Under the pieces are notes generated by a model. That model saw only the letters and a list, made by a program, of their open reading frames with translations. It was not told where the DNA came from and made no database searches. The position numbers and the translations under genes were made by a program. From contig NZ_KB910932.1 in the NCBI RefSeq assembly GCF_000383235.1, positions 40,251 through 104,250 on the forward strand: a DNA stretch of 64,000 nucleotides. The letters run 5' to 3'. The stretch is from Bacillus sp. 123MFChir2. Lineage in GTDB: Bacteria; Bacillota; Bacilli; Bacillales; Bacillaceae_G. Positions 1 through 64,000 of the stretch are shown here, piece after piece (the first letter of the stretch is position 1; every line of letters starts with the position of its first letter).

Positions 1-157
1 CGTTTTCTCCTGGGAGATCTCTCACTTGATTATGAGAAGTAGTATGCCGAATTTCAACATCCATCTTTGCAAATTTTTCATGAAGCTCTCTCCCTAATGG
101 ATAATCCAGTGCTTTGGGTTCAAAGTATACAAGTTTAGGCAGAAATGGATTATTCAT
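1..157 (-). CDS. splB: Spore photoproduct lyase SplB (N-terminal part, runs off window)
   Basis: Radical-SAM enzyme that reverses the thymine dimer 'spore photoproduct' in germinating spore DNA. Only the first 52 codons are inside the window. They begin MNNPFLPKLVYFEPKALDYP and continue through a REL-x-EKF-x-KM and an IRHTTSHNQVRDLPGEN segment, which I recognise as the N terminus of Bacillus SplB. The radical-SAM cysteine motif lies beyond the window edge and cannot be checked. The start ATG overlaps the TGA of splA, so the two genes are translationally coupled as in other bacilli. In Bacillus subtilis this operon is made in the forespore under sigma-G. I could not identify a convincing sigma-G promoter here. 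Confidence 0.9.
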   Translation of the reverse strand, partial: MNNPFLPKLVYFEPKALDYPLGRELHEKFAKMDVEIRHTTSHNQVRDLPGEN

Positions 158-417
158 TCTAGCATCCCTTCTGAAGCATCTCCATAATAGTAGTTGTAAG
201 CTTGGTTTGCCTCTTCTTCTGTAGAATAAACAGCCATTTCATGTGAAAGTGGATAATAAGTTTCATAAAGAAACAATGCTAATTCATTAGGAGTATTAGG
301 GTTATTTACAACAGCTGCGGCTTGTATATTTGCTACATCCTGAGTGTGGGGGTTGCGATAAAAAACATAGACAATATCTCCAGCACGATAAGTTTTACTT
401 TCGTTAGACAATTCCAT
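154..417 (-). CDS. splA: SplA, regulator of the spl operon
   Basis: Small 87-residue protein, close to the size of B. subtilis SplA (about 79 aa), a TRAP-like negative regulator of spore photoproduct lyase expression. The sequence has the expected 'AGDIVYVFYRNPHTQDVANIQAAAVV' type core (residues about 12-37) and a C-terminal stretch rich in acidic and tyrosine residues. A GGTGAT-type ribosome binding site lies just upstream of the ATG. The stop codon overlaps the splB start. Identity rests on this segment and on the adjacency to splB, which together are strong. Confidence 0.85.
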   Translation of the reverse strand: MELSNESKTYRAGDIVYVFYRNPHTQDVANIQAAAVVNNPNTPNELALFLYETYYPLSHEMAVYSTEEEANQAYNYYYGDASEGMLE

Positions 418-887
418 TCCATCACCTTTTCTTTTTATAAAATTTACTGCATAAAGTTATTCATTAATAAAACTTTCCCTTTAAGGTTTAGAATTATGTC
501 ATCTTTATTATAGAAAAATTAAATGAAGTCAATTAATTTTGGATTAAAGTCAATATTTTGGACGCAAAAAAGTTAAATCTAAGCTACTTTTTTAGTTAGA
601 TCTTCTATCGCTTGTGTTTAGTGCAAAATAAAAGTGGTTCTTACGCTAATTTGGAGAAAGTTGATATAACACTTTAGAAATGTAATCCTTGTTTTTTACA
701 ATAGGTAATTAGAGTTTACATAATTTAACAAATAGCTTGTTAATCTAAATTTAAATAAACGCTTACTGAGGATGGTCTTCCCTTATCAGGTAGTCCTTTT
801 CATTAAGCAGCCATACCTTTCTGAATATCACATACATATTGACCTATATTTTTAATATCTTTATAACTAATCTAATAGGTATAAAAA

Positions 888-926
888 AGAGGATATATGC
901 TCAAACATAGAACATAATATCCTCTT
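888..926 (-). terminator. Hairpin followed by a U-run in the splA-topB gap
   Basis: Ten-base perfect arms (AAGAGGATAT / ATATCCTCTT) flank a 19-nt loop. On the minus strand the hairpin runs into a T-rich tract, so it fits an intrinsic terminator that stops leftward transcription from topB before splA. The rest of the 418-1236 gap is AT-rich and I see no gene in it. Confidence 0.5.
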
Positions 927-1236
927 ATTAGTTTAGTCTATTTAATAAAATTGCCATATTTTTTATCATATATTTCGTAACAAAATTGTATTAGTCTGCA
1001 ACTTTTTATAACTATACAACAATTCATTCTTTTGCTTACTGACTTTTTTATATTTAAACAATGTGATTTATTCTTATCGCTTCTTTTTCCTAACTTGACA
1101 TTTTATCAAAATAATAACCAAAAACTTATTATTTCCTTTTAAGTCTTTTCTAGTCTAATTAATTTTTCCTCAACACACTTTTATCCAGTAAAGAACCTTT
1201 TTGTTCAGTAAAGGACTTTTTTATTTTTTGACAATC

Positions 1237-2249
1237 TCACTTCTCAAACACAAAATTAATCTTATTCCCTTTCCACTCTAACTTTGCGTCAAATGTTTTA
1301 TCGTTCTTCTTAAAACCTTTCATTAATTCTGTTTGTTCACCTTTTAGTAGCTTGTTCATGTTCTTTTGCGAAATCGTTTTTCCTAATATCTTTTTAGAGA
1401 TTGTGAAATCACATTTCGTTGTATTATAGTTTGAACATCCATAAAAAGTAGATTTATCAATTACATCTCCATCACACTTTTTACATTGCCCTACTTTTTT
1501 ACCGACTGTAAATTTTGAATTGGATCGCTCAATAGACTCAACATGTAACCCAGTAAAATCCCATTTCTCAGACATTTCAATTGCATCTTCAATAATTTTT
1601 GCTGAGAGCTTTTTCGTTTGTTCCATAAATGTAGCTGGCGAAGCTGTCCCTTCCCCTATTTCTGCAAGGCGCTGCTCCCATTTTGCTGTCATTTCTGGTG
1701 AAGCTAATATTTTATCACCAATTGCAGTTATGAGTACTTTTCCTTTATCAGTCGCATACACTTGGTTTTTCTTTACTTCGATATACTTTCTGTCTTTCAG
1801 CATTGTAATAATACCAGCCCGTGTTGCTTCTGTGCCTAAACCTTCTGTCTTTTTTAATACTTTTTCCAGTTCTTCGTTCTCTAAATACTTTCCAGCTGTT
1901 TTCATTAATGTAATAAGCTGACCTTCTGTATATCGTTTTGGCGGCTGAGTTTTTCCTTCTTTCACTTTCACCTTTACAACTTTACCTTGTTCCCCTTCCT
2001 TCACAATAGGAAGGATTGTTTCTTCATCTTTATCATCTTGAAAAATGACTTTACGCCATCCTTCTTGAATTTGCTGCTTTCCTTTGGATACGAATTCAGC
2101 ACGGCCATCAACAAGTGTTGTAATAGTCGTGTAATCAAAAATTGCCGCTTCATAATGCGCTGCAATCAATCTTCTTACAATCATATCGTAAATTTTTCTT
2201 TCATCGCCTGATAATTTATTTGGATTCGTTACTTGTTCTGTTGGAATGA
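1237..2249 (-). CDS. topB: DNA topoisomerase III, 3' exon (C-terminal part)
   Basis: C-terminal portion of a type IA topoisomerase. In frame it resumes at IPTEQVTNPNKLSGDERK and contains the conserved 'GLGTEATRAGII' segment, which belongs to the topoisomerase IA core. It ends in a four-cysteine zinc-ribbon-like stretch (GQCKKC ... YGC ... KC). Joined to the 5' exon (4882-6013) across the intron boundaries proposed here, the coding sequence is 2145 nt, exactly 715 codons, giving a 714-residue protein. That is close to B. subtilis TopB (about 727). The exon has no start of its own: codons upstream of IPTEQ belong to the intron. Function therefore depends on RNA splicing. Confidence 0.85.
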
Positions 2250-4881
2250 ATAGGAATAGGTAACTTTCTACTTCGGCATTCCCCGTTAAGTTTACTCGTT
2301 TTCCCCTCCTCCACACCGTACATGAGAGTTTCCCCTCATACGGCGTTCCATCAAATACTCAATAGTTTAATTGGTTCAAGATGACAATGTCTTCGAAGTT
2401 TATTTAGCTTATTTAGGGCTTTTTTATCTTCAATGATATGTTTATATTTCTCAATCGTTTCGGTTGTTGTTGCGTGTATCAATTTATGCACATGCTTATG
2501 GACAATGCGTAGGTTTCGATAATCATCTTTTCCGCCCATATTTCTTGACAGTACATGATGACAGTGTAATTCTTCTATGGTTAACTGTTTTTCTGTTACT
2601 TCACATTTCATTTGTGTCATGGAAGCTCTTGAAATTCGATTATCATTGTATTCAGCACTTTCGTATGGATTATACATTTTAGCTAGTTGAATAATATCAC
2701 CTCTTGTTTGACTCTTAAGACTCTTCGATGATTTTATTCGTCCTTCTTTTGTATAATCACAAATATCTTGACTGAAGTTCATTACTTTTTTATGCTGAAC
2801 GTAGTGAATCGGATAGATACACACATTGTGGATCTTCCATGTTTTCGATGCACATTTCCCATAGAATTTCTTGTACACTGGTGACTTGTCGGTGTCAATT
2901 GGTATCAAGAATCTCCCTACTTGCCTTAGCTTATGATACATAAATAGTGTCAGCGTGAAGTTTAATCTTGCAAAATCTAAATTGCAGTAGGTGGCACAAC
3001 TGTAGTATTCATGCCAACCTAAAATCATACTGTTTAGTTTTGTGACATGGGATGATTGAATGTTTTCGTGAATAATCTTGACTTGCTCTTTTACTTCCTT
3101 TTTCATTCGCTCTAACGCTTTGTCTGCAATATGCGACTGAGCCACATATCCTCCAAAGGTTTTTCCCTTCTTTACAGCTTTGATTTTTACTCCTAAAAAG
3201 TCAGAGTAGCTTTTCCGCAAATTGATGATTTTCGATTTTTCTTCACTAATATCCAACTTCAATCTAATGTTTAACCAATCTTTTACTGCACTTAATATTC
3301 TTTTGGCACTGTTGTAGTCTCGGCACATAATTTTAAAATCATCCGCGTACCTCACAATATACATCTGTTTAAGATTTGTTTTCTTTTGTTGATTGTACTG
3401 GCTTTGGTGCGATTTGTACGTCCTTTGTGTTTCGAATGTTTCCCATTGTGAAGAAATCCACCAATCTAATTCATTTAGTACTATATTAGAAAGGAGTGGT
3501 GAGAGAATTCCTCCCTGTGGTGTTCCTTTATTTGGAATACCTTCTCCTTGAATAGGTGCTTTTAACATAGCTTTAATGATACTAATTAATTTCCTATCTT
3601 GAATACCTAATGCATACATTTGTTTAATTAGTTTTGTATGGTTCACATTATCGAAGAAGCCTTTGATATCAATATCAACTGTGCAATAAAATTTCCCAAT
3701 ATTTATAAGGGTCATCATACGTGATATTGCGTGTTTGGTGCTTCTATTCGGACGGAAACCGTAGCTATGTGGATGGAACTTCGCTTCACATATAGGTTTC
3801 TAACACTTGTTTAATGCATTGCTGTACAAGTCTATCAATGATTGTGGGTATTCCTAATGATCTTGTTTTACCATTTGCTTTCGGAATATGAACTCTTCTT
3901 ACAGTATCAGGCTTGTAATGATTGAACTTATCCTTTACTGCTTGGATGTAGGATTCCAACGATTTATCTTTCATATCCTTTATTGTGATTTTATCTACGC
4001 CAGCCGTTTGACTCCCTGTATTACTTTTGATTGTTCGATATGCCAATCGAATATTATTTTCACTTGCGATGATTTTCATTAGATTACGAAACGAATTTTT
4101 ATTTTGTGACTTTTTGTATAAGTCATCAAATGTTTGTGTCATATCATAATAGTCATTGTATCTAAATTTGTTCGTCACTCTGTTGGGACAACTCCTTTAC
4201 GTGAATTGTTTTCCCTTTCTTACCCGAAAAACAGAGTTGATTTTGAATCAATTAATCTTTTCATATTTGACTTGTGCCTATCCCTCCACCACTTATTATC
4301 ATGGTTTCATCGGTACTGTGGCACTACTTTCACCAAGATGAAGTAGCTTATGATACCCGAAGGCTTTTCGTCTACAACCGTCCTCGACTATGAGTTTTTC
4401 TGTTAAACAGATACAGTTCTTGGTTTCCCACGTTCCAAAGATTCCCGTTGATGTAATACTTAGGTGCTTCCTTTGAGCCTGTTAGCTTGATACCGTCATT
4501 AGCTCGGTATAGAGACTTTCATAACGCAAAATCTTACTCATCTCCACTAACTTACCAGATTCGATAATACCCTATCATCCCAGATAAGATAACCACTTAT
4601 AGACCCGTACATTCGGAAGTTCGTCAATACATTCGTACATTCTCACCATATATTACAACCACCCGACTACTCTAAATGGCAGTTCTGATTCCTGCTCATT
4701 TTCGCCGACTTCACCCCGCTTTAAACAGTTCCACAACAGTCTGCTTTCCTGCTTAGGGGAGTATCAGTGTGAGGGTTTCAGCACAGCATGACGGCTTTCA
4801 TTCCCCTCAAGGATTCTTTAGTTTTCTAATAAATCTTCCCAACTAATATTTCTATTAGGATTTCAGATTAACGTGTCGCAC
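2250..4881 (-). mobile_element. Group II intron inserted in topB
   Basis: A 2632-nt group II intron lying in the same sense as topB. The 5' end reads GTGCGACACG, matching the GUGCG start of bacterial group II introns, and the 3' end is ...CCTAT, matching the AY rule. A domain V hairpin (arms around GCCGTATGAG and CTCATGTACGG, GAAA loop) sits at about 2312-2347, some 60 nt before the 3' end. An intron-encoded reverse transcriptase with an HNH domain fills domain IV. The roughly 700 nt between the 5' end and the RT start are expected to hold domains I-III. The boundaries restore the topB frame exactly. EBS/IBS pairings were not computed. Confidence 0.9.
2351..4178 (-). pseudogene. ltrA: Group II intron reverse transcriptase/maturase, frameshifted
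   Basis: Intron-encoded protein of the RT-maturase-HNH type. A GTG start at 4178 follows an AAAGGAG site. The N-terminal part (RT0-RT2, ending ..QQCIKQVLE) is cut off by a frameshift at about 3797-3799. There an extra base in an A-run turns the expected EPICEAKFHPHSYGFRPN into a stop. The remaining reading frame holds the catalytic YADD (about residue 278 of the repaired protein), the TPQGGILSPLL motif, a maturase/thumb region and a C-terminal HNH endonuclease (CHHVLSRNMGGKDDYRNLRIV). Removing one base would give a 608-residue protein, a normal size. As read, no full-length maturase can be made without frameshifting. A base-calling error in the A-run is possible. Confidence 0.8.
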
Positions 4882-6013
4882 TTGCATAATGATCTGTAAC
4901 CTTCTTTTCATTTACATAGCGCTTATTATTCATAATAGAAGGAATTGGAGCTGGCAATACATCTTTATATTCTTCAAACTGACTTAATTTCTGTAAAATA
5001 TCAGGAAACGTGGCAGCTTCGCCTTCCGTTACATAGTTTGAGTCCGAACGCGGATACGAGACAATTCCTTTTTGATATAAAGCTTGTGTTATATCAAGTG
5101 TTTTCTTTGGCGAAAATTTAAATGCTTTATTCACCGTTGCTTGTAAGGATGACAAGTTAAATAAAAATGGCGGCTGAAACTCTTTCCGCTCTGTTTTCAT
5201 TTCTTTCACTTCAGCCGGTTTATTTTGACAAAATGCAGCAATTTTATTTGCCATATTTGGATCTTTTAAGCGAGATTCATTATCTTGTTCCCACTTACCA
5301 TCATATTTTTTTCCTTCTATATGAAAGGTTGCAAATACTTCCCAAAATGACTCTGATTTAAAGTCTTCAATTTCTTTCTCTCGTTTCACAATTAATGCAA
5401 GTGTTGGGGTTTGCACACGCCCAGCGGAGAAAACATCATTCATTCCTTTTTTCTTTAGTAAAATGCTAAAAACACGGGAAGCATTCATCCCAACGACCCA
5501 GTCAGCACATGAACGCGTATATGCTTCGTAGTATGTATTGATTGTATCTGCTTCATCAAGTAAGTTTTTAAATCCTTGATAGATTGCTTGCTTCGTTAAA
5601 GAGGAAATCCAAAGACGTTTCATCGGCTTTTGCACATTACAAAGATGAATGATATTCCGTACAATTAATTCCCCTTCGCGCCCAGCATCTCCCGCATGAA
5701 TAATTTCCGTCACTTGCGGATTATGTAACAGTTGTTTCACAACATTAAATTGCTTATACTTTGACTTTGTTACTTCAAACTGAAAACGTTCCGGAATCAT
5801 CGGCAACGTATCTAATGACCATTTTTTCCACTCTGCATGATAATGTTCCGGATTACATAACTGTGTTAAATGACCAATTGCCCATGTACAATAAGCACCG
5901 TTTGGAAACAGTTCGTTCGCTTCTACTTCTAAATAGCCATCTTTCCGCCTGTATTTAAACTGAGAAACAAGCGCCAAACCTTGATCTGGTTTCTCGGCAA
6001 TAATTAATTTCAT
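4882..6013 (-). CDS. topB: DNA topoisomerase III, 5' exon (N-terminal part)
   Basis: N-terminal 377 codons plus one base of topoisomerase III, which relaxes and decatenates DNA by single-strand passage. It opens MKLIIAEKPDQGLALVSQF. It carries a Toprim segment (AGDAGREGELIVRN, about residue 108), the SAGRVQTPTLALIVKRE motif and the catalytic tyrosine in GIVSYPRSDSNY (about residue 320). It stops inside the conserved DHxAIxPT motif at KVTDHYA, where the group II intron begins. A GGGAG ribosome binding site precedes the ATG. Without splicing, translation would run four codons into the intron (..YASATR) and stop, giving a truncated protein that lacks much of the enzyme. Confidence 0.9.
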
Positions 6014-6227
6014 TTTAAAACTCCCTATCTAAATTCCAGTATAGCTTCAATAATATCTCTTCATTTTTCATATAAACCTTTAAAGAATTCACAAATTTTC
6101 ACATATAAGTATAACCTATAATTCTGTATACTCTAGACTTCTAATATTATACGCTTAATTTTAGTACCTTCACAATAAGAACTCATTATATAACATATTA
6201 CATAAAATTCTAAAACAACATGAAGAA

Positions 6228-6256
6228 AGACGCCACAAATTAGGCGCCTTCGTTTC
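6228..6256 (-). terminator. Intrinsic terminator after the pepP relic
   Basis: On the minus strand a GGCGCC / GGCGTC hairpin with an 8-nt loop is followed by TTTCTTC. It lies directly after the stop of the aminopeptidase P relic and reads in that direction. Confidence 0.6.
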
Positions 6257-6259
6257 TTC

Positions 6260-6481
6260 TTATTTTGCAACAATCTGTCTATCTTTCACGTTCGGATTAT
6301 GGACTCTCATGAAATCCTCAATCTCTTCAACCGTTCTTATTATGTCTTTTGACAAGTTTTCATATCCATTTTCGGTAACAAGAATGTCATCTTCGATACG
6401 AATTCCAATCGCTTCTTCCTCAATATATAATCCAGGTTCCACTAATCTTTTTCGATTTCCAATAAAAAATGATTGCTTCAT
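6260..6481 (-). pseudogene. Internally deleted Xaa-Pro aminopeptidase (PepP) relic
   Basis: A 73-codon frame whose first 15 residues ([15 protein letters not shown]) look like the N terminus of a B. cereus group PepP. The rest ([17 protein letters not shown], then [12 protein letters not shown]) is the C-terminal metal-binding end of the same enzyme family. About 350 central residues are missing, but the frame stays open and the gene keeps a GGGGATT ribosome binding site and a terminator. The single remaining metal-ligand segment cannot form a dinuclear M24 peptidase site, so the product, if made, should be inactive. The N-terminal match is from memory of the family and is less certain than the C-terminal match. 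Confidence 0.75.
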
Positions 6482-6643
6482 AACAATCCCCTTTAAACTG
6501 ACTACCCAGTTTAGTTCATTGTATTATTGTTGTAATTTTCCGTCAATTAACCGGTTTATTTTATTAAGCTCTACTTACTTTTAACATAAATACAAGCATC
6601 ATCTATATTACATAAACAACGTATGGTGAAATTCACAGGTATC

Positions 6644-6659
6644 AGTGATATATATCACT
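6644..6659 (+). promoter_or_regulatory. Crp/Fnr-type operator upstream of ric
   Basis: A perfect 16-bp palindrome, AGTGATATATATCACT, that fits the GTGA-N6-TCAC pattern of Fnr/Crp-family sites. It lies about 67 bp before the ric start codon, in the expected promoter region. A gene for a Crp/Fnr-type regulator follows ric. Confidence 0.6.
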
Positions 6660-6725
6660 ACGTAAACTCAAATTTATTGATATTTTTAATCTAGATACAA
6701 AATTTAATTTTATGGAGGCATTCAT

Positions 6726-7433
6726 ATGGAACATGTATTTACTGAGACTTCTGTAATTGGTGATATTGTTACGAAATTCCCAAAAGCAAGCGACCTTTTT
6801 AAATCATATAGAATAGATTTTTGTTGTGGAGGTAACAGACCACTTATCGATGCAATTCATGAGAGAAATTTATCGGTAGAAGAGGTTATTACAAAATTAA
6901 ATACTCTTTATCATGAAACAAAAGCATTAAATGAATCAAAAATTGACTGGACAATCGCCTCTTATAGTGAATTAATTAACTATATTGTGAATAAACATCA
7001 TCGCTATTTAAATGAAGAATTGCCACAGTTAAGTCCATATGTGACAAAAGTATTCCGTGTTCATGGGTCAAAACAGCCTCATTTAGCTCAAATTCACAAG
7101 CTATTCAATGAACTAAAAACAGAATTAGAACAGCATATTATTAAAGAAGAAACAGAAGATTTCCCGTTGATTTTAGCATTTGAGCAAAATCCAACTGATG
7201 AAAATTATACAAAATTGCGCAAAGTGGTAGAACAACTGGAAAGTGAGCATAGTCATGCTGGTGATATTATAAAAGAACTTCGTAACATTACGAATGACTT
7301 TACTCCTCCAGAAGGAGCTTGCGGTACTTATCGTCTTGTCTATCAACGACTTGCATCTCTTGAATCCGATCTATTCCAGCATATTCATTTAGAAAATAAT
7401 ATTTTGTTCCCACGTGCAATTGCACAGGTTTAA
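6726..7433 (+). CDS. Iron-sulfur cluster repair di-iron protein Ric/ScdA (YtfE family)
   Basis: A 235-residue cytoplasmic hemerythrin-like protein that helps repair Fe-S clusters damaged by nitric oxide or oxidants. The N terminus has the ScdA_N (DUF542) signature FPKASDLFKSYRIDFCCGGNR with the paired cysteines at about residues 33-34. The remainder is a hemerythrin-type helical bundle with the expected metal-ligand histidines and glutamates (NKHHRYLNEELP, EQHIIKEETEDFP, ESEHSHAGD, HIHLENNILFPRA). Length is normal for the family. A strong GGAGG site precedes the ATG. The Fnr-like palindrome upstream and the Crp/Fnr gene downstream suggest induction by low oxygen or nitrosative stress. That regulatory reading is inference. 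Confidence 0.92.
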   Translation: MEHVFTETSVIGDIVTKFPKASDLFKSYRIDFCCGGNRPLIDAIHERNLSVEEVITKLNTLYHETKALNESKIDWTIASYSELINYIVNKHHRYLNEELPQLSPYVTKVFRVHGSKQPHLAQIHKLFNELKTELEQHIIKEETEDFPLILAFEQNPTDENYTKLRKVVEQLESEHSHAGDIIKELRNITNDFTPPEGACGTYRLVYQRLASLESDLFQHIHLENNILFPRAIAQV

Positions 7434-7534
7434 TTACAAAAGGTGAGTCTATAGATATCAAATTAAGGCTCAAAACCAACATTTTTGATCTTGAATAAAC
7501 AAAAATTTCTTAAATAGATACCGCTTATACGTAA

Positions 7535-7574
7535 AAAATAGAACATAAGCACTTTTTGCTCATGTTCTATTTCT
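7535..7574. terminator. Bidirectional hairpin terminator after ric
   Basis: Arms AATAGAACAT / ATGTTCTATT around a loop of about 16 nt, flanked by an A-run on the left and T-rich sequence on the right. It separates ric from the next promoter. Confidence 0.6.
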
Positions 7575-7619
7575 TATGTATTTTTCTATTATTGATGAAA
7601 GTTTCACTTTATCAGTAAT

Positions 7620-7633
7620 ATGACTTTGATCAC
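7620..7633 (+). promoter_or_regulatory. Imperfect Crp/Fnr-type box upstream of the regulator gene
   Basis: ATGA-CTTTGA-TCAC matches the GTGA-N6-TCAC pattern with one mismatch. It lies about 70 bp before the regulator start codon, the same distance as the perfect box before ric. This suggests autoregulation by the protein encoded immediately downstream. Confidence 0.4.
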
Positions 7634-7702
7634 TGCTTTATTTTTAAAAATGGTATAAATTAAATATAGAAATTTGTCTGGAATTATTAAGGAGTTGTAT
7701 AT

Positions 7703-8401
7703 ATGAAAGCAAAAATGATAAAAAGGCATTTACAGGAAGTCACTCTCTTTAAAGAACTTTCAGAAGAAGAACTTCAGCCTATTGTAGATATTTCACAATT
7801 ACGAACTTACAAGGAAAAATCATTTGTATTTATGCAAGGAGACGAACTTGATCGCGTGTTTTTTATCCACTCCGGTAAAGTGAAAATTCAAAAAACAGAT
7901 GCAACCGGAAAAGAACAAATTGTTTCTGTGCTTCAAGCTGGAGAAATGTTTCCTCACGCTGGCTTTTTCCAAAAAGGTAACTTCCCAGCACATGCTGAAA
8001 TACTTGAGACTGCACAATTGATCGTTACTCCAATCGCTGACTTCGAGAACATTTTAATTCAGCATCCTGAATTATGTATTAAAATGTTTAAGGTTCTAGG
8101 AGAAAAAATTGTGGATCTTCAGAACAGATTAGAAGAACAAATTCTTCACGATACTTACGAACAAATTATTATGTTATTGCTTCGTTTATGTAAGTCAAAT
8201 GGTGTAGAAATGAATGGTACATATACTTTAACGACCCAGTTTACGAATCGGGAACTCGCCAATATGATTGGAACGTCAAGAGAAACGATTAGTCGCACTA
8301 TTAATCAGTTAAAAAGAAAAAAATTAATTGCTGCTGATGAAAACGGTTGTTTCATTATTATTCCAGACGAATTAAAAGCAGAAATCTGTGACCCCTACTA
8401 A
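7703..8401 (+). CDS. Crp/Fnr family transcriptional regulator
   Basis: A 232-residue DNA-binding regulator. Residues about 10-130 form a cyclic-nucleotide-binding-like beta-roll (FVFMQGDELDRVFFIHSGKVKI, LQAGEMFPHAGFF). A dimerisation helix follows (LGEKIVDLQNRLEEQIL), then a C-terminal winged helix-turn-helix with the family signature TNRELANMIGTSRETISRTINQLKRKKLI at about 175-203. The cysteines are scattered (LCIK, LCKS, GCF, EICDPY), and there is no clear four-cysteine Fe-S cluster as in Bacillus Fnr, so I do not call it Fnr itself. ArcR-like or another paralog is possible. AAGGAG precedes the start. Location next to ric suggests control of nitrosative or anaerobic stress genes. Confidence 0.88.
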   Translation: MKAKMIKRHLQEVTLFKELSEEELQPIVDISQLRTYKEKSFVFMQGDELDRVFFIHSGKVKIQKTDATGKEQIVSVLQAGEMFPHAGFFQKGNFPAHAEILETAQLIVTPIADFENILIQHPELCIKMFKVLGEKIVDLQNRLEEQILHDTYEQIIMLLLRLCKSNGVEMNGTYTLTTQFTNRELANMIGTSRETISRTINQLKRKKLIAADENGCFIIIPDELKAEICDPY

Positions 8402-8439
8402 AAACAAATTGTAACTACTCAGTCACTCTATGAAAAACC

Positions 8440-8580
8440 GATAGAAAAGCATTTTTTTAAGTGGCCCTGAGGGACTGGCTATGTATAGTAGCGGTCAGGG
8501 CCTTTTCCTGCCACGCGCAAAGTTTGAAAACAAAGAAAGGCAGCGAAGTGTAGATTCATTTTGATCTTCATGGCAGCAAT
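8440..8580 (+). repeat. Diverged copy of the approximately 190-bp dispersed repeat (copy 4)
   Basis: Shares the core GGCCATG-like segment, AGCGGTCAGGGCCTTTTCCTGCCACGCGCAAAGTTT and the following AAACAAAG with three other intergenic copies in the window (11867, 19964, 27425). The ends are degraded and the terminal inverted repeats are not clear, so the limits are approximate. Confidence 0.6.
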
Positions 8581-8663
8581 TATAGGGAAGCGTATTTTCG
8601 CTAGAATTATACTTCTTACTAAACTTCGAAATGAAATGTATGGTTGCGTAGTTACAACACATT

Positions 8664-8701
8664 AAAAAATGCTACCTCAAAATAAAGAAGTAGCATTTTT
8701 T
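8664..8701. terminator. Bidirectional terminator between regulator and selO
   Basis: Arms AAAAAATGCTAC / GTAGCATTTTTT with a 14-nt loop. It can serve both the rightward Crp/Fnr gene and the leftward selO gene. Confidence 0.8.
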
Positions 8702-8733
8702 GTATGAATTGTAAACCATAATCAATGTTTTTA

Positions 8734-10206
8734 TCATGTACCACAATACGTTTGATAAGGACAGGATGATGGTTCAGGTAGCGCCGCATACTCCTCCTGT
8801 TCAGGGGTGTGTGCGTAAGGGTTTGAAAGGACATTCAGAAGGCGCTCCATCACACTGTAATCCTCATGCTTCACAGCAGCTTCTAATGCTTCCTCTACCC
8901 TGTGATTCCGAGGGATTATCGCAGGATTATTTTTCCGCATCAATAAATGTGAAGAGTCTTTTGATTCTTCCTGTCTACCTAGTCTTTTCTGCCACCGTTC
9001 ATGCCACTCGGCAAACTCTGGCGTTCCAAACAAGTCCACACCCTCTAGCTTATCAAAAGTTAACGCACAGAAGGTATTCGTATAGTCCGCGCGATACTTC
9101 TCCATAATAGTAAGGAGATCTTCAATAAGGGATTTATCCTGCGCTTCTTCGTTAAATATCCCTAATTTTGCTCTCATTCCAGCGAGCCAATTTGATTGAT
9201 ATAACTCATTAAAATTTAAAATTGCATTTTGAGCCATTTCCATTGATTTTGCATAATCACTATGCAATAGCGGTAATAATGTTTCAGCTAATCTTGCAAG
9301 ATTCCATCCACCAATATATGGCTGATTTCCATAAGCATAACGCCCTTGTATATCAATAGAGCTGAATACTGTTTCTGGATCATAAGTATCCATGAAAGCA
9401 CAAGGACCGTAATCAATTGTTTCCCCGCTTATCGTCATATTATCAGTATTCATTACTCCGTGAATAAAACCAACTAGTTGCCATTTCGCAATCAACGAAG
9501 CTTGACGCTTAATTACTTCCTCAAGCAGGAAAAGATAGCGATTTTCTGCCGTCTCACCGCCGGGATAATGTCGCTGTAAAGTATAGTCAGCTAATATTTG
9601 GAGCTCTTCAACAGTCCCCCACTGAGCAGCATACTGAAAAGTGCCAACGCGCAGGTGACTTGCAGCGACACGAGTTAAAATTGCACCAGGTAGTTCCGTT
9701 TCACGAATGATTGACTCCCCGGTTGTCACCACCGCAAGACTACGGGTAGTAGCAATACCAAGCGCATGCATTGCTTCACTAATAATATATTCACGTAACA
9801 TTGGTCCTAATGCCGCTCGTCCATCTCCTCTGCGGGAGTATGGCGTACGGCCAGAACCTTTCAGATGGATATCAAACCTTTCATCTAAAGGCGTTATTTG
9901 CTCGCCAAGTAGTAAAGCCCTGCCGTCACCTAACCTGTTAAAATGCCCGAATTGATGCCCTGCATATGCTTGAGCAAGAGGCAACGCACCTTCTGGAATA
10001 CTGTTTCCTGCAAATACCGCTACTCCCTCACCACCCTCTAACTCCTGAATGTTCAATCCTAGAGATGTCGCTAATGGGTGATTGAGAATAGCCAATTTTG
10101 GTGCACGTACAGGAGTTGGACTCAAGCTAGAAAAAAACGATTTTGGTAGACGGGCATAACTATTATCAAAGTTCCATCCTGCTTCTATTCTTTCTTTCTT
10201 CGTCAT
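8734..10206 (-). CDS. Protein adenylyltransferase SelO (YdiU family)
   Basis: A 490-residue pseudokinase-fold enzyme of the SelO/YdiU family, which transfers AMP from ATP to protein hydroxyl groups and is linked to redox stress. Characteristic segments are present in order: [23 protein letters not shown] (about 80-103), [37 protein letters not shown] (nucleotide-binding region), [28 protein letters not shown] (catalytic Asn/Asp metal-binding region) and the C-terminal cysteine-containing tail [11 protein letters not shown]. Length is normal. The gene stands alone, with a terminator shared with the convergent regulator gene. Confidence 0.9.
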
Positions 10207-10455
10207 CGTATCACCGTCTCTTCTTTTATCTTTTTATATTAGACAAAATTCAAATGGAATGATAATTATGTATTTCTACACCAATACAAAGCAATCTCCT
10301 ATAATGTCTACTTCTTCCATTTTATTATACCCTTTCTACAGAAATAAGGAGAAAACAAATCATGTTTTATTCTGCATTACCCTACTATATATAAATTTAA
10401 ATAAGTTTATGTTTTTATAAATAGATTTGGATATTGAAGTACACCTCTATAAAAA

Positions 10456-10497
10456 AAACATACAACCTTACCAACAATTACAAGGTTGTATGTTTTT
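10456..10497. terminator. Terminator after the Nhe-like operon
   Basis: Thirteen-base arms AACATACAACCTT / AAGGTTGTATGTT followed by T-runs on both strands. It lies about 20 bp downstream of the nheC-like stop codon. Confidence 0.8.
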
Positions 10498-10515
10498 AAT
10501 ATTATTTACATGTAT

Positions 10516-11664
10516 TCAGGAGCAATCTGGTCCTATTTGTATATTCCCTCTTATTGGTTCTCCTATTTGTACAATTTCTTCATTTTGTGCAATCTTAGCA
10601 CCTTCATATAATTTATCCGCATAATTTTTAAGGTCCTGCCAATTATCCTTCGCTGTATTCAGATCTGCTCTTATAATCTCATCAAACAGGTCTATACTAA
10701 TATTGTTAACACTGTCAATCAATGATTTATATTTTTTCTCCACTGTCCCCCACCTAGTCTTTATATTTTCAAGAGAAGTAACAGCTGTACCAACTGTTGC
10801 AGCCATATGTTCCGTTTTATTTTTGGCATCAGTCAAAATAACTAATTCTGCCTCTGCTCCAGAAATTCTGGACTTTAATTGTTCTATTTCTTGTTGTGCA
10901 GATGCGATATTCTTGTCAGCAGTGACAATCAATGGTATACCAATTGGAGGCATAAATACAGATAAAGCTATATAGCCACCACGTTTATCATAGTTTTCTT
11001 TAATTGTATTATTACAATAATCGATTTGTTGTTTTAGAACCGGAATACCGGCGTTCGTACTTTCTAAAATATTCTCCAATTGATTGAAATCTTCTTTGAA
11101 ATTTCTTGTATTTTCTGCCATTTCACCTTGGAACCTTTTCAAATTTTCTAACAGTACATCTAATTCTTGACTATTTTTCAAAATACTATTATACAATTTT
11201 TCTAGTTCATATTTTAATTTCCCTGTATCTTTTTGATCTAGAGCAGTTAGTAAAAGATTATAACTTGCTTGAAACGTATCATTATAACTTACAATATTCT
11301 GATTCGCTCTCATAATATGAGGTTTTAAATCCCCTGACCAAAATCCGGCATTCGCTTTTGCATCCCATTGATGCTTAATCATGTTTGCTCGTAAATCACC
11401 ATTTATAGAACTTATTTTACTTAAATCTGTCTGTTGTTGTTGAAAGATTGTTTGGGCATATGAATCCATTGTAAGGATACTTGCCGCCATTTTCTCCATT
11501 ACTTCTTTATAGTTATCAGGACCAAGAGAATAGCTCTTAATCTCTTCTTGTTGTTGGGACACAGTTTGTTCTGCTGCCAAAGTATGAAGTGGAATTACAT
11601 TACTCGCTGCCATTCCCGTAATGATTGTTGACAAAATAATTTTCTTATATAAATTCTTATTCAT
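10516..11664 (-). CDS. NheC-like enterotoxin component (divergent)
   Basis: Third gene of a tripartite pore-forming toxin operon of the HBL/Nhe family. The ATG at 11664 is chosen over an upstream GTG (11673) because AGGTG is correctly spaced and the protein then begins MNKNLYKKIIL, aligning with canonical NheC (MQKRFYKKCLL). A signal peptide ends around LHTLAAEQ. Diagnostic stretches are YSLGPDNYKEVM, TDLSKISSINGDL and STNAGIPVLKQQID. The central hydrophobic segment (GYIALSVFMPPIGIPLIVT) is shorter than in the true NheC I remember. The C terminus carries an extra tail of roughly 25 residues (..EEIVQIGEPIRGNIQIGPDCS), giving about 382 residues against about 359 for NheC. It is clearly homologous but diverged, so I treat it as a paralog or variant, not the standard gene. 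Confidence 0.8.
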   Translation of the reverse strand: MNKNLYKKIILSTIITGMAASNVIPLHTLAAEQTVSQQQEEIKSYSLGPDNYKEVMEKMAASILTMDSYAQTIFQQQQTDLSKISSINGDLRANMIKHQWDAKANAGFWSGDLKPHIMRANQNIVSYNDTFQASYNLLLTALDQKDTGKLKYELEKLYNSILKNSQELDVLLENLKRFQGEMAENTRNFKEDFNQLENILESTNAGIPVLKQQIDYCNNTIKENYDKRGGYIALSVFMPPIGIPLIVTADKNIASAQQEIEQLKSRISGAEAELVILTDAKNKTEHMAATVGTAVTSLENIKTRWGTVEKKYKSLIDSVNNISIDLFDEIIRADLNTAKDNWQDLKNYADKLYEGAKIAQNEEIVQIGEPIRGNIQIGPDCS

Positions 11665-11832
11665 CTTTTTCACCTACTCTTTCACATGCATCACATATTT
11701 TATTAAATTCATAAGCTTCTATTCTTTACTTCAAATGAATTACGATTATTGCAAATAAAACAACATATTAAAATAGAGATTCTCGTACTTTCTTATTCTA
11801 TAATCTTTATTAAGTTTCATAACTATGTAGGA

Positions 11833-11862
11833 AGTCTCCTGCTCAAACTTGAACAGGAGACT
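11833..11862 (-). repeat. Inverted repeat in the nheB-nheC spacer
   Basis: Arms AGTCTCCTG / CAGGAGACT, 12-nt loop. The standard nhe operon also has an inverted repeat between nheB and nheC that is thought to limit nheC expression. This hairpin is the likely counterpart. It abuts the left end of the MITE-like insertion. Confidence 0.55.
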
Positions 11863-11866
11863 CAGT

Positions 11867-12054
11867 ATATATAGATGCAAATTGAAAAACTAACATAAAA
11901 ACCTTTTCTTTTTCGGTGGGCGAGAGCAACTGGCCATGCATAGAGGCGGTCAGGACCTTTTCCTGCCACGTGCAAAGTTTAAAACAAAGATGGCCATGTT
12001 TTGTTCTGCATAGCAGCGACTTAGATGTTAAAAAGTCAACTTGTATTTATATAT
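11867..12054 (+). repeat. MITE-like dispersed repeat, copy 1, between nheB-like and nheC-like genes
   Basis: About 188 bp. Its ends form imperfect terminal inverted repeats (TATATAGATGCAAATTG at the left, the complement of TATATAAATACAAGTTG at the right). It is nearly identical to copy 2 at 19964-20166 except for a gap of about 15 bp in the middle. It contains no coding frame of note. It is probably one of the intergenic 'bcr'-type repeats of the B. cereus group, but I cannot assign a number. It lengthens the nheB-nheC spacer to about 430 bp. Confidence 0.75.
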
Positions 12055-12095
12055 TATATTTTCCATTACTTCGGCAATTTCTTGAAGTAATATTA

Positions 12096-13226
12096 TTATT
12101 TCAAGAAAGAAATCTCACTACTCTGAATATTTTCAGCATACTTTCTAATCTGCTCCCAATGATCCTTCGCTGTATCCAGATCTGCTGTTATATCCATAGC
12201 AAGGAATTCTGGGTCAACGGCTTTAGCACTCTTAATCAATGCGTCGTATTTGTTCCCCATTCCATCCCACGCAGTCTTTATATTTTCAAGAGAAACAATA
12301 GCTTTATCAATTGTATCTGTTAAATTTTTAATATCACTTTGCACTATCGTTAACCTAGCTGACTGTAGTTTCGCCATTGAAATACTTTGTGTTAGCTTTA
12401 TAATTTCTTCTTGTGCCTTGATTATCTGCTGCTGCGATGAAACAACTCCGAATATCGAGCCTCCTAATCCAGCTGCACCAATAGGCGCAAAAGGTGAAAG
12501 AATTAAGTATACACTAAAAGCAGTTGCAACCGACGATCCAATATAAATTTTGTTATTTTCATCAATTAATGCTTTATTTGCTTCGATTTGTTGCTGAAAC
12601 AGTGGAATTCCAGCTTCTTGACCAGTTAAAATATTTACGATATTTTCAGCATTCCCTTTTAAATTTTGTGTATCTTTTTCTAATTTGCCGCGAAAGCTTT
12701 TCAAATCATCCACTAATTTGGTCACTTGATCTTTATTCTGTGAAATTTCACCATTCAACTTTGTAAGCAAAGCTGTTAGTTTGACTGGATCATTTTTATA
12801 TTGTAATAAATAACGAGAATAATTTTGGAATTTTGTATCATAACTGATAATATTTTGATTCGTCGTAATTATTCCTGATTTCAAATTATTCAACCAGTAT
12901 GTTGCATTTTCTCTAGTAAGATTTTGGTTGGCTTTAATGTCTGTTTTTAAATTATCGTCAACTGAAGGTAAACCATCCAAATTAATATCTGCTTGTTTAA
13001 GTATAGTTAAAGCATACAGGTCCATTACCAACATATTGGATTTAGTGTCCCTCATCGCATGATCAAGCCCTGTTGGTCCAAGGTAATAACTAGGGTATTT
13101 AAGGTCTTGATTTGCATAAATAGGTGCTGGTTCCTCTGCCGAGGCATATGATGGCATAATGCCACCCGCTACGATTGTTGCTATTAATGTAGATAAAGCC
13201 ATTACTTTATAAGGTTTTTTCATCAC
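12096..13226 (-). CDS. NheB-like enterotoxin component (divergent)
   Basis: Second toxin gene, 376 residues, GTG start after AAGGAGAG. The N terminus (..MKKPYKVMALSTLIATIVAGG) is almost the same as canonical NheB (MTKKPYKVMALSALMAV), and the signal peptide ends near SYASAEE. Family landmarks include YYLGPTGLDHAM, MLVMDLYALTILKQ, NQNIISYDTKFQNY, QEAGIPLFQQQI and AKDHWEQIRKYAE. The hydrophobic hairpin that should insert in the membrane (GSSVATAF...GGSIFGVVSS) is shorter and less glycine/alanine-rich than in NheB. That explains most of the difference from the roughly 402 residues of NheB. It belongs to the HBL/Nhe (ClyA-like) pore-former family. Whether it forms pores cannot be told from sequence. 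Confidence 0.83.
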   Translation of the reverse strand: MMKKPYKVMALSTLIATIVAGGIMPSYASAEEPAPIYANQDLKYPSYYLGPTGLDHAMRDTKSNMLVMDLYALTILKQADINLDGLPSVDDNLKTDIKANQNLTRENATYWLNNLKSGIITTNQNIISYDTKFQNYSRYLLQYKNDPVKLTALLTKLNGEISQNKDQVTKLVDDLKSFRGKLEKDTQNLKGNAENIVNILTGQEAGIPLFQQQIEANKALIDENNKIYIGSSVATAFSVYLILSPFAPIGAAGLGGSIFGVVSSQQQIIKAQEEIIKLTQSISMAKLQSARLTIVQSDIKNLTDTIDKAIVSLENIKTAWDGMGNKYDALIKSAKAVDPEFLAMDITADLDTAKDHWEQIRKYAENIQSSEISFLK

Positions 13227-13282
13227 ATTTTTCTCTCCTTACATTATATTATTAAGAATTATTGTTCTTCATTCTACAAATT

Positions 13283-14443
13283 TCATCCTGTTACTTTTAT
13301 TTTTGTAACACTCTCTTGATATTCCGTTGTTTGTTTTTTCAATTCATCCGTAAACTGTTTAAGCTCTTTTAATCGTGCTTGTAATGAATTAGAATCTATT
13401 TTCGCATCAGTATTAAGACTTGTCCCCGTTTCAATCATTATGTTATTAAAGGTGTCCCAACTACTTACTAGATTGTCAAAACTCTGAGTTTGCTTTTTAA
13501 CTGTTCTTGTAAAGTTATTTAATTGCTGCTCAATAAGTGTCATTTGAGTTGCTTGCACTTCAATATTCGATAAATTTTGTACCAATTGAACTAGTTTCTG
13601 TTGCTTCTGAGCAATATCTTTATTCAGTTCTGTTACTTTATCATTTTTGAGTTGTCCATATTGGTTATAAATCGCTTCCAAATTAGACACGTCTACAGTT
13701 TTCTCCTTAACTCCGTCTTTCAAAATATTAATAACCGACTTTGTAATATTTAAAGAACCGTCTAGATTTTCTTTTGGTAGAGCTAGAAGTTTTTCAAAAT
13801 CTTCTTGAATGCCTGCATTAAGTTGTCCCATTTCTGCTCTTAATTTTTCAATGTCTCCGTCTGAACTCTTATAAGATTCAAACGCTCTGCTAACTTTACT
13901 AGAAAAATTATTACTATCTTCAACCAGTTCGTTTTTAAAATAATTTAAGTCTTCTGAATTTACCTTCATATTATACTGAATTTTTTGCACGTCACCTTGA
14001 AGTAAATTAAAAATACGTACAAATAATGCTTTTGCTTCCGAATCTTCATTCATTTTTCCAGCTAGTTCAACTAATTTATTGTAATAATTTGTAAATCTTA
14101 TTCCGAAACTCTGTATGTCTTGATTTACAACGGATAATTTGTGGTTATTTACATCCAGGCAGTCTCGAACATGGTTTCTTACAGTACCTTGATCAGTTGT
14201 TATTCCATATATAGTATTTACATCAAGATCTGGTTGCTGTAATATGATTAGCCCATATCCTTGAATTAATGGCGTCTGTGATCCTAATTTCGTAATCGAA
14301 TTTGATAACCTATCCATAGCGGGTTCAAGTATACTACTTGGTTGTAAATAAGTTGTATTACTTTCTGCAAAAGTATTTACAGGTAAGAAACAACTTGTAG
14401 ATACTGCTGTAACTAATAACCCTGCGACTAACGTTTTTTTCAT
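13283..14443 (-). CDS. NheA-like enterotoxin component (divergent)
   Basis: First gene of the operon. The start is the ATG at 14443, which follows AGGAGG with good spacing. The protein is then 386 residues, the same length as canonical NheA, and begins MKKTLVAGLLVTAVSTSCF, aligning with MKKTLITGLLVTAVSTSCF of NheA. A Sec signal peptide ends around VNTFAESN. Shared landmarks include LSNSITKLGSQTPLIQGYGLIILQQPDLDVN, DSNNFSSKV and GSLNITKSV. Much of the remainder has diverged. It is separated from the nheB-like gene by 56 bp. A PlcR-box-like palindrome lies about 530 bp upstream, consistent with the long untranslated leader of nhe operons. Confidence 0.83.
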   Translation of the reverse strand: MKKTLVAGLLVTAVSTSCFLPVNTFAESNTTYLQPSSILEPAMDRLSNSITKLGSQTPLIQGYGLIILQQPDLDVNTIYGITTDQGTVRNHVRDCLDVNNHKLSVVNQDIQSFGIRFTNYYNKLVELAGKMNEDSEAKALFVRIFNLLQGDVQKIQYNMKVNSEDLNYFKNELVEDSNNFSSKVSRAFESYKSSDGDIEKLRAEMGQLNAGIQEDFEKLLALPKENLDGSLNITKSVINILKDGVKEKTVDVSNLEAIYNQYGQLKNDKVTELNKDIAQKQQKLVQLVQNLSNIEVQATQMTLIEQQLNNFTRTVKKQTQSFDNLVSSWDTFNNIMIETGTSLNTDAKIDSNSLQARLKELKQFTDELKKQTTEYQESVTKIKVTG

Positions 14444-14975
14444 AGTAATTCCTCCTATCAATTGGTGTTTTCTGATAAAAGAGTTAGACTAATTTTTAAA
14501 TGTTTGATTTTTATTTCTATGAAAACTAGTCTCGAAACTTTTTATCGTTATAGTTTGTTACAAAGATGTTAATTGTGGGAATCTGATCACAGATTATAAA
14601 TACTTGTACCTAATGCCCTACTATAGCCTTATTCCCTAAGAAGTCACATAAAAAATACGTCGAAGTTAGACCTTGCTTATGTATCTCATACAATGTAACG
14701 ATCTTATGCCCTTATTAAAACATTATGTTTTTACCAAGTAAATCATAAAATTTTGTTCATCGCCAAACAATAACCGAATATTCTCATAACATAATTTAAA
14801 AATAATTATATTAATAAAAATTTAGTAAACCTATTTATTATGGGAGTTATTAATTTTCATTTGATATTTCTATTTAAAATTATAATTATTATAATTTAAT
14901 AAAGGTTTTTATTTCCATAAAAATGTTTTTGATATAACAAAATACTATTCTATTTAAGCGTTCCCTATATTTGGG

Positions 14976-14991
14976 TATGTAAAATTGCATG
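14976..14991 (-). promoter_or_regulatory. PlcR-box-like palindrome upstream of the Nhe-like operon
   Basis: TATGTAAAATTGCATG matches the PlcR consensus TATGNANNNNTNCATA at every fixed position except the last base (G for A). It sits inside a larger imperfect inverted repeat (CCCTAT ... ATAGGG). It is the only near-match I found in the 14444-15266 gap. The rest of that 820-bp stretch is very AT-rich, with no gene seen. Control by PlcR is inferred from the match and from the fact that nhe operons belong to the PlcR regulon. Confidence 0.6.
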
Positions 14992-15170
14992 AAAATAGGG
15001 AGTAATTTGTACTGTAATAAGCTATTCTTTCACAGAATAATTATTTATATTATTATTTTGAAAGCAACGAATATATAAACTTAGCACTAAAGGAACTAGC
15101 TTATTATGAAGAACCCTCTCACCATTTTGATAACCCGTTAATACAAAATAAAGCGAAACTATGAAAATAC

Positions 15171-15214
15171 AAAAAACCCCGAACCATAGACTTTTAAGCG
15201 TCCACGACTCGAGG
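15171..15214 (-). terminator. Terminator of the pdp-cdd operon
   Basis: On the minus strand a 15-bp stem closes without a mismatch if G-U pairs are allowed (CCTCGAGTCGTGGAC with GTCTATGGTTCGGGG). An 8-nt loop separates the arms and TTTTTT follows. It lies about 55 bp after the cdd stop. Confidence 0.85.
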
Positions 15215-15266
15215 TATAGTTCAATTAGAAAAAAATTTCGTTTATAATTTTCAAATCATACAATAC

Positions 15267-15674
<408 letters not shown>

Positions 15675-15699
15675 TCAAAGTAAGTGTGATTATTAAGTA

Positions 15700-17004
15700 T
15701 TAATCAGTGATAACAGTATAGATTAATTTTGGAGCTTCCGCCTTTTCTGATATAGAGATATTTTCATAAATTTTTGCTTTTACCTCTTCAACGTCCTCGC
15801 GATTTGCATAAATTGTTACTAATGGCTCTCCCTCTTTTACCGCATCGCCAACTTTTTTACGTAACATTAAACCAACAGCTAAGTCTATTTCATCTTCTTT
15901 CGTAGCTCGGCCTGCTCCTAGAAGCATCGCAGCAATACCAATTTCATCAGCAACAATGTTAGACACAACTCCTGAAGTTTTAGCAGGTACATCAATTACA
16001 TATTTCGCTTGTGGTAATTTTTCTGGCTGATCAACAATAGAACTGTCTCCGCCCTGATTATGTAAAAATTGTTTGAACTTCTCAATTGCTTTACCATTTT
16101 TCATAACTTCTTTCAACATTTCACGTGCTTCTTCTAACGTATTTGCTTTTTTAGCAAGTACAACCATTTGGCTTCCTAATACAAGCACCAACTCTGTTAA
16201 ATCTTCTGGGCCTTCTCCTTTTAATGTATCAATTGCCTCTTTCACTTCAAGAGCATTACCAATTGCAAACCCAAGTGGTTGTGACATATCAGAAATAACA
16301 GCCATTGTTTGACGACCAACATTATTTCCGATTCGCACCATTGCATGAGCTAATTCGATTGCATCTTCTTCTGTTTTCATAAATGCACCTGCACCTGTTT
16401 TTACGTCAAGAACAATTGCATCAGCACCTGCTGCAATTTTTTTACTCATAATGGAACTTGCGATTAATGGAATTGAGTTTACCGTTCCTGTCACATCACG
16501 CAAAGCATAAATCTTTTTATCAGCAGGTGTTAAATTTCCAGTTTGTCCAATGACTGCAACTTTATCCCGGTTTACGATGTCAATGAATTGTTCTTTCGTA
16601 ATTTCAACATGGAAACCTTCTACTGCTTCTAATTTATCAATCGTTCCACCCGTATGTCCTAAACCGCGCCCAGACATTTTTGCAACTGGTACATCTAAAG
16701 CCGCCACTAACGGTCCTAAAACTAATGTTGTTGTATCACCGACACCGCCAGTTGAATGTTTATCTACTTTAATTCCTTCAATCTCTGACAAATCAATTGT
16801 TTCCCCAGATTCAACCATTGCCATCGTTAAGTCTGCACGTTCACGGTCAGTCATATCTTGGAAAAAGATAGCCATCGCAAGTGCACTTGCTTGATAATCA
16901 GGGATTGTTCCATCTGTATATCCTTTAATAAAAAATTGAATTTCTTCTGTTGTTAGTTCTTTACCGTCACGTTTTTTCGCAATGATATCTACCATTCTCA
17001 TCCT
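15700..17004 (-). CDS. pdp: Pyrimidine-nucleoside phosphorylase
   Basis: Phosphorolyses uridine, deoxyuridine and thymidine to base plus (deoxy)ribose-1-phosphate. I choose the ATG at 17004 ([17 protein letters not shown]), which matches the B. subtilis Pdp start and gives 434 residues. An upstream in-frame GTG at 17013 is less likely. Motifs include [22 protein letters not shown] (phosphate binding), [20 protein letters not shown] and the [10 protein letters not shown] segment that lines the active site. The C-terminal alpha/beta domain is complete. It lies between the nupC remnant and cdd. Confidence 0.95.
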
Positions 17005-17056
17005 GATCACCAATCCTTTTTATTTTTAGTGAATAAAAATTAGTTCTTTTAAACTC

Positions 17057-17393
17057 TTAATATATTAAGCCAACAATAGCCGCTGATAAAAAGCTTACTA
17101 ATGTTGCTCCAAATAGTAATTTCAAACCAAATCTTGCGACAACATTCCCTTGTTTTTCATGTAAACTTTTAACAGCATCAGCAGCGTACTTTAATAATTG
17201 GCCAAATCCATCTGCAATCCCACTTATTAGGATGTTCCCTGCGCTCGTATTTAAAAGCAAAAACCCTAGCATACATTACAGAACAATCATTAGTTACAAT
17301 AAGACGGAATTTTACTTTACTTCGATTATTACTAGCAAGCCAGGCGATACCTAAAATAGTAACGAGGCCTAGAATACCGACTAAGTACTTCAT
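17057..17393 (-). pseudogene. nupC: Nucleoside transporter NupC, internally deleted and frameshifted
   Basis: Remnant of a concentrative nucleoside transporter (normally about 390 residues). The first 30 residues (MKYLVGILGLVTILGIAWLA and on to SKVKFR) are intact. They are followed by a small insertion that shifts frame and by a TAA where a Gln codon is expected. A second frame then carries [23 protein letters not shown] up to about residue 70. It jumps directly to the extreme C terminus ([21 protein letters not shown] ... ). Roughly 290 codons, nearly all the transmembrane core, are gone. No functional permease can be made. Position between deoC and pdp is the standard one for this operon. 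Confidence 0.9.
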
Positions 17394-17500
17394 TACATTC
17401 TCCCGCCTTTTTGTATTCGCTTACATTTTTTTTAGGTGTTAAAGCAATAGATACACTATGTCTTCCATTCATGTATCTATTGCTTGCAACTTTTTATAAA

Positions 17501-18172
17501 TTAATAATTACTTGAACCACCGTTTGTTTCATTTAGCACAATTGCCACACTAGCACTTGCTCCAATTCTAGAAGCGCCAGCTTTCACCATTTTCTCCGCA
17601 TCTTCTCTTGTACGAACTCCACCAGATGCTTTCACGCCAACGTTTTCTCCAACAGTTTTGCGCATTAATGCAATATCTTCTGCAGTTGCTCCGCCAGTTG
17701 AGAATCCAGTTGAAGTTTTTACAAAATCAGCACCAGCTTTAACAGCTAATTGACATGCACGAACTTTTTCTTCATCCGTTAATAAGCAAGTTTCAATGAT
17801 AACTTTTACAAGTGCTTTTCCATTTGCAGCTTGTACAACTTCATAAATATCTTTTTCAACGAATTCAGTATCGCCATCTTTTAAAGCGCCAACATTGATT
17901 ACCATATCAACTTCAGTTGCACCTTTTGCAATTACATCTTTTGTTTCAAATACTTTTGTTTCAGTTGTATTCGCACCTAAAGGGAAACCAATTACTGTGC
18001 AAACATCTACATCATGTCCTGCTAATTCTTCAGCTGCTAATTTCACCCATGTAGGATTAATACAAACCGAAGCGAAATTGTATTTTTTTGCCTCTTCTAA
18101 AACTTTCATAACGTCTTCTTTTTTAGTGTCCGGTTTCAAAACTGTATGATCAATTAACTTTGCAATGTTCAT
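17501..18172 (-). CDS. deoC: Deoxyribose-phosphate aldolase
   Basis: Class I aldolase that splits 2-deoxyribose-5-phosphate into glyceraldehyde-3-phosphate and acetaldehyde. The start at 18172 follows AGGAG with suitable spacing and gives 223 residues ([16 protein letters not shown]), the usual size. An upstream GTG overlaps the Shine-Dalgarno. The Schiff-base lysine region is [15 protein letters not shown], and the second conserved lysine region is [17 protein letters not shown] and [11 protein letters not shown]. First gene of the deoC-nupC-pdp-cdd operon, with the DeoR-type operator about 45-90 bp upstream. Confidence 0.96.
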
Positions 18173-18215
18173 TCTATTCACTCCTCATATCTTTTAACAC
18201 CTTCATTCTAACTCT

Positions 18216-18260
18216 ATATTGAACAATTGTAAACGAACTTTTGAAATTTTGTTCAATATT
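18216..18260 (-). promoter_or_regulatory. DeoR operator upstream of deoC
   Basis: On the minus strand ATTGAACAAAATTTCAA matches the B. subtilis DeoR operator ATTGAACAAAATTTCAAT at all but the last base. A second half-site lies about 30 bp nearer the gene, creating an 11-bp inverted repeat ATATTGAACAA / TTGTTCAATAT across the region. This arrangement (palindrome plus separate half-site) is as described for B. subtilis deo. Confidence 0.8.
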
Positions 18261-18499
18261 TTTAAAAAAGGAATTTATCTCCTCTAAAAAGAATCTTAAT
18301 TTGTAGTATAAAATGGAGAATAAAGGATGTGAGTCATTTACTAAAATCGAAACCATTTATACTAGCATTACTAATATGTATGGCACTATCTATACTTGTC
18401 TTTCAAAAAAGGAAATGAAACGAAAAGTATTCCTTATAAATACTATACGAGGTACTATACACTTATTTACTCATACTAAAAAAAATCATGTATCCAATA

Positions 18500-18538
18500 A
18501 AAAGACTCTCTCAAAATACTACTTTTGAGAGAGTCTTC
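18500..18538. terminator. Terminator after deoR
   Basis: Arms AAGACTCTCTCAAAA / TTTTGAGAGAGTCTT, 6-nt loop. It lies just downstream of the deoR stop and separates deoR transcription from the deo promoter. Confidence 0.8.
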
Positions 18539-18552
18539 TATTTCTAATCTTT

Positions 18553-19491
18553 TTAATAATGTAACAACTCTTTTGCAGTATGCTGATCGATAATTAATAC
18601 ATTCGCATACCCTCCACTTAACGCACCATCAATTGCCTTTACTTTTCTAGTCCCTCCTGCAACTAGAATGGAACGCTCTTTAAAGCGCAGTTTCTCTAAA
18701 TCAATGCCAATTGTGCGCTTATTTATTTCTTTGCTACAAATTTTACCATCTCCATCAAAGAAACGTGAACAAATGTCACCAACTGCTTTTTCTTTTAATA
18801 TGTTCATCTCATCTTCGTTTAAGTAGCCTAATCGGAATAATAAAGCCTCGTCCCTAACAGTTCCAACAGTAAAAATAGCTATATTAGCTTGTTTTCCCAT
18901 TTCAATAATATGGTGGATATGTCTATCCTGTTCCACTAATTCCTTCGTAACTGCGTTATCAAATATAACTGGAAGTGGTAGGTTTCGTGGTGTTGTTTGA
19001 AAGGCATCTGCAAATAAAGCAATCGTTTCATTTGCATACGTATTAACACTTGAATGGCTAATGCCTCCTTTTAATTGAACAACCTCTACCCCTTTTACAT
19101 GCTGTGGCACGATTTTTCTTGCGATTTCATACATAGTAGTTCCCCAGCTCACACCGACAATATCACCATTAGTTACATTATTTTCCATATATTCAGCAGC
19201 ATACTTACTAATATACTCTGTAATGGCCGTGTACTCTGGTACAGGGGAAAATACGACATGCGCTTCTAATAAATTATATTTTTCTTTAAGTAGGTTACCC
19301 ACATTATCTAAATCAGCAAATGGATCTGCTATATGAATTTGAACAAACCCTTTTTCTTTCGCATATTTTAACAACCTTGAAATAGTCGGCCTTGAAATAT
19401 TTAATTTATTTGCAATTTCTTGTTGACTATAATCGGATTGATAATATAATCTTGCAACTTCCACGCTCAACTGTTGTTTTTCTTTATCCAT
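18553..19491 (-). CDS. deoR: Deoxyribonucleoside regulator DeoR (SorC family)
   Basis: 312-residue repressor of the deo operon, released by deoxyribose-5-phosphate. The N-terminal helix-turn-helix is YSQQEIANKLNISRPTISRLLKYAKEKGFV (about 20-49). The rest is the SorC-type effector-binding domain (VGVSWGTTMYEIAR, VVQLKGG, FTVGTVRDEALLFRLGYL, GDICSRFFDGDG, LVAGGTRKVKAIDGAL). Size and order match B. subtilis DeoR (313 aa), which belongs to the SorC group despite its name. It lies directly upstream of deoC, and its operator is conserved there. Confidence 0.93.
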   Translation of the reverse strand: MDKEKQQLSVEVARLYYQSDYSQQEIANKLNISRPTISRLLKYAKEKGFVQIHIADPFADLDNVGNLLKEKYNLLEAHVVFSPVPEYTAITEYISKYAAEYMENNVTNGDIVGVSWGTTMYEIARKIVPQHVKGVEVVQLKGGISHSSVNTYANETIALFADAFQTTPRNLPLPVIFDNAVTKELVEQDRHIHHIIEMGKQANIAIFTVGTVRDEALLFRLGYLNEDEMNILKEKAVGDICSRFFDGDGKICSKEINKRTIGIDLEKLRFKERSILVAGGTRKVKAIDGALSGGYANVLIIDQHTAKELLHY

Positions 19492-19634
19492 ATTCGTTAT
19501 TTCTAGACCCCTTCCAAACTTATTTTATCTTAATGGCATCATACCATTTCATGTTGTAAAATTCGACTATCTAAATTGGAGATAAAAGTATTTCAGTTAA
19601 TAAATTAATTTTTAGATATTTAATTTTCAAAATA

Positions 19635-19656
19635 AAAAACATACAATTGTATGTTT
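19635..19656. terminator. Short hairpin after the YciI-like gene
   Basis: Perfect palindrome AACATACAATTGTATGTT bordered by A-rich sequence, giving a U-run on the minus strand just after the yciI-like stop. Confidence 0.5.
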
Positions 19657-19667
19657 CCATCACATTA

Positions 19668-19940
19668 CTAAAATGTCTTTGAAAGTGGATGCAATGGATG
19701 AACTGTTGCTTGAAGTATCTCATCAGAGACAGCAGGATTATGACTCACTAACTCTTTAGCTGCCTCAATGCTCTCCATGCCACCAGTATCATCCATGAAA
19801 GGACCTCCAGCTATCACTTTTTCCGTTCTATGCTGGGTCCAATATACTTTATGTTCTTCTAAATTCTGTTCCCAAATGTGTTTTCCTTTCTCCCAATTTT
19901 CACCTTGTGTCAACAAAATAACAAAATATTTCATTTTCAC
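19668..19940 (-). CDS. YciI-like protein
   Basis: 90-residue protein of the YCII-related, dimeric alpha/beta-barrel family. It starts with the typical MKYFVILLTQGENW strand. It has the GGPFMDDTGGMESIEAAKELVSHNPAV segment that holds the conserved Asp and His-type residues of the fold. Biochemical role is unknown for most members. The start could be GTG (19940) or the ATG two codons later. No strong Shine-Dalgarno decides between them. The gene is isolated, with a MITE-like repeat inserted about 20 bp upstream, so its promoter may lie within or beyond the repeat. Confidence 0.75.
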   Translation of the reverse strand: MKMKYFVILLTQGENWEKGKHIWEQNLEEHKVYWTQHRTEKVIAGGPFMDDTGGMESIEAAKELVSHNPAVSDEILQATVHPLHPLSKTF

Positions 19941-19963
19941 AGGCTCTTTTTTAAATATTCATC

Positions 19964-20166
19964 TATATAAATACAAGTTGACTTTTTAACATCTAAGTCG
20001 CTGCTATGCAGAACAAAACATGGCCGCTACTTGCTGTCTATCTTTGTTTTAAACTTTGCACGTGGCAGAAATAGGCCCTGACCGATTTCTATGCATGGCC
20101 AGTTGCTCTCGCCCACCGAAAAAGAAAAGGGCTTTTATGTTAGTTTTTCAATTTGCATCTATATAA
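19964..20166 (-). repeat. MITE-like dispersed repeat, copy 2
   Basis: About 203 bp, in opposite orientation to copy 1 and nearly identical to it over the full length, apart from an extra block of about 15 bp in the middle. Terminal inverted repeats are TATATAAATACAAGTTG and the complement of TATATAGATGCAAATTG. It separates the YciI-like gene from the CobW-like gene. Confidence 0.8.
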
Positions 20167-20185
20167 AAACAATCGTACACAAACC

Positions 20186-21109
20186 TTACAACTCAACTTG
20201 TTCCAAACTCTCTAGTTCTTTCTTCAATTTCGCTTTATCTAAATTCTCACCAATAATTACAAGATTTGTAGGAAACCCAAAATCTTGCTCCAATAAAGAT
20301 GGTACACCAAATGAATATTGCAGCAAGGTTGGGTATTTATCACCTTGAAATTTCACAAACCCTTTGACGCGATAAATTCCCTCAGGTAAATTAGAAAGCC
20401 ACTCATACAACTTGCCCTGATCAATTGATTTTGTAAATGGATAAGTCATAGTTTGAATATGTAAATGCTGTTTCACATGTAACTTTTCATGCTTTTGATC
20501 ACTTGTTAGCTTTATATCTTTAAAATCCTCTAAAGACATATTACAATACTGTGTTTCATATAATTTTGCATGTTTATTTATTAACGCTACTTCCCCAACA
20601 ATCTGTTTCTTCTCTTCGCCCTTAAGCAAATCTGATTTATTGATGAGAATATGACTTCCAAACTTTATTTGTTCGTTTAAAAGTTGTTGTACGCTTTTAC
20701 TTAATGTTTCCCGATTTAACCACCGGTTTGCATCTAATACAACAATAATGGACTTCACTTCAATATAAGGAGCTAAAATTGGTGAGAGACAAGCGTCTAA
20801 TACTTCAATCGGATGCGCAACTCCAGTTGTTTCTATATAAACTACATCAGGTCTTTCCTCCTGATATAATGAGTGCAGCTGAATTTCTAATTCATCTTTC
20901 ATCGTACAGCAAATACAGCCTTTTAAAAGTTCTCTTAAAATATTTTCTCGTCCTACAATATCTGTATCTACGGAGTATTCACCTATTTCATTCATTAATA
21001 CTGCCACTTTTCGATTTCTCTTCTTTTCCGCTAATAAAAGATTTTGAAGTAGCGTTGATTTTCCGCTCCCTAAAAAACCACCTAAAATATGAATTTCTAC
21101 TTTGTTCAT
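20186..21109 (-). CDS. CobW/COG0523 family GTPase (metal chaperone type)
   Basis: 307-residue P-loop GTPase of the CobW/YjiA/ZNG family, thought to deliver zinc or other metals to target enzymes. Walker A GFLGSGKST (11-19), the metal-binding CxCC motif in KGCICC (65-68), ETTGVAHP as the switch/Walker B region and NKSD for guanine specificity are all intact. A CobW C-terminal domain follows (IYRVKGFVKFQGDKYPTLLQYSFG). GGAGAG precedes the ATG. Target and metal cannot be deduced. The nearby copper genes are not co-transcribed on any evidence I see, since a terminator and about 170 bp separate them. Confidence 0.88.
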   Translation of the reverse strand: MNKVEIHILGGFLGSGKSTLLQNLLLAEKKRNRKVAVLMNEIGEYSVDTDIVGRENILRELLKGCICCTMKDELEIQLHSLYQEERPDVVYIETTGVAHPIEVLDACLSPILAPYIEVKSIIVVLDANRWLNRETLSKSVQQLLNEQIKFGSHILINKSDLLKGEEKKQIVGEVALINKHAKLYETQYCNMSLEDFKDIKLTSDQKHEKLHVKQHLHIQTMTYPFTKSIDQGKLYEWLSNLPEGIYRVKGFVKFQGDKYPTLLQYSFGVPSLLEQDFGFPTNLVIIGENLDKAKLKKELESLEQVEL

Positions 21110-21228
21110 ATGATCAACTCTCCATTTCTTTGTTACTACTTATTACATTTAAAACACCGTTAATTAACGAAATTATTAAAACTTAAAAAGATTGCATAAT
21201 GCCCACAATAACTATACTTTAACATACT

Positions 21229-21259
21229 AAAAGGCCACTTTTCATAAAGCGACCTTTTT
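21229..21259 (-). terminator. Terminator after copZ
   Basis: Arms AAAAGGTCGCTTT / AAAAGTGGCCTTTT with a G-U pair on the minus strand and T-rich sequence after, 24 bp downstream of copZ. Confidence 0.65.
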
Positions 21260-21282
21260 GCTAAAAATTATTGAATCTATTT

Positions 21283-21486
21283 TTATAGTACGTCATATCC
21301 TTGATCTTCAATAGCTTCTTTCATTTTTTCTACATCTACTTTTGCTTCATCATATTCTACATTTACAGTTCCTTCTTGCAAGTTTACTTCTATATTTTGC
21401 ACTCCTGCTAACTCTGAAAGTGCATTTGTTACTGCCATTTTGCAATGATTACATGTCATTCCTTGTACGTTTAATGTAATTGTCAT
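21283..21486 (-). CDS. copZ: Copper chaperone CopZ
   Basis: 67-residue heavy-metal-associated domain protein that carries Cu(I) to CopA and CsoR. The start ATG at 21486 follows GGAGG. The copper site is GMTCNHC near the N terminus. The rest follows the beta-alpha-beta-beta-alpha-beta pattern (VQNIEVNLQEGTVNVEYDEAKV ... IEDQGYDVL). It is the last gene of csoR-copA-copZ and begins 21 bp after the copA stop. Confidence 0.95.
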   Translation of the reverse strand: MTITLNVQGMTCNHCKMAVTNALSELAGVQNIEVNLQEGTVNVEYDEAKVDVEKMKEAIEDQGYDVL

Positions 21487-21507
21487 ATTAAATTCCTCCA
21501 TATTAAT

Positions 21508-23904
21508 TTATATGTTAACGCGTTTCAAACGAAGTGCGTTCGTCACAACAGATACAGAGCTAAATGCCATCGCTGCTCCGGCTACCCATGGCTCTAGTAA
21601 CCCAAATGCCGCTACGGGAATACCAATTGCGTTATAGAATAAAGCCCAAAACAGGTTTTGACGAATATTTCTCATCGTCTTACGACTTAACTCAATTGCT
21701 TTTGGTATATATGATAAATCACCGCCAACTAAAGTAACGTCTGCAGTTTCAATCGCTACATCTGCACCCGTTCCAATCGCCATACCAATATTAGATTTCG
21801 CAAGAGCCGGTGCATCGTTAATACCATCACCCACCATTGCAACATGCTTTCCTTGTTTTTGTAAATCCTCTACAAGTTTAGCTTTAGCTCCTGGTAATAC
21901 TTCCGCAAATACATGGTCAATACCAACTTGCTTTGCAATCGCTTCAGCAGTGCGTGTATTATCACCTGTTACCATGTATACTTCAATTCCCATTTGCTTC
22001 AGTGTTTGAATTGCAGTCTTTGAACTTTCTTTTACTGTGTCAGCAACAGCGATTATTCCAGCAAGTTCCCCATCAATTGCGACAAGCATCGCTGTTTTAC
22101 CTTGAAGCTCTAATTCTTTCATCGTTTCTTCATGCTGTGAAATTTCTACTAATTGTTCATTCATCAACTTGCGCGTTCCTACAAGAACCTTTTTATCTTC
22201 AACGTTCGCTTCAATGCCATGCCCCGGAATGGCTGAAAAATGCTGTAGCTCCTTCAATTCTATCTCATTTTGTTTTCCATACTCAACAATAGCATGAGCT
22301 AATGGATGCTCGGAAGCACTTTCAGCTGAAATCGCACAATGAACCATGCCTTCTTGAAATTGTAACACGTCAGTAACTTCTGGTTTCCCTTTTGTTACGG
22401 TTCCTGTTTTATCTAATAACACTGCATTTACCTTATGTGTTCCTTCTAGGTATTCACCTCCTTTAAAAAGAATACCTTTTTCTGCTCCTTTTCCTGTACC
22501 AACCATAATCGAAGTTGGTGTAGCAAGCCCTAATGCACATGGACATGCGATTACTAAAATCGCAATTCCTACTTCCAATGCTTTTGACAAATCTCCTGGT
22601 GCAATAAAAATATACCATACTAAGAATGCTACGATAGCAATTCCTACAACGATTGGAACAAAAACACCTGAAATAACATCCGCTAATCGTTGAATTGGGG
22701 CCTTAGATCCTTGCGCTTCTTCAACAATTTTAACAATGCCGGCCAACGCTGTGTCCTTTCCAACCTTTTCAGCTTGAATCATGAGCACTCCATTTGCATT
22801 AATAGTTGCTCCAATAACCGGATCTCCTTCTTTTTTGTCTACTGGAATAGACTCTCCAGTAATCATAGATTCATCGACAGAGGATACCCCCGAAATGACA
22901 ATACCATCTACGGATATTTTCTCTCCTGGCTTTACAATAATCTTATCTCCAATAACAACCTCTTCAAGCGGTACTCTTACTTCTTGACCATTTCGCACAA
23001 CAACCGCATCTTTCGCCTGTAAACTAAGCAATTTAGAAATTGCTTCCGTTGTCCGTCCTTTGGCCATTGTTTCAAAATATTTCCCGACTAAAATTAACGT
23101 AATTAACACTGCACTTGTTTCAAAATATAAATCAGGCTCATATTCAGGATTCCCTACTGTTTTCAACGCTTCATATAGGCTGTAGAAGTAAGCGGCTGAT
23201 GTTCCTAAAGCAACTAACACGTCCATATTGGCACTTTTATTTCGAAGAGCACGATAAGCACCTACATAGAAATGTCCTCCAATATAAAACTGAACTGGCG
23301 TTGCTAATAAAATTTGAACCCATGGATTCATAAGAATATGCGGCAATGGTAATCCCGTATCGAACGGCATATGTCCAACCATTGTATAAAGTAAAGGTAA
23401 GGACAAAAGAATCGAAATGATAAGTTGACGCTTTTTCTCCTTAATCATTTCTTCTTTTCTTTCTGAACGCTCTGCACTTTCGTTGCGTATTTGTCCTTTA
23501 TATCCAATTTTCTTTATCTTTTCTATAATACTTTCTGTAGAAACTAAACCTTCGCTATATTCTACAACAGCGCTATTAGTAGCTAAATTAACAGTAGCGT
23601 GTGAAACGCCTTCCATTTTATTTAATACTTTTTCAATTCGAGTGGCACAAGCTGCACATGCCATTCCTTCAATATCAAAGGTAACTTTTTCTGCTGATAC
23701 ACTATACCCTAACTTCCCAATTTTCTCTTTTATATTAGAAAGTTCTTGCTGAGACGGATCGTATTTAATACTTACTTTCTCCATCGGCAAGTTTACGTTA
23801 GCTTCTACCCCATCCATTTTATTTAGCACTTTTTCAATTCGAGTGGCACAAGCTGCACATGTCATTCCTGTTATTCCAAGCGTAACATGTTTTTGATTTT
23901 CCAT
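21508..23904 (-). CDS. copA: Copper-exporting P1B-type ATPase CopA
   Basis: 798-residue membrane pump that exports Cu(I). Two N-terminal metal-binding domains have CxxC sites at C16/C19 (GMTCAAC) and C83/C86 (GMACAAC). The core has the actuator motif MITGES, the transmembrane ion site CPC ([13 protein letters not shown]), the phosphorylation site DKTGT ([11 protein letters not shown]), the SEHPLA motif of P1B pumps and [10 protein letters not shown] in the hinge. Multiple hydrophobic segments at about 165-270, 350-420 and 740-790 fit the eight-helix topology. Length is normal. It is preceded by csoR (12 bp gap) and followed by copZ. Confidence 0.97.
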
Positions 23905-23916
23905 CTTATCCCCCTC

Positions 23917-24228
23917 CTATTTTGAAAACTGCTTAATAACATTCATTAATTCTTGAATCGATTCGTCCCCATTTCCCTCATGAACTGCCTTTGCAACGCA
24001 ATGCTTTGTATGGCGCTCCAATAAAGAAAAACCGACCTTATTTAACGCTGCATTAATCGCTGAAATTTGAATTAATATATCAACACAATAACGGTTATCT
24101 TCAACCATTTTTTGAACACCACGCACTTGCCCTTCAATACGTTTTAAACGTTTTATCACGCTTTGAATTTCCTCTTCTGTTCGAGGAACCATCTTTTGAT
24201 CTATATGATTTCCTTCGCAATGATCCAT
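23917..24228 (-). CDS. csoR: Copper-sensing repressor CsoR
   Basis: 103-residue all-helical repressor that leaves DNA when it binds Cu(I). The ATG at 24228 (MDHCEGN) follows GAGGTG, and an upstream GTG overlaps that site. The Cu(I) ligands C48, H73 and C77 have exactly the Cys-x24-His-x3-Cys spacing of B. subtilis CsoR (C45, H70, C74). First gene of the copper operon. A GC-rich operator-like sequence lies about 45-60 bp upstream. Confidence 0.95.
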   Translation of the reverse strand: MDHCEGNHIDQKMVPRTEEEIQSVIKRLKRIEGQVRGVQKMVEDNRYCVDILIQISAINAALNKVGFSLLERHTKHCVAKAVHEGNGDESIQELMNVIKQFSK

Positions 24229-24271
24229 TACTATCACCTCATGAATTATAATTATTAATCTTTATATACAT

Positions 24272-24290
24272 CATACGGGTAGGGGGTATA
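24272..24290 (-). promoter_or_regulatory. Probable CsoR operator
   Basis: On the minus strand ATACCCCCTACCCGTAT, an unusual GC-rich pseudo-palindrome with ATAC/GTAT ends in an otherwise AT-rich promoter, resembles known CsoR sites. It sits between the likely promoter and csoR. This is a pattern match only. Confidence 0.5.
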
Positions 24291-24371
24291 AAAGGCAATT
24301 GGTTATAAGTACATTTTTTGAATTTTTTTCAAAATTTAAAAACATTTTTCATATAACAAATGAATTCAATA

Positions 24372-24551
24372 TCACTCTGGCATATTGGGATTTGGAACAT
24401 AATCTTTATATTTCACTTCTGTTACCATCCCGGCAGATACATGGTGCAAATCATGACAATGGAGCATCCATTCACCTGGATTATTTGCCACAAATGCTAC
24501 TTCATACTCTTCTCCTTGTTTCAAATTTAATGGCCATGTTACTTCCATCAT
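24372..24551 (-). pseudogene. Multicopper oxidase C-terminal relic
   Basis: A 59-codon open stretch ending in TGA at 24372. It contains the C-terminal type 1/type 3 copper signature HCH-x3-H-x4-M (HCHDLHHVSAGM), preceded by EEYEVAFVANNPGEWML, as at the very end of laccase-like oxidases. An in-frame TAG lies a few codons upstream and no N-terminal part is present nearby. Only the tail of the gene survives. Position beside csoR-copA-copZ suggests it was once part of a copper-handling cluster. Confidence 0.75.
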
Positions 24552-24598
24552 TATCGGCTAAATTAAGAATTGCTACCAGAAAAAACCTTCCTAAAATC

Positions 24599-25495
24599 TC
24601 AGGTTGGAGAAATGACATCCCCTGTCGGTACATCTCTTCCATCTTCTATACGAATTCCCCCCTTTGGCATCGCTGGTCCATCTATATCACGAAAATATAA
24701 TGGTAATCCTTCAGAAAGAAACATACTCGTCTTAGCTGGATCTTGCCGTTGATGATGAATGTGTAAATGCGGTTCACTCGAATTTCCAGAGTTGCCAACA
24801 CGAGCAATTACAGCTCCTTCTTCTATGTGTTGTCCTATCTTCACTTTAACAGATCCCTGTTTTAGGTGAGCAAGGACAAGATATGTTCCCGTCTCATCTA
24901 AGCGTATATAAATATGATTACCCGCCATAGACTTAAAATTATCATTTTCTGATGTTAAATCTGCTTCTGAATCCTCTACAGATATAACCGTTCCTGATGC
25001 AGGAGCTATTACCTCCACTCCATATATGTCATAATCCTCTAGTTGCGAATTTGTTATCCCTTTTTGCGGAGCAATAAAATCATACGCCCATCGTTGATTT
25101 GGTTCGATAGCATGGTAATTTGTTTGAAGTCGATCTCCTCCCCAACCTACCCGAACAGTTTCACGAAACGGAAGTCGAATTGTTACTTTCGGTGTAGCTG
25201 AATTAGCATTTGCTGGATAAGCGATTTGTCCTATTCCAACAAACCAACATACCGGCCACGCAGCTGCTATGGATAAAATAAAAATCGTAACGGTTGTTTT
25301 ATGTATTTTACTTTTAGAAAGCAATTTACCTACCATTACACATAACGTAATCATTACACTAATGAAACCGACAATACTAAAAGCTTGCATTCCCCACCAA
25401 GCTAAAGTAGACACAATACCGGGAACTAAATAAACAGAACCCCAACCTACTACTAAGATTGTAATAAACATGATTATTATCCATTTCTTCCACAT
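24599..25495 (-). CDS. Membrane-anchored M23 family metallopeptidase
   Basis: 298 residues. Three hydrophobic segments lie in the first 95 residues (about 4-24, 35-55, 67-90), followed by an extracytoplasmic LytM/M23 domain. Zinc-site motifs are AYDF (about 140) and HLHIHHQ (about 247-253), with GNHIYIRL, YLVLAHLKQGSVKVKIGQHIEEGAVIARVGNSGNSSEPHLH forming the conserved beta core. The usual first histidine of the HxxxD motif is not in the expected place; NYHAIEPNQRWAYDF may supply it from NYH, as in some relatives. A murein hydrolase or cell-wall remodelling role is likely. It lies about 85 bp downstream of the histidine kinase gene in the same direction and may be a target of that system. Confidence 0.8.
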   Translation of the reverse strand: MWKKWIIIMFITILVVGWGSVYLVPGIVSTLAWWGMQAFSIVGFISVMITLCVMVGKLLSKSKIHKTTVTIFILSIAAAWPVCWFVGIGQIAYPANANSATPKVTIRLPFRETVRVGWGGDRLQTNYHAIEPNQRWAYDFIAPQKGITNSQLEDYDIYGVEVIAPASGTVISVEDSEADLTSENDNFKSMAGNHIYIRLDETGTYLVLAHLKQGSVKVKIGQHIEEGAVIARVGNSGNSSEPHLHIHHQRQDPAKTSMFLSEGLPLYFRDIDGPAMPKGGIRIEDGRDVPTGDVISPT

Positions 25496-25579
25496 CGTAT
25501 TCCCTCCATTTGTAATATCTCATATTAAGATCGTACAAAATAATAATTACGACATTTGAAAGAAATACTTACAACTTTC

Positions 25580-26650
25580 TTACGGTTTTATTGAATATTG
25601 CGGCAAAATGATTGTGAACACTGTTTCAGCGTCATCACTGCATACTGTAATATCACCTTTATGTATATTGGCAATGCTCTTAGCAATAGCAAGTCCCATT
25701 CCTTTCCCACCCGTATGAACACTTCGTGACTTTTCTCCTCGATAAAATTTTTCAAATATATATGGGATATCTTCTTGTAAAATTCTCTTCCCGTAATTTT
25801 TAATATTCACCTTAACATTTCTATCTTCTTGAAAAATTTGCACATCAATTTTCTTTCCAGATTTCCCATAAAAAATGCTGTTGCTAATTACATTTTGCAT
25901 CAACCTTACTAGCAAACTGATATCTGCTTCTATTTGTAAGTCTTCACTACACTCTATATGAAAATTCATTTGCACTGCTTCTAATTGTGGAATAAAATCT
26001 ACCATAACTTGTTCTACTAATTGTTTTACCCCTACTATTTCTTTATGTAACTTAATTTCTCTATAATTAATTTGACTATATTCAAGTAAATCATCTATTT
26101 GATTTTTCAACTCATAGCTTTTACGTTTTACAACTTCTACATATTGCTGGCGATTCTCTTTGTTCGTATCAAGGTTACGTTCTATTAAATCAACATAACC
26201 AATTAACGATGTTACCGGTGTCCGCAGATCATGAGAAATATTCCCAATCATCTCATTTTTCATCTTTTGTGCGAACTTCTCTTTTTCAATTGACGCCTTC
26301 AAACTGTTTGTCATTTTATTAATATTTATTGCTAGTTGTCCTATTTCATCGTTTTTCAGTGTTTGTATCTGTACGTCTAAATTTCCTTTGCTAATTTCTT
26401 TTACATTTTGATTAATTTCTTCTAATCTCGTTATCATATTCTTTGATAATAAAAAGAAAAAGAATGAAGTGAAGATAAGAAAAATAACAAAATAAATAAA
26501 AGAATATTTCTCCTCTAATTCTGCTATATTTCCATATACATGGCTAATAGCATTTTGAAAGAAGACAATACTTAAAGTCGCTAATACAATACTGCATATA
26601 AAAATGAAAAAAAGCCTCATTCTTAATCCTTGAAACAATTTAGCTTTCAA
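25580..26650 (-). CDS. Sensor histidine kinase
   Basis: 356-residue membrane sensor kinase. TM1 is at about 11-31 and TM2 at about 51-69, with a short external loop of about 20 residues, so it probably senses the envelope. A HAMP linker follows (RLEEINQNVKEISKGNLDV, 75-93), then the phospho-acceptor H140 in NISHDLRTPVTSLIGY and an HATPase domain with N box (MQNVISNSIFYG), IFEKFYRG and GGKGMGLAIAKSI. It overlaps the end of the response regulator gene by 11 bp. The kinase appears intact, while its partner regulator is frameshifted. The short-loop architecture resembles VanS/bacitracin-type sensors but I cannot name a signal. Confidence 0.9.
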   Translation of the reverse strand: MKAKLFQGLRMRLFFIFICSIVLATLSIVFFQNAISHVYGNIAELEEKYSFIYFVIFLIFTSFFFFLLSKNMITRLEEINQNVKEISKGNLDVQIQTLKNDEIGQLAININKMTNSLKASIEKEKFAQKMKNEMIGNISHDLRTPVTSLIGYVDLIERNLDTNKENRQQYVEVVKRKSYELKNQIDDLLEYSQINYREIKLHKEIVGVKQLVEQVMVDFIPQLEAVQMNFHIECSEDLQIEADISLLVRLMQNVISNSIFYGKSGKKIDVQIFQEDRNVKVNIKNYGKRILQEDIPYIFEKFYRGEKSRSVHTGGKGMGLAIAKSIANIHKGDITVCSDDAETVFTIILPQYSIKP

Positions 26651-27327
26651 TTTTATATCCTACTCCCCATACATTTTGGATAAATTTTGATTCTTTCGGA
26701 TTCGCTTCTATCTTCCCTCTTAATCTTGCTAGATGAACCATAACAGTATTATTGCTTTCGTAGGCTGTTTCTCGCCAAACGCTTTCATATATCTCTTCTA
26801 GCGTAAATACGCGGTTTAGATGTGTTACCATCAGATGCAAGATCTCACGTAAGATTAATATGTTCTCCATATAACATTACCTTTCTAGAGGCCTCATCTA
26901 TTTCTAATCCCCTAATTTGTATTTTCTTCTCATGAACTTGTTTTGAAGGGTGATTTAAATACATATATCTTCTTAACTGTGCTTTCACTCGTGCTATCAG
27001 CTCAATTACACTAAATGGCTTCTCAATATAATCATCTGCACCTGTGCTTAATCCGATGACTTTATCTACATCTGTTGTTTTCGCACTTAAAAACATAATA
27101 GGAATATTATAATCCTCTCGTATTCTCCTGCACACTTCAATTCCATCTATAACCGGCATCATAATATCAAGAATAACCAGTTCAATATCGTTATCTAAAA
27201 ACAGGTGTATTGCTTGTTCTCCGTTGTAAGCCTTTACAACTTTGTAACCTTCTTGCTGCAAGTACACTTCAATCATTTGAACAATATCCTTATCATCATC
27301 TACGACTAATATAGATTGTTGTTTCAT
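26640..27327 (-). pseudogene. OmpR-family response regulator, frameshifted
   Basis: Receiver domain intact at the N terminus (VVDDDKD, phospho-acceptor D54 in VILDIMMP, LSAKTTDVDKVIGLSTGADDYIEKPF). After VMLYGEHINLT the frame stops at about 26848. The winged-helix output domain (ILHLMVTHLNRVFTLEEIYESVWRE to GVGYKIES) continues in another frame. The expected KTEYE between INLT and ILHLM is missing, as though about 11 bp were deleted. As read, the protein ends before its DNA-binding domain. A second start inside the lost frame could make a 76-residue DNA-binding fragment. The downstream kinase gene overlaps it. Confidence 0.82.
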
Positions 27328-27424
27328 ACTCCATCCTCTTTTTGTTTATTTTCGAAATATATTCCATATCCTCATAGTATCATGTTCACAACGTAAAAAC
27401 TTCGAAATATTCTAGACATTAAAC

Positions 27425-27614
27425 TATATATAAATCAATTTTAATCTTTCAGCATATAAGTTGCTGTTATGCAGAGTGCAACACGACCTGTACTCGCTTG
27501 CGCCCTTTGTTTTAAAACATCGCATGTGGTAGGAAAAGGCCCTGACCGCTTCTATGCACGGCCAGATGCTCTCGTCCTCCCCTAAAAGGAAAGTTCTTTT
27601 AACTTGTATATATA
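27425..27614 (-). repeat. MITE-like dispersed repeat, copy 3
   Basis: About 190 bp with the same architecture and central core (GGCCCTGACC, complement of the copy 1 core) but clearly more diverged than copies 1 and 2. The ends are again TATATATA-rich inverted sequences (..ACTTGTATATATA). It lies between the response regulator promoter and oppA. Confidence 0.7.
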
Positions 27615-27616
27615 AG

Positions 27617-27652
27617 AAAAAAGCTAAGGCTTATCGAAAGCGCTTAGCTACT
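27617..27652 (-). terminator. Terminator after the OppA-like gene
   Basis: Minus-strand stem AGCTAAGC / GCCTTAGCT with a loop of about 11 nt, followed by TTTTTTCTT. It lies just past the stop of the OppA-like gene. Confidence 0.75.
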
Positions 27653-27663
27653 TGACCTCTTAT

Positions 27664-29298
27664 CTATTTCTCCTTTTCACTTATATAAGCATGCTTATAC
27701 GTATAAACACCGCCAAATTGATGTTTTTCAATACCTTTTACATATTCCTTTTGAACGTATGCTGAACCTGTATGGTAAAGCGGTGCAATAGCAGCGTCTT
27801 CTAATAAGATTCTCTCTGCTTCTTGCATAGCTTTCCAGCGTTTTTGCTCATCCAATACAAAATCATTTTTCGCACTATGTATAAGCTTATCATACCCCTT
27901 ATTTGAATAACTCATTTTATTATTTAAATTATCTTTCGTAAATAGTTCTAAATAACTGATTGGATCTTTGTAATCTGGAGCCCATACAACCATCGATATA
28001 TCATACTGCCCCGTTTGTTCAAGTTGTAATTTTTGTTTAAATGGTTGTGTTTTTACATTTATTGTTAATCCTTGTAAGTTCTTTTCCAGTTCTCCTTTTA
28101 TATATTCTGCCATTTGCTTCGCTTGGTCCTGTTCAAACGTTAAAAATTCAAGTGTAATATGTTCTACACCAAGCTCTTTTTTCGCATCTTCCCAAAGATT
28201 CTTTGCCTTTTCAACGTTATATACGGCAAGATCACCGTTTTCTTTTCTGAAATCTTTTCCATTTTTTTCATTTTTATATCCTTCTGGTACAAGCCCTTCA
28301 GCTGCTGTTGCACCGTTGTTTAGAAAATGATTTACTACCGCCTCTTTATTTAAAGCCATAGAAAGTGATTGTCGTATTTTTGTGTTTGCTAGTGTAGAAT
28401 TTTTTTGATTAAAACGCAACATAGCTATAGCAGAATCTTTCGTTGTATAAAAATCACTTTTCTCTTTATATTTATCAACAAACGAAGAATTAATTGGCGT
28501 ACGATCAATACTACCTGTTTCATATAAATTAACTGCTGTCGCTGTATCTTTTACAATATGAAAATTAATTTCTTCTAGTTTCACTTTATTTTTATCCCAA
28601 TATGTATCATTTCGCTTCAACTTAAATTCTTGCTCATGTTTCCATTCCGATAATACAAATGGACCATTGTAAGTCAAATGTTCTGGTTCTAATCCATACT
28701 TACTTCCTTTTCCCTCAACAAACGATTCGTGCTGTGGTAAATAAATAGGCAGTGTCAGTAAATAAAGGAAATATGGAAGTGGTTTCTCTAACTGTATCTC
28801 TAATGTAATATCGTCTATCGCTTTTACACCTAGTTGATCTACAGCTAAAGCTCCTTTGTTTATTGGTTCCGCATTTTTTATATTAAATAACATGTACGCA
28901 TATTGTGATGCTGTTTCCGGTTTCACTGTACGCTGCCATGAATAGACAAAATCACGAGCTGTTACAGTATTCCCATTCGACCATTTTGCATCTTTACGCA
29001 AATGAAATACATATGTTTTTCCATCTGTACTTTTCTCAAAAGATTTTGCAACACCAGGGACTGGGTTATCTTTCTCATCAAGTACATATAATCCTTCAAA
29101 TATATTTTGCATGACATGCGCTGATGTACCGTTCATAGATTTTGCAGTATCTAAGGACGGAATTTCTTCTGAGATTGTTACATTTAATACTTGTTTTCCA
29201 CTTACTTCCTTCGATTTACTCGAAGGATTACTACAAGCTGAAATCAATAATGAGGTGGCAAGTATAATTCCTATCAGTAGTCGTTCATGTTGTTTCAT
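27664..29298 (-). CDS. Oligopeptide ABC transporter substrate-binding lipoprotein
   Basis: 544-residue OppA-type lipoprotein. The signal peptide ends in the lipobox LISAC (about residue 22), and a Ser/Lys-rich linker follows. Family signatures include EIPSLDTAKSMNGTSAHVMQNIFEGLY, VFHLRKDAKWSNGNTVTARDFVYSWQR and WAPDYKDPISYLELF. It should bind extracellular oligopeptides, possibly including signalling peptides such as Phr or PapR, but specificity cannot be read from sequence. No permease or ATPase genes adjoin it, so it must use a transporter encoded elsewhere. AAGGAG precedes the ATG. A cre-like palindrome (TAAAGCGCTTTA) lies about 30 bp upstream, a weak hint of catabolite control. Confidence 0.93.
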   Translation of the reverse strand: MKQHERLLIGIILATSLLISACSNPSSKSKEVSGKQVLNVTISEEIPSLDTAKSMNGTSAHVMQNIFEGLYVLDEKDNPVPGVAKSFEKSTDGKTYVFHLRKDAKWSNGNTVTARDFVYSWQRTVKPETASQYAYMLFNIKNAEPINKGALAVDQLGVKAIDDITLEIQLEKPLPYFLYLLTLPIYLPQHESFVEGKGSKYGLEPEHLTYNGPFVLSEWKHEQEFKLKRNDTYWDKNKVKLEEINFHIVKDTATAVNLYETGSIDRTPINSSFVDKYKEKSDFYTTKDSAIAMLRFNQKNSTLANTKIRQSLSMALNKEAVVNHFLNNGATAAEGLVPEGYKNEKNGKDFRKENGDLAVYNVEKAKNLWEDAKKELGVEHITLEFLTFEQDQAKQMAEYIKGELEKNLQGLTINVKTQPFKQKLQLEQTGQYDISMVVWAPDYKDPISYLELFTKDNLNNKMSYSNKGYDKLIHSAKNDFVLDEQKRWKAMQEAERILLEDAAIAPLYHTGSAYVQKEYVKGIEKHQFGGVYTYKHAYISEKEK

Positions 29299-29403
29299 AA
29301 ATCGGCTCCTTTAATGAAATAATAAAGCGCTTTATATTATAACAGAATAATTATCATAAAAGTGTTACATTTCACTGAATTTTCACCTTTCCAAATATAT
29401 ACA

Positions 29404-29441
29404 AAAACACTATTCTTTCATTAAATGAAAGAATAGTGTTC
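29404..29441. terminator. Terminator between mtaD and the oppA-like gene
   Basis: Sixteen-base arms AACACTATTCTTTCAT / ATGAAAGAATAGTGTT almost without loop. It lies 10 bp downstream of the mtaD stop. Confidence 0.75.
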
Positions 29442-29450
29442 TCTTATTAC

Positions 29451-30758
29451 TTACATTTTCAATCCTTGTTTGTAACGGCCCGCTTCAAATATAATACGTT
29501 CTTCATCTAACGTTTTACACTCACCGTTCCAAACAATATGTTTTCCATTAATAACTACATCTGAAACGTCTTTGCCGCTCGCTGCGTATACAAGATGTGA
29601 TAACACTTCTTCTGCAGGCTGTAAATGTGGCTTTTTAGATGGATCAATTGTAATAAAGTCAGCACACTTGCCTACTTCTAATGAACCTGTTTGGTTCATC
29701 CCAATTACCTCTGCCCCTACTTTTGTCGCTAATGTGAGAAGTGTTTCAACAGGTAATGTTGTCGCGTCTTTATGAACACCTTTTTGCAATAAAGTGGCAA
29801 TGCGCATTTCCTCAAACATATCTAAATTGTTATTAGAAGCCACACTATCTGTTGCAATTCCGACTTTTATGCCGCTCTCTAACATTGCACGAACGTTCGC
29901 GATACCCGATCCTAATTTTAAATTACTAATCGGATTATGAGCAACGCGCACATCATGTTCTGCTAAGAAAGTGCGCTCATTATCATTTAGCACAACACCG
30001 TGAGCAATTACAGTCGGTCTTTTAAACAATCCACAATCTGCTACATACTCTACTGGCCGTTTTCCATATTGCGCTTCAATATCTTGAACTTCACGTTCTG
30101 TTTCAGAAAGATGAATATGGACCATCGTCTTATTTTCCACTGCAATTCGTGCACACTCTTCTAACATTTCCGTAGAACATGCATATGGACTATGAGGAGC
30201 AACCATCGTTGTTAACATACTATCTTTATTGGCATAGCGTTTCACATACTTTTCCGCTTCCTGAATTGCCTTCTTTTCATCCTCTTTCGTTCCGAAGCTA
30301 AATAATGTTCGAGAAACAGCTGCTCGCATACCACTTTTACGAACAGCTTCCATAATAGAATCCTGATCTACTCCAATTGGATTAAACATATCAGAAAATG
30401 TTGTTGTTCCGCTTTTCACCATTTCTAATAAACCAAGTTCTGTGCTAGCAACAGCAAGCTCTGGTGTAAATTGATTTTCAAGCGGCCAAATTCTCGTTTC
30501 AAGCCATGGCTTTAAGAGCATGTCGTCACCTATTCCACGTAAAATGCTCATCAAGACATGCGTATGCGCATTCACCAAACCTGGCAATACCCACTTCCCA
30601 TGAAGATTAATAATTTGATCTACTTCTTTTCCGCTCGGTAATTCTCCTGATTGTACCTCTATAATTTGATCATCTTCTACAATGATATATCCATTTTTCA
30701 ACACTTCATTTTTTTCATTTAAAGTCACGATTGTAGCGCTTACATATGCTGTTTTCAC
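29451..30758 (-). CDS. mtaD: 5-methylthioadenosine / S-adenosylhomocysteine deaminase
   Basis: 435-residue metal-dependent amidohydrolase of the TrzA/AtzA group. Metal ligands H65 and H67 are in VNAHTHVLMS. HIHLSETEREV supplies the third ligand region. The conserved NPISNLKLGSGIANV and TDSVASNNNLDMFEEM supply the substrate and last Asp ligand sites. The family deaminates methylthioadenosine, S-adenosylhomocysteine and adenosine, recycling purine and methionine. GTG start after GAGGGG. It stands alone. Exact substrate is assigned by family resemblance. Confidence 0.88.
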   Translation of the reverse strand: MKTAYVSATIVTLNEKNEVLKNGYIIVEDDQIIEVQSGELPSGKEVDQIINLHGKWVLPGLVNAHTHVLMSILRGIGDDMLLKPWLETRIWPLENQFTPELAVASTELGLLEMVKSGTTTFSDMFNPIGVDQDSIMEAVRKSGMRAAVSRTLFSFGTKEDEKKAIQEAEKYVKRYANKDSMLTTMVAPHSPYACSTEMLEECARIAVENKTMVHIHLSETEREVQDIEAQYGKRPVEYVADCGLFKRPTVIAHGVVLNDNERTFLAEHDVRVAHNPISNLKLGSGIANVRAMLESGIKVGIATDSVASNNNLDMFEEMRIATLLQKGVHKDATTLPVETLLTLATKVGAEVIGMNQTGSLEVGKCADFITIDPSKKPHLQPAEEVLSHLVYAASGKDVSDVVINGKHIVWNGECKTLDEERIIFEAGRYKQGLKM

Positions 30759-30869
30759 GAATATTTCCCCTCTCGACTCTTTTAGAAATAATGATTCTCC
30801 ACAAATAAGTTACTACCGTTATAGTAACCCATTTAACGATAAGAGTCAAAAGATAAATTAATATGAGAT

Positions 30870-31217
30870 TTATTCCTTTATATGGATACGAATCTTTTGC
30901 TTTAAAGCATCGTATTGTATTTCATTTGTATCAGTAAATGCTTCTTCTCTATTAGAAGAAATATCCATATATGTAATCTCTTCTAAAAATTGTGATGCTG
31001 TATAATCATATCTTTTACCATTAATTCTGTTATAAAAATGCCATCCTTCAGAAACTTTCGTTTTCATGATCTCTCCTCCAAAGAAATCATTGATTAGTAA
31101 TGCTGTTACACCACATTGCCCTTTCGCTGGATTGTCTAATGTCCATTTTGTGCTTGTCTCTTTTGACCAAGATTGAAACAAAACCTCTCTCATCTGTTCT
31201 ATTTCCATATACGTCAT
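30870..31217 (-). CDS. YunG-like small protein
   Basis: 115 residues from the ATG at 31217, which has AGGAG at good spacing; an upstream ATG is too close to it. It contains LDNPAKGQCGVTALLINDFFGGEI, then GWHFYNRINGKRYDYTASQF. This pattern of a Cys in GQC, a His in GWHFYN and an Asp in RYDYT is what I associate with the YunG family of Bacillus. The Cys-His-Asp order recalls papain-like or transglutaminase-like folds, but an enzymatic role is only a suggestion. It lies just downstream of a GNAT gene in the same direction (about 45 bp) and may share its transcript. Confidence 0.65.
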   Translation of the reverse strand: MTYMEIEQMREVLFQSWSKETSTKWTLDNPAKGQCGVTALLINDFFGGEIMKTKVSEGWHFYNRINGKRYDYTASQFLEEITYMDISSNREEAFTDTNEIQYDALKQKIRIHIKE

Positions 31218-31263
31218 ACTTAGCATCTCCTAACTGAATTCAAAATATCTAATGAAAATTAAT

Positions 31264-31710
31264 TTACACATCATACCGCAAAAGTGGCAATACACGATTT
31301 TTTAAAACAGTAGAAGGTGTTTTTCCTATTAATTTCGCTCCCATTTTTACATAATACCCCTTCGCATTTGGGTCACTATCAATCGTAAAACTCTTTATAT
31401 TTAACTCAACTGCTTTTTGAACAACGCTTTCCCAAAGAATTCTGCCATAACCTTTTCCTTTGTATGTTGGGTGCAGATATAGAAAATCAAGACTGTCTAC
31501 TTCTTTTCTCTGAAAGGAAAAAAAGCCGATTATTTCTTGGTTTTCTTCTAAAATGTACACATAGTTATTCTTCATATATTGTTCTGTCATTGTTAAGTCT
31601 TCCTTACACGCCAATATAAATTCTTCACTATAATTCCAAGTTGCTTTTGAGGATAGTGCGATGTTACTTAGCTCTTTTGCTTCTTCTAATAATGCTTTTC
31701 TAACAATCAT
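31264..31710 (-). CDS. GNAT family N-acetyltransferase
   Basis: 148-residue acetyl-CoA-dependent acetyltransferase. The acetyl-CoA pyrophosphate-binding motif is YKGKGYGRILWESVVQKA (Q/R-x-x-G-x-G/A type), preceded by VDSLDFLYLHPTY and followed by IDSDPNAKGYYVKMGAKLIGKTPS. GGGAGAG site before the ATG. Substrate unknown. Upstream partner of the YunG-like gene. Confidence 0.88.
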   Translation of the reverse strand: MIVRKALLEEAKELSNIALSSKATWNYSEEFILACKEDLTMTEQYMKNNYVYILEENQEIIGFFSFQRKEVDSLDFLYLHPTYKGKGYGRILWESVVQKAVELNIKSFTIDSDPNAKGYYVKMGAKLIGKTPSTVLKNRVLPLLRYDV

Positions 31711-31901
31711 GTATTTCTCTCCCTTTTTCTTTTATCCATACAGAAAGAAAAATTCTTTTATTTCTGAATATTAATTGCAATATTATTTTCTCTCTCCGAA
31801 AAAAAGACGCCCCATTAGCTTAATAATCTCTACTTTTTAAATGAGTACACCTTTTGTAAAACTCTAACATTACTTGATCATTATCAACTAACTGAGAATA
31901 A

Positions 31902-32468
31902 TCATAAACATTTAGCGATATGAATCACTTCTTTAATAACAGAATCAACTTCCGCGTTGTCTTTAATTACAAATAAATGATCTGCTTCACCATTTACTGG
32001 ATCTGTTACATCTTCATTTAGGGATTCAGCCTGTTGCCGAACAAGCACTTCCTCAAAATTAGAATAAGCACCCCTAAATATATTGGTACTCCGCCTGCTT
32101 TGAGTAACTCGTTTATGAAGAACATCATCTGGAATATCAAAATGAACCAAGATACGAACAAACTCATCTTTTTTAAACAACTCTTCAAGCAAATACAATC
32201 GTCCATCTCGACTTCGATTTGAGTTGCAAATAATAAGATGTAAATCAGTATGTTCTTTGGCATAATCGACAATTAACTTTGAGAGAGCATGCTTAAGAGT
32301 ATTAGGTCCTCGTTTTGGTTGTAATTCCTTATAATGAGTGTTTATAAATTCAGCGTGGTTATCTTGGTCCATAACAAAGGAGTTATGTAACTCTTTTTCT
32401 AGAGCCCTTGCAAATGTAGTTTTCCCACTATGCGTTTTACCTACTGTTATAATTACTAACCTTTTCAT
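31902..32468 (-). CDS. P-loop ATP-binding protein, kinase-like (AAA_33 type)
   Basis: 188 residues from the ATG at 32468, which follows GGAGG. Walker A is GKTHSGKTT near residue 9. A DxDNHAEF segment, ICNSNRSRDGR and an arginine-rich lid (HKRVTQSRRSTNIFRGAYSNFEEVLVRQQ) resemble nucleoside/polynucleotide or antibiotic kinases of the zeta-toxin-like/AAA_33 group. Substrate is unknown. No toxin-antitoxin partner is adjacent. Confidence 0.78.
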   Translation of the reverse strand: MKRLVIITVGKTHSGKTTFARALEKELHNSFVMDQDNHAEFINTHYKELQPKRGPNTLKHALSKLIVDYAKEHTDLHLIICNSNRSRDGRLYLLEELFKKDEFVRILVHFDIPDDVLHKRVTQSRRSTNIFRGAYSNFEEVLVRQQAESLNEDVTDPVNGEADHLFVIKDNAEVDSVIKEVIHIAKCL

Positions 32469-32561
32469 AACTTTAACCTCCATTGTTACAGCATAAGTTA
32501 TTCCAAAAAACTGCTCCTTTGATTGAAGAAACAATATTGTATCCTCAATCCATTATCAGTA

Positions 32562-32600
32562 AAATAAAGGCGCCTTATCTGTGTTAAGGCGCCTTTATTT
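32562..32600. terminator. Strong bidirectional terminator
   Basis: Arms AAATAAAGGCGCCTTA / TTAAGGCGCCTTTATTT with a 6-nt loop. Downstream of the lipase gene on the minus strand. Nothing else recognised between 32601 and 32823. Confidence 0.8.
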
Positions 32601-32823
32601 GAAATATAAAAAGTCTTTCATAGTAAGTTCCGTTGTTTTTATTTGCCAAACAAATATTGTAGAAAGTTCTTAGAATCGTTACTCTTGATAATCATCTTGT
32701 ATTTTCTTTTCTCGGTACACTTTGCTCAAGAAATGATGACATCGCTTGTTTAAAATTCTTTGTTAAACACAACAGCTAATACCACTCACTCCTAATTGTT
32801 GAATCTTCATTTGCTACAAACCA

Positions 32824-33747
32824 CTATTTTACATGCTCGTCTAACCAAGAAATCACATCTTGGAACACGTCCTGTCTGTTTACCTCATGAAACATTTCGT
32901 GCCTTCCATTCTCATATAAACGGATTGTTACGTCATTGACACCACATTTTTTATACATGTCATACACTTCTTGTACACCTTTGCCCATATTTCCAACTGG
33001 ATCACGATCTCCTGAAAAAATATAGATAGGTAAATCTTTTGGTGTTTTCTTATACGCCTCCAGCCTGTTCACAGCCAGCACACCGTTAAATAATTCACGG
33101 TAAAAACTCGTTGTACAAATAAAGCCACATAATGAGTCCTCTATGTATCTATCAACTTGATTCGTATCAGAAGACAACCAATCAAACTTCGTACGGTTTG
33201 GCTTAAAATGCGAATTAAAATTACCAAATGATAAAAAGTTCAGCATTGGGCTTTTCGTTTTTGCGCCGCGAAGTTTCATTTCAACTGTTGCCACTTTATG
33301 ACCAATAACTCCTAAAAGCCCCGGATTCCCTCCCGTTCCGGAAATAAGGAAGCCATTATATAATTCACCGCGAATTTGCACGGCACGCCTTGATAAGAAA
33401 GAACCCATACTATGACCTAATAAGAAAAGTGGACAAGCATGTTCCTCCTGAATAAGCTCTGAAACGAAAATTACGTCAGAGACAGCTTGATCCCATCCTA
33501 CATTCGGCTCAAAATGCCCATAATCTTCTTCATACTTTACTGTTTTTCCATGTCCGCGATGATCATGAGCATATACCCCATATCCAGCTTTCAATAGCGC
33601 TTCAATGCATTCTATATATGCACCAGCATGTTCCGCCATACCATGTGCAATTTGAACAATCCCGCGAGGTTTATTTTCTGGTAACCATTTACGTAAATAA
33701 ATTTCCGATCCATCCGACGTCATAATAAAGCTTTCTTGTCTATTCAT
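32824..33747 (-). CDS. Alpha/beta hydrolase, monoacylglycerol lipase-like
   Basis: 307 residues from the ATG at 33747 (MNRQESFIMTSDGSEIYLRKW), which follows GGGGGAG. Alpha/beta-hydrolase motifs: oxyanion region QIAHGMAEHAG, DHRGHGKT, nucleophile elbow GHSMGSF (Ser about 116), acid IFSGDRDPVGN and catalytic His NGRHEMFHEVN. The pattern matches the lysophospholipase/monoglyceride lipase family (serine aminopeptidase S33/Hydrolase_4). No signal peptide, so probably cytoplasmic. Confidence 0.88.
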   Translation of the reverse strand: MNRQESFIMTSDGSEIYLRKWLPENKPRGIVQIAHGMAEHAGAYIECIEALLKAGYGVYAHDHRGHGKTVKYEEDYGHFEPNVGWDQAVSDVIFVSELIQEEHACPLFLLGHSMGSFLSRRAVQIRGELYNGFLISGTGGNPGLLGVIGHKVATVEMKLRGAKTKSPMLNFLSFGNFNSHFKPNRTKFDWLSSDTNQVDRYIEDSLCGFICTTSFYRELFNGVLAVNRLEAYKKTPKDLPIYIFSGDRDPVGNMGKGVQEVYDMYKKCGVNDVTIRLYENGRHEMFHEVNRQDVFQDVISWLDEHVK

Positions 33748-33920
33748 TTTGAACTCCCCCAAATCTCTCATCTATTACTCAATAATATAAATCTACACCC
33801 TCACAAAATGAATCACCATTCATATTTCTTACTATAAATTATATGTAAAAGCTTTCCTTATTACAAATCATGATATTTGACTTTCTATTACTTCATTCTT
33901 GACGAAACTAAAATAAATAT

Positions 33921-33949
33921 ATATAGTTACTTACATAAAGTAACTATAT
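33921..33949. promoter_or_regulatory. Perfect palindrome upstream of the dioxygenase gene
   Basis: Twelve-base perfect arms ATATAGTTACTT / AAGTAACTATAT with a 5-nt spacer, ending about 17 bp before the start codon and overlapping the region of the ribosome binding site. The AGTTACTT/AAGTAACT form resembles operators of HxlR-type quinone/electrophile regulators (YodB, CatR). No regulator gene adjoins it. Confidence 0.55.
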
Positions 33950-33966
33950 TATTGGAGGTAATCACT

Positions 33967-34728
33967 ATGATTCCATCTCTTTTTTTAGCACATGGGTCAC
34001 CTATGTTAGCCATTCAAAATACAGACTATACAAGTTTTTTACAAACACTTGGTGAAACATACAAACCAAAAGCAATTGTCATTTTTACAGCTCATTGGGA
34101 AAGTGAAATTTTAACTATTTCTTCTTCAGATAATGAATATGGAACGATTTATGACTTTGGTGGTTTTCCACCTGAACTATATGAGATAAAATACGGGGCA
34201 AAAGGTTCGTCATCTATTGCAGCTATGTTAGAAGAGAAGTTCAAAAAGCAAGGGATTGCGGTTCAAAAAGATACAACACGCGGATTAGACCATGGCTCGT
34301 GGACACTCCTGCACCGTATGTATCCAAAAGCTGATATACCCGTTGTTCAAATCTCAGTAAATCCATTCCTATCTGCAAGAGAACAATATGAAATCGGAAA
34401 GGCTCTTCAAGGACTTGGGGAAGAACATATTTTAGTCATCGGAAGCGGTGTTACCGTTCACAATTTACGAATGTTAAAGTGGGAACAAACTACACCTGAA
34501 CCATGGGCTGTTGAATTTGACGAATGGCTCATTGATCAAATCCAAAACACAAATATAGAAGCCCTATTTAATTGGGAATCGGAAGCTCCACATGCACGTT
34601 TAGCTGTGCCAAGAGCAGAACATTTTGTTCCTCTTTTCATTGCAATGGGGAGTGGTAATACAAAGGCTAAAATGATTCATCGAAGCTATGAATTTGGAAC
34701 TTTAAGTTATCTTTGTTTACAATTTTAA
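33967..34728 (+). CDS. Extradiol ring-cleavage dioxygenase (LigB / DOPA dioxygenase type)
   Basis: 253 residues from the ATG at 33967, which follows GGAGG. Class III extradiol dioxygenase subunit B fold. Metal-binding residues are seen in LAHGSPM, TAHWES, GLDHGSWT and SEAPHARLAVPRAEHFVPL. Members open catechol-type rings such as DOPA. In Firmicutes some are linked to quinone/electrophile stress. The palindrome just upstream, which looks like an HxlR-type site, fits such a role by inference. Confidence 0.88.
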   Translation: MIPSLFLAHGSPMLAIQNTDYTSFLQTLGETYKPKAIVIFTAHWESEILTISSSDNEYGTIYDFGGFPPELYEIKYGAKGSSSIAAMLEEKFKKQGIAVQKDTTRGLDHGSWTLLHRMYPKADIPVVQISVNPFLSAREQYEIGKALQGLGEEHILVIGSGVTVHNLRMLKWEQTTPEPWAVEFDEWLIDQIQNTNIEALFNWESEAPHARLAVPRAEHFVPLFIAMGSGNTKAKMIHRSYEFGTLSYLCLQF

Positions 34729-34870
34729 TTACTATTTATAAAAATAAAAAACCGAAAGACTCCCCGATAGTTGATTTTGAATATAGTTCACTATCTAAAG
34801 TGAAAATAGGATGCTTTAAAAGCATGTATACAGTAGCATTGGATACTTCACCTGCTGACAACAACTTTTA

Positions 34871-35575
34871 CTATCCCATCGTTGTCAGCAGCACCATAAT
34901 TCCATTAGTTAGACCATGAATGATGACTGGTGCCCAAATTGAATTGGTTCGTTCATACGCCCATGCAAAGACTATACCACTCAAGAAGTTTACAGGCATC
35001 GCGTTATAAGTTGGAATGTGGATAATTGTAAAGATTACTGAGCTTAGAAAAATGGCCACTATCATACCTAAGCGCGTACGCAGCCATCGATATAAAAAAC
35101 CACGATAAAATATTTCCTCATATACTGGTGAAATGACCGCCGCAGAAATAAAGGCAATAAGAACTGTAAAGAAATTTACGTTTTGCTGCATAGCCTCAGT
35201 TTTGCTGTTCTCATAAGTATTCCCAATAAAACTAGTAAGTGCCATCACTATTACATCACCAACCATTAATATAATAGTTAGTAAGACAATAACTTTCCAA
35301 TCCTTCATAGACAATGACCTGATTCCTACTTCACTCCAAGAAAGCTTCTTTGGACGAAGAACGATAAAATATACACCTAAAACTAAAACAATCGCTATTG
35401 TTAATCCTATTAAAGTTCCTGAATATAACTCATTATTAAACCACTGAGAATAAATAGGCTTTACTAAGAATTTTATGCCCCCTATAACAAATACAAATTC
35501 AAGTAGCATCATTAATAAAAATTCTTTTAATCCCCAATGGTCTTGCTCCTTCCAATTCATGTCATTTTTCTTCAT
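34871..35575 (-). CDS. CPBP family intramembrane metalloprotease
   Basis: 234-residue integral membrane protein with about six to seven hydrophobic segments. The CAAX-protease/bacteriocin-processing (Abi, PF02517) motifs are present: EEIFYRGFLYRWLR (EExxxR), the HIPTYN histidine, and the last helix HGLTNGIM with the third His/Asn ligand. Such proteins process prenylated or other membrane substrates, or give self-immunity. No bacteriocin gene adjoins it. GAGGAAT site at the start. Confidence 0.88.
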   Translation of the reverse strand: MKKNDMNWKEQDHWGLKEFLLMMLLEFVFVIGGIKFLVKPIYSQWFNNELYSGTLIGLTIAIVLVLGVYFIVLRPKKLSWSEVGIRSLSMKDWKVIVLLTIILMVGDVIVMALTSFIGNTYENSKTEAMQQNVNFFTVLIAFISAAVISPVYEEIFYRGFLYRWLRTRLGMIVAIFLSSVIFTIIHIPTYNAMPVNFLSGIVFAWAYERTNSIWAPVIIHGLTNGIMVLLTTMG

Positions 35576-35731
35576 TCACCATTCCTCTTTCTTTGTATTC
35601 TATATCTTAACTATAATAGATGACGTAACGTCACTTACAACCTTCATTTTCATGAGGAATTAAATAAATTGATGGATTACAGGAAGACAGGTATCCAAGC
35701 GACATAATTTCACTCCCAGAATAAAAAACAC

Positions 35732-35757
35732 CCCTTTAGATATGATTACCTAAAGGG
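35732..35757 (-). terminator. Terminator after the tandem-GNAT gene
   Basis: Arms CCCTTTAG / CTAAAGGG, 10-nt loop, with TTTTTTATT following on the minus strand. Confidence 0.7.
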
Positions 35758-35853
35758 ATAAAGCATCGTGACTTTATTTCAACCCTATATTCAAAAACCA
35801 AAATACACATATAAAGTCAAAGAAGTCCAGTAATTCACCACTAGACTTCCACT

Positions 35854-36789
35854 TTATTTCCTAACAGAAACTTCCTTATCAAACCGTACAAATTTACTCT
35901 GCACTTTCATTCCAGCTGTTTCGTATACGCGTGGTGCACCTGTAATATTCTCAGAGTCTACATTTAGATGAACTTTAGAAATCCCGTCTTGTTGCAATTG
36001 ACCAAATGCATGATGTAATAGCGCTAATCCCAATCCTTGTTTACGCCTTGAACGACATACACCTAAGTGAGTAATTTCAGCTTTATTGTCAGTACCCTTT
36101 TTACTAAAGATAAAACCAACTACTTCATCTCCATGCATCGCTAGTGACCATAATGTAGGATGGAATCCCTCTCTTTCGGTACGTTTCAAAAACTCTTCAA
36201 GTGAAGAAGGATGCGAATTCCAGTGGTCTGCAAAGGCTTCATTAAAAGCTTGATGTAACCCTCCATCATCCACACCTGGTATGTAATGTCGTACAGCAAT
36301 CTCTTTTGGCCATAGTGGAGATGGAACATTTGATTTTAATTCAATCCCCATCTCCCACCAAATACGGGTTGGAGTAAAACCAGCTTCTGCTAATACTTCT
36401 TCCTCATAGTTATTATTTGCTTGTGTTACAATCGTACCGTCCAAGCGAGGAGAATACTCTACGAGCTCCGTAGCTCGCTCTTCAAGCATTGACCATAATG
36501 AATATTCAATACCTTGCTGTATGTAATCAGGATTTATTAATACAGCAGAAGGAAATTGTCCTTCATTTCCGGTAAGAATCCCGTATCCGATTATATTTTC
36601 TTCTTCATTTATAACAACAGAAGAGCTCTTACTCACATCAATATCTTTCCATGAGTTGATAATATCCTCTTCTGTCGTATCAATTTCACCATAAATAGCT
36701 TGATCGTAAATCGTGCATAGCTTTACAATTTGTTGTAAATCTTCTTGTGTTGTTGCTCTAATGAATAGGCCATTCACTAAGTTTCCCAT
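35854..36789 (-). CDS. Two-domain GNAT acetyltransferase
   Basis: 311 residues from the ATG at 36789, preceded by a GGGGG-rich ribosome site. Two GNAT-like halves are visible. The N-terminal one (FIRATTQEDLQQIVKLC ... IGYGILTGNEGQFPSAVLINPDYIQQGI) has a weak acetyl-CoA site. The C-terminal one (IAVRHYIPGVDDGGLHQAFNEAFADHW ... ITHLGVCRSRRKQGLGLALLHHAFGQL) has a clear RxxGxG/A motif and LNVDSENITGAPRVYETAGM. The arrangement resembles mycothiol-synthase-like tandem GNATs. Substrate unknown. Confidence 0.82.
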   Translation of the reverse strand: MGNLVNGLFIRATTQEDLQQIVKLCTIYDQAIYGEIDTTEEDIINSWKDIDVSKSSSVVINEEENIIGYGILTGNEGQFPSAVLINPDYIQQGIEYSLWSMLEERATELVEYSPRLDGTIVTQANNNYEEEVLAEAGFTPTRIWWEMGIELKSNVPSPLWPKEIAVRHYIPGVDDGGLHQAFNEAFADHWNSHPSSLEEFLKRTEREGFHPTLWSLAMHGDEVVGFIFSKKGTDNKAEITHLGVCRSRRKQGLGLALLHHAFGQLQQDGISKVHLNVDSENITGAPRVYETAGMKVQSKFVRFDKEVSVRK

Positions 36790-37134
36790 AACTTCTATCC
36801 CCCTCTTCAAAAAAAACAAAAAAGTCCGAATATTAATATTATAAAACAAGATACTATTGTTCTTAAAGAGCAATTTCTATTTTCATTCTAATTTCAATAC
36901 AATCCCCTTCTTTAAATAGCCCATTATTATGACATTGATTTCCCCTCTATTTTTTGATATTTTACTATACATTTCAATTTTGTTACTTTCATTCAAATTC
37001 ATTTTCATATAAAGTTATAAGTAGAAATGAAACTTCTCGAGTTAACTTCATATAAAAATCCTTAAAGTGTTATATTTTAATATTTTTTAAAACAAACAAC
37101 TCTACACACTATTTTTATAAGGAAAGGACTACAT

Positions 37135-38268
37135 ATGAAAATTCGGAAAAGAACATTACTAAAACGGACTATAGTATTAGCTGTACTCTTTACCCCGATA
37201 ATCTTATTGATTAACTATGCGCTAAGTTCAGACACGAAAAATGATCAAAATACAGGGGTAAAAAATAAACAAACAGAAAAAGCTAAAGGAAAAGAACAAA
37301 CAAAAAAACCGAAAGAAGATCCTGAGATTACTCTTACATTCTCGGGTGATACAATGTTTGATTGGCAATTACGACCTGTTATTCAAAGTAAAGGTGCTGA
37401 TTATCCATTTCAGCATGTAAAACCGGAAATAGAAAAAGCGGACTACTCATTTGTAAATTTAGAATCTGCGTTTACAACTCGCGAGAAAAAATATCCTGGC
37501 CAACTGTTTTGGATTAAAAGCGATCCTTCTACGTTAAAAGCTATTAAAAATACAGGCTATGATATTGTTAATATCGGAAATAATCATACACTCGATTATT
37601 ATCAAGACGGCTTATTGGATACAATTTCGCATGTTGAAAAAATGGGATTTCCGTATATCGGCGCAGGAAAAAATGCAAAAGATGCATATACAGCGAGAGA
37701 AGTTACAATTAAGGGAAAAAAATTTAAATTCCTCTCTTTCGTTCGTTTTATGCCTGATGCTGCATGGATAGCTACAGAAAACAAACCAGGAATTGCAAAT
37801 GGTTACGATTTAAACCTAGTTACAAAAACAATTAAAGAACAAAAGAAAGATGCTGACTATATGATTGTATATATGCATTGGGGAGTCGAAAAAACAAATC
37901 GTCCTGCTGCTTATCAAAAAGAATATGTTCAAAAAATAGTAGAAGCAGGTGCAAATGCGATTGTTGGAAGTCATCCGCATTGGTTACAAGGCTTTGAATA
38001 TTACGACAAAGTTCCTGTTGCATATTCACTTGGAAACTTCCTCTTCCCTGATTATGTTAAGGGACATAGTGCAGAAACTGGAGTTCTAACAATGAAATTT
38101 AAAGGAAACGACGTCCGCATGTCATTTAATCCTTACATGATTCGTAATAACCAAATTACGCCGCTTCAAGGTACAGAAAAACAAACCATGCTGCAATATT
38201 TACAGTCTATTTCAAACGATGTACAAATTAATCAAAATGGAGATATTATGAATAAACGCGCACAATAA
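37135..38268 (+). CDS. CapA/PgsA-like membrane-anchored metallophosphatase-fold protein
   Basis: 377 residues. One N-terminal transmembrane helix (about 9-30), a Lys/Thr/Glu-rich linker, then a CapA domain (PF09587, calcineurin-like fold): TLTFSGDTMFDW, NLESAFTTRE, IVNIGNNHTLDYY, MHWGVEK and GSHPHWLQGFEYYDKVPVAYSLGNFLF. Members act in poly-gamma-glutamate capsule synthesis. The other cap genes (capB, C, E) are absent here, so its role may differ. AAGGAAAGG site before the ATG. It precedes msrA by about 90 bp in the same direction. Confidence 0.86.
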   Translation: MKIRKRTLLKRTIVLAVLFTPIILLINYALSSDTKNDQNTGVKNKQTEKAKGKEQTKKPKEDPEITLTFSGDTMFDWQLRPVIQSKGADYPFQHVKPEIEKADYSFVNLESAFTTREKKYPGQLFWIKSDPSTLKAIKNTGYDIVNIGNNHTLDYYQDGLLDTISHVEKMGFPYIGAGKNAKDAYTAREVTIKGKKFKFLSFVRFMPDAAWIATENKPGIANGYDLNLVTKTIKEQKKDADYMIVYMHWGVEKTNRPAAYQKEYVQKIVEAGANAIVGSHPHWLQGFEYYDKVPVAYSLGNFLFPDYVKGHSAETGVLTMKFKGNDVRMSFNPYMIRNNQITPLQGTEKQTMLQYLQSISNDVQINQNGDIMNKRAQ

Positions 38269-38360
38269 TTTTCTTCCTACCTTCCTGACTTTTCTCTTGC
38301 GATGATTCAAAACATATACGATACTATATGAAACATATCAATTTAAGGGGATTACATACG

Positions 38361-38897
38361 ATGGAAGAAAAACAATATGAACTTGCAACTTTTGCTGGCG
38401 GTTGCTTTTGGTGTATGGTCAAACCATTTGATGAATTGCCTGGTATACACAAAATCCTTTCAGGTTATGCAGGAGGACATGTTGAAAACCCAACATATGA
38501 AGATGTAAAATCAGGGGAGTCTGGACATTTAGAAGTCGTTCAAATTACATTTGATCCTACTATATTTCCTTATCAAAATTTATTAAATTTATATTGGCCA
38601 CAAATTGATCCAACAGATGATGGTGGACAATTTTTCGACCGCGGTCCATCATACCGTACAGCAATTTTTTATCATAATGAAGGACAAAAAGAACTTGCTG
38701 AAAAATCGAAGTTAGCATTAGCAGAAAGCGGTATGTTTAAAGACCCAATTGTAACAGAAATCCGCCCAGCTACTCCATTCTATGTGGCTGAAGAATATCA
38801 TCAACATTTTTATAAAAAAAATCCAGAGAAATATGCACAAGAACGGAAAGAATCTGGTCGGGAAGAATTTATTAAAACAAACTGGCAAAAGAAATAA
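38361..38897 (+). CDS. msrA: Peptide methionine sulfoxide reductase MsrA
   Basis: Reduces methionine-S-sulfoxide in proteins. The ATG at 38361 ([18 protein letters not shown]) gives 178 residues, and an upstream ATG would add 11 poorly conserved residues. The catalytic Cys15 is in GGCFWC. The substrate pocket is completed by [50 protein letters not shown] and [10 protein letters not shown]. The C-terminal recycling cysteines found in some MsrA are absent (the sequence ends TNWQKK). Regeneration would then involve C18 or an external thiol. No fused MsrB. Confidence 0.94.
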
Positions 38898-38907
38898 TAC
38901 AATAAGG

Positions 38908-38938
38908 AAAAAAGGACACAAAAAGCAGTGTCCTTTTT
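38908..38938. terminator. Bidirectional terminator between msrA and fbp
   Basis: Arms AAAAAGGACAC / GTGTCCTTTTT with a 9-nt loop between convergent genes. Confidence 0.8.
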
Positions 38939-38968
38939 CTTTCCCTTATTCACAACTTTATCTATTAC

Positions 38969-39607
38969 TTATTTTCTCACTCTCTCAATGAAATCATGTA
39001 ATTTATCGAGTGAAGTAATATTACAATTACACACTGTACTATCTCGACAAATATAGTTTCCCTTTTTCACAAAAGTACCTGGTACATCACCTTTTATTTC
39101 AACAAGAAACATTCCCACTTCTTCATGTTTATGGCACAATGAACAAATGCTTTTTTTGTTTATACTTTGAAATGTACCTTGCACACCTACAAGCTTATTA
39201 TCTTTACGAGCTAGTATGAACTTTCTGCTTGATCCTTTATCAATCCAACTTAAATAAGATGTCTCTTTCATATTGATTTCTTCCATTTCAGGCAGTTTAA
39301 GCTTTTTAACCTTAGGAAATAATTTTTTTAATGTTTGCTCGGACACTTCTTGAAACGGTATGATATATGGCGATAACTTGAGCAAAAATGATTCTGCATC
39401 CTCTCTATTTTGAATCGTCAAAATCATATCCATTAATTCTTTTTGTTCATCTGTCAGATCTTCAAACAGATGTAATACTTTTTCTATCGCCAGAGATTTC
39501 AGCGCAGCAATAACTCCCTTATCATTCGCAGTTGCATGTCCATTCACTAAAATATAAGCTTGTGATTTTATAAAATTATATTGATCACTTCTAATAAAAG
39601 CATTCAT
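38969..39607 (-). CDS. Elongation factor G-binding protein (FusB/Fbp family)
   Basis: 212 residues from the ATG at 39607 (GGAGTG site). The N-terminal helical domain is followed by a treble-clef zinc finger with four cysteine ligands: ICSLCHKHEEVGMF and GNYICRDSTVCNCNI. This is the layout of the FusB/FusC and Fbp proteins, which bind EF-G and help it leave the ribosome. Acquired FusB/FusC give fusidic acid resistance. Chromosomal Fbp of bacilli is its housekeeping relative. Whether this one confers tolerance is unknown. Confidence 0.85.
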   Translation of the reverse strand: MNAFIRSDQYNFIKSQAYILVNGHATANDKGVIAALKSLAIEKVLHLFEDLTDEQKELMDMILTIQNREDAESFLLKLSPYIIPFQEVSEQTLKKLFPKVKKLKLPEMEEINMKETSYLSWIDKGSSRKFILARKDNKLVGVQGTFQSINKKSICSLCHKHEEVGMFLVEIKGDVPGTFVKKGNYICRDSTVCNCNITSLDKLHDFIERVRK

Positions 39608-39631
39608 TCCTATCACTCCATACAAAATTGT

Positions 39632-39685
39632 TTATCCCGCATTAACGGGCAGTAAGACCCCCACTGACGGAAGTTTCACTTTATC
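39632..39685. repeat. Short intergenic repeat-like unit
   Basis: CCCGCATTAACGGG hairpin followed by GCAGTAAGACCCCCACTGA and GAAGTTTCACTTTATC. I recall this arrangement as a common short intergenic repeat in B. cereus group genomes, but only one copy is clear in this window (GAAAGTTTCACTTTATCAGT at about 7600 may be a fragment). Confidence 0.4.
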
Positions 39686-39801
39686 TATTTTTTATTTTAT
39701 ACAATGAATTTTCTTTATAAAATGCAGAAAATCATTTAGAAACAAACTTTACATACAAAAACACTGAGTATTTTATATGAAAAACTCAGTGCTTTGTATC
39801 T

Positions 39802-40065
39802 TTATTTGGAGTACACGATTTTTTTTATGGTTTCAATGGAGAGAAAATATTCTTCAGCTAATTGACAAATTGAAGTTCCGCTTTTAAAAGCATCTTTAAT
39901 TTCTTTATTTCGATCATCAAGTTGCTTTCTTCCTCCAGAACGTGTACCCCACTTATGATAAGCATTTTCTTGTTTTGGAATATAAATCGTTTCACCCTGT
40001 ACATACTTTTGAATTTCTATAATTAACTGTTCAGGTAAAACAGTCGCTGCTTTTACATATTTCAT
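39802..40065 (-). CDS. CD3324-like small helix-turn-helix protein
   Basis: 87 residues: MKYVKAATVLPEQLIIEIQK, then YVQGETIYIPKQENAYHKWGTRSGGRKQLDDRNKEI, ending in a helix-turn-helix CQLAEEYFLSIETIKKIVYSK. I associate this with the CD3324 family of small Mor-like DNA-binding proteins common in Firmicutes. Target genes are unknown. It stands alone between repeats and hairpins. Confidence 0.72.
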   Translation of the reverse strand: MKYVKAATVLPEQLIIEIQKYVQGETIYIPKQENAYHKWGTRSGGRKQLDDRNKEIKDAFKSGTSICQLAEEYFLSIETIKKIVYSK

Positions 40066-40173
40066 TTCCGCTCGCCCCTTATTTTTTATGTTTCATCTAA
40101 ATAAGGTGCAAAGCCAAATATAAGAGAAATGATACAAGTCCATTGAGGCGATTGTATGTTTAGATCTCTACCT

Positions 40174-40212
40174 CATGCAAAGTATCGCCGTTTCCATACT
40201 TGGCTTTGCATG
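40174..40212. repeat. Inverted repeat in the 40.07-40.50 kb gap
   Basis: Arms CATGCAAAG / CTTTGCATG with partial further pairing (TAT/ATA) inside. It lies in a 434-bp stretch without a convincing gene. Neither T-run marks it as a standard terminator. Confidence 0.4.
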
Positions 40213-40499
40213 AGACGCTGCAGTATCTAGCAATTTCATTGTAATTGCCATACCCACACCCCCTAATATATCTTTTGAATCCCCTCTTATTATATGATAA
40301 ATTTTTCCTAATTGCATCTTCATGCCCTGTAAACGATTGTATTATTACAAATATCCAAACCATCTATTAAAATTCCCAAACAAACACACTTTGTAAAAAT
40401 TCTGTAATAATAAATTGATTATTTTACTTTATAAAATACTAAGACAAGTTTATAGTAGAAAAAGATGATTCTTAAGCAACCAGAGTAGGAGGAAGTATT

Positions 40500-42134
40500 T
40501 TGTCTACTTCAAAAGTATTGAAAGGCACTGCCCTGCTAAGCGGTGCAACAATGATTTCACGTATTTTAGGTTTTATTTATTTTTTCCCATTCCAAGCTTT
40601 AGTTGGAAGTGAAGGAGTTGCTTTATATTCTTATGCGTACTCCTGGTATGGGATTTTACTAAGCTTTTCAACGGCAGGTATTCCGATCGCCGTTTCCAAA
40701 TTCGTTGCCAAATATAACGCTTTAGGAGATTATAGTACAAGTAAAAAGTTATACAACTCAAGCTTAAAAGTAATGATGTTTATGGGATTCCTTGGTTTCT
40801 TAATTTTATTTTTCGGCGCACCTTACGTATCAGAATTAATTATTCGCTCTAAAACACCTGAACCTGGATTCGTCGAAGATGTAACATTAACAATGCGTGC
40901 GCTAAGCTTTGCACTTATTATTGTGCCAGCAATGAGCGTTACGCGTGGTTATTTCCAAGGTTTTCAATATATGAAACCAAGTGCCGTTTCACAAGTTGTG
41001 GAACAAATTGCACGTGTTATTTTTATTTTAGTTGGAAGCTTTATCGTTTCTAAACTATTAGGTGGATCAGTCGCATCTTCTGTAGCAGTTGCAACATTTG
41101 GAGCTGTTATTGGAGCCATTGCCAGTGTTTCCATGCTCATTATGTACTGGAAAAAATACAATGGACTTCGTGCGCCAGAAGGAGAACGAAAAACACGCTC
41201 TTCTTCATTCTCCTTAACAAAGATTTATATGGAACTGCTTCGATATGCGATTCCAATTGTCTTTGTAGGTATTGCCATTCCACTTTATACATTAGTGGAT
41301 CAATATACAGTTGCTGATGCACTGCGAGCAATAGGCACACCGCTTGATAAAGCAAACGCTGTGTTCGCTTACATTACGAACTATGCTCAAAAATTAATTA
41401 TGATACCAGCATCACTAGCAACAGGATTTTCACTTTCAATCATCCCGGCAATTACACAGTCATTTACGGGTGGTAAATTAGATGAACTGCAAAACCAAAT
41501 TGAAAAGATTTTCACAGTCTTATTATTTTTCACAATTCCAGCATCATTTGGACTTGCGAGCATCGCATATGATGCATTTCGCATGGTATATTTCGATCAC
41601 AATACAGCATTAGACGGTTCACAATATTTAATCTCATATGCACCGTCCGCTGTCATGAGTGCAATCTTCACCGTATCAGCTGCTATTTTACAAGGCATTG
41701 ATTATCAACGTAAAACAATGATTGCCTTTACTGCCGGTATTCTTTTAAAAGTTGTTGTCAACACACCGCTTTTATACTTACTCGGTGGGCACGGTGCAGT
41801 ATTAGGAACTATTCTAGGTTACCTCGTTTCTGATGTCATCATGTTATACTGCATTGTGAAATATACAAAGTTTAACATCGTAAAGACTAGTAAAACAATA
41901 TTGCTTATTACCATTTACTCAGCTGCGATGTCTGCTGTAGTAGTTGGTGCAAAAACGTTATTAAAATGGTTAATTCCTGGTCAATCATACATCGAGTCAT
42001 TAATAATTGTAGTCGTGTGCGGTTCTCTTGGCGGAATAGTTTACTTTGCGTTTGTATTTACAAGTGGACTTGCTTCTGACATTCTTGGCGATCGTATTAA
42101 TCGACTACCACTGTTAAAAAAATTAAAACGCTAA
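40500..42134 (+). CDS. MurJ/SpoVB-type polysaccharide flippase (YtgP-like)
   Basis: 544-residue MOP-superfamily membrane protein with 14 predicted hydrophobic segments. TTG start following AGGAGG. It opens KVLKGTALLSGATMISRILGFIYFFPFQALVG, the typical signature of YtgP/SpoVB/MurJ-type exporters of lipid II or related lipid-linked oligosaccharides. Further conserved stretches are AGIPIAVSKFVAKYNALGD, SVTRGYFQGFQYMKPSAVSQVVEQIARV and AVSAAILQGIDYQRK-like positions. B. subtilis YtgP is a MurJ orthologue, and B. cereus group strains carry several paralogs. I cannot say which this is. Confidence 0.87.
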   Translation: MSTSKVLKGTALLSGATMISRILGFIYFFPFQALVGSEGVALYSYAYSWYGILLSFSTAGIPIAVSKFVAKYNALGDYSTSKKLYNSSLKVMMFMGFLGFLILFFGAPYVSELIIRSKTPEPGFVEDVTLTMRALSFALIIVPAMSVTRGYFQGFQYMKPSAVSQVVEQIARVIFILVGSFIVSKLLGGSVASSVAVATFGAVIGAIASVSMLIMYWKKYNGLRAPEGERKTRSSSFSLTKIYMELLRYAIPIVFVGIAIPLYTLVDQYTVADALRAIGTPLDKANAVFAYITNYAQKLIMIPASLATGFSLSIIPAITQSFTGGKLDELQNQIEKIFTVLLFFTIPASFGLASIAYDAFRMVYFDHNTALDGSQYLISYAPSAVMSAIFTVSAAILQGIDYQRKTMIAFTAGILLKVVVNTPLLYLLGGHGAVLGTILGYLVSDVIMLYCIVKYTKFNIVKTSKTILLITIYSAAMSAVVVGAKTLLKWLIPGQSYIESLIIVVVCGSLGGIVYFAFVFTSGLASDILGDRINRLPLLKKLKR

Positions 42135-42248
42135 ATGTTAAAGAGATGTAACTTTCAATATTTTTGTTAAAAACATTGAAAGTTGTCATCTGGCTTTCAG
42201 ATTACTGACTTTCCATATAATGTTCCACATTATATGACCTAAGAAATA

Positions 42249-42294
42249 AGGATAGATAAAAGCAGATATAATCGGCTTTATCTATCCTTTTTTA
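42249..42294 (+). terminator. Terminator downstream of the flippase gene
   Basis: Stem GGATAGATAAAAGC / GGCTTTATCTATCC with a 10-nt loop, then TTTTTT. A second hairpin without T-run (AACTTTCAAT / ATTGAAAGTT) lies at about 42148-42183. Confidence 0.8.
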
Positions 42295-42353
42295 GTACCC
42301 TTTAATGAAGAAAAATCATTTTAACATCGCCGCGGGATTTAAGATGAAAATTT

Positions 42354-42660
42354 TTATTTTTCCCGATATGCTAAACAATGTTCATCGGAAATACGATAAT
42401 TTCCCCTGCCAGTTAAAGCTGATACTTCCACTAATTTATGACCAAGATTGTCCCATACTGCAACTACATTCAAGGAGACCCATTCAAAATTCCCCCGTGC
42501 AAGTCGAAAGGAATAATAGTCATTATTTGTTGTTACCAAGACTTTTTTATAAGTAATCTGCTTTTTTTTCGGTTTTGAATCACCAGAACAAAGTCTAACT
42601 TTTCTTCTTTGTTTTATAAATTTTTTCTGCTTCTATTTTTAGTTCGGGTCTCCCCCTCAT
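42354..42660 (-). pseudogene. Small unidentified gene with a 1-nt frameshift
   Basis: An ATG at 42660 with a GGAGGGAG site opens MRGRPELKIEAEKIYKTKKK and hits TAG after 21 codons. In another frame the sequence continues without interruption as VRLCSGDSKPKKKQITYKKV, then LVTTNNDYYSFRLARGNFEW to ..DEHCLAYREK. One extra A in an AAGAAGAAAAG run accounts for the break. Repaired it would be 101 residues. The length from start to stop (307 nt) is exactly one base over a multiple of three. I do not recognise the family. A sequencing error in the A-run is possible. Confidence 0.55.
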
Positions 42661-42818
42661 AATCTCTCCCTCCATACTTATATTTTAAAACTATATTTGC
42701 TAAAAGATTAATTTAAAACAACTAAGAGTTGGCACTATGCAATTAGAATTATACTTTTTTCTTTGTTGTGGTAAAACATGAAGTCATTTAGAGGTCTTGT
42801 AAATAAATCGTTTCATTT

Positions 42819-44027
42819 TCACGTACTTTTCCGATCATTTGGTAATAACCATGATGATAATCCAATTAACGGTAACATGCTACATAATATCATAATAAAG
42901 TTAAGACTATATATGTCTGCTAATTTCCCAAGTACAACTGCTCCTAATGCACCAAGTCCGAATGCAAGTCCTACAATTAATCCGGATACCATACCAACCT
43001 TCCCTGGAACAAGCTCCTGAGCATACACAACAATTACACTAAAGCTACTCGAACTAATAAATCCAATGCATAGAAACAATGGAACAACCCATACGAGCGA
43101 AACGTGCGGCAATAACAGCGCTAAAGGTGCCGAACCAAGCATGGAAAAAACAATAATATTTCGCTTTCCAAATCGATCTGCTAACGGCCCGCCAAAGAAC
43201 GTTCCAAGTACGCCAGCAATCATGAAAGCAAATACGTAAAATTGTGCATTTTTAATAGATAATCCGTAATGCTCGATTAAATAAAACTGATAAAAGTTTC
43301 CAATACCTGCTCCGTACCATGAGCGAACAAACGTTAAAAATACAAGTAAAACAATAACAAACTTAATTCGGCTGCTTATTACTAAACTGTCAGCTTCTAG
43401 CGCAGCACGTTTCTTCCTTCTTACAGCCCCGCTTACTAACTCTCCTTTATACCACGTTGAAACAAAGTATAATAAAATAATTCCAACCATCGCAAAGCCT
43501 GTAAACCATACAGTTCCAATTTGTCCAAGCGGTACAAATACAAGTGCCGTAAAAATTGGCGCAAGCGAATTCCCTGTATTTCCTCCTACTTGATAAATGG
43601 ATTGTGCTAAACCACGCTTTGCTCCTGCTGCCATATAAGCAACACGTGCGCCTTCAGGATGAAATACAGCGGATCCAAGTCCAATAAATAAAACGGATAA
43701 AATAACAATAAATAAGTTCGGCGCAAACGCAAGTCCAATCATCCCAAGCATGCTTGAAAACATTCCTAATGGCAGTAAAAACGGGGAAGGCTTCTTATCC
43801 GAATACATCCCAAACACCGGCTGCATAATGGAAGATGTCATATTCAAAGCAAAGGCAATCCAGCCCACCTGCATATAGGATAAATTCATCGACTTTTCTA
43901 AAATAGGAAACAACGCCGGTACAACCGCCTGCATCGAATCATTAAGAAAGTGCCCTAAACTAATCGCAAATAAAATACGGTAAATCGTTGGTGTATTCAT
44001 CGCATTCGGCTTTGCTATTGTCTGCAT
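42819..44027 (-). CDS. MFS transporter, fosmidomycin-resistance (Fsr) type
   Basis: 402 residues from the ATG at 44027 (MQTIAKPNAMNTPTIYRILF), preceded by AGGAGAGGAG. Twelve hydrophobic segments. Signature of the Fsr group: SLGHFLNDSMQAVVPALFPILEKSMNLSYMQVGWIAF near the N terminus and the MFS motif A-like MYSDKKPSPFLLPLG. Further: GLGSAVFHPEGARVAYMAAGAKRGLAQSIYQVGGNTGNSLAP. Probably a proton-driven efflux pump. Natural substrate unknown. Confidence 0.88.
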   Translation of the reverse strand: MQTIAKPNAMNTPTIYRILFAISLGHFLNDSMQAVVPALFPILEKSMNLSYMQVGWIAFALNMTSSIMQPVFGMYSDKKPSPFLLPLGMFSSMLGMIGLAFAPNLFIVILSVLFIGLGSAVFHPEGARVAYMAAGAKRGLAQSIYQVGGNTGNSLAPIFTALVFVPLGQIGTVWFTGFAMVGIILLYFVSTWYKGELVSGAVRRKKRAALEADSLVISSRIKFVIVLLVFLTFVRSWYGAGIGNFYQFYLIEHYGLSIKNAQFYVFAFMIAGVLGTFFGGPLADRFGKRNIIVFSMLGSAPLALLLPHVSLVWVVPLFLCIGFISSSSFSVIVVYAQELVPGKVGMVSGLIVGLAFGLGALGAVVLGKLADIYSLNFIMILCSMLPLIGLSSWLLPNDRKST

Positions 44028-44258
44028 GCCACACGCTCCTCTCCTCTTGTGCTGATACCAGCTTCTGCATATGTTCCACACACTTTTATTTTTCTGACTT
44101 TTTAAACAAAATCTATTCTATACCTCTTCTTCCTTTTTTTCCACTTCTATGCTTACCATATAATAAAACTTTATTTTTATTAAAATTCAGAAAAAACATT
44201 TACCATATACATCCATTCATGTATCATAATATAAAATAACAAATAAGGAGCGTTTCTT

Positions 44259-44822
44259 ATGAATCCACTGCTATTAGATTTCCCTTCTGAGTTCTATACG
44301 GAAAGACTTCTCATAAGGATGCCAAGACCTGGAGATGGAAAAGTAGTATATAACGCTATCAATGAATCTATCGAAGAATTAAAACCTTGGATGCCTTTTG
44401 CTCAAAAAGAACAAACAAAACAAGAGGTAGAAGCAAATATTAGAGATTCTCACGTGAAATTTTTGGCACGTGAAGATTTACGATTACTCGTTTTCCTTAA
44501 AGATACAGGGGAGTTTGTCGCCTCTTCAGGGTTACACCGCATTAACTGGGATATTCCGAAATTTGAAATTGGTTATTGGATTCACTCTCATTTTAGCGGG
44601 CAAGGTTACATGACAGAAGCTGTTACAGGAATTGTAGATTTTGCTTTTCATAAATTACAAGCAAATCGAATAGAGATTCGCTGTGACTCAAGAAATGTCA
44701 AAAGCCGTGCCATACCAGAAAGGTTAGGATTTAAATTAGAAGGTATTTTAGAGAGTAATAGTGTATCAATAGATGGGACTGAATTAAGAGATACATGTAT
44801 ATATGCAACGAAAAGATCATGA
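44259..44822 (+). CDS. GNAT acetyltransferase, RimJ/RimL type
   Basis: 187 residues. The opening ERLLIRMPRPGDGKVVYNAINES and the acetyl-CoA motif EIGYWIHSHFSGQGYMTEAVTGIVDFAF, followed by ANRIEIRCDSRNVKSRAIPERLGFKLEG, are standard for the RimJ/RimL (Acetyltransf_3) branch, which includes ribosomal-protein and small-molecule acetyltransferases. AAGGAG site before the ATG. Stands alone with a terminator directly after it. Confidence 0.9.
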   Translation: MNPLLLDFPSEFYTERLLIRMPRPGDGKVVYNAINESIEELKPWMPFAQKEQTKQEVEANIRDSHVKFLAREDLRLLVFLKDTGEFVASSGLHRINWDIPKFEIGYWIHSHFSGQGYMTEAVTGIVDFAFHKLQANRIEIRCDSRNVKSRAIPERLGFKLEGILESNSVSIDGTELRDTCIYATKRS

Positions 44823-44856
44823 AAAGAAGAGCTACTTTCCAGCAGCTCTTCTTTTC
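44822..44856. terminator. Bidirectional terminator
   Basis: Arms AAAAGAAGAGCT / AGCTCTTCTTTT with a 10-nt loop between the convergent GNAT and hflX genes. Confidence 0.8.
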
Positions 44857-44874
44857 CTATTTCATGTGAACTTT

Positions 44875-46137
44875 TTAGTGTATTGCATACCTTTTATACT
44901 TTTCGAAATCACTCATTTTACATTCCACGGTAATCTTCGTACCTTCATTTTCATAGTCTGTCGATAAAACGTTAGCATGCTCGTTAAAATAAGAAATTAG
45001 GTGTCCTTGATCATAAGGAATTAACATTTCACACTTTGTATAATCTTTATAAATTTGTGTGCGAATCATATGCACAAGCTCATCAATACCTACTTTTTGT
45101 TTCGCAGACAAATATACCCGATCATCTTGTACTTTTGGAATTTCAATATCAATAACGTCTGCTTTATTATAAGCATAAATTGCCTGGATATTTTCCACGC
45201 CGATTTTTTTTAACGTTTGATTCGTAATCTCAATCAGATGCTCATAGTTCGGATTTGCATAATCCACAACATGAACCAATAAATCAGCCTCCGCCACTTC
45301 TTCTAACGTCGAACGGAACGCTTTCACAAGATGATGCGGCAATTTACTAACGAATCCAACGGTATCTGTTAATAAAAATGATTTGTTATCTGGCAATTGA
45401 ATATTTCGCACAGCTGTTTCCAGCGTCGCAAACAACATATCTTTTTCAAATACTTGTTTCTCTGCAGATCCGTTAAACATTTCAAGCATCGCATTCATCG
45501 TTGTTGATTTCCCAGCATTTGTATACCCTACTAATGCAACAACAGGCACTTCATTTTTCTTACGCTGTTTACGCTGCGTTTGACGCTGTGCAACAAGTGC
45601 TTCTAACTCTTTATTTAACGTGGCAATTTGCTCTTCAATCTTACGGCGATCAAGCTCTAACTTCTTTTCCCCCACACCTTTGTTTTTCGTACCAACACCA
45701 CCGCTTTGTCTTCCTAACGATTCACGGAGGCCAATTAAACGAGGCATCATATATTGTAAATGAGCTACCTCAACCTGTAATTGTGCTTCCTTCGTTTTAG
45801 CACGCTGCGCAAAAATATCTAAAATTAAAATCGTACGATCAATCACTTTACAATCTAAATCGGCTTCTAAATTTCGAATTTGTGAAGGCGATAACTCATC
45901 ATTAAAAATGACCAAATTCGCATCCGCTTCTTTCACGAACGCTGACACTTCTTCAATCTTACCCGTTCCAATATAATGAGATGGATTTACACGATGTAAA
46001 TTTTGCGTCACTTTCCCTATCACTTCTACATCGCAAGCTTCTGCTAAGTTCACTAACTCTTCCATTGAATATTCGAAATCACTTTCACTATTTAAATTCA
46101 CTCCGACTAATATTGCTTTTTGTACTATTTGTTCCAT
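44875..46137 (-). CDS. hflX: Ribosome-associated GTPase HflX (possibly HflXr-type)
   Basis: 420-residue GTPase that binds the 50S subunit and splits stalled 70S ribosomes. The N-terminal nucleotide-binding-like HflX domain includes NPSHYIGTGKIEEVSAFV (about 51-68) and NDELSPSQIRNLEADLDCKVIDRT (79-102). A long coiled coil follows (about 160-195). The G domain has G1 GYTNAGKST (204-212), G3 DTVGF and G4 YNKADV. GGAGG precedes the ATG. The gene has a leader of about 390 nt with a short R-L-R-encoding ORF and two intrinsic terminators, a layout expected for antibiotic-induced attenuation. In Listeria an HflX homologue (HflXr) contributes to macrolide/lincosamide resistance. I infer, but cannot prove, that this is the equivalent. 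Confidence 0.92.
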   Translation of the reverse strand: MEQIVQKAILVGVNLNSESDFEYSMEELVNLAEACDVEVIGKVTQNLHRVNPSHYIGTGKIEEVSAFVKEADANLVIFNDELSPSQIRNLEADLDCKVIDRTILILDIFAQRAKTKEAQLQVEVAHLQYMMPRLIGLRESLGRQSGGVGTKNKGVGEKKLELDRRKIEEQIATLNKELEALVAQRQTQRKQRKKNEVPVVALVGYTNAGKSTTMNAMLEMFNGSAEKQVFEKDMLFATLETAVRNIQLPDNKSFLLTDTVGFVSKLPHHLVKAFRSTLEEVAEADLLVHVVDYANPNYEHLIEITNQTLKKIGVENIQAIYAYNKADVIDIEIPKVQDDRVYLSAKQKVGIDELVHMIRTQIYKDYTKCEMLIPYDQGHLISYFNEHANVLSTDYENEGTKITVECKMSDFEKYKRYAIH

Positions 46138-46171
46138 ATATTTATTCCTCCATTTCGATTACGCGCAAACT

Positions 46172-46201
46172 AAAAAACACAAGCCGCTGCCTGTGTTTTT
46201 A
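46172..46201 (-). terminator. Leader terminator 2, just before hflX
   Basis: Minus-strand stem AAAAACACA / TGTGTTTTT with a 10-nt GC-rich loop, ending in a T-run, only 35 nt before the hflX start. Since it lies between promoter and gene in the same orientation it should act as an attenuator. A 36-codon reading frame beginning at about 46286 ends inside it. Confidence 0.7.
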
Positions 46202-46333
46202 ATAAACGGATGAGAGCACAACAAATAAACATAAAAGCATCGCTTCTCGCTTGTTCAATGGTCGTCAAAGCCAGCATCATACAACATAAAAATGTTTGTA
46301 TACATGCATTGCGTCATTCTGTTTTAAAGGTAA

Positions 46334-46369
46334 AACAAAAAGAGGGCGTATTCGTCCTCCCCTCTTTTC
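46334..46369 (-). terminator. Leader terminator 1 of hflX
   Basis: Minus-strand stem AAAAGAGGG / CCCTCTTTTT with a loop of about 13 nt, then TTTTTGTTTT: a strong intrinsic terminator placed about 90 nt downstream of the leader ORF stop and about 200 nt before hflX. An upstream TCTCTTT segment can pair with AAAGAGG of the stem, a possible antiterminator. Confidence 0.75.
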
Positions 46370-46455
46370 ACATATAAGTTCAATTGGGTTCCTTTAAAGA
46401 GACAGACCAATCCCGTTTACTCTGTACACAGACAGAGCCTTTGAGCGCTATTCAA

Positions 46456-46497
46456 TTATTGGCACAAAGTATTGAGACGTAATCTGATTAAGATCAA
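46456..46497 (-). CDS. Putative macrolide-type leader peptide of hflX
   Basis: A 13-codon ORF, TTG start, encoding MILIRLRLNTLCQ. A strong GGAGGGG Shine-Dalgarno ends about 6-8 nt before the start. The R-L-R motif is the +x+ pattern known to stall macrolide-bound ribosomes. The peptide aligns with the ErmD leader MTHSMRLRFPTLNQ (R-L-R-x-x-T-L-x-Q shared). It lies about 30 nt from the predicted transcription start and upstream of the leader terminators. Translation is not shown, but the combination of Shine-Dalgarno, motif and context is compelling. Confidence 0.7.
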   Translation of the reverse strand: MILIRLRLNTLCQ

Positions 46498-46530
46498 AGG
46501 AGACCCCTCCGTTCATTAAAAGTTATATAA

Positions 46531-46559
46531 ATTTTAGCATAGTTATAGAGCTGACACAA
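46531..46559 (-). promoter_or_regulatory. Predicted promoter of the hflX leader
   Basis: Minus-strand -35 TTGTGT, 17-bp spacer, -10 TAAAAT. Transcription would start near 46524 and give a leader of about 390 nt before hflX. The region 46560-46908 beyond it is AT-rich with no feature seen. Confidence 0.55.
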
Positions 46560-46944
46560 GAATAAACCCCATTTATTAACATAAAGAAAATCGCTATTTT
46601 TCTATTTTATTCATCATTTTTTGCACCTGTTTCTCATTTATTGTGTCCAATTTCTGCAACAATAATATGAATAACCACTTTCATTCATACACTTTAAACA
46701 AACCAAAAATCCAAAAGTTATTAATAATCTGATAAAATCATTATAAAGTAGCAACCTTTCTTAATACTAGAAAATATGGTTTTCTCAAAAAAACATACAA
46801 ATCATCAAGCACAATTACTAATGACTCCAAAAATAATCCGTGATTTTGAGAGAATAACATTTTTTTCGCTCACAGATAAAAACGAAATGGCATCTACCGC
46901 GCTCCACTTTGATACATACTAAATTATATTATGGGGGAATATGT

Positions 46945-47889
46945 TTGAAGTATAACAGACTAGGAAAATCTGGTTTAAAAATTAGTGAAATTAGTTTAGG
47001 GAGTTACTTAACATTTGGAGAAAATGGGACAGAACAAGATGCTGTACGAACGATTCATAAGGCATTTGATGTAGGAATTAATTCATTTGATACTGCAAAC
47101 GTGTATCAAAATGGTGAAGCTGAAAGAATTTTAGCATCTGCTTTAAAATCATTCACTAGGGACGAATATGTGTTAGCAACAAAAGCATATTGGCCTACTG
47201 GAAAAGGTCCTAACAGCAAAGGGCTATCACGTAAACATGTTATTGAGCAAGTACATACCAGTTTAAAAAGAATGAACCTTGAATACATTGATATTTTTTA
47301 TTGTCACAGTTACGACTATGAAACTCCAGTAGAAGAAACGCTAAGAGCAATTGATGATTTAATTAAGCAAGGTAAGATACTATATGCTGGGGTAAGTAAC
47401 TGGAGCTCAGAACAAATTAAGGAAGCAGTACATATCTCTGATAGGCATTTAATAAATCGAATTATTGTGAACCAATGCGAATACAGTTTGCTGAAGCGGG
47501 ACATAGAGGACAAAATCATCCCTATCTCTGAAAATTTAGGCATATCACAAATCGTTTTTAGTCCCCTTGCTCAAGGTATCTTAACTGGTAAATATAAAAA
47601 GCAAATTCCTGAGAAAAGCAGAGCCAACAATCCAAATGTAAATAAGTTCTTTAAAAAACTTTTTACAAAAGAATTACTACTCACGTCACAAAGATTAGAA
47701 GAGATATCTAAAACTTGCGACATGTCTTTAACTGAATTAGCAATTGCTTGGGTACTACGGCAAAAAAATGTAGCAAGTGCGTTAACAGGTGCTTCCACTC
47801 CTCAACAAATTGTGGAAACCGTAAAAGCTGTTTATAAACAAATCCCTGAAGAAGTTCTAATAGAAATTGAGAATGTACTTTTAAAATGA
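46945..47889 (+). CDS. Aldo/keto reductase
   Basis: 314 residues from a TTG start at 46945 (LKYNRLGKSGLKISEISLG) that follows GGGGGAA. An upstream ATG at 46909 lacks a ribosome site and overlaps it. NADPH-dependent (alpha/beta)8-barrel oxidoreductase of the Kv-beta/YghZ-like branch. The catalytic tetrad is visible: Asp in FDTANVYQNGEAE (Asp, Tyr), Lys in VLATKAYWP and His in DIFYCHSYDYETP. The cofactor site is FSPLAQGILTGKYK and SALTGASTPQQIVE. Substrate unknown. Confidence 0.88.
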   Translation: MKYNRLGKSGLKISEISLGSYLTFGENGTEQDAVRTIHKAFDVGINSFDTANVYQNGEAERILASALKSFTRDEYVLATKAYWPTGKGPNSKGLSRKHVIEQVHTSLKRMNLEYIDIFYCHSYDYETPVEETLRAIDDLIKQGKILYAGVSNWSSEQIKEAVHISDRHLINRIIVNQCEYSLLKRDIEDKIIPISENLGISQIVFSPLAQGILTGKYKKQIPEKSRANNPNVNKFFKKLFTKELLLTSQRLEEISKTCDMSLTELAIAWVLRQKNVASALTGASTPQQIVETVKAVYKQIPEEVLIEIENVLLK

Positions 47890-48020
47890 GGAAGCCATAA
47901 AAAGGATTTTTAATGATATGAACTATCTTCAGTGCGCACCTTAGAAAATTATTGAATTATAGTGTTATTTTCATAGGTTATTCTTTCAACAATCCAGCTA
48001 TATTAAGAGTACTAAAGACT

Positions 48021-48068
48021 GAACAATCGTGCTACGGTATTTAATTAAATATCGTAGCACGATTGTTC
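48021..48068. repeat. Long perfect-type palindrome (24-bp arms, no loop)
   Basis: GAACAATCGTGCTACGGTATTTAA and its reverse complement abut, with a single G-T mismatch. It lies between the aldo/keto reductase gene and the ppk2 terminator. It lacks an adjacent T-run, so it is not a standard terminator. It could be an RNA stem stabilising the AKR message or a repeat remnant. Confidence 0.55.
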
Positions 48069-48091
48069 CATAATGACCGTTCCTAAAATAT

Positions 48092-48125
48092 AAAGGACTG
48101 TCCCATTAAAATAAGACAGTCCTTT
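48092..48125 (-). terminator. Terminator after ppk2
   Basis: Arms AAAGGACTGTC / GACAGTCCTTT, 12-nt loop, followed by T-rich sequence on the minus strand. Confidence 0.7.
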
Positions 48126-48185
48126 ATATTACTATATTATTTTCCTTCCACTATCTCCTGCACCACTATTCCCATCTTTAACAGC

Positions 48186-48986
48186 TTACATCTTTATTTG
48201 TTCGTCTTCCTCTTCCTTTTCTTCTTTCATTTCATGATAGTATGATGGCAGTTCTATACTATGTTCTAAGAAATAATCTTCAATTAATGAAATAATCACT
48301 TTCAATGTTTTCACACGCGCATACAACTTATCATTGCCAGGTATAATATGCCACTTTGCGTTTGGTTTGTCTGTTTTTTCAAACATATCTTCCATAGCCT
48401 CGACATATTCATCCCATTTTTCTCGATTGCGCCAATCTTCATCTGTAATTTTCCATTTTTTAAGAGGATTTTGCTCTCGTTCTTTAAATCGTGCTAACTG
48501 TTCATCCTTACTAATGTGATAGAAAAACTTTGCTACTATGTAACGATCATCCGTTAATAGTTTTTCAAAATCATTAATTTCACTGTATGCCCTAGTCCAC
48601 TCTTCCTTTGTAGCGAAACCCTCTACGCGTTCAACCAGTACACGACCGTACCATGAGCGATCAAAAATAGTAATTTGACCATATTGCGGAATTTTCCGCC
48701 AAAATCGTTGCATATAATGATAGCGTTTTTCATGAGGAGCAGGTGCACCAATTGGATTTACTTGAAATCCGCGCGGATCAAGATGCTCAGTAATTCGCTT
48801 AATTGCTCCGCCCTTCCCAGCAGCATCCCAGCCTTCCATAGCCAAAATAACAGCTATTTTTTCTTTTCGTAAAATCTGCTGCAACGCAAGTAAACGCATT
48901 TGATATTTTTCCAGCTTCTTATTATATATTTTTTTTGATTCCATTCTTTTCGTTAAATCTATTTTTGCAAGACGATCTTTTTTCAC
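48186..48986 (-). CDS. Polyphosphate kinase 2 family protein
   Basis: 266 residues from a GTG at 48986 (KKDRLAKIDLTKRMESKK follows), chosen because GGAGG is correctly placed. An ATG at 49010 overlaps the Shine-Dalgarno. PPK2 enzymes use polyphosphate to phosphorylate nucleotides. Walker A GWDAAGKGGAIKR, the lid module HEKRYHYMQRFWRKIPQYGQ and Walker B FDRSWYGRVLVERVEGF are intact. A Glu/Lys-rich tail ends the protein. AMP versus ADP preference cannot be assigned. Confidence 0.9.
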   Translation of the reverse strand: MKKDRLAKIDLTKRMESKKIYNKKLEKYQMRLLALQQILRKEKIAVILAMEGWDAAGKGGAIKRITEHLDPRGFQVNPIGAPAPHEKRYHYMQRFWRKIPQYGQITIFDRSWYGRVLVERVEGFATKEEWTRAYSEINDFEKLLTDDRYIVAKFFYHISKDEQLARFKEREQNPLKKWKITDEDWRNREKWDEYVEAMEDMFEKTDKPNAKWHIIPGNDKLYARVKTLKVIISLIEDYFLEHSIELPSYYHEMKEEKEEEDEQIKM

Positions 48987-49096
48987 AATAAAATCCTCCT
49001 TTTCAAGCAATTAACACTATTTTAACATAATTTTCAGTATTTTACGTATATACATATCGACTATCATCACTCTTATTTAGCTTGTTACTAAGATAC

Positions 49097-49130
49097 AAAG
49101 GACCGTCCCACTTCAAGAAAACAGTCCTTT
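49097..49130 (-). terminator. Terminator after the anti-sigma gene
   Basis: Arms AAAGGACTGT / ACGGTCCTTT (one G-U) on the minus strand, just downstream of the stop at 49142. Confidence 0.6.
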
Positions 49131-49141
49131 CGATTTTTATG

Positions 49142-50260
49142 TTATTTTTCTAATTCGATAACAATATCTTTTAATACAAGATCTTCTTTATCACTACCAA
49201 TTATTTTTAGTATAGAAAATTTATTTCTTCCACTTCCGGTCCCTCCTGCTTCTCCATAGTTATCAGCATTGTGATTACTTAACATAACATGAGGAGTTAT
49301 CATAAGTTTTGTTGCATTCGGGTTGATTTTTTGAAATGTTTTACTTCCATTCAAAGTAAAAGAACTTTCATCACCTATACTCCCATTTCCTTCTCCGGCA
49401 TAACTATTCCCTAAATCATCTTTAATTCTCAAATCAATATATATTTCATCCCATCTATTTTTCATGTAATCGGAAACTTCTTGTTTATACGAAACGATAA
49501 ATGACATCGGTGATATGGATAGCTTCTCAATAGATACCTTTACTCCATCTTGCTCTACACTACTATAAATTAATTTTTCTTTACTTTTCATTGCATTTAA
49601 AGTGAAGTCAAAGTTCCAATTCCCTTTTATTTCTTTTTGTGTATTTGAACTTGCAATACTATCTATTTTCCATTGCATATTTACACTATCTTCTGTAGTA
49701 CCTTCCAAATTACTAGCCGTTATTAAGCCTACATACTTATGTTCATCTACTTTTTTAATCCCATTACGTTCCGATATGCCTCCAGCCCCTTTTATTTTTA
49801 GAAAGTCCAAAGTAAATGGATTGTCACCTAAATCTTGATCACTTTCAATAGAGTACGTTAAAGATACTTTCTGTCCATCATAAATCGCATTATGTATAGT
49901 AAATTTAATTCCGTTACTCTCCTGAGTAAGATTAAGTTCATTCGAGTACTTCTTATACTCATGATAAAGTCCTGGCCCTTCCTCTTTCGTTATTTTAACT
50001 TCGTTATGAAGTACAACTCTTTCGCTATCAAAAAATCTAAAAATATCTCTTATAATGGGAATACTTATCGCAGAGGCAGGAAACGTTAATCCAAATATGG
50101 TAGCTACTAAACAAATTGCGACAGAAGCTATCGCAACATACTGTTTCCAGACGGTTACTTTTTTCTTCTTACTATGTAACAGTTGTTCAATATTTACGCG
50201 CTGTGGAAATGAAGTTCCATTCGCTTTTTCATGAAATGTCTTCTTTATTTGTCGATCCAT
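49142..50260 (-). CDS. Membrane-anchored anti-sigma factor (DUF4179 type)
   Basis: 372 residues. A basic N-terminal cytoplasmic segment of about 40 residues (FPQRVNIEQLLHSKKKK) probably binds the sigma factor. One transmembrane helix follows (YVAIASVAICLVATIFGLTFPASA, about 41-64), and then an extracellular beta-rich domain of about 300 residues that looks like DUF4179. The start overlaps the end of the sigma gene by 16 bp, so the two are translationally coupled. It is expected to hold the sigma factor at the membrane until an envelope signal releases it. Confidence 0.85.
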   Translation of the reverse strand: MDRQIKKTFHEKANGTSFPQRVNIEQLLHSKKKKVTVWKQYVAIASVAICLVATIFGLTFPASAISIPIIRDIFRFFDSERVVLHNEVKITKEEGPGLYHEYKKYSNELNLTQESNGIKFTIHNAIYDGQKVSLTYSIESDQDLGDNPFTLDFLKIKGAGGISERNGIKKVDEHKYVGLITASNLEGTTEDSVNMQWKIDSIASSNTQKEIKGNWNFDFTLNAMKSKEKLIYSSVEQDGVKVSIEKLSISPMSFIVSYKQEVSDYMKNRWDEIYIDLRIKDDLGNSYAGEGNGSIGDESSFTLNGSKTFQKINPNATKLMITPHVMLSNHNADNYGEAGGTGSGRNKFSILKIIGSDKEDLVLKDIVIELEK

Positions 50261-50820
50261 ACACTCACCTCCGTATCATGGTCTAAAAAAACAGTATGAG
50301 CTAAATAATCCTTCAGATTTTCTTTCGCTTTAAAAAGACGCGACTTTATTGTCCCTTCTTTTACATTTAACACTTCCGAAATTTCTAAAATAGATAAATC
50401 TTGATAGTAAAAAAGAATAATAACAATTTGATGCTTGCTGGATAATTGCTGCACTGCATCAAGAATCATCTGAGACTCTTCTTGTATGAGATAATTATGT
50501 TCAGGTGTTTTCCCATCTTTTATACGAAACCACGTTTCAGGTTGCAAAAAAGCAAACCGTTTTTTTCGCTTCTGTTTTAAAGTTGTATGAATTAAAATTT
50601 GATGAAACCAAGTTTTAAACGAAGCAATCTCTCCATTAAAACGATGGATAGATTCATATGTTTGTATGAGCGATTCCTGTACCGCATCTTCTGCTAAGCC
50701 TTTATCATCTACTATGAGATAAGCTGTTTGATATGCTTTTTGTATGTACGGTTGTAGTAGTTGATTAAACGCCTCTTTGTCTCCTTGTTTTACTTGCTGA
50801 ATTAACCGTTGTTCCTCCAA
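50245..50820 (-). CDS. ECF RNA polymerase sigma factor
   Basis: 191 residues, TTG start after AAGGAGG. Sigma region 2 is at about 10-75 (YIQKAYQTAYLIVDDKGLAEDAVQESLIQTYESIHRF, SFKTWFHQILIHTTLKQKRKKR). Region 4 is at about 120-175 (AVQQLSSKHQIVIILFYYQDLSILEISEVLNVKEGTIKSRLFKAKENLK). No extracytoplasmic segments. Paired with the overlapping anti-sigma gene, it forms a standard envelope-stress module. I did not find a second copy of its promoter in the window. It is SigM/SigV-like in size, but I do not assign a name. Confidence 0.93.
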   Translation of the reverse strand: MEEQRLIQQVKQGDKEAFNQLLQPYIQKAYQTAYLIVDDKGLAEDAVQESLIQTYESIHRFNGEIASFKTWFHQILIHTTLKQKRKKRFAFLQPETWFRIKDGKTPEHNYLIQEESQMILDAVQQLSSKHQIVIILFYYQDLSILEISEVLNVKEGTIKSRLFKAKENLKDYLAHTVFLDHDTEVSVWIDK

Positions 50821-50929
50821 ACTCTTCCCTCCTTATTTTTTATTCTATATATTTATTACCATCAAACTAGAAAAAAGTTCACTTTTCCCCATTTTTTATC
50901 TTTCACTCTCTGTTTTTACCATTTAATGG

Positions 50930-50959
50930 TTGACACTCAAAAATAGTCAGTTATACTGA
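50930..50959 (+). promoter_or_regulatory. Promoter with overlapping operator for the marR-rhodanese operon
   Basis: -35 TTGACA and -10 TATACT with a 16-bp spacer. The -10 lies inside the inverted repeat TCAG-TTATA-CTGA, the usual placement for a MarR-family autorepressor site. The regulator gene begins about 40 bp further on. Confidence 0.6.
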
Positions 50960-50995
50960 TTATATATAAAGGTGATTATTCGGGAGGATGATACA

Positions 50996-51424
50996 TTGAG
51001 CAGAATCTTAGAATCATACGGATTCCTTACAGGAAAAGTAGAGCAATTACTAGAACTCGACTTGATTGAAAAATTAAAACCTTACGACATTAATGCGAGA
51101 CAATATGGGATTTTAATTAAAATCAATGAAAAGCCTAACCTTTCTCAAAAAGAAATTGCTACTGAATTAAAAATCGATCGTACAACAATGGTAGATTTTA
51201 TTGACCATTTAGAATCACTACAATATTTAATTCGAATAAAAAATCCAAAAGACCGCAGATCCTATTGCATCCAAATTACAAACAAAGGTCAAGAAGTATT
51301 GGAAAACTGTTGGGGATTGTTAACACAGTCGGAGATGAAAATTTTATCTCCTTTAACAAAAGAAGAACAATTCTTTCTAAAAACCTGTTTGTTAAAAATC
51401 TTAAAAAACGCGGAGGAATGCTAA
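50996..51424 (+). CDS. MarR family transcriptional regulator
   Basis: 142 residues from a TTG at 50996 (SRILESYGFLTGKVEQLL follows) with GGAGGA at good spacing. A winged helix-turn-helix covers LSQKEIATELKIDRTTMVDFIDHLESLQYLIRIKNPKDRRSYCIQIT. The NPKDRR wing is typical of MarR. Cysteines at YCIQ, NCWG, KTC and the C-terminal EEC might allow thiol sensing, but there is no N-terminal OhrR-type cysteine. It is followed after 1 bp by a rhodanese gene and then by an EVE-domain gene. Its operator-like repeat overlaps its own promoter. Confidence 0.87.
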   Translation: MSRILESYGFLTGKVEQLLELDLIEKLKPYDINARQYGILIKINEKPNLSQKEIATELKIDRTTMVDFIDHLESLQYLIRIKNPKDRRSYCIQITNKGQEVLENCWGLLTQSEMKILSPLTKEEQFFLKTCLLKILKNAEEC

Positions 51425-51425
51425 T

Positions 51426-51818
51426 ATGCTTGAAATGGAATTTTTTAAAGGTCGTATTGCTTCTACATTTAGTCCAATGGATCTTTTACAGGCAAAAAAA
51501 TTAAATCCTGATGCTTACATATTAGTTGATGTACGAAATGGAACACTTGAGTTAAAAAAAGAGATGATTACAGGAGCACTTCAAATTCCGCAATCTGAAT
51601 TAAAAAATCGGTTATCAGAGTTACCGAAAGAAAAAATAATCATTTTATATTGCTGGGACGTCTGGTGTAATACAGCTGCGAAATCAGCTTTATTCCTTTT
51701 AGAAAACGGATATAATGTGAAAGAACTTGCTGGAGGTATTGCCGCATGGAAAACAATGAATTTACCAACCACACCTTTATTTTTTGAAGAAACTAGTGAT
51801 TCATCATGCGGGTGCTAA
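51426..51818 (+). CDS. Rhodanese-like sulfurtransferase
   Basis: 130-residue single-domain rhodanese. AYILVDVRNGTLELKKEMITGALQIP gives the CH2A-like Asp-Val-Arg, and IIILYCWDVWCNTAAKSALFLLENG carries the catalytic-loop cysteine(s). GYNVKELAGGIAAWK completes the fold. The C terminus ends in a cysteine pair (SCGC) that could relay sulfur or bind metal. Starts 1 bp after the MarR stop, so it is part of that operon. A role in sulfane-sulfur or thiol stress is likely by context. Confidence 0.88.
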   Translation: MLEMEFFKGRIASTFSPMDLLQAKKLNPDAYILVDVRNGTLELKKEMITGALQIPQSELKNRLSELPKEKIIILYCWDVWCNTAAKSALFLLENGYNVKELAGGIAAWKTMNLPTTPLFFEETSDSSCGC

Positions 51819-51819
51819 T

Positions 51820-52266
51820 ATGCTAACGAACGAGATCAACTATTGGATCGGTGTTGCTTCAAGGGATCATGTTTTAAAAGGAGTAGAAGGCAGATTCGCC
51901 CAGCTTTGTCACGGTAAGTCCACCCCTTTAAAAAGAATGAAGCCTGGGGATTGGATTATATATTATTCTTCTAAACATCAATTTAATGAAAAAACACCAT
52001 GTCAAATGTTCACAGCTATTGGCAAAGTAATTGATGACCATATTTACGAGTTTGATATGGGGAACGGATTTATTCCTTTTCGCAGAAATATCAAATTTTA
52101 TTCATGTAAAGAAACAGACATTCATCCTCTTATTGATAAACTATCCTTTATTCAAGATAAGAAAACGTGGGGATTTCCGTTTAGATATGGACATCTCAAA
52201 ATAAGTAAAGAAGATTTTACGTTAATAGCACAAGAAATGGGTATTGAAACGATTGAATTCCACTAA
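51820..52266 (+). CDS. EVE domain-containing protein
   Basis: 148 residues from the ATG at 51820, one base after the rhodanese stop. It opens EINYWIGVASRDHVLKGVEGRFAQLCHGKSTPLKRMKPGDWIIYYS, the hallmark of the EVE (PUA-like, UPF0310) family, and ends GHLKISKEDFTLIAQEMGI. EVE/PUA-like folds bind modified bases in nucleic acid. Some act with restriction or RNA modification systems, but no such genes are nearby. Coupled to marR-rhodanese by position. Confidence 0.85.
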   Translation: MLTNEINYWIGVASRDHVLKGVEGRFAQLCHGKSTPLKRMKPGDWIIYYSSKHQFNEKTPCQMFTAIGKVIDDHIYEFDMGNGFIPFRRNIKFYSCKETDIHPLIDKLSFIQDKKTWGFPFRYGHLKISKEDFTLIAQEMGIETIEFH

Positions 52267-52421
52267 AATCGCATTCTTTTTACGTAATAAAAAAGGTTTT
52301 CTGTCACCGTTTTGTCAATTTACTATTAAATAAAAAAGAATTCATAATAAAAATATCTATTCACTCGCTACCAATTGTGATATTCTGTTCATTGGAAAAA
52401 TTACTTATTGGTGGTGCATCC

Positions 52422-54245
52422 ATGTTTTCAGTATTCAAAAGGTTTTTAATTGGTAGACCTCTTAAATCAAATGCATTAGGTGAACAAAAATTGAATAAGT
52501 TAAAGGCATTAGCCATTCTTTCATCTGATGCTCTTTCTTCTGTTGCTTATGGAACAGAACAAATTTTAATTGTTCTTGCAACAATTGGTTCGATCGCTTT
52601 TTGGTATTCTATTCCAATCGCAATCGGCGTTCTCGTTTTGTTAACGGCACTTATTTTATCGTACAGACAGATCATTTACGCCTATCCACACGGCGGAGGA
52701 GCCTACATTGTTTCCAAAACAAATATAGGTATAAATGCGGGTCTTGTTGCCGGGGGATCCTTACTGGTAGATTATATTCTTACCGTAGCTGTAAGTGTAT
52801 CCGCAGGGACAGATGCAATTACATCCGCATTTCCAGCTTTACATCAGTACACCGTAATAATCGCTGTAATACTTGTTATTTTTATTACCATTCTGAACCT
52901 TAGAGGAGTAACAGAATCAGCTTCTGTTTTAGCTTATCCTGTCTATCTCTTCGTATTAGCACTTATCGTATTAATTACTGTTGGAGTCTTTAACATTGCC
53001 ACTGGACAAGCGCCGGCAACTTTGCATACACCTATTGGTACGGTAGCACCAGGAATTACATTATTCTTTTTATTAAAAGCATTCTCATCTGGGTGTTCTG
53101 CATTAACAGGGGTAGAAGCGATTTCAAATGCAATTCCTAACTTTAAGGCACCAGCTGCTAAAAATGCAGCGACTACTTTAGTAATGATGGGAGCAATTCT
53201 TGCAGTCTTATTTACTGGTATCACCGTTTTGGCATATTGGTACGGTATTGCGCCGAAACACAATGAAACTGTTGTCTCTCAAATTGCTTCGGATATATTT
53301 GGAAGAAATTATGTGTATTATTTTATCCAAGGAACAACTGCACTTATTTTAGTATTAGCTGCTAATACGGGATTCTCCGCATTCCCATTGTTAGCTTTCA
53401 ACCTGGCATCCGATAAATATATGCCTCGTATGTTTTTAATGCGCGGTGATCGACTAGGATATTCAAATGGAATTATGACCCTAGGAATCGCTTCTATTAT
53501 TTTAATTATTGCGTTTCAAGGAAAAACAGAACAATTAATCCCGCTGTACGCAGTTGGTGTGTTCCTTCCTTTCACCTTGTCACAAACGGGAATGATTATA
53601 AAATGGTTGCGTGAAAAACCAGCAGGCTGGTTACCAAAATTACTAACAAATTTAGTAGGCGCACTTATTTCATTATCTGTATTACTTATTTTCTTTATCA
53701 CAAAGTTTACACAAGTATGGTCTGTTGTTATATTCCTGCCAATTATTGTGTATCTCTTTCATTGCATTCATAAACATTACGATGCAGTTGGAGAACAATT
53801 ACGTATCGATCCAAATGAAATTCCGCACAAAATCGAAGAAAACATTGTCATCGTACCGGTTGCAGGAATTACAAAGGTAGTCGAACAATCCATTAATTAT
53901 GCTGAGGCTATCGGTGATACTGTCATCGCTGTATATGTGGCATTTGATAAGGAAAGCGAATTAAAGATGCAGCAAAAATGGAAAGAATGGAAACCAGATG
54001 TTCGTCTTATTACAGTTGTTTCTTCTTACAGAAGCTTAATGAGACCTATTACAAAATTAGTAGCAATGATTCAAGAGAAAGCACAAGAGAATCATCATTC
54101 TGTTACTGTTCTCATTCCGCAGTTTATCACAAAGAAAAGTTGGCATAACTTTTTACACAACCAATCAAGTGTTTTATTAAGGGTTTACCTTTTATATAAA
54201 AAGAATGTTATTGTTTCAACTGTTCCGTATCGATTTAAAAAATAA
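52422..54245 (+). CDS. kimA: KimA-type high-affinity potassium importer
   Basis: From the ATG at 52422 the protein has 607 residues, the length of B. subtilis KimA (YdaO). It begins FKRFLIGRPLKSNALGEQKL, then KALAILSSDALSSVAYGTEQILIVLATIGSIAFWYSIP. There are twelve hydrophobic segments and a C-terminal cytoplasmic UspA-like domain (from about residue 465: NIVIVPVAGITKVVEQSINYAEAIGDTVIAVYV). KimA imports K+ with H+ and is inhibited by c-di-AMP. The APC-family permease label is the fallback. The 155-bp upstream gap shows no c-di-AMP (ydaO) riboswitch that I can recognise. Confidence 0.88.
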   Translation: MFSVFKRFLIGRPLKSNALGEQKLNKLKALAILSSDALSSVAYGTEQILIVLATIGSIAFWYSIPIAIGVLVLLTALILSYRQIIYAYPHGGGAYIVSKTNIGINAGLVAGGSLLVDYILTVAVSVSAGTDAITSAFPALHQYTVIIAVILVIFITILNLRGVTESASVLAYPVYLFVLALIVLITVGVFNIATGQAPATLHTPIGTVAPGITLFFLLKAFSSGCSALTGVEAISNAIPNFKAPAAKNAATTLVMMGAILAVLFTGITVLAYWYGIAPKHNETVVSQIASDIFGRNYVYYFIQGTTALILVLAANTGFSAFPLLAFNLASDKYMPRMFLMRGDRLGYSNGIMTLGIASIILIIAFQGKTEQLIPLYAVGVFLPFTLSQTGMIIKWLREKPAGWLPKLLTNLVGALISLSVLLIFFITKFTQVWSVVIFLPIIVYLFHCIHKHYDAVGEQLRIDPNEIPHKIEENIVIVPVAGITKVVEQSINYAEAIGDTVIAVYVAFDKESELKMQQKWKEWKPDVRLITVVSSYRSLMRPITKLVAMIQEKAQENHHSVTVLIPQFITKKSWHNFLHNQSSVLLRVYLLYKKNVIVSTVPYRFKK

Positions 54246-54261
54246 AGTTTGGAAATGTTAC

Positions 54262-54303
54262 AAACGAGCCCTCTAACTATTAATAAGTTAGGGGGCTCGT
54301 TTG
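54262..54303. terminator. Terminator after kimA
   Basis: Arms AAACGAGCCCTCTAACT / AGTTAGGGGGCTCGTTT with a loop of about 7 nt. The rest of the 54304-54623 gap holds a weaker hairpin with a T-run (AACTCAA ... TTTGAGTT, about 54449-54485) and the promoter region of the next gene. Confidence 0.8.
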
Positions 54304-54623
54304 GGTTTATTTGATTCTTCTACTTCCGAATCTCATTAGTTAAAGAGTAAACCTAGCAATAGAAAGTCATGTCAAAGAAAATGCAAAATGAATTTGTTAT
54401 TTTCGCAGACTGCTGAAAAGTCAATTTATCAATTATGAAGTAGTGAACTCAACAAGTTTTAACTTCCAAATTTGAGTTTTTTTATGCCCCACTAGCGGAT
54501 TGCTTGCTCTCTTGTTTTTTGTATCTCCTACAGTGCAAAGTTTGTATAAAAACCACAATATCCCTAAATATGGAATTATAGTATAATAGAAGAAAATCAC
54601 AAGAAAAAATGGGGGGTACGGCT

Positions 54624-55604
54624 ATGATTACATTACAGCATAAGCTGGAGCAGTACACACACATATATGCACAATTGAAAGAAGAACTAAGATGGAAAAC
54701 TGGTGATTCCCGAACATGGATGATGATTGCCGCTATGTATGCAGGCAGTAATAAGCCGTTTCATCTTGAACGTTTTTTGCAAATCAGCAGCTATATTAAG
54801 GAGCAGGTAGGGATTTTTTCATATTTGAAGTCCTATCATCGCTTTGTGATTGCAGCAACATTGGATATTCACTTTATACATTACGAGGAAGCGTTTCAGC
54901 AGTTTCTCGACTTATATGAACGATTGGTCGCGGGTGGCTTTAGCCGCAGCATCTTTACTTATCTGGCGGCAGCAACGCTTTTATCAGAAGGAAATGAACA
55001 ACATGAAGAACGCATTCAGCGGTCGTTGCAAGTATATAAACGTATGAAAGAGAATCACTTCTTTCTCACAAGCACATCTGATTACCCACTCGCTGTTTTG
55101 CTAGCAGGACAACCCGAGGAAGTAGAGGTGCTAATGGATCGAGTGGAAAGCCTCTATCGCAAACTGGCAGTAACTGTCTTTCATAAGGGAGATAACCTTC
55201 AGTTTTTAAGTCATATTCTTTCCCTAAAGAAGGATGTCAGTGAAGATATTTTAGTAGCACGCTGTACAAACATATGGAACGTACTGCGGCAAGAAGGAGT
55301 AAAAGTTAAGCAAATGCATTACGCCGCTGTCGGGCTACTAGCGTTACTTGAAGATGGAGTGAAAGAAGTCGCTTCTGTGCGGGCATACATTGATAAATTG
55401 CAGGGGGACAAGCTATTCCGTTGGCATGCGGATGTAAATATTCTTGTTGTTATCCAACTATTCATGAGTGAGCAAGGCAAGGAAAATCCTGCTACCACTG
55501 GATTGCAAACAATGATAGAGGTCCTCATACAAGCACAACAGGCCGCTATGATAGCTGCAATTACCGCTTCCTCAGTAGCAACTTCTGCTAGTAGTAGTTC
55601 ATAA
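54624..55604 (+). CDS. DUF4003 family protein
   Basis: 326 residues from the ATG at 54624, which follows GGGGGGT; an upstream ATG overlaps that site. All-helical protein with the features of DUF4003: WMMIAAMYAGSNKPFHLERFLQ, GGFSRSIFTYLAAATLL, TSTSDYPLAVLLAG, GDNLQFLSHILSL, QMHYAAVGLLALL. The tail is Ala/Ser-rich (ITASSVATSASSSS), unusual for the family and perhaps disordered. Function is unknown. It is isolated. Confidence 0.8.
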   Translation: MITLQHKLEQYTHIYAQLKEELRWKTGDSRTWMMIAAMYAGSNKPFHLERFLQISSYIKEQVGIFSYLKSYHRFVIAATLDIHFIHYEEAFQQFLDLYERLVAGGFSRSIFTYLAAATLLSEGNEQHEERIQRSLQVYKRMKENHFFLTSTSDYPLAVLLAGQPEEVEVLMDRVESLYRKLAVTVFHKGDNLQFLSHILSLKKDVSEDILVARCTNIWNVLRQEGVKVKQMHYAAVGLLALLEDGVKEVASVRAYIDKLQGDKLFRWHADVNILVVIQLFMSEQGKENPATTGLQTMIEVLIQAQQAAMIAAITASSVATSASSSS

Positions 55605-55701
55605 TGTGCAATGGTACTTCCATACTTGTTCATTGTCATTATTCCGCTGTCCAATTTGCTACATGAATGCAGGCATAACGTCCCTGCATGCTTCTTGAAC
55701 T

Positions 55702-55752
55702 AAAAAGAGGCTGCCTATAAGTCAGTGAAACCAGTTTATAGGACAGCCTTTT
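55702..55752. terminator. Terminator-like hairpin
   Basis: Arms AAAAAGAGGCTGCCTATAA / TTATAGGACAGCCTTTT, imperfect, loop of about 16 nt. Downstream of the DUF4003 gene. Confidence 0.7.
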
Positions 55753-55896
55753 GGGTTACATATATACAAGAAGCCGAGAACTAGTTCTCGACCCTGTTTT
55801 TGATTACTCACCTGTCTTCTCAAATCTCTTAATACGTGCACCATATATAGGGAACCTGAACTATTTTGTAGAAACAAGAATTATCAAATGACGTGC

Positions 55897-56031
55897 TCAA
55901 CCAGGAGATTTACTATCCTTCTTCTTTATAAAATACACTTCTAAAGCTCGAATAAAAGCTTCTTCAACTTTTATTGTGCCGTATGATTCATTTCCAAGTT
56001 TGAGTGGGGATGTTTTTTGGTCATGAGACAT
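55897..56031 (-). CDS. Small unidentified ORF (44 aa)
   Basis: ATG at 56031, TGA at 55897. It encodes MSHDQKTSPLKLGNESYGTI, then KVEEAFIRALEVYFIKKKDSKSPG. GGGGATGAGG lies just before the start. A homologous stretch with GNES-x2-TIKVEE...FLIKKNSK occurs at 62005-62097, which argues that this is a real protein-coding sequence. I do not recognise the family. No signal peptide or membrane segment. Confidence 0.55.
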   Translation of the reverse strand: MSHDQKTSPLKLGNESYGTIKVEEAFIRALEVYFIKKKDSKSPG

Positions 56032-56149
56032 CACCTCATCCCCAATATATGCAAGAAAACATTATGGACTATCCTTCTTTCACATAATCAATGTTATTGG
56101 AAGTTATCTGATTCGTTTTTTTACCATTCTAAATCTAATAAAAGCTGAA

Positions 56150-56893
56150 TTACTTGAAATACCATTTGAAAGCATTCGTGTATAAGATTTTATCAGTAGC
56201 TTGTTCATCAAATAGCTGTTGAATCAATTCAATATCTGTATACTCAAAAGATCTTTTTGCTCTTGTAGATGGTAAATCTGTTCCAAACATAAGAGCATCT
56301 GGATTAATTTCACAAATCGCTTTTAAAGCATTCTTAACATTCAAATCTGCACGACCAAAACCAGTAGCTTTTACATGTATCCCTTTGTCAACTAGCTTTA
56401 ATAAATGTGGTAGTCCTTCTTCAGATAACCCTAAATGGTCGATTGATATTGCTGGTAATTTTTCAATAGTTGATGCAATTTCGGGCAACTCTTTTGCATC
56501 AATATAAAGCTCGCTATGCCACCCTACTAGATTATGAACTCTTCTAGCAAAGTAATCCAACTTCGATAAATCTTCTGAACCGCCTCTTTTAATATTAAAG
56601 CGTAATGCCTTTACCCCATTTTCATTTAAATTTAGTATTTCTTTGTCCGTTACTGTAAAAGGTAATTGTGTTACGCCACAAAATGTTGAACCCATTTGTT
56701 TAAGTACCTTTAATAAATATTCTTGGTCAAATCCTTGGAATGACCCTGATACAATAGCTCCACCTAATACATTTAAATCAGCAGTTTCATTTTGATAATC
56801 TTCTACAACATAACTGGAGGGCAAATATCCTTGGTTTTCGATAATTGGAAAGTCAAAATCAATAATATGAAAATGTCCATCAAAAATTCTCAT
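56150..56893 (-). CDS. Amidohydrolase family protein (PF04909-like)
   Basis: 247 residues from the ATG at 56893 (MRIFDGHFHIIDFDFPIIENQG) with GAGGAA upstream. TIM-barrel metal-dependent hydrolase. HFH (residues about 7-9) gives the first two metal ligands, SIDHLGL is the central His region, HVKATGFGR the following strand, and MFGTDLPSTR the last Asp ligand. Family members are decarboxylases or lactone/amide hydrolases. The substrate is not clear. It lies alone between large intergenic gaps. Confidence 0.83.
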   Translation of the reverse strand: MRIFDGHFHIIDFDFPIIENQGYLPSSYVVEDYQNETADLNVLGGAIVSGSFQGFDQEYLLKVLKQMGSTFCGVTQLPFTVTDKEILNLNENGVKALRFNIKRGGSEDLSKLDYFARRVHNLVGWHSELYIDAKELPEIASTIEKLPAISIDHLGLSEEGLPHLLKLVDKGIHVKATGFGRADLNVKNALKAICEINPDALMFGTDLPSTRAKRSFEYTDIELIQQLFDEQATDKILYTNAFKWYFK

Positions 56894-57150
56894 TATAATT
56901 CCTCTTTTTTTCTTTAACATATCAAAGAGGATATATAAAATAAATTATAGATTTTTAATGTGAATTCATAACTATATCTTATGGAACTAAATTGCCCCGT
57001 TGAATAGTCTATACATCCAAATTTAACATAACGTAACATTATCAGCGGTAACTAAATCCCAGAAAGCCATTCAAACCGTTTTCGTAGCCTGCATGAAATC
57101 TTGCATATCCTTATGCGTATAAAATCCGCGTTTTGTTGGCGAGACCTCAA

Positions 57151-57180
57151 AAAGAAGTGCGAAGCGCACTTCTTTTCTTT
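57151..57180. repeat. Hairpin in the 56.89-57.41 kb gap
   Basis: Arms AAAAGAAGTGCG / CGCACTTCTTTT with a 3-nt loop. The surrounding 518-bp gap has no gene I can support. Minus-strand sequence near 57066-57130 reads TKRGFYTHKDMQDFMQATKTV then stop, which could be the tail of a degraded gene. Confidence 0.5.
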
Positions 57181-57411
57181 GCAAACCCTACACATCACAT
57201 TATTAATATGATTATGGACAAGCCTTTTAATGAAATACAACTTTAATCAGCAGAGGGTTTCATCCTCTACTAAACTATTAAAAGAAAACATTCCCCAAAC
57301 AATTTTATGAGATTCATTTTGTGTATTAACTTCTTTGATTTTTTTAGTAAATATCTATCTCTTTTACTCTGTCAGTACAAATCAATCTGCCAAACTTTCT
57401 GGGTTTCTATT

Positions 57412-58689
57412 TTATTTTTGTTCTCCACCTTTTCTAGACCATAACACAACAGGAATAAGTAATAAGGCTAACGCCCCTCCAGCTAACGATAATGCTGCAT
57501 AACTTGAATTCGCTACCACCATGCCGGACATCGCTCCACCAGAAGCCCCTGCCAATGCAATAAAAACATCTACTTTCCCTTGCGTTTTTGCACGTATTGC
57601 AGGTTCTGTTGAATCAACAATTTGAGCCGTACCACTTATTAATCCAAGGTTCCATCCTAATCCAAGTAAAGAAAGGGCGACGACCAGAAGTATTAAAGAA
57701 TCGCTCGGTGCAATAGCAGCTAACACCCCAGCACTAAGTAATATAACGCCGGAAGCAATACTCATCGCCATTCGACCAATCTTATCAACAAGTATTCCTG
57801 TAACGAGTGATGGAAGGTACATTGCCCCTACATGAAATCCAATGACAATCCCCACTTCACTTAAACCATGACCATGGTGTTTCATATGTATAGGAGTCAT
57901 CGTCATAATAGCAACCATGACAACTTGCGTAAGTATCATAACGATTGCCCCAACAGTAACGCCCCTATTATTTGTTGTTGATTTTTTAGTTATCGAATTC
58001 CCTTTATATTTATGTTCCTGTTTATATGTTTCTATCGTTTTCGCTATAAGTAATGGATCTGGACGAAGCATAATGAAAAGTACAAGACCTGCTGACAAAA
58101 ACGCAGCTGCCGATAATATGAACGGACCAGCAAGTTCAGGAATACCTAGAGAAAGAGCAAAACTCCCCATTATCCCCACTAAGTTTGGTCCCGCTACCGC
58201 ACCAAAGGTCGTCATAACCATTGTCATACTAATAGCAGTTGCCCGTTGCTTCTCATTCGCTAAGTCTGTACCCGCATAACGAGCTTGTAAATTTGTGGCT
58301 GTACCTGCACCATAAATTAATAGAGATGCAAGTAAGAGAACAATGCTACTTATTAAAGTGGAAATTACAACACCAATAGCCCCAAGCCCTCCTACCATAA
58401 ATCCTGTCGCGAGCCCTATTCGGCGCCCATAACGTTGCGAAAGCCTTCCTACTACAAAAGCGGCTCCTGCCGATCCCATTGTAAGTATAGCAGTTGGCAA
58501 TCCTGCGAATGCATCTGTCCCAAGCATTTGCTGTGCGAGAAGTGCCCCTACTGTAATTCCAGCAGCTAAGCCCGCACCGCCAAACATTTGTGAAATACTT
58601 ACGATTACTAACGTCCGTTTATATAACCTTCTTTGCTCTTCTTCTGTATACATTTGACTCCTTATTGAACTATCAGCTTTATCAAGCAT
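57412..58689 (-). CDS. MFS transporter
   Basis: 425 residues with twelve hydrophobic segments. The MFS motif A-like loop VVGRLSQRYGRRIGLATGFMVGG lies between TM2 and TM3, and RYAGTDLANEKQRATAISMTMVMTTFGAVAGPNLVG gives the middle signature. The C-terminal half repeats the fold (PSLVTGILVDKIGRMAMSIASG). GGTGAGG precedes the ATG. An efflux pump of the drug:H+ or metabolite type is likely. Substrate unknown. Confidence 0.88.
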   Translation of the reverse strand: MLDKADSSIRSQMYTEEEQRRLYKRTLVIVSISQMFGGAGLAAGITVGALLAQQMLGTDAFAGLPTAILTMGSAGAAFVVGRLSQRYGRRIGLATGFMVGGLGAIGVVISTLISSIVLLLASLLIYGAGTATNLQARYAGTDLANEKQRATAISMTMVMTTFGAVAGPNLVGIMGSFALSLGIPELAGPFILSAAAFLSAGLVLFIMLRPDPLLIAKTIETYKQEHKYKGNSITKKSTTNNRGVTVGAIVMILTQVVMVAIMTMTPIHMKHHGHGLSEVGIVIGFHVGAMYLPSLVTGILVDKIGRMAMSIASGVILLSAGVLAAIAPSDSLILLVVALSLLGLGWNLGLISGTAQIVDSTEPAIRAKTQGKVDVFIALAGASGGAMSGMVVANSSYAALSLAGGALALLLIPVVLWSRKGGEQK

Positions 58690-58756
58690 TTCCTCACCTT
58701 CTTAATGAAAAATTCTCCCTTTTTAAATGTACTATGATTAATGTTTCATATTCAAT

Positions 58757-58930
58757 GTGAACTACCCACCACTTAACAGCCTTACGGTCTGTTTGAAGTG
58801 GGGGCTTCAAAAGTCAAAAGACTTTCTCTTTTATTGCTAATTCATCCACAAGCCTAGCAACTCATGTCCAAAGCCTTGAATTCGCGGCGTCCCTACCGCT
58901 AATAAAATCGATACAAACTACGTGTTTAGA
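58757..58930 (-). ncRNA. Probable omegaRNA (reRNA) overlapping the tnpB 3' end and IS right end
   Basis: In TnpB systems the guide RNA scaffold spans the end of tnpB and the right-end hairpins, and the guide is taken from flanking DNA. Here the region after the tnpB stop contains GTAGGGACGCCGCGAATTC-type structured sequence and the terminal hairpin, ending near 58757. The natural guide would be the flank ATTGAATATGAAACATTAAT. Position is by analogy; no structure was computed. Confidence 0.5.
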
Positions 58931-60243
58931 CTTTGTTCGTGCAGAATACGAATGCCATAATATTTTAGATTACGACCCGCATTGTAATCTCTATCGATTT
59001 TCGTGCTACAATTATCGCACGTATAGATTCTTTCTGATAATTTTAATTTATCTTTTTTGTGATTACACTCACTGCATAATTTACTTGACGCAAAATACTT
59101 TTCCGCAACGATGTAATGTTTGCCTTTTTTCTTAGATTTGTACTGTAACATCGTTCGAAACATGCCAAATCCATTATCATGCAACTTTTTTCCTAAACTC
59201 AAGCATTGCGCTAGGTTACTTAAGTTCAAATCTTCTACAACAATGGCATGATAATCATTGGTTATCTGATTACTTTTCTTGTGTAGAAAATCTTTTCTTT
59301 GGTTTTTTGCTTTTGTTGTTACTTTTTGATATTCTTTCACTCGCTTTTCATAATTTTTACTATATACGATATTTCCCGTTTCATCTGTTTTTGCATTGTT
59401 CTTTTTACGAGCTAAGGATTTATTGATTCTTCGTTGCCTTTTTTCTATGATTTTGTTATACCGGCTGTACTGAGCTGTTCGTCCTTCGCTGTCTACATAC
59501 AATTCGCTTTGACTGTAATCTAGTCCAATTACTTCGTCAGCAGTCACGAGTTCTACTTGTTTTTCATTTGGACAAAAATAATCAACAGAAAGAGAAACAA
59601 CATATTTTGTTCCTTCTCGCTTAATTGTTGCTTTTTTAATGATTCCATCAACCGGTAATTCTCGATGTAGATAAATAGAAATACCTTCTTGAAACTTTGG
59701 AATACAAAAAAAATAAAAACCGTTTTCTTGTGTAATTTTTATGTTTCCGTTGGTTTGATTCGTAGTATAACTTAATTTCCCCTGTTTTTTACTATGGAAT
59801 TTAGGCATACCTTTTATGTCTTTCAACATAGGAACATAACCGATTGTTTGCATCTTTTTACGAACCGATTTTTTATATTGAATAGGTTGTTTTGCATAGG
59901 TTTCATTATATTTTTTTATGGCTGCCTGGAATCTCATTTTTGCGTCATTATAAACAAAAGAATCATTACTTTTATCTAAGTAATCATATTTGGCCGTGAT
60001 CGTTGTATAATTTGGAACTTTATAACGAATAAATCCACTTTCAAAACCGATAGATTCTAAATATTCATACAAGCCAGAGACATATTCGTTATACACTTTT
60101 CGTTCACATCCAAACGATTTTTCTAGTTTCGTTACTTGTTCAGGTGTGGGAAAAATAGCGTATCGAAATGCATAGGTAGACCATCCATCCGGTAACGACT
60201 TTTTTGTTCCTTTTATATGTACACCCTCTTTTGTGGTTGCCAT
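58918..60243 (-). CDS. tnpB: TnpB RNA-guided nuclease
   Basis: 441 residues from the ATG at 60243 (MATTKEGVHIKG), which follows AAAGGAAAG. The frame extends upstream without a ribosome site. The RuvC-like nuclease triad is intact: Asp in VIGLDYSQSEL, Glu in IVVEDLNLSNL and Asp in KIDRDYNAGRNLKYY. The zinc finger CSECNHKKDKLKLSERIYTCDNC lies between the last two. An N-terminal helix-turn-helix/wedge domain is present (YAFRYAIFPTPEQVTKLEKSFGCERKVYNEYV). All catalytic residues present, so an active RNA-guided endonuclease is plausible. These proteins are ancestors of Cas12. Confidence 0.92.
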   Translation of the reverse strand: MATTKEGVHIKGTKKSLPDGWSTYAFRYAIFPTPEQVTKLEKSFGCERKVYNEYVSGLYEYLESIGFESGFIRYKVPNYTTITAKYDYLDKSNDSFVYNDAKMRFQAAIKKYNETYAKQPIQYKKSVRKKMQTIGYVPMLKDIKGMPKFHSKKQGKLSYTTNQTNGNIKITQENGFYFFCIPKFQEGISIYLHRELPVDGIIKKATIKREGTKYVVSLSVDYFCPNEKQVELVTADEVIGLDYSQSELYVDSEGRTAQYSRYNKIIEKRQRRINKSLARKKNNAKTDETGNIVYSKNYEKRVKEYQKVTTKAKNQRKDFLHKKSNQITNDYHAIVVEDLNLSNLAQCLSLGKKLHDNGFGMFRTMLQYKSKKKGKHYIVAEKYFASSKLCSECNHKKDKLKLSERIYTCDNCSTKIDRDYNAGRNLKYYGIRILHEQSLNT

Positions 60244-60527
60244 ATACACTTTCCTTTCTTTCGTATTTTCATATTGATTATTTCGCATAGTCTCAAAAAT
60301 ACATACAAAGAACATATGCAGGCTATCACCTACTGAAAATCCCCCCCCCACCTTCTCGCTCCTTGAGAAAGGGGACTTCTTTTCGGGAAATATGTTAAAA
60401 CGGGGCAAGAATATTTTTTGAAATCTAAATTTTATTATACAATCATCTCAGATCTTTCGGACTCCCAATTTAGAAGAATCTATTTCCTTGCAAATTTTTT
60501 TCGCTGCTTGATGAGTATATACTCTCA

Positions 60528-60988
60528 TCATAATTTCTCCTTCTGAAACCAAACCTCTAGCAATTCGGCCTCTCTTTCTCTTGATATACCTGCTTTTCGT
60601 TCTGTATCCTGCCTCGATTTCTCCCATAGATACACATCACAAATAGTATCTTCAATAGGTCTAAAAGAAAGACCAGCGTTAATAGCTTTTTCTATACTGA
60701 TGAAAAAACTACCTTTCCACGGTTCTGTCTCTCCTTCTAATGGAAAATTTTCAGGAATCCATAAAGGCAGCTCCGTCCATGGCTTTACTTTATTTTCAAT
60801 TAAAAATTGTTCTTCTGCCCATACAAATTCAGCATCGCTATTTGTTACTGCCTTACAAATATTTAATAGTTCTTCTATCGTCAATTCATTATTCGGCCCT
60901 GTTACATTAAACTTGCCTACTTTTCAATGCTTCTTCTACTAAAGCTCTTCCTAAAAAACGAGTCCCCCCCCAATATAAGGACCTTCAT
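60528..60988 (-). pseudogene. NAD-dependent epimerase/reductase, internally deleted and frameshifted
   Basis: The N terminus (MKVLILGG, then after a one-base excess in an 8-G run TRFLGRALVEEALKS) is the Rossmann start of an SDR-type epimerase. It joins directly to the C-terminal third (FNVTGPNNELTIEELLNICK ... TICDVYLWEKSRQDTERKAG), which reads on to the natural end. Some 200 central residues, including the catalytic YxxxK, are missing. A C-terminal 118-codon frame remains open. Inactive as an oxidoreductase. Confidence 0.8.
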
Positions 60989-61136
60989 AAAATCCCCCCC
61001 ATTCATTTTCATAACCTATAAAATTAGTATTCACTTTATATAACGATTTTCCTACTGAAAAAGTTACGGGGATGATAGGAAAATTAATGTCAGGGAATTA
61101 TAACCTTAGATCCCATTCTAAAGGAGCTATTTTAAA

Positions 61137-61982
61137 ATGAAAATAATACAAATTATCTTGCTCTCATTAGGAATTTTAAATTCTTCTTCAATACATATAT
61201 TCGCTAATGAGAATCAAAAAGAAAACCTAATGAATATTATTAAGGAGTTTAAACCGTCAAACTCGCTACTTGTAAGTCCTGAAAATCCTTTCTCTACACA
61301 GCCGATTCAACTCTACGACTTCAATCAGGATGGGCAGAAAGAAATGATTGTTACTTTTCAAATGAAAGCAAAAGAACAACCTTCTCAGTTTGGAGCAATG
61401 GTTTTGAAGAAAGAAAATAATAAATGGCAAAAAATTTGGGAGACAAAAACGCAAAGCGTGGGTTTGGAGTTTTCGGGTCTAGCTGATATTACTGGTGATG
61501 GTATAAAAGAGTATTTATTTGGTGTTACAATTGGTGCTGCTGCAGGAAATACACTTGAAATTTTCCAGTGGAATGATAACTCATTCACAAAGATTGCTGA
61601 TGTTCCTTATCATAAGATGGATATTTTGAATGGAAACAAAAAGATAGGTTTAGCCATTTGGCAGTGGTATCTTGCTGATAGCTATCTTGTAGATACTTTA
61701 AAATGGAACAGTAAAAAATTAGATTTTGATGGAGAATTATATTCTCAATACTACCCTACCGTTGAAAAATTCTATAACGATAAAATTTCAGAAATGGACG
61801 CCTGGTTTTATTGGTATTGTCTTGCGGATGCTCAAATAAAAGCAAATTTATTAGAAAAAGCTTCTAACTCCATCCACAAAGGGTTTTCATTAGCAAAGCA
61901 ATTATCGATGACAGATGTAGTTCAACATTTTAACAAATTAAATAGCAAGCTTGAAGAAAAGAAAAAACACCTTTCAAACTAA
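61137..61982 (+). CDS. Secreted FG-GAP/VCBS-like protein
   Basis: 281 residues, AAGGAG site. A Sec signal peptide covers residues 1 to about 23 (IIQIILLSLGILNSSSIHIFA). Two acidic loops of the FG-GAP/EF-hand-like type (YDFNQDGQKEMIVTF at about 61 and ADITGDGIKEYLFG at about 115) suggest calcium-binding beta-propeller blades. The C-terminal quarter is helical and TPR-like (WYCLADAQIKANLLEKASNSIHKGFSLAKQL). Secreted or surface-associated. Function unknown. Confidence 0.75.
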   Translation: MKIIQIILLSLGILNSSSIHIFANENQKENLMNIIKEFKPSNSLLVSPENPFSTQPIQLYDFNQDGQKEMIVTFQMKAKEQPSQFGAMVLKKENNKWQKIWETKTQSVGLEFSGLADITGDGIKEYLFGVTIGAAAGNTLEIFQWNDNSFTKIADVPYHKMDILNGNKKIGLAIWQWYLADSYLVDTLKWNSKKLDFDGELYSQYYPTVEKFYNDKISEMDAWFYWYCLADAQIKANLLEKASNSIHKGFSLAKQLSMTDVVQHFNKLNSKLEEKKKHLSN

Positions 61983-62027
61983 AAACAGTAAATGTCCTGT
62001 TTAACTAGGACAATTTACTGTTTTTCT
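61981..62027. terminator. Terminator after the FG-GAP-like gene
   Basis: Arms AAAAACAGTAAAT / ATTTACTGTTTTT with further pairing GTCCT/AGGAC inside. It overlaps the end of the small-ORF fragment on the other strand. The remaining gap to 62331 is AT-rich with no other feature seen. Confidence 0.8.
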
Positions 62028-62097
62028 TTATAAGAAACACTTCTTCAACTTTAATCGTAACACAGGATTCATTGCCCATTTCGAGTAAAGCTGAAAC
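62005..62097 (-). pseudogene. Fragment related to the 44-aa ORF at 55897
   Basis: Minus-strand frame ALLEMGNESCVTIKVEEVFL, then IKKNSKLS and stop at 62005. It aligns with LKLGNESYGTIKVEEAFIRALEVYFIKKKDSKSPG of the ORF at 55897-56031, minus about eight central residues, and lacks a usable start codon. It appears to be a truncated second member of an unnamed small-protein family. Confidence 0.5.
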
Positions 62098-62331
62098 ATT
62101 TCCTCTCCCCCACTATATATGAGCTTTAAATGTAAGTCCTACTCCTATATCAAAATACAATACAAAATCAATGAGTGAAAAATAGTAATTCCAAGTGTAA
62201 TTCGCAACAATAATATTATCTTTTAATTCACAGAAAATTAAGACTTTTATTTATCAATTTTAAAAATAAAGATCCTCACTTCTCATCGTTATATCTGTGG
62301 TAATATTTAGGTAAAAAAGGGCGGAGAAAGT

Positions 62332-63420
62332 ATGAATATAGAAGTTGTAACAAAAGAAGTAATCACGAAGTTACTCAATGATTGGTATCAATCGTTATTA
62401 AGACAACAATTTACGGAAGCAAAACTATTAAAAGAAGAAATTGAATCAAAAATCATCCATGTCGATGAAGATCCAAAAATATTGTTTTATTATTCGTTAT
62501 TAGATTTTCGCTATCAAGTATTAGCTGATAGTTTAAGTATTACAAGCAATAGTTTTGATAAAATTGATGCTTTGCCTATTCCTGATGATACACTTTTAAC
62601 ATACTATTATCATTTATTCAAAGGCATTCATTTAATGTATATTTCAAATTATAATGAGTCAAAGACTCATTTTGAAAAAGCAAAAAAATTACTAAAGCAT
62701 GTACCAAATGCATTAGAACATGCTGAATTCAATTATCGATTTGCTTATCTTTCGTATCAATCTTATCAAACATTATTAGCAGTTGACCTTATCCGTCTTG
62801 CAAAAGAAGAGTATGAAAAACACGTTGGTTACGAAATTTGTAGTGCATTGTGTGATAATATCTTTGCTATGTGTTGTATTGATTTAAAACAATTTGAACA
62901 AGCAGAAGAACACTTCACAACAGCATTAGATGTTTTTAAAAAATATAACATTAACCGATTTACATTGATGGTTCGAAATAATTTAGGATTAATGTATGCA
63001 AGTCAAAATTTATCAGAACTAGCAATTCGTCATTTATCAGAAGTAACAAAACAATCTCCAAACCATTTCCGCGCATTGTACTTGGAAGCAGATGAAAATT
63101 TAAAATTAAATCACACAAATATTGCTGAATCACTTATAGAAAAAGGATTACATATCTGTAATCAGTTAAAAAATCATGAATACCAATATCGTTTCATGAT
63201 TTTAAAAGAAATGAATACGAATACAAATGCATTAGAAAAAGCAGTTCTAGCAGGAATTTCATACTTTGAAAACGAAGAATTATTTGATTGTATTGAAGAA
63301 TATACTGAGCGTTTAGCAGACAAATTCTATCATGAAAACAATCATGAAAAAGCAAGTAAATATTATCACATAAGTAAAGAAGCAAGACTAAAACAAATAA
63401 TTAAAGGGGCGTTAAAATAA
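62332..63420 (+). CDS. Rap family TPR phosphatase/regulator
   Basis: 362-residue cytoplasmic protein. The N-terminal three-helix bundle (KEVITKLLNDWYQSLLRQQFTEAKLLKEEIES) is joined to about seven tetratricopeptide repeats (FNYRFAYLSYQSYQTLLAVDLIRLAKEEYE, CCIDLKQFEQAEEHFTTALDVFKKYN, NLGLMYASQNLSELAIRHLSEV). This is the Rap architecture: Rap proteins dephosphorylate Spo0F or block response regulators and are inhibited by an imported Phr peptide. The catalytic Gln/Asp positions in the 3-helix bundle were not verified. Stop overlaps the phr start by one base (TAATG). GGCGGAGAAAG site at the ATG. Confidence 0.92.
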   Translation: MNIEVVTKEVITKLLNDWYQSLLRQQFTEAKLLKEEIESKIIHVDEDPKILFYYSLLDFRYQVLADSLSITSNSFDKIDALPIPDDTLLTYYYHLFKGIHLMYISNYNESKTHFEKAKKLLKHVPNALEHAEFNYRFAYLSYQSYQTLLAVDLIRLAKEEYEKHVGYEICSALCDNIFAMCCIDLKQFEQAEEHFTTALDVFKKYNINRFTLMVRNNLGLMYASQNLSELAIRHLSEVTKQSPNHFRALYLEADENLKLNHTNIAESLIEKGLHICNQLKNHEYQYRFMILKEMNTNTNALEKAVLAGISYFENEELFDCIEEYTERLADKFYHENNHEKASKYYHISKEARLKQIIKGALK

Positions 63421-63626
63421 TGAAAAAGATTGTATTAACAGCAATAGGATTTGCGTTTACGTTATCTATTTTAAGTTCAAATCACTTTAGTGCAAGCGCA
63501 CTAAACAAAGGAGACGGCGGAACACCTGCAAGACCTGATTTGGCATATGGAGATTATCCTATTAGTTATGCACATGATGATGGCGGTGGAATAAGTCAAC
63601 AAGAAACACATGCAGATCATTTTTAA
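63420..63626 (+). CDS. Phr quorum-sensing peptide precursor
   Basis: 68-residue pre-peptide coupled to rap (overlap TAATG). A Sec signal sequence covers about 1-26 (IVLTAIGFAFTLSILSS ... SASA). The C-terminal exported part includes LAYGDYPISYAHDDGGGISQ. The segment YAHDDGG (50-56) recalls the mature Phr8 heptapeptide YAHGKDI of B. thuringiensis. The mature signal would be secreted, trimmed, and reimported by Opp to inhibit the neighbouring Rap. The exact processing site is inference. Confidence 0.85.
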   Translation: MKKIVLTAIGFAFTLSILSSNHFSASALNKGDGGTPARPDLAYGDYPISYAHDDGGGISQQETHADHF

Positions 63627-63631
63627 TGAAA

Positions 63632-63660
63632 ACAAAAGAGGCTCCCACGAGCCTCTTTTA
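63632..63660 (+). terminator. Terminator of the rap-phr operon
   Basis: Stem AAAGAGGCTC / GAGCCTCTTT with a 4-nt loop, immediately after the phr stop. Confidence 0.8.
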
Positions 63661-63770
63661 CTTTATAGATTATTTGATTCAATATCTTTATTTTTACAAA
63701 ATATACAATAGATGTGTATTTTAACACGTCTGTTGATTATCTAAATTCTACCAAAAAATGAATACAAAAA

Positions 63771-63832
63771 GAGAGATTCCTCTTGTACAATGTAAGTTAC
63801 CACACCAACATTGACGAAACGAGGAATCTCTC
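63771..63832 (+). promoter_or_regulatory. Inverted repeat that can hide the transposase ribosome site
   Basis: Twelve-base perfect arms GAGAGATTCCTC (63771-63782) and GAGGAATCTCTC (63821-63832). The right arm contains the GAGG Shine-Dalgarno and abuts the transposase ATG. The IS terminal inverted repeat probably begins just before the left arm. Read-through transcripts would fold and block translation. Confidence 0.6.
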
Positions 63833-64000
63833 ATGAACAAGAATACCACGTCCCACACATTGATTCAAAACTTTCTTTCAGAAGCAGAGCTCCAGGCGAT
63901 TTTAACGGAGTTCAACCACACCGAGACAGCCCGAAAATGCACGGTTTCTACTGTTATTTCTTATTTGATTAGTGCTGCGACAAATGAATGGAAAAGCTTG
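63833..64000 (+). CDS. IS4-type transposase (N-terminal part, runs off window)
   Basis: Begins MNKNTTSHTLIQNFLSEAEL and continues QAILTEFNHTETARKCTVSTVISYLISAATNEWKSL to the window end. The style fits an IS4-family (DDE) transposase N terminus. The catalytic DDE domain lies outside, so the family call rests on this N-terminal portion and on the IS-like inverted repeat upstream. The start ATG follows GAGGAATCTCTC directly. Confidence 0.65.
   Translation, partial: MNKNTTSHTLIQNFLSEAELQAILTEFNHTETARKCTVSTVISYLISAATNEWKSL

What the first reader, a model, noticed from the sequence alone, without database searches (positions are those of the whole stretch)
46138..46560. hflX leader with an R-L-R peptide: probable macrolide-sensing attenuator
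Seen: promoter-like -35/-10, then a 13-codon ORF (46497-46456, MILIRLRLNTLCQ) with a strong GGAGG site, then an intrinsic terminator (46334-46369) and a second one (46172-46201) before hflX. Known: R/K-x-R/K leader peptides stall ribosomes carrying macrolides, and ErmD leader MTHSMRLRFPTLNQ shares R-L-R-x-x-T-L-x-Q. Known, as I recall: a Listeria HflX homologue (HflXr) that splits stalled ribosomes is induced by antibiotics through attenuation. Inference: macrolides stall translation of this ORF, shift the leader fold, and allow hflX transcription.
Basis: partly seen in the sequence, partly recalled or inferred. Interest (0 to 1): 0.87.

Follow-up and report, generated by a model that had tools for sequence, protein, structure and literature searches.

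The report
Macrolide-sensing RNA switch before hflX
The stretch before this hflX gene is very probably an antibiotic-sensing RNA switch of a type already known in Listeria and Bacillus, and recognisably the same RNA also sits before at least seven other kinds of macrolide- or lincosamide-resistance genes in Bacillus-like bacteria.

Summary
In detail: a 13-codon TTG-start ORF (MILIRLRLNTLCQ), a strong SD and two terminators precede hflX. New here: (1) 51 of 70 hflX relatives carry the leader, 48 with R/K-x-R; a stem pairing those codons with a downstream strand covaries. (2) A model built only from hflX leaders matches 143/397, 127/198 and 81/299 sampled genomes; of 200 hits examined 75 precede hflX and 115 precede Mph, Mef, Msr, Erm, TlrB/RlmA, LmrB or macrolide-esterase genes. 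By plain BLAST the window leader is ~80% identical over 97 nt to that of a plasmid ErmD gene. (3) The gene-proximal terminator has a family-wide antiterminator: its 5' arm and flank pair with the same strand (110/184 loci; controls 5 and 8). Weak points: T1 has no supported antiterminator; the window's own fold flips only if the uORF SD is covered too; the nearest hflX relative in the tree lacks the leader; nothing was tested by experiment.

The parts
46531..46559 (-). putative promoter TTGTGT-17-TAAAAT with TGn
   Evidence: by eye; not listed by the consensus scan; start site about 46524 is inferred
46504..46510 (-). Shine-Dalgarno GGAGGGG of the leader ORF
   Evidence: GGAGG-type SD before the uORF in the relatives
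46456..46497 (-). leader ORF MILIRLRLNTLCQ (TTG start); R-L-R = codons 5-7 (46485-46477)
   Evidence: R/K-x-R in 177 of 200 homologous leaders against 2 of 354 control frames
46477..46486 (-). strand 1: 5' arm of P1 (CAGATTACGT, over the R-L-R codons)
   Evidence: P1 covariation; pairing 0.88 in the free window RNA
46439..46469 (-). hairpin A region (CTTTG..CAAAG)
   Evidence: 88.8% of cells paired in A1, 91.2% in A2; rarely formed in the window's own predicted fold
46420..46437 (-). hairpin B (CTCTG..CAGAG); its 5' arm and loop also match the T2 5' arm
   Evidence: RNAalifold, 5 of 7 pairs with double changes
46403..46418 (-). strand 2 / S1 (AAACGGGATTGGTCTG): 3' arm of P1 and part of the T2 antiterminator
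46334..46369 (-). terminator T1 (AAAAGAGGG..CCCTCTTTTTGTTTT)
   Evidence: similar hairpins in several relatives, not listed in others; no supported antiterminator
46201..46210 (-). box TCCGTTTATT on the 5' side of T2, complementary to S1
   Evidence: window duplex -28.6 kcal/mol, 22 of 2000 shuffles as good
46172..46201 (-). terminator T2 (ACACAGGC..GCTTGTGT + T run), gene-proximal, shared across the family
   Evidence: T2-like terminator in 129 of 193 loci
44875..46137 (-). hflX, of the hflXr type
   Evidence: TIGR03156 459 bits; tree distance 0.61-0.81 to its 15 nearest relatives against 3.32-3.65 to four second hflX copies

Best explanation
The 5' leader of this hflX (hflXr type) is a ribosome-controlled transcription attenuator of the ermD/ermK-Listeria rli80 kind. 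Without drug, strand 1 (the R-L-R codons) pairs with strand 2 (S1) to form P1, the gene-proximal terminator T2 folds and transcription stops (inferred from the fold). A macrolide- or lincosamide-bound ribosome stalls with R-L in the tunnel and the second Arg codon in the A site (recalled from ErmDL; not tested here) and blocks P1. Freed S1 and the 5' arm of hairpin B then pair with the box and 5' arm of T2, so RNA polymerase reads into hflX. HflX then splits stalled ribosomes (proposed for Listeria HflXr, inferred here). Shown by comparison: leader homology, the R-x-R peptide, P1 covariation, and T2-S1/B complementarity. Inferred: drug induction, the exact stall site, kinetics, and how T1 is passed.
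For: P1 with hairpins A and B in 48 distinct hflX leaders: 89.8% of cells pair (slid registers 34.5-51.7%), 43 double-change cells against 14.1 in shuffles, e.g. U-A 29 / A-U 17 at one P1 pair. In 105 leaders of other genes, not used for the model: 90.1% against 23.4-53.6% slid, 34 double-change cells against 9.3 in shuffles. Antiterminator for T2: z < -2.5 in 110 of 184 loci; controls 5 (upstream region) and 8 (reverse complement). Native pairing beats leader swaps: mean rank 0.185, best decile in 68 of 129. Ensemble folding of the 265 terminators within reach: T2-like ones (n 104, summed over classes) lose at least 0.5 probability in 36 cases with a stalled-ribosome block and 54 if the SD is also covered; others (n 161) 4 and 12. 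In the window's RNA T2 goes from 0.86 to 0.00 and the antiterminator to 0.93-0.99 when the block reaches 30 nt upstream of the P site. RNA homology to the leader of a predicted ErmD gene on B. licheniformis pBL141-1, 79.8% over 97 nt, E 1e-12. 190 of 200 hits of a model trained on hflX leaders precede hflX or macrolide/lincosamide-type resistance genes. Listeria mutants and a GFP fusion showed this mechanism for rli80 (PMC6310831 passages).
Against: In the window's own RNA a stalled block reaching only 15-25 nt upstream of the P site leaves T2 at 0.79-0.86, because the uORF SD region AATGAACGGA pairs with the T2 box (0.90-0.99). SD-box and S1-box pairing have the same z in the window (-2.79 and -2.77), though over the family it is 2 of 119 against 93 of 119. 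T1 stays formed in every transcript ending at T1 (0.96-0.97) and its proposed antiterminator has probability 0.00 in the window; family support is weak, 27 of 131 against 4. A ribosome placed at the stop codon also lowers T2 in 29 of 104 cases. In A2 one slid register (-3) reaches 29 double-change cells, near the observed 34, and the CGTTT part of P1 pairs in only 76% of cells. In A1 the CCGACT/AAGCGG rows and L043 do not fit P1. The swap test is near chance for mef (0.44, n 6). 19 of 70 hflX relatives, including the nearest, L008, have no such leader. Leaders of species close to the source could not be read.
Confidence: 0.87

Rival explanations
1. Translation attenuation: the stalled ribosome mainly frees the hflX ribosome-binding site rather than stopping termination.
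For: B. subtilis tlrB uses both a terminator and SD sequestration (PMC6851288 passages).
Against: In the window the hflX SD (GGAGG, 46151-46147) lies 3' of T2 and outside the T2 stem; the complementarity found is to a terminator flank and arm.
Confidence: 0.06
2. T1, not T2, is the regulated terminator, with a kinetic (co-transcriptional) antiterminator that equilibrium folding misses; T2 is a back-up.
For: T1-like hairpins recur in relatives; 27 of 131 loci show complementarity of a proximal terminator arm to the S1 tail against 4 in the control.
Against: No AGAGGG..CCCTCT hairpin is listed for Paenibacillus-type leaders such as L002, L005, L010, L013 that keep T2; AT1 probability 0.00 in the window.
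Confidence: 0.15
3. The leader answers general translation stress or Arg/Leu-tRNA shortage rather than macrolides.
For: HflX also acts under heat stress (stated in PMC6310831); the uORF is rich in Leu and has two Arg codons.
Against: The same RNA heads Erm, Mph, Mef, Msr, TlrB and esterase genes; six Arg codons are used at each Arg position while R-x-R is kept.
Confidence: 0.04
4. The uORF and hairpins are chance features of an ordinary 5' UTR.
For: 19 of 70 hflX relatives do without them.
Against: 51 of 70 keep the leader; covariation; matches down to E 7e-32 per genome.
Confidence: 0.01

Closest known systems
Listeria monocytogenes rli80-hflXr attenuator (PMC6310831, passages)
   Same: RLR uORF, premature terminator, antiterminator and anti-antiterminator before an hflX; induced by lincomycin (shown there).
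   Different: The Listeria leader sequence was not on hand, so RNA homology was not tested; in the passages I read one terminator is described, here there are two.
ermD/ermK attenuator of Bacillus licheniformis (PMC4335068 passages; Kwak 1991 recalled and seen only as a citation)
   Same: RNA homology (79.8% over 97 nt to a plasmid leader before a predicted ErmD), RLR peptide ending TL-x-Q, two terminators by eye, T2 with a box.
   Different: Controls a methyltransferase, not hflX.
uORFC-6-1 motif (PMC8632094, passages)
   Same: 51 representatives, predominantly Bacillales, primarily before hflX, Arg-Leu-Arg uORF, covarying structure downstream of the start codon.
   Different: Its consensus figure is not held, so identity with my core could not be checked; the passages do not mention a gene-proximal T2 pairing or the other resistance genes.
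tlrB (yxjB) leader of B. subtilis (PMC6851288, passages)
   Same: R-x-R peptide, terminator, tylosin-induced.
   Different: 9-codon uORF with RYR at its end, SD-sequestering hairpin; its sequence was not compared here.
mef(E)/mel leader of S. pneumoniae (PMC4335068, passages)
   Same: RLR peptide, transcription attenuation.
   Different: The authors note no discernible homology to the ermK leader; not compared here.

Membership tests
ermD/K-type leader RNA family | sequence homology of the leader core to that of an ermD gene | tested here: met
   blastn of the window leader to B. licheniformis pBL141-1, 79.8% over 97 nt, E 1e-12; a predicted ErmD starts about 290 nt downstream
ermD/K-type leader RNA family | R-x-R uORF with SD at the head of the element | tested here: met
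ermD/K-type leader RNA family | two terminators, the second with a box complementary to the leader | tested here: met
   window; ermD plasmid leader: by eye
ermD/K-type leader RNA family | macrolide-dependent ribosome stall and readthrough | not testable with these tools
   needs experiment
Listeria rli80-hflXr attenuator | RLR uORF and terminator upstream of hflX | tested here: met
Listeria rli80-hflXr attenuator | gene belongs to the hflXr and not the housekeeping hflX clade | tested here: inconclusive
   far from four second hflX copies, but the Listeria proteins were not on hand
Listeria rli80-hflXr attenuator | mutually exclusive terminator/antiterminator | tested here: inconclusive
   supported in the family for T2, conditional on SD coverage in the window's own RNA, not supported for T1
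uORFC-6-1 | matches the published consensus structure | not testable with these tools
   figure not held; no Rfam family reached its gathering score in the leader

The most novel reading that the evidence does not exclude
One homologous attenuator RNA (uORF + P1 + hairpins A/B + shared strand S1 + distal terminator T2 whose flank imitates the Arg codons) has been spread as a cassette in front of at least eight different kinds of macrolide/lincosamide defence genes (HflXr, Mph, Mef, Msr, Erm, TlrB/RlmA, LmrB, macrolide esterases), on chromosomes and plasmids, making a regulon without a regulator protein. Where the gene is an esterase, LmrB or an SDR enzyme the R-x-R motif is mostly missing (present in 0 of 4, 1 of 5, 0 of 3), which suggests re-tuned drug sensing; the leader therefore also points to unrecognised resistance genes such as the SDR oxidoreductase.
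Probability: 0.75. Interest if true: 0.75.

Novelty: new member of a known kind. Interest (0 to 1): 0.58.

Why it matters
It makes hflX of this organism a probable inducible, intrinsic macrolide/lincosamide-tolerance gene. It also indicates that leaders treated in print as separate or independently evolved (PMC11264731, passages, postulates that uORFs and palindromes within the erm family may have evolved independently) are, in Bacillales and Paenibacillales, often one RNA family. Such a family can be searched for as a unit, used to find unknown resistance genes by their leader, and used to ask how the peptide sets drug specificity while the RNA stays constant.

Tried and rejected
AT1 (GTCTGTCTCTTT with the T1 5' arm) was my first antiterminator; folding gave it probability 0.00 in the window and there is only weak family support. 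A first anchor pattern was faulty and missed most loci, corrected. One search picked a wrong uORF in L001, L052 and L055 and missed L007, L017 and L033, corrected; in turn missed L043 (taken) and gave a spurious pick in L070 (dropped). RNAalifold alone recovers only hairpin B; P1 needed a stated structure. SD-box pairing as the general switch: rejected for the family (2 of 119; 0 of 58 hflX leaders), not excluded for the window. Second uORFs between T1 and hflX: frames seen by eye, no SD, not pursued. Conservation in close relatives of the source organism: reach a family of 19 genomes with no match of the leader DNA and one hflX at E <= 1e-120, so this is untested. The tree was badly rooted (its 'hflX1 clade' printout contains everything); I use only its distances, its local support (0.858 for window + L008) and the parsimony count (4 changes; 120 with, 18 without leader). 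L007 (uORF frame broken) was left out of alignment A1; L084 and L097, close to L083 and L092, were left out of A2 (105 of 107 distinct). Class names rest on single-linkage clusters and NCBIfam scans of 10 representatives; members were not scanned one by one, and the gene assigned is the nearest downstream ORF that falls in a cluster of two or more loci. In one search, 7 of 200 hits had another or no callable gene (L165, L207; L089, L110, L126, L139, L188). Of the later 28 loci (L293 is the same place as L252) 24 had a known class nearby; the four without are L298 (alpha/beta hydrolase, 52 bits), L301 (partial match; the gene looks TipAS-like to me, recalled), L304 and L305 (27.8 and 24.8 bits, probably false). 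The shuffles move two-base blocks; only those keep dinucleotides strictly.

Full report
What is there. On the minus strand the window holds hflX (46137-44875; HflX equivalog TIGR03156, 459 bits) preceded by a 360-nt stretch from the start of a 13-codon ORF (46497-46456, TTG start, MILIRLRLNTLCQ, SD GGAGGGG) with two terminators, T1 (46369-46334) and T2 (about 46200-46173). The promoter is only moderate: TTGTGT-17-TAAAAT with a TGn extension, by eye; the scan lists none. None of 100 shuffles of the 389-nt leader folds as well (z -3.97). The window looks like the Bacillus cereus group to me (recalled, not tested); no whole genome is held for it.

Conservation with hflX. A scan of species genomes gave 70 hflX loci at 51-78% identity in the best segment, none titled as a member of the B. 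cereus group. Reading upstream of each, 51 of 70 have the leader with a GGAGG-type SD; 48 of these have R/K-x-R, L042 has H-F-R, L066 T-F-R and L007 a broken frame. The other 19 have none; the model described below finds nothing in those 19 nor in the four loci of second hflX copies. The nearest relative in the protein tree, L008 (Priestia taiwanensis, 75% identical), is one of the 19.

The switch. In alignment A1 (51 leaders, window included, L007 left out) the uORF codons around R-x-R pair with a strand about 60-80 nt downstream (S1): P1. Over P1 and hairpins A and B, 89.8% of cells pair against 34.5-51.7% in slid registers, with 43 double-change cells against 14.1 in shuffles (24 in the best slid register); single P1 pairs switch between U-A (29) and A-U (17), or U-A (38) and G-C (6). 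The codons change with the partner: CCGTTT with AAACGG, CCGATT with AATCGG, CCGAGT with ACTCAGG; exceptions are CCGACT with AAGCGG (2 rows) and L043. In the free window RNA P1 has probability 0.88.

The gene-proximal terminator. T2 has the form ACACAGGC..GCCTGTGT + T run in many relatives (T2-like in 129 of 193 loci) and is preceded by a short box. Box and 5' arm are complementary to S1 and to the 5' arm of hairpin B: in the window 10 + 9 pairs, TCTGTCTGTGTACAGAGTAAACGGG with TCCGTTTATTAAAAACACAGGCAG. This would be the antiterminator, exclusive with both P1 and T2. Over the 200 leaders described below, the best terminator flank/arm shows z < -2.5 against this strand in 110 of 184 loci that have a callable terminator, against 5 for a region upstream of the element and 8 for the reverse complement (an earlier run with strict dinucleotide shuffles gives 115 of 184 when the classes are summed). 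The test takes the best of up to a few terminators per locus; the controls were treated alike. Native partners beat partners swapped from other loci (mean rank 0.185; best decile 68 of 129), weakest for mef (0.44, n 6). Ensemble folding of the 265 terminators that lie within 420 nt of an R-x-R uORF, with a ribosome-sized block on R-x-R, lowers T2-like terminators by 0.5 or more in 36 of 104 cases, 54 of 104 if the SD is covered too, against 4 and 12 of 161 other terminators; a block at the stop codon does so in 29 and 1 (sums over classes).

Where this is conditional in the window. With a stalled block reaching 15-25 nt upstream of the P site T2 stays at 0.79-0.86, because AATGAACGGA at the uORF SD takes the T2 box (0.90-0.99); when the block reaches 30 nt upstream and so covers the SD, T2 falls to 0.00 and the antiterminator rises to 0.93-0.99 (an initiating ribosome at the start codon gives 0.02 and 0.92-0.98). 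Whether the SD is free behind a ribosome stalled at codon 6 decides this. SD-box complementarity is not a family feature (2 of 119 against 93 of 119 for S1/B). T1 stays formed (0.96-0.97) in all models of the transcript ending at T1, and I have no supported way past it.

The same RNA before other genes. A covariance model (R1) built only from the 51 hflX leaders matched 143 of 397 genomes of one order, 127 of 198 of the order of Paenibacillus selenitireducens, 81 of 299 of the class and 14 of 299 of the phylum, at E <= 0.01 per genome (the samples overlap, and at this limit a few genomes per search are expected by chance). I examined 200 hits: 130 of those (30 loci given with it, 20 second copies, 80 more down the list to about 44 bits) and 70 (30 given with it and 40 picked by hand over the score range, favouring second copies). 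The nearest clustered downstream gene was hflX in 75, macrolide-phosphotransferase-like in 31, Mef-like MFS in 23, Msr-type ABC-F in 21, Erm in 18, RlmA/TlrB-like in 13, LmrB-like in 5, macrolide esterase in 4, an SDR oxidoreductase in 3, and another or no callable gene in 7 (names of representatives by NCBIfam). In 28 further loci 24 had one of these classes. R/K-x-R is found in 177 of 200 leaders, control frames 2 of 354, with six Arg codons in use at each Arg position; it is absent in the esterase (0 of 4) and SDR (0 of 3) leaders and in 4 of 5 LmrB leaders. On 105 leaders of non-hflX genes, aligned without regard to structure, the P1/A/B scheme pairs in 90.1% of cells (23.4-53.6% slid), with 34 double-change cells against 9.3 in shuffles; against it, the register slid by -3 reaches 29 such cells, and the CGTTT part of P1 pairs in 76% only.

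An independent line that does not use the model: plain blastn of 126 nt of the window leader against plasmids gives 13 records. Of the ten regions opened, the next listed gene is a putative RNA methyltransferase followed by msr(I) or an Msr ABC-F (P. megaterium, P. filamentosa), a predicted ErmD (B. licheniformis pBL141-1), mef(F) followed by msr(G) (Lysinibacillus capsici, Macrococcoides canis, Exiguobacterium acetylicum EYLC1), a macrolide 2'-phosphotransferase (Planococcus maritimus), an MFS gene before msr(G) (Metabacillus dongyingensis), an SDR oxidoreductase (Latilactobacillus curvatus), and in one (E. acetylicum SI17) the record ends before the gene. The pBL141-1 leader has MTHSMRLRFPTLNQ and, by eye, a T1-like and a T2 terminator and a box.

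What is known. All papers were seen in passages only. PMC6310831 shows the mechanism for Listeria hflXr/rli80, with uORF start-codon and antiterminator mutants, and names B. cereus and B. anthracis among species carrying genes of the hflXr subfamily. PMC8632094 describes uORFC-6-1, 51 representatives primarily before hflX, predominantly in Bacillales, with a conserved Arg-Leu-Arg. PMC4335068 notes two adjacent terminators in ermK and no discernible homology between the mef(E) and ermK leaders. PMC11264731 postulates that uORFs and palindromes of erm genes may have evolved independently. PMC6851288, PMC10314930, PMC10201436 and PMC9927578 were also looked at. My searches found no paper describing one leader RNA shared by these gene classes; most subscription papers, the supplements and the figures were not available, so this is not a strong claim of priority.

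Verdict. The wider result, a shared attenuator cassette over the macrolide resistome with an antiterminator that reaches 200 nt to the gene-proximal terminator, is the interesting part; it is well supported by comparison and untested by experiment.

Noticed in passing
L124, L208, L278 and L314 (Latilactobacillus curvatus plasmid CP117686, 2568-3443): The same leader precedes an SDR oxidoreductase (57-75% identical to each other), with uORFs that lack R-x-R (such as MIVIIRALNS, MLVIFRALNS, MIDILTLNR). Relatives of this SDR (most at 60-80% identity) are on 1002 plasmid records, mostly enterobacteria; in the two opened it lies beside aph(3')-Ia and IS26, or floR with tet(X). A candidate unrecognised resistance enzyme.
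   Followed up: partly
L224, L227, L233, L240: Leader before macrolide esterases (macrolide-esterase models match L227) with uORFs lacking R-x-R, suggesting a different inducing drug.
   Followed up: partly
L298 (1501 onward): 52-bit leader match before an alpha/beta-hydrolase-like gene of unknown function (named by eye), uORF MEVLKLGIFISM without R-x-R.
   Followed up: no
G194 C10 (L084, L109) and G347 C3 (L080, L112): Two copies of the leader about 7 kb apart, facing away from each other, one before erm and one before hflX.
   Followed up: partly
window 46517-46508 and 46210-46201: The SD region of the uORF (AATGAACGGA) is about as complementary to the T2 box as S1 is; this is rare in the family (2 of 119) and makes the window's predicted switch depend on SD coverage.
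   Followed up: partly
Paenibacillus-type K-F-R leaders such as L002, L005, L013: A conserved stretch TAGAATATGCC some tens of nt after S1, in leaders where no T1-like hairpin was listed; unexplained.
   Followed up: no
window 2250-2348 and 4652-4826 (-): Group II intron parts (RF00029, RF02004).
   Followed up: no
window 44259-44822 (+) and 42819-44081 (-): Next to hflX: an acetyltransferase with weak similarity to RimL/RimJ models facing it, and an MFS transporter with weak similarity to several pump models.
   Followed up: no
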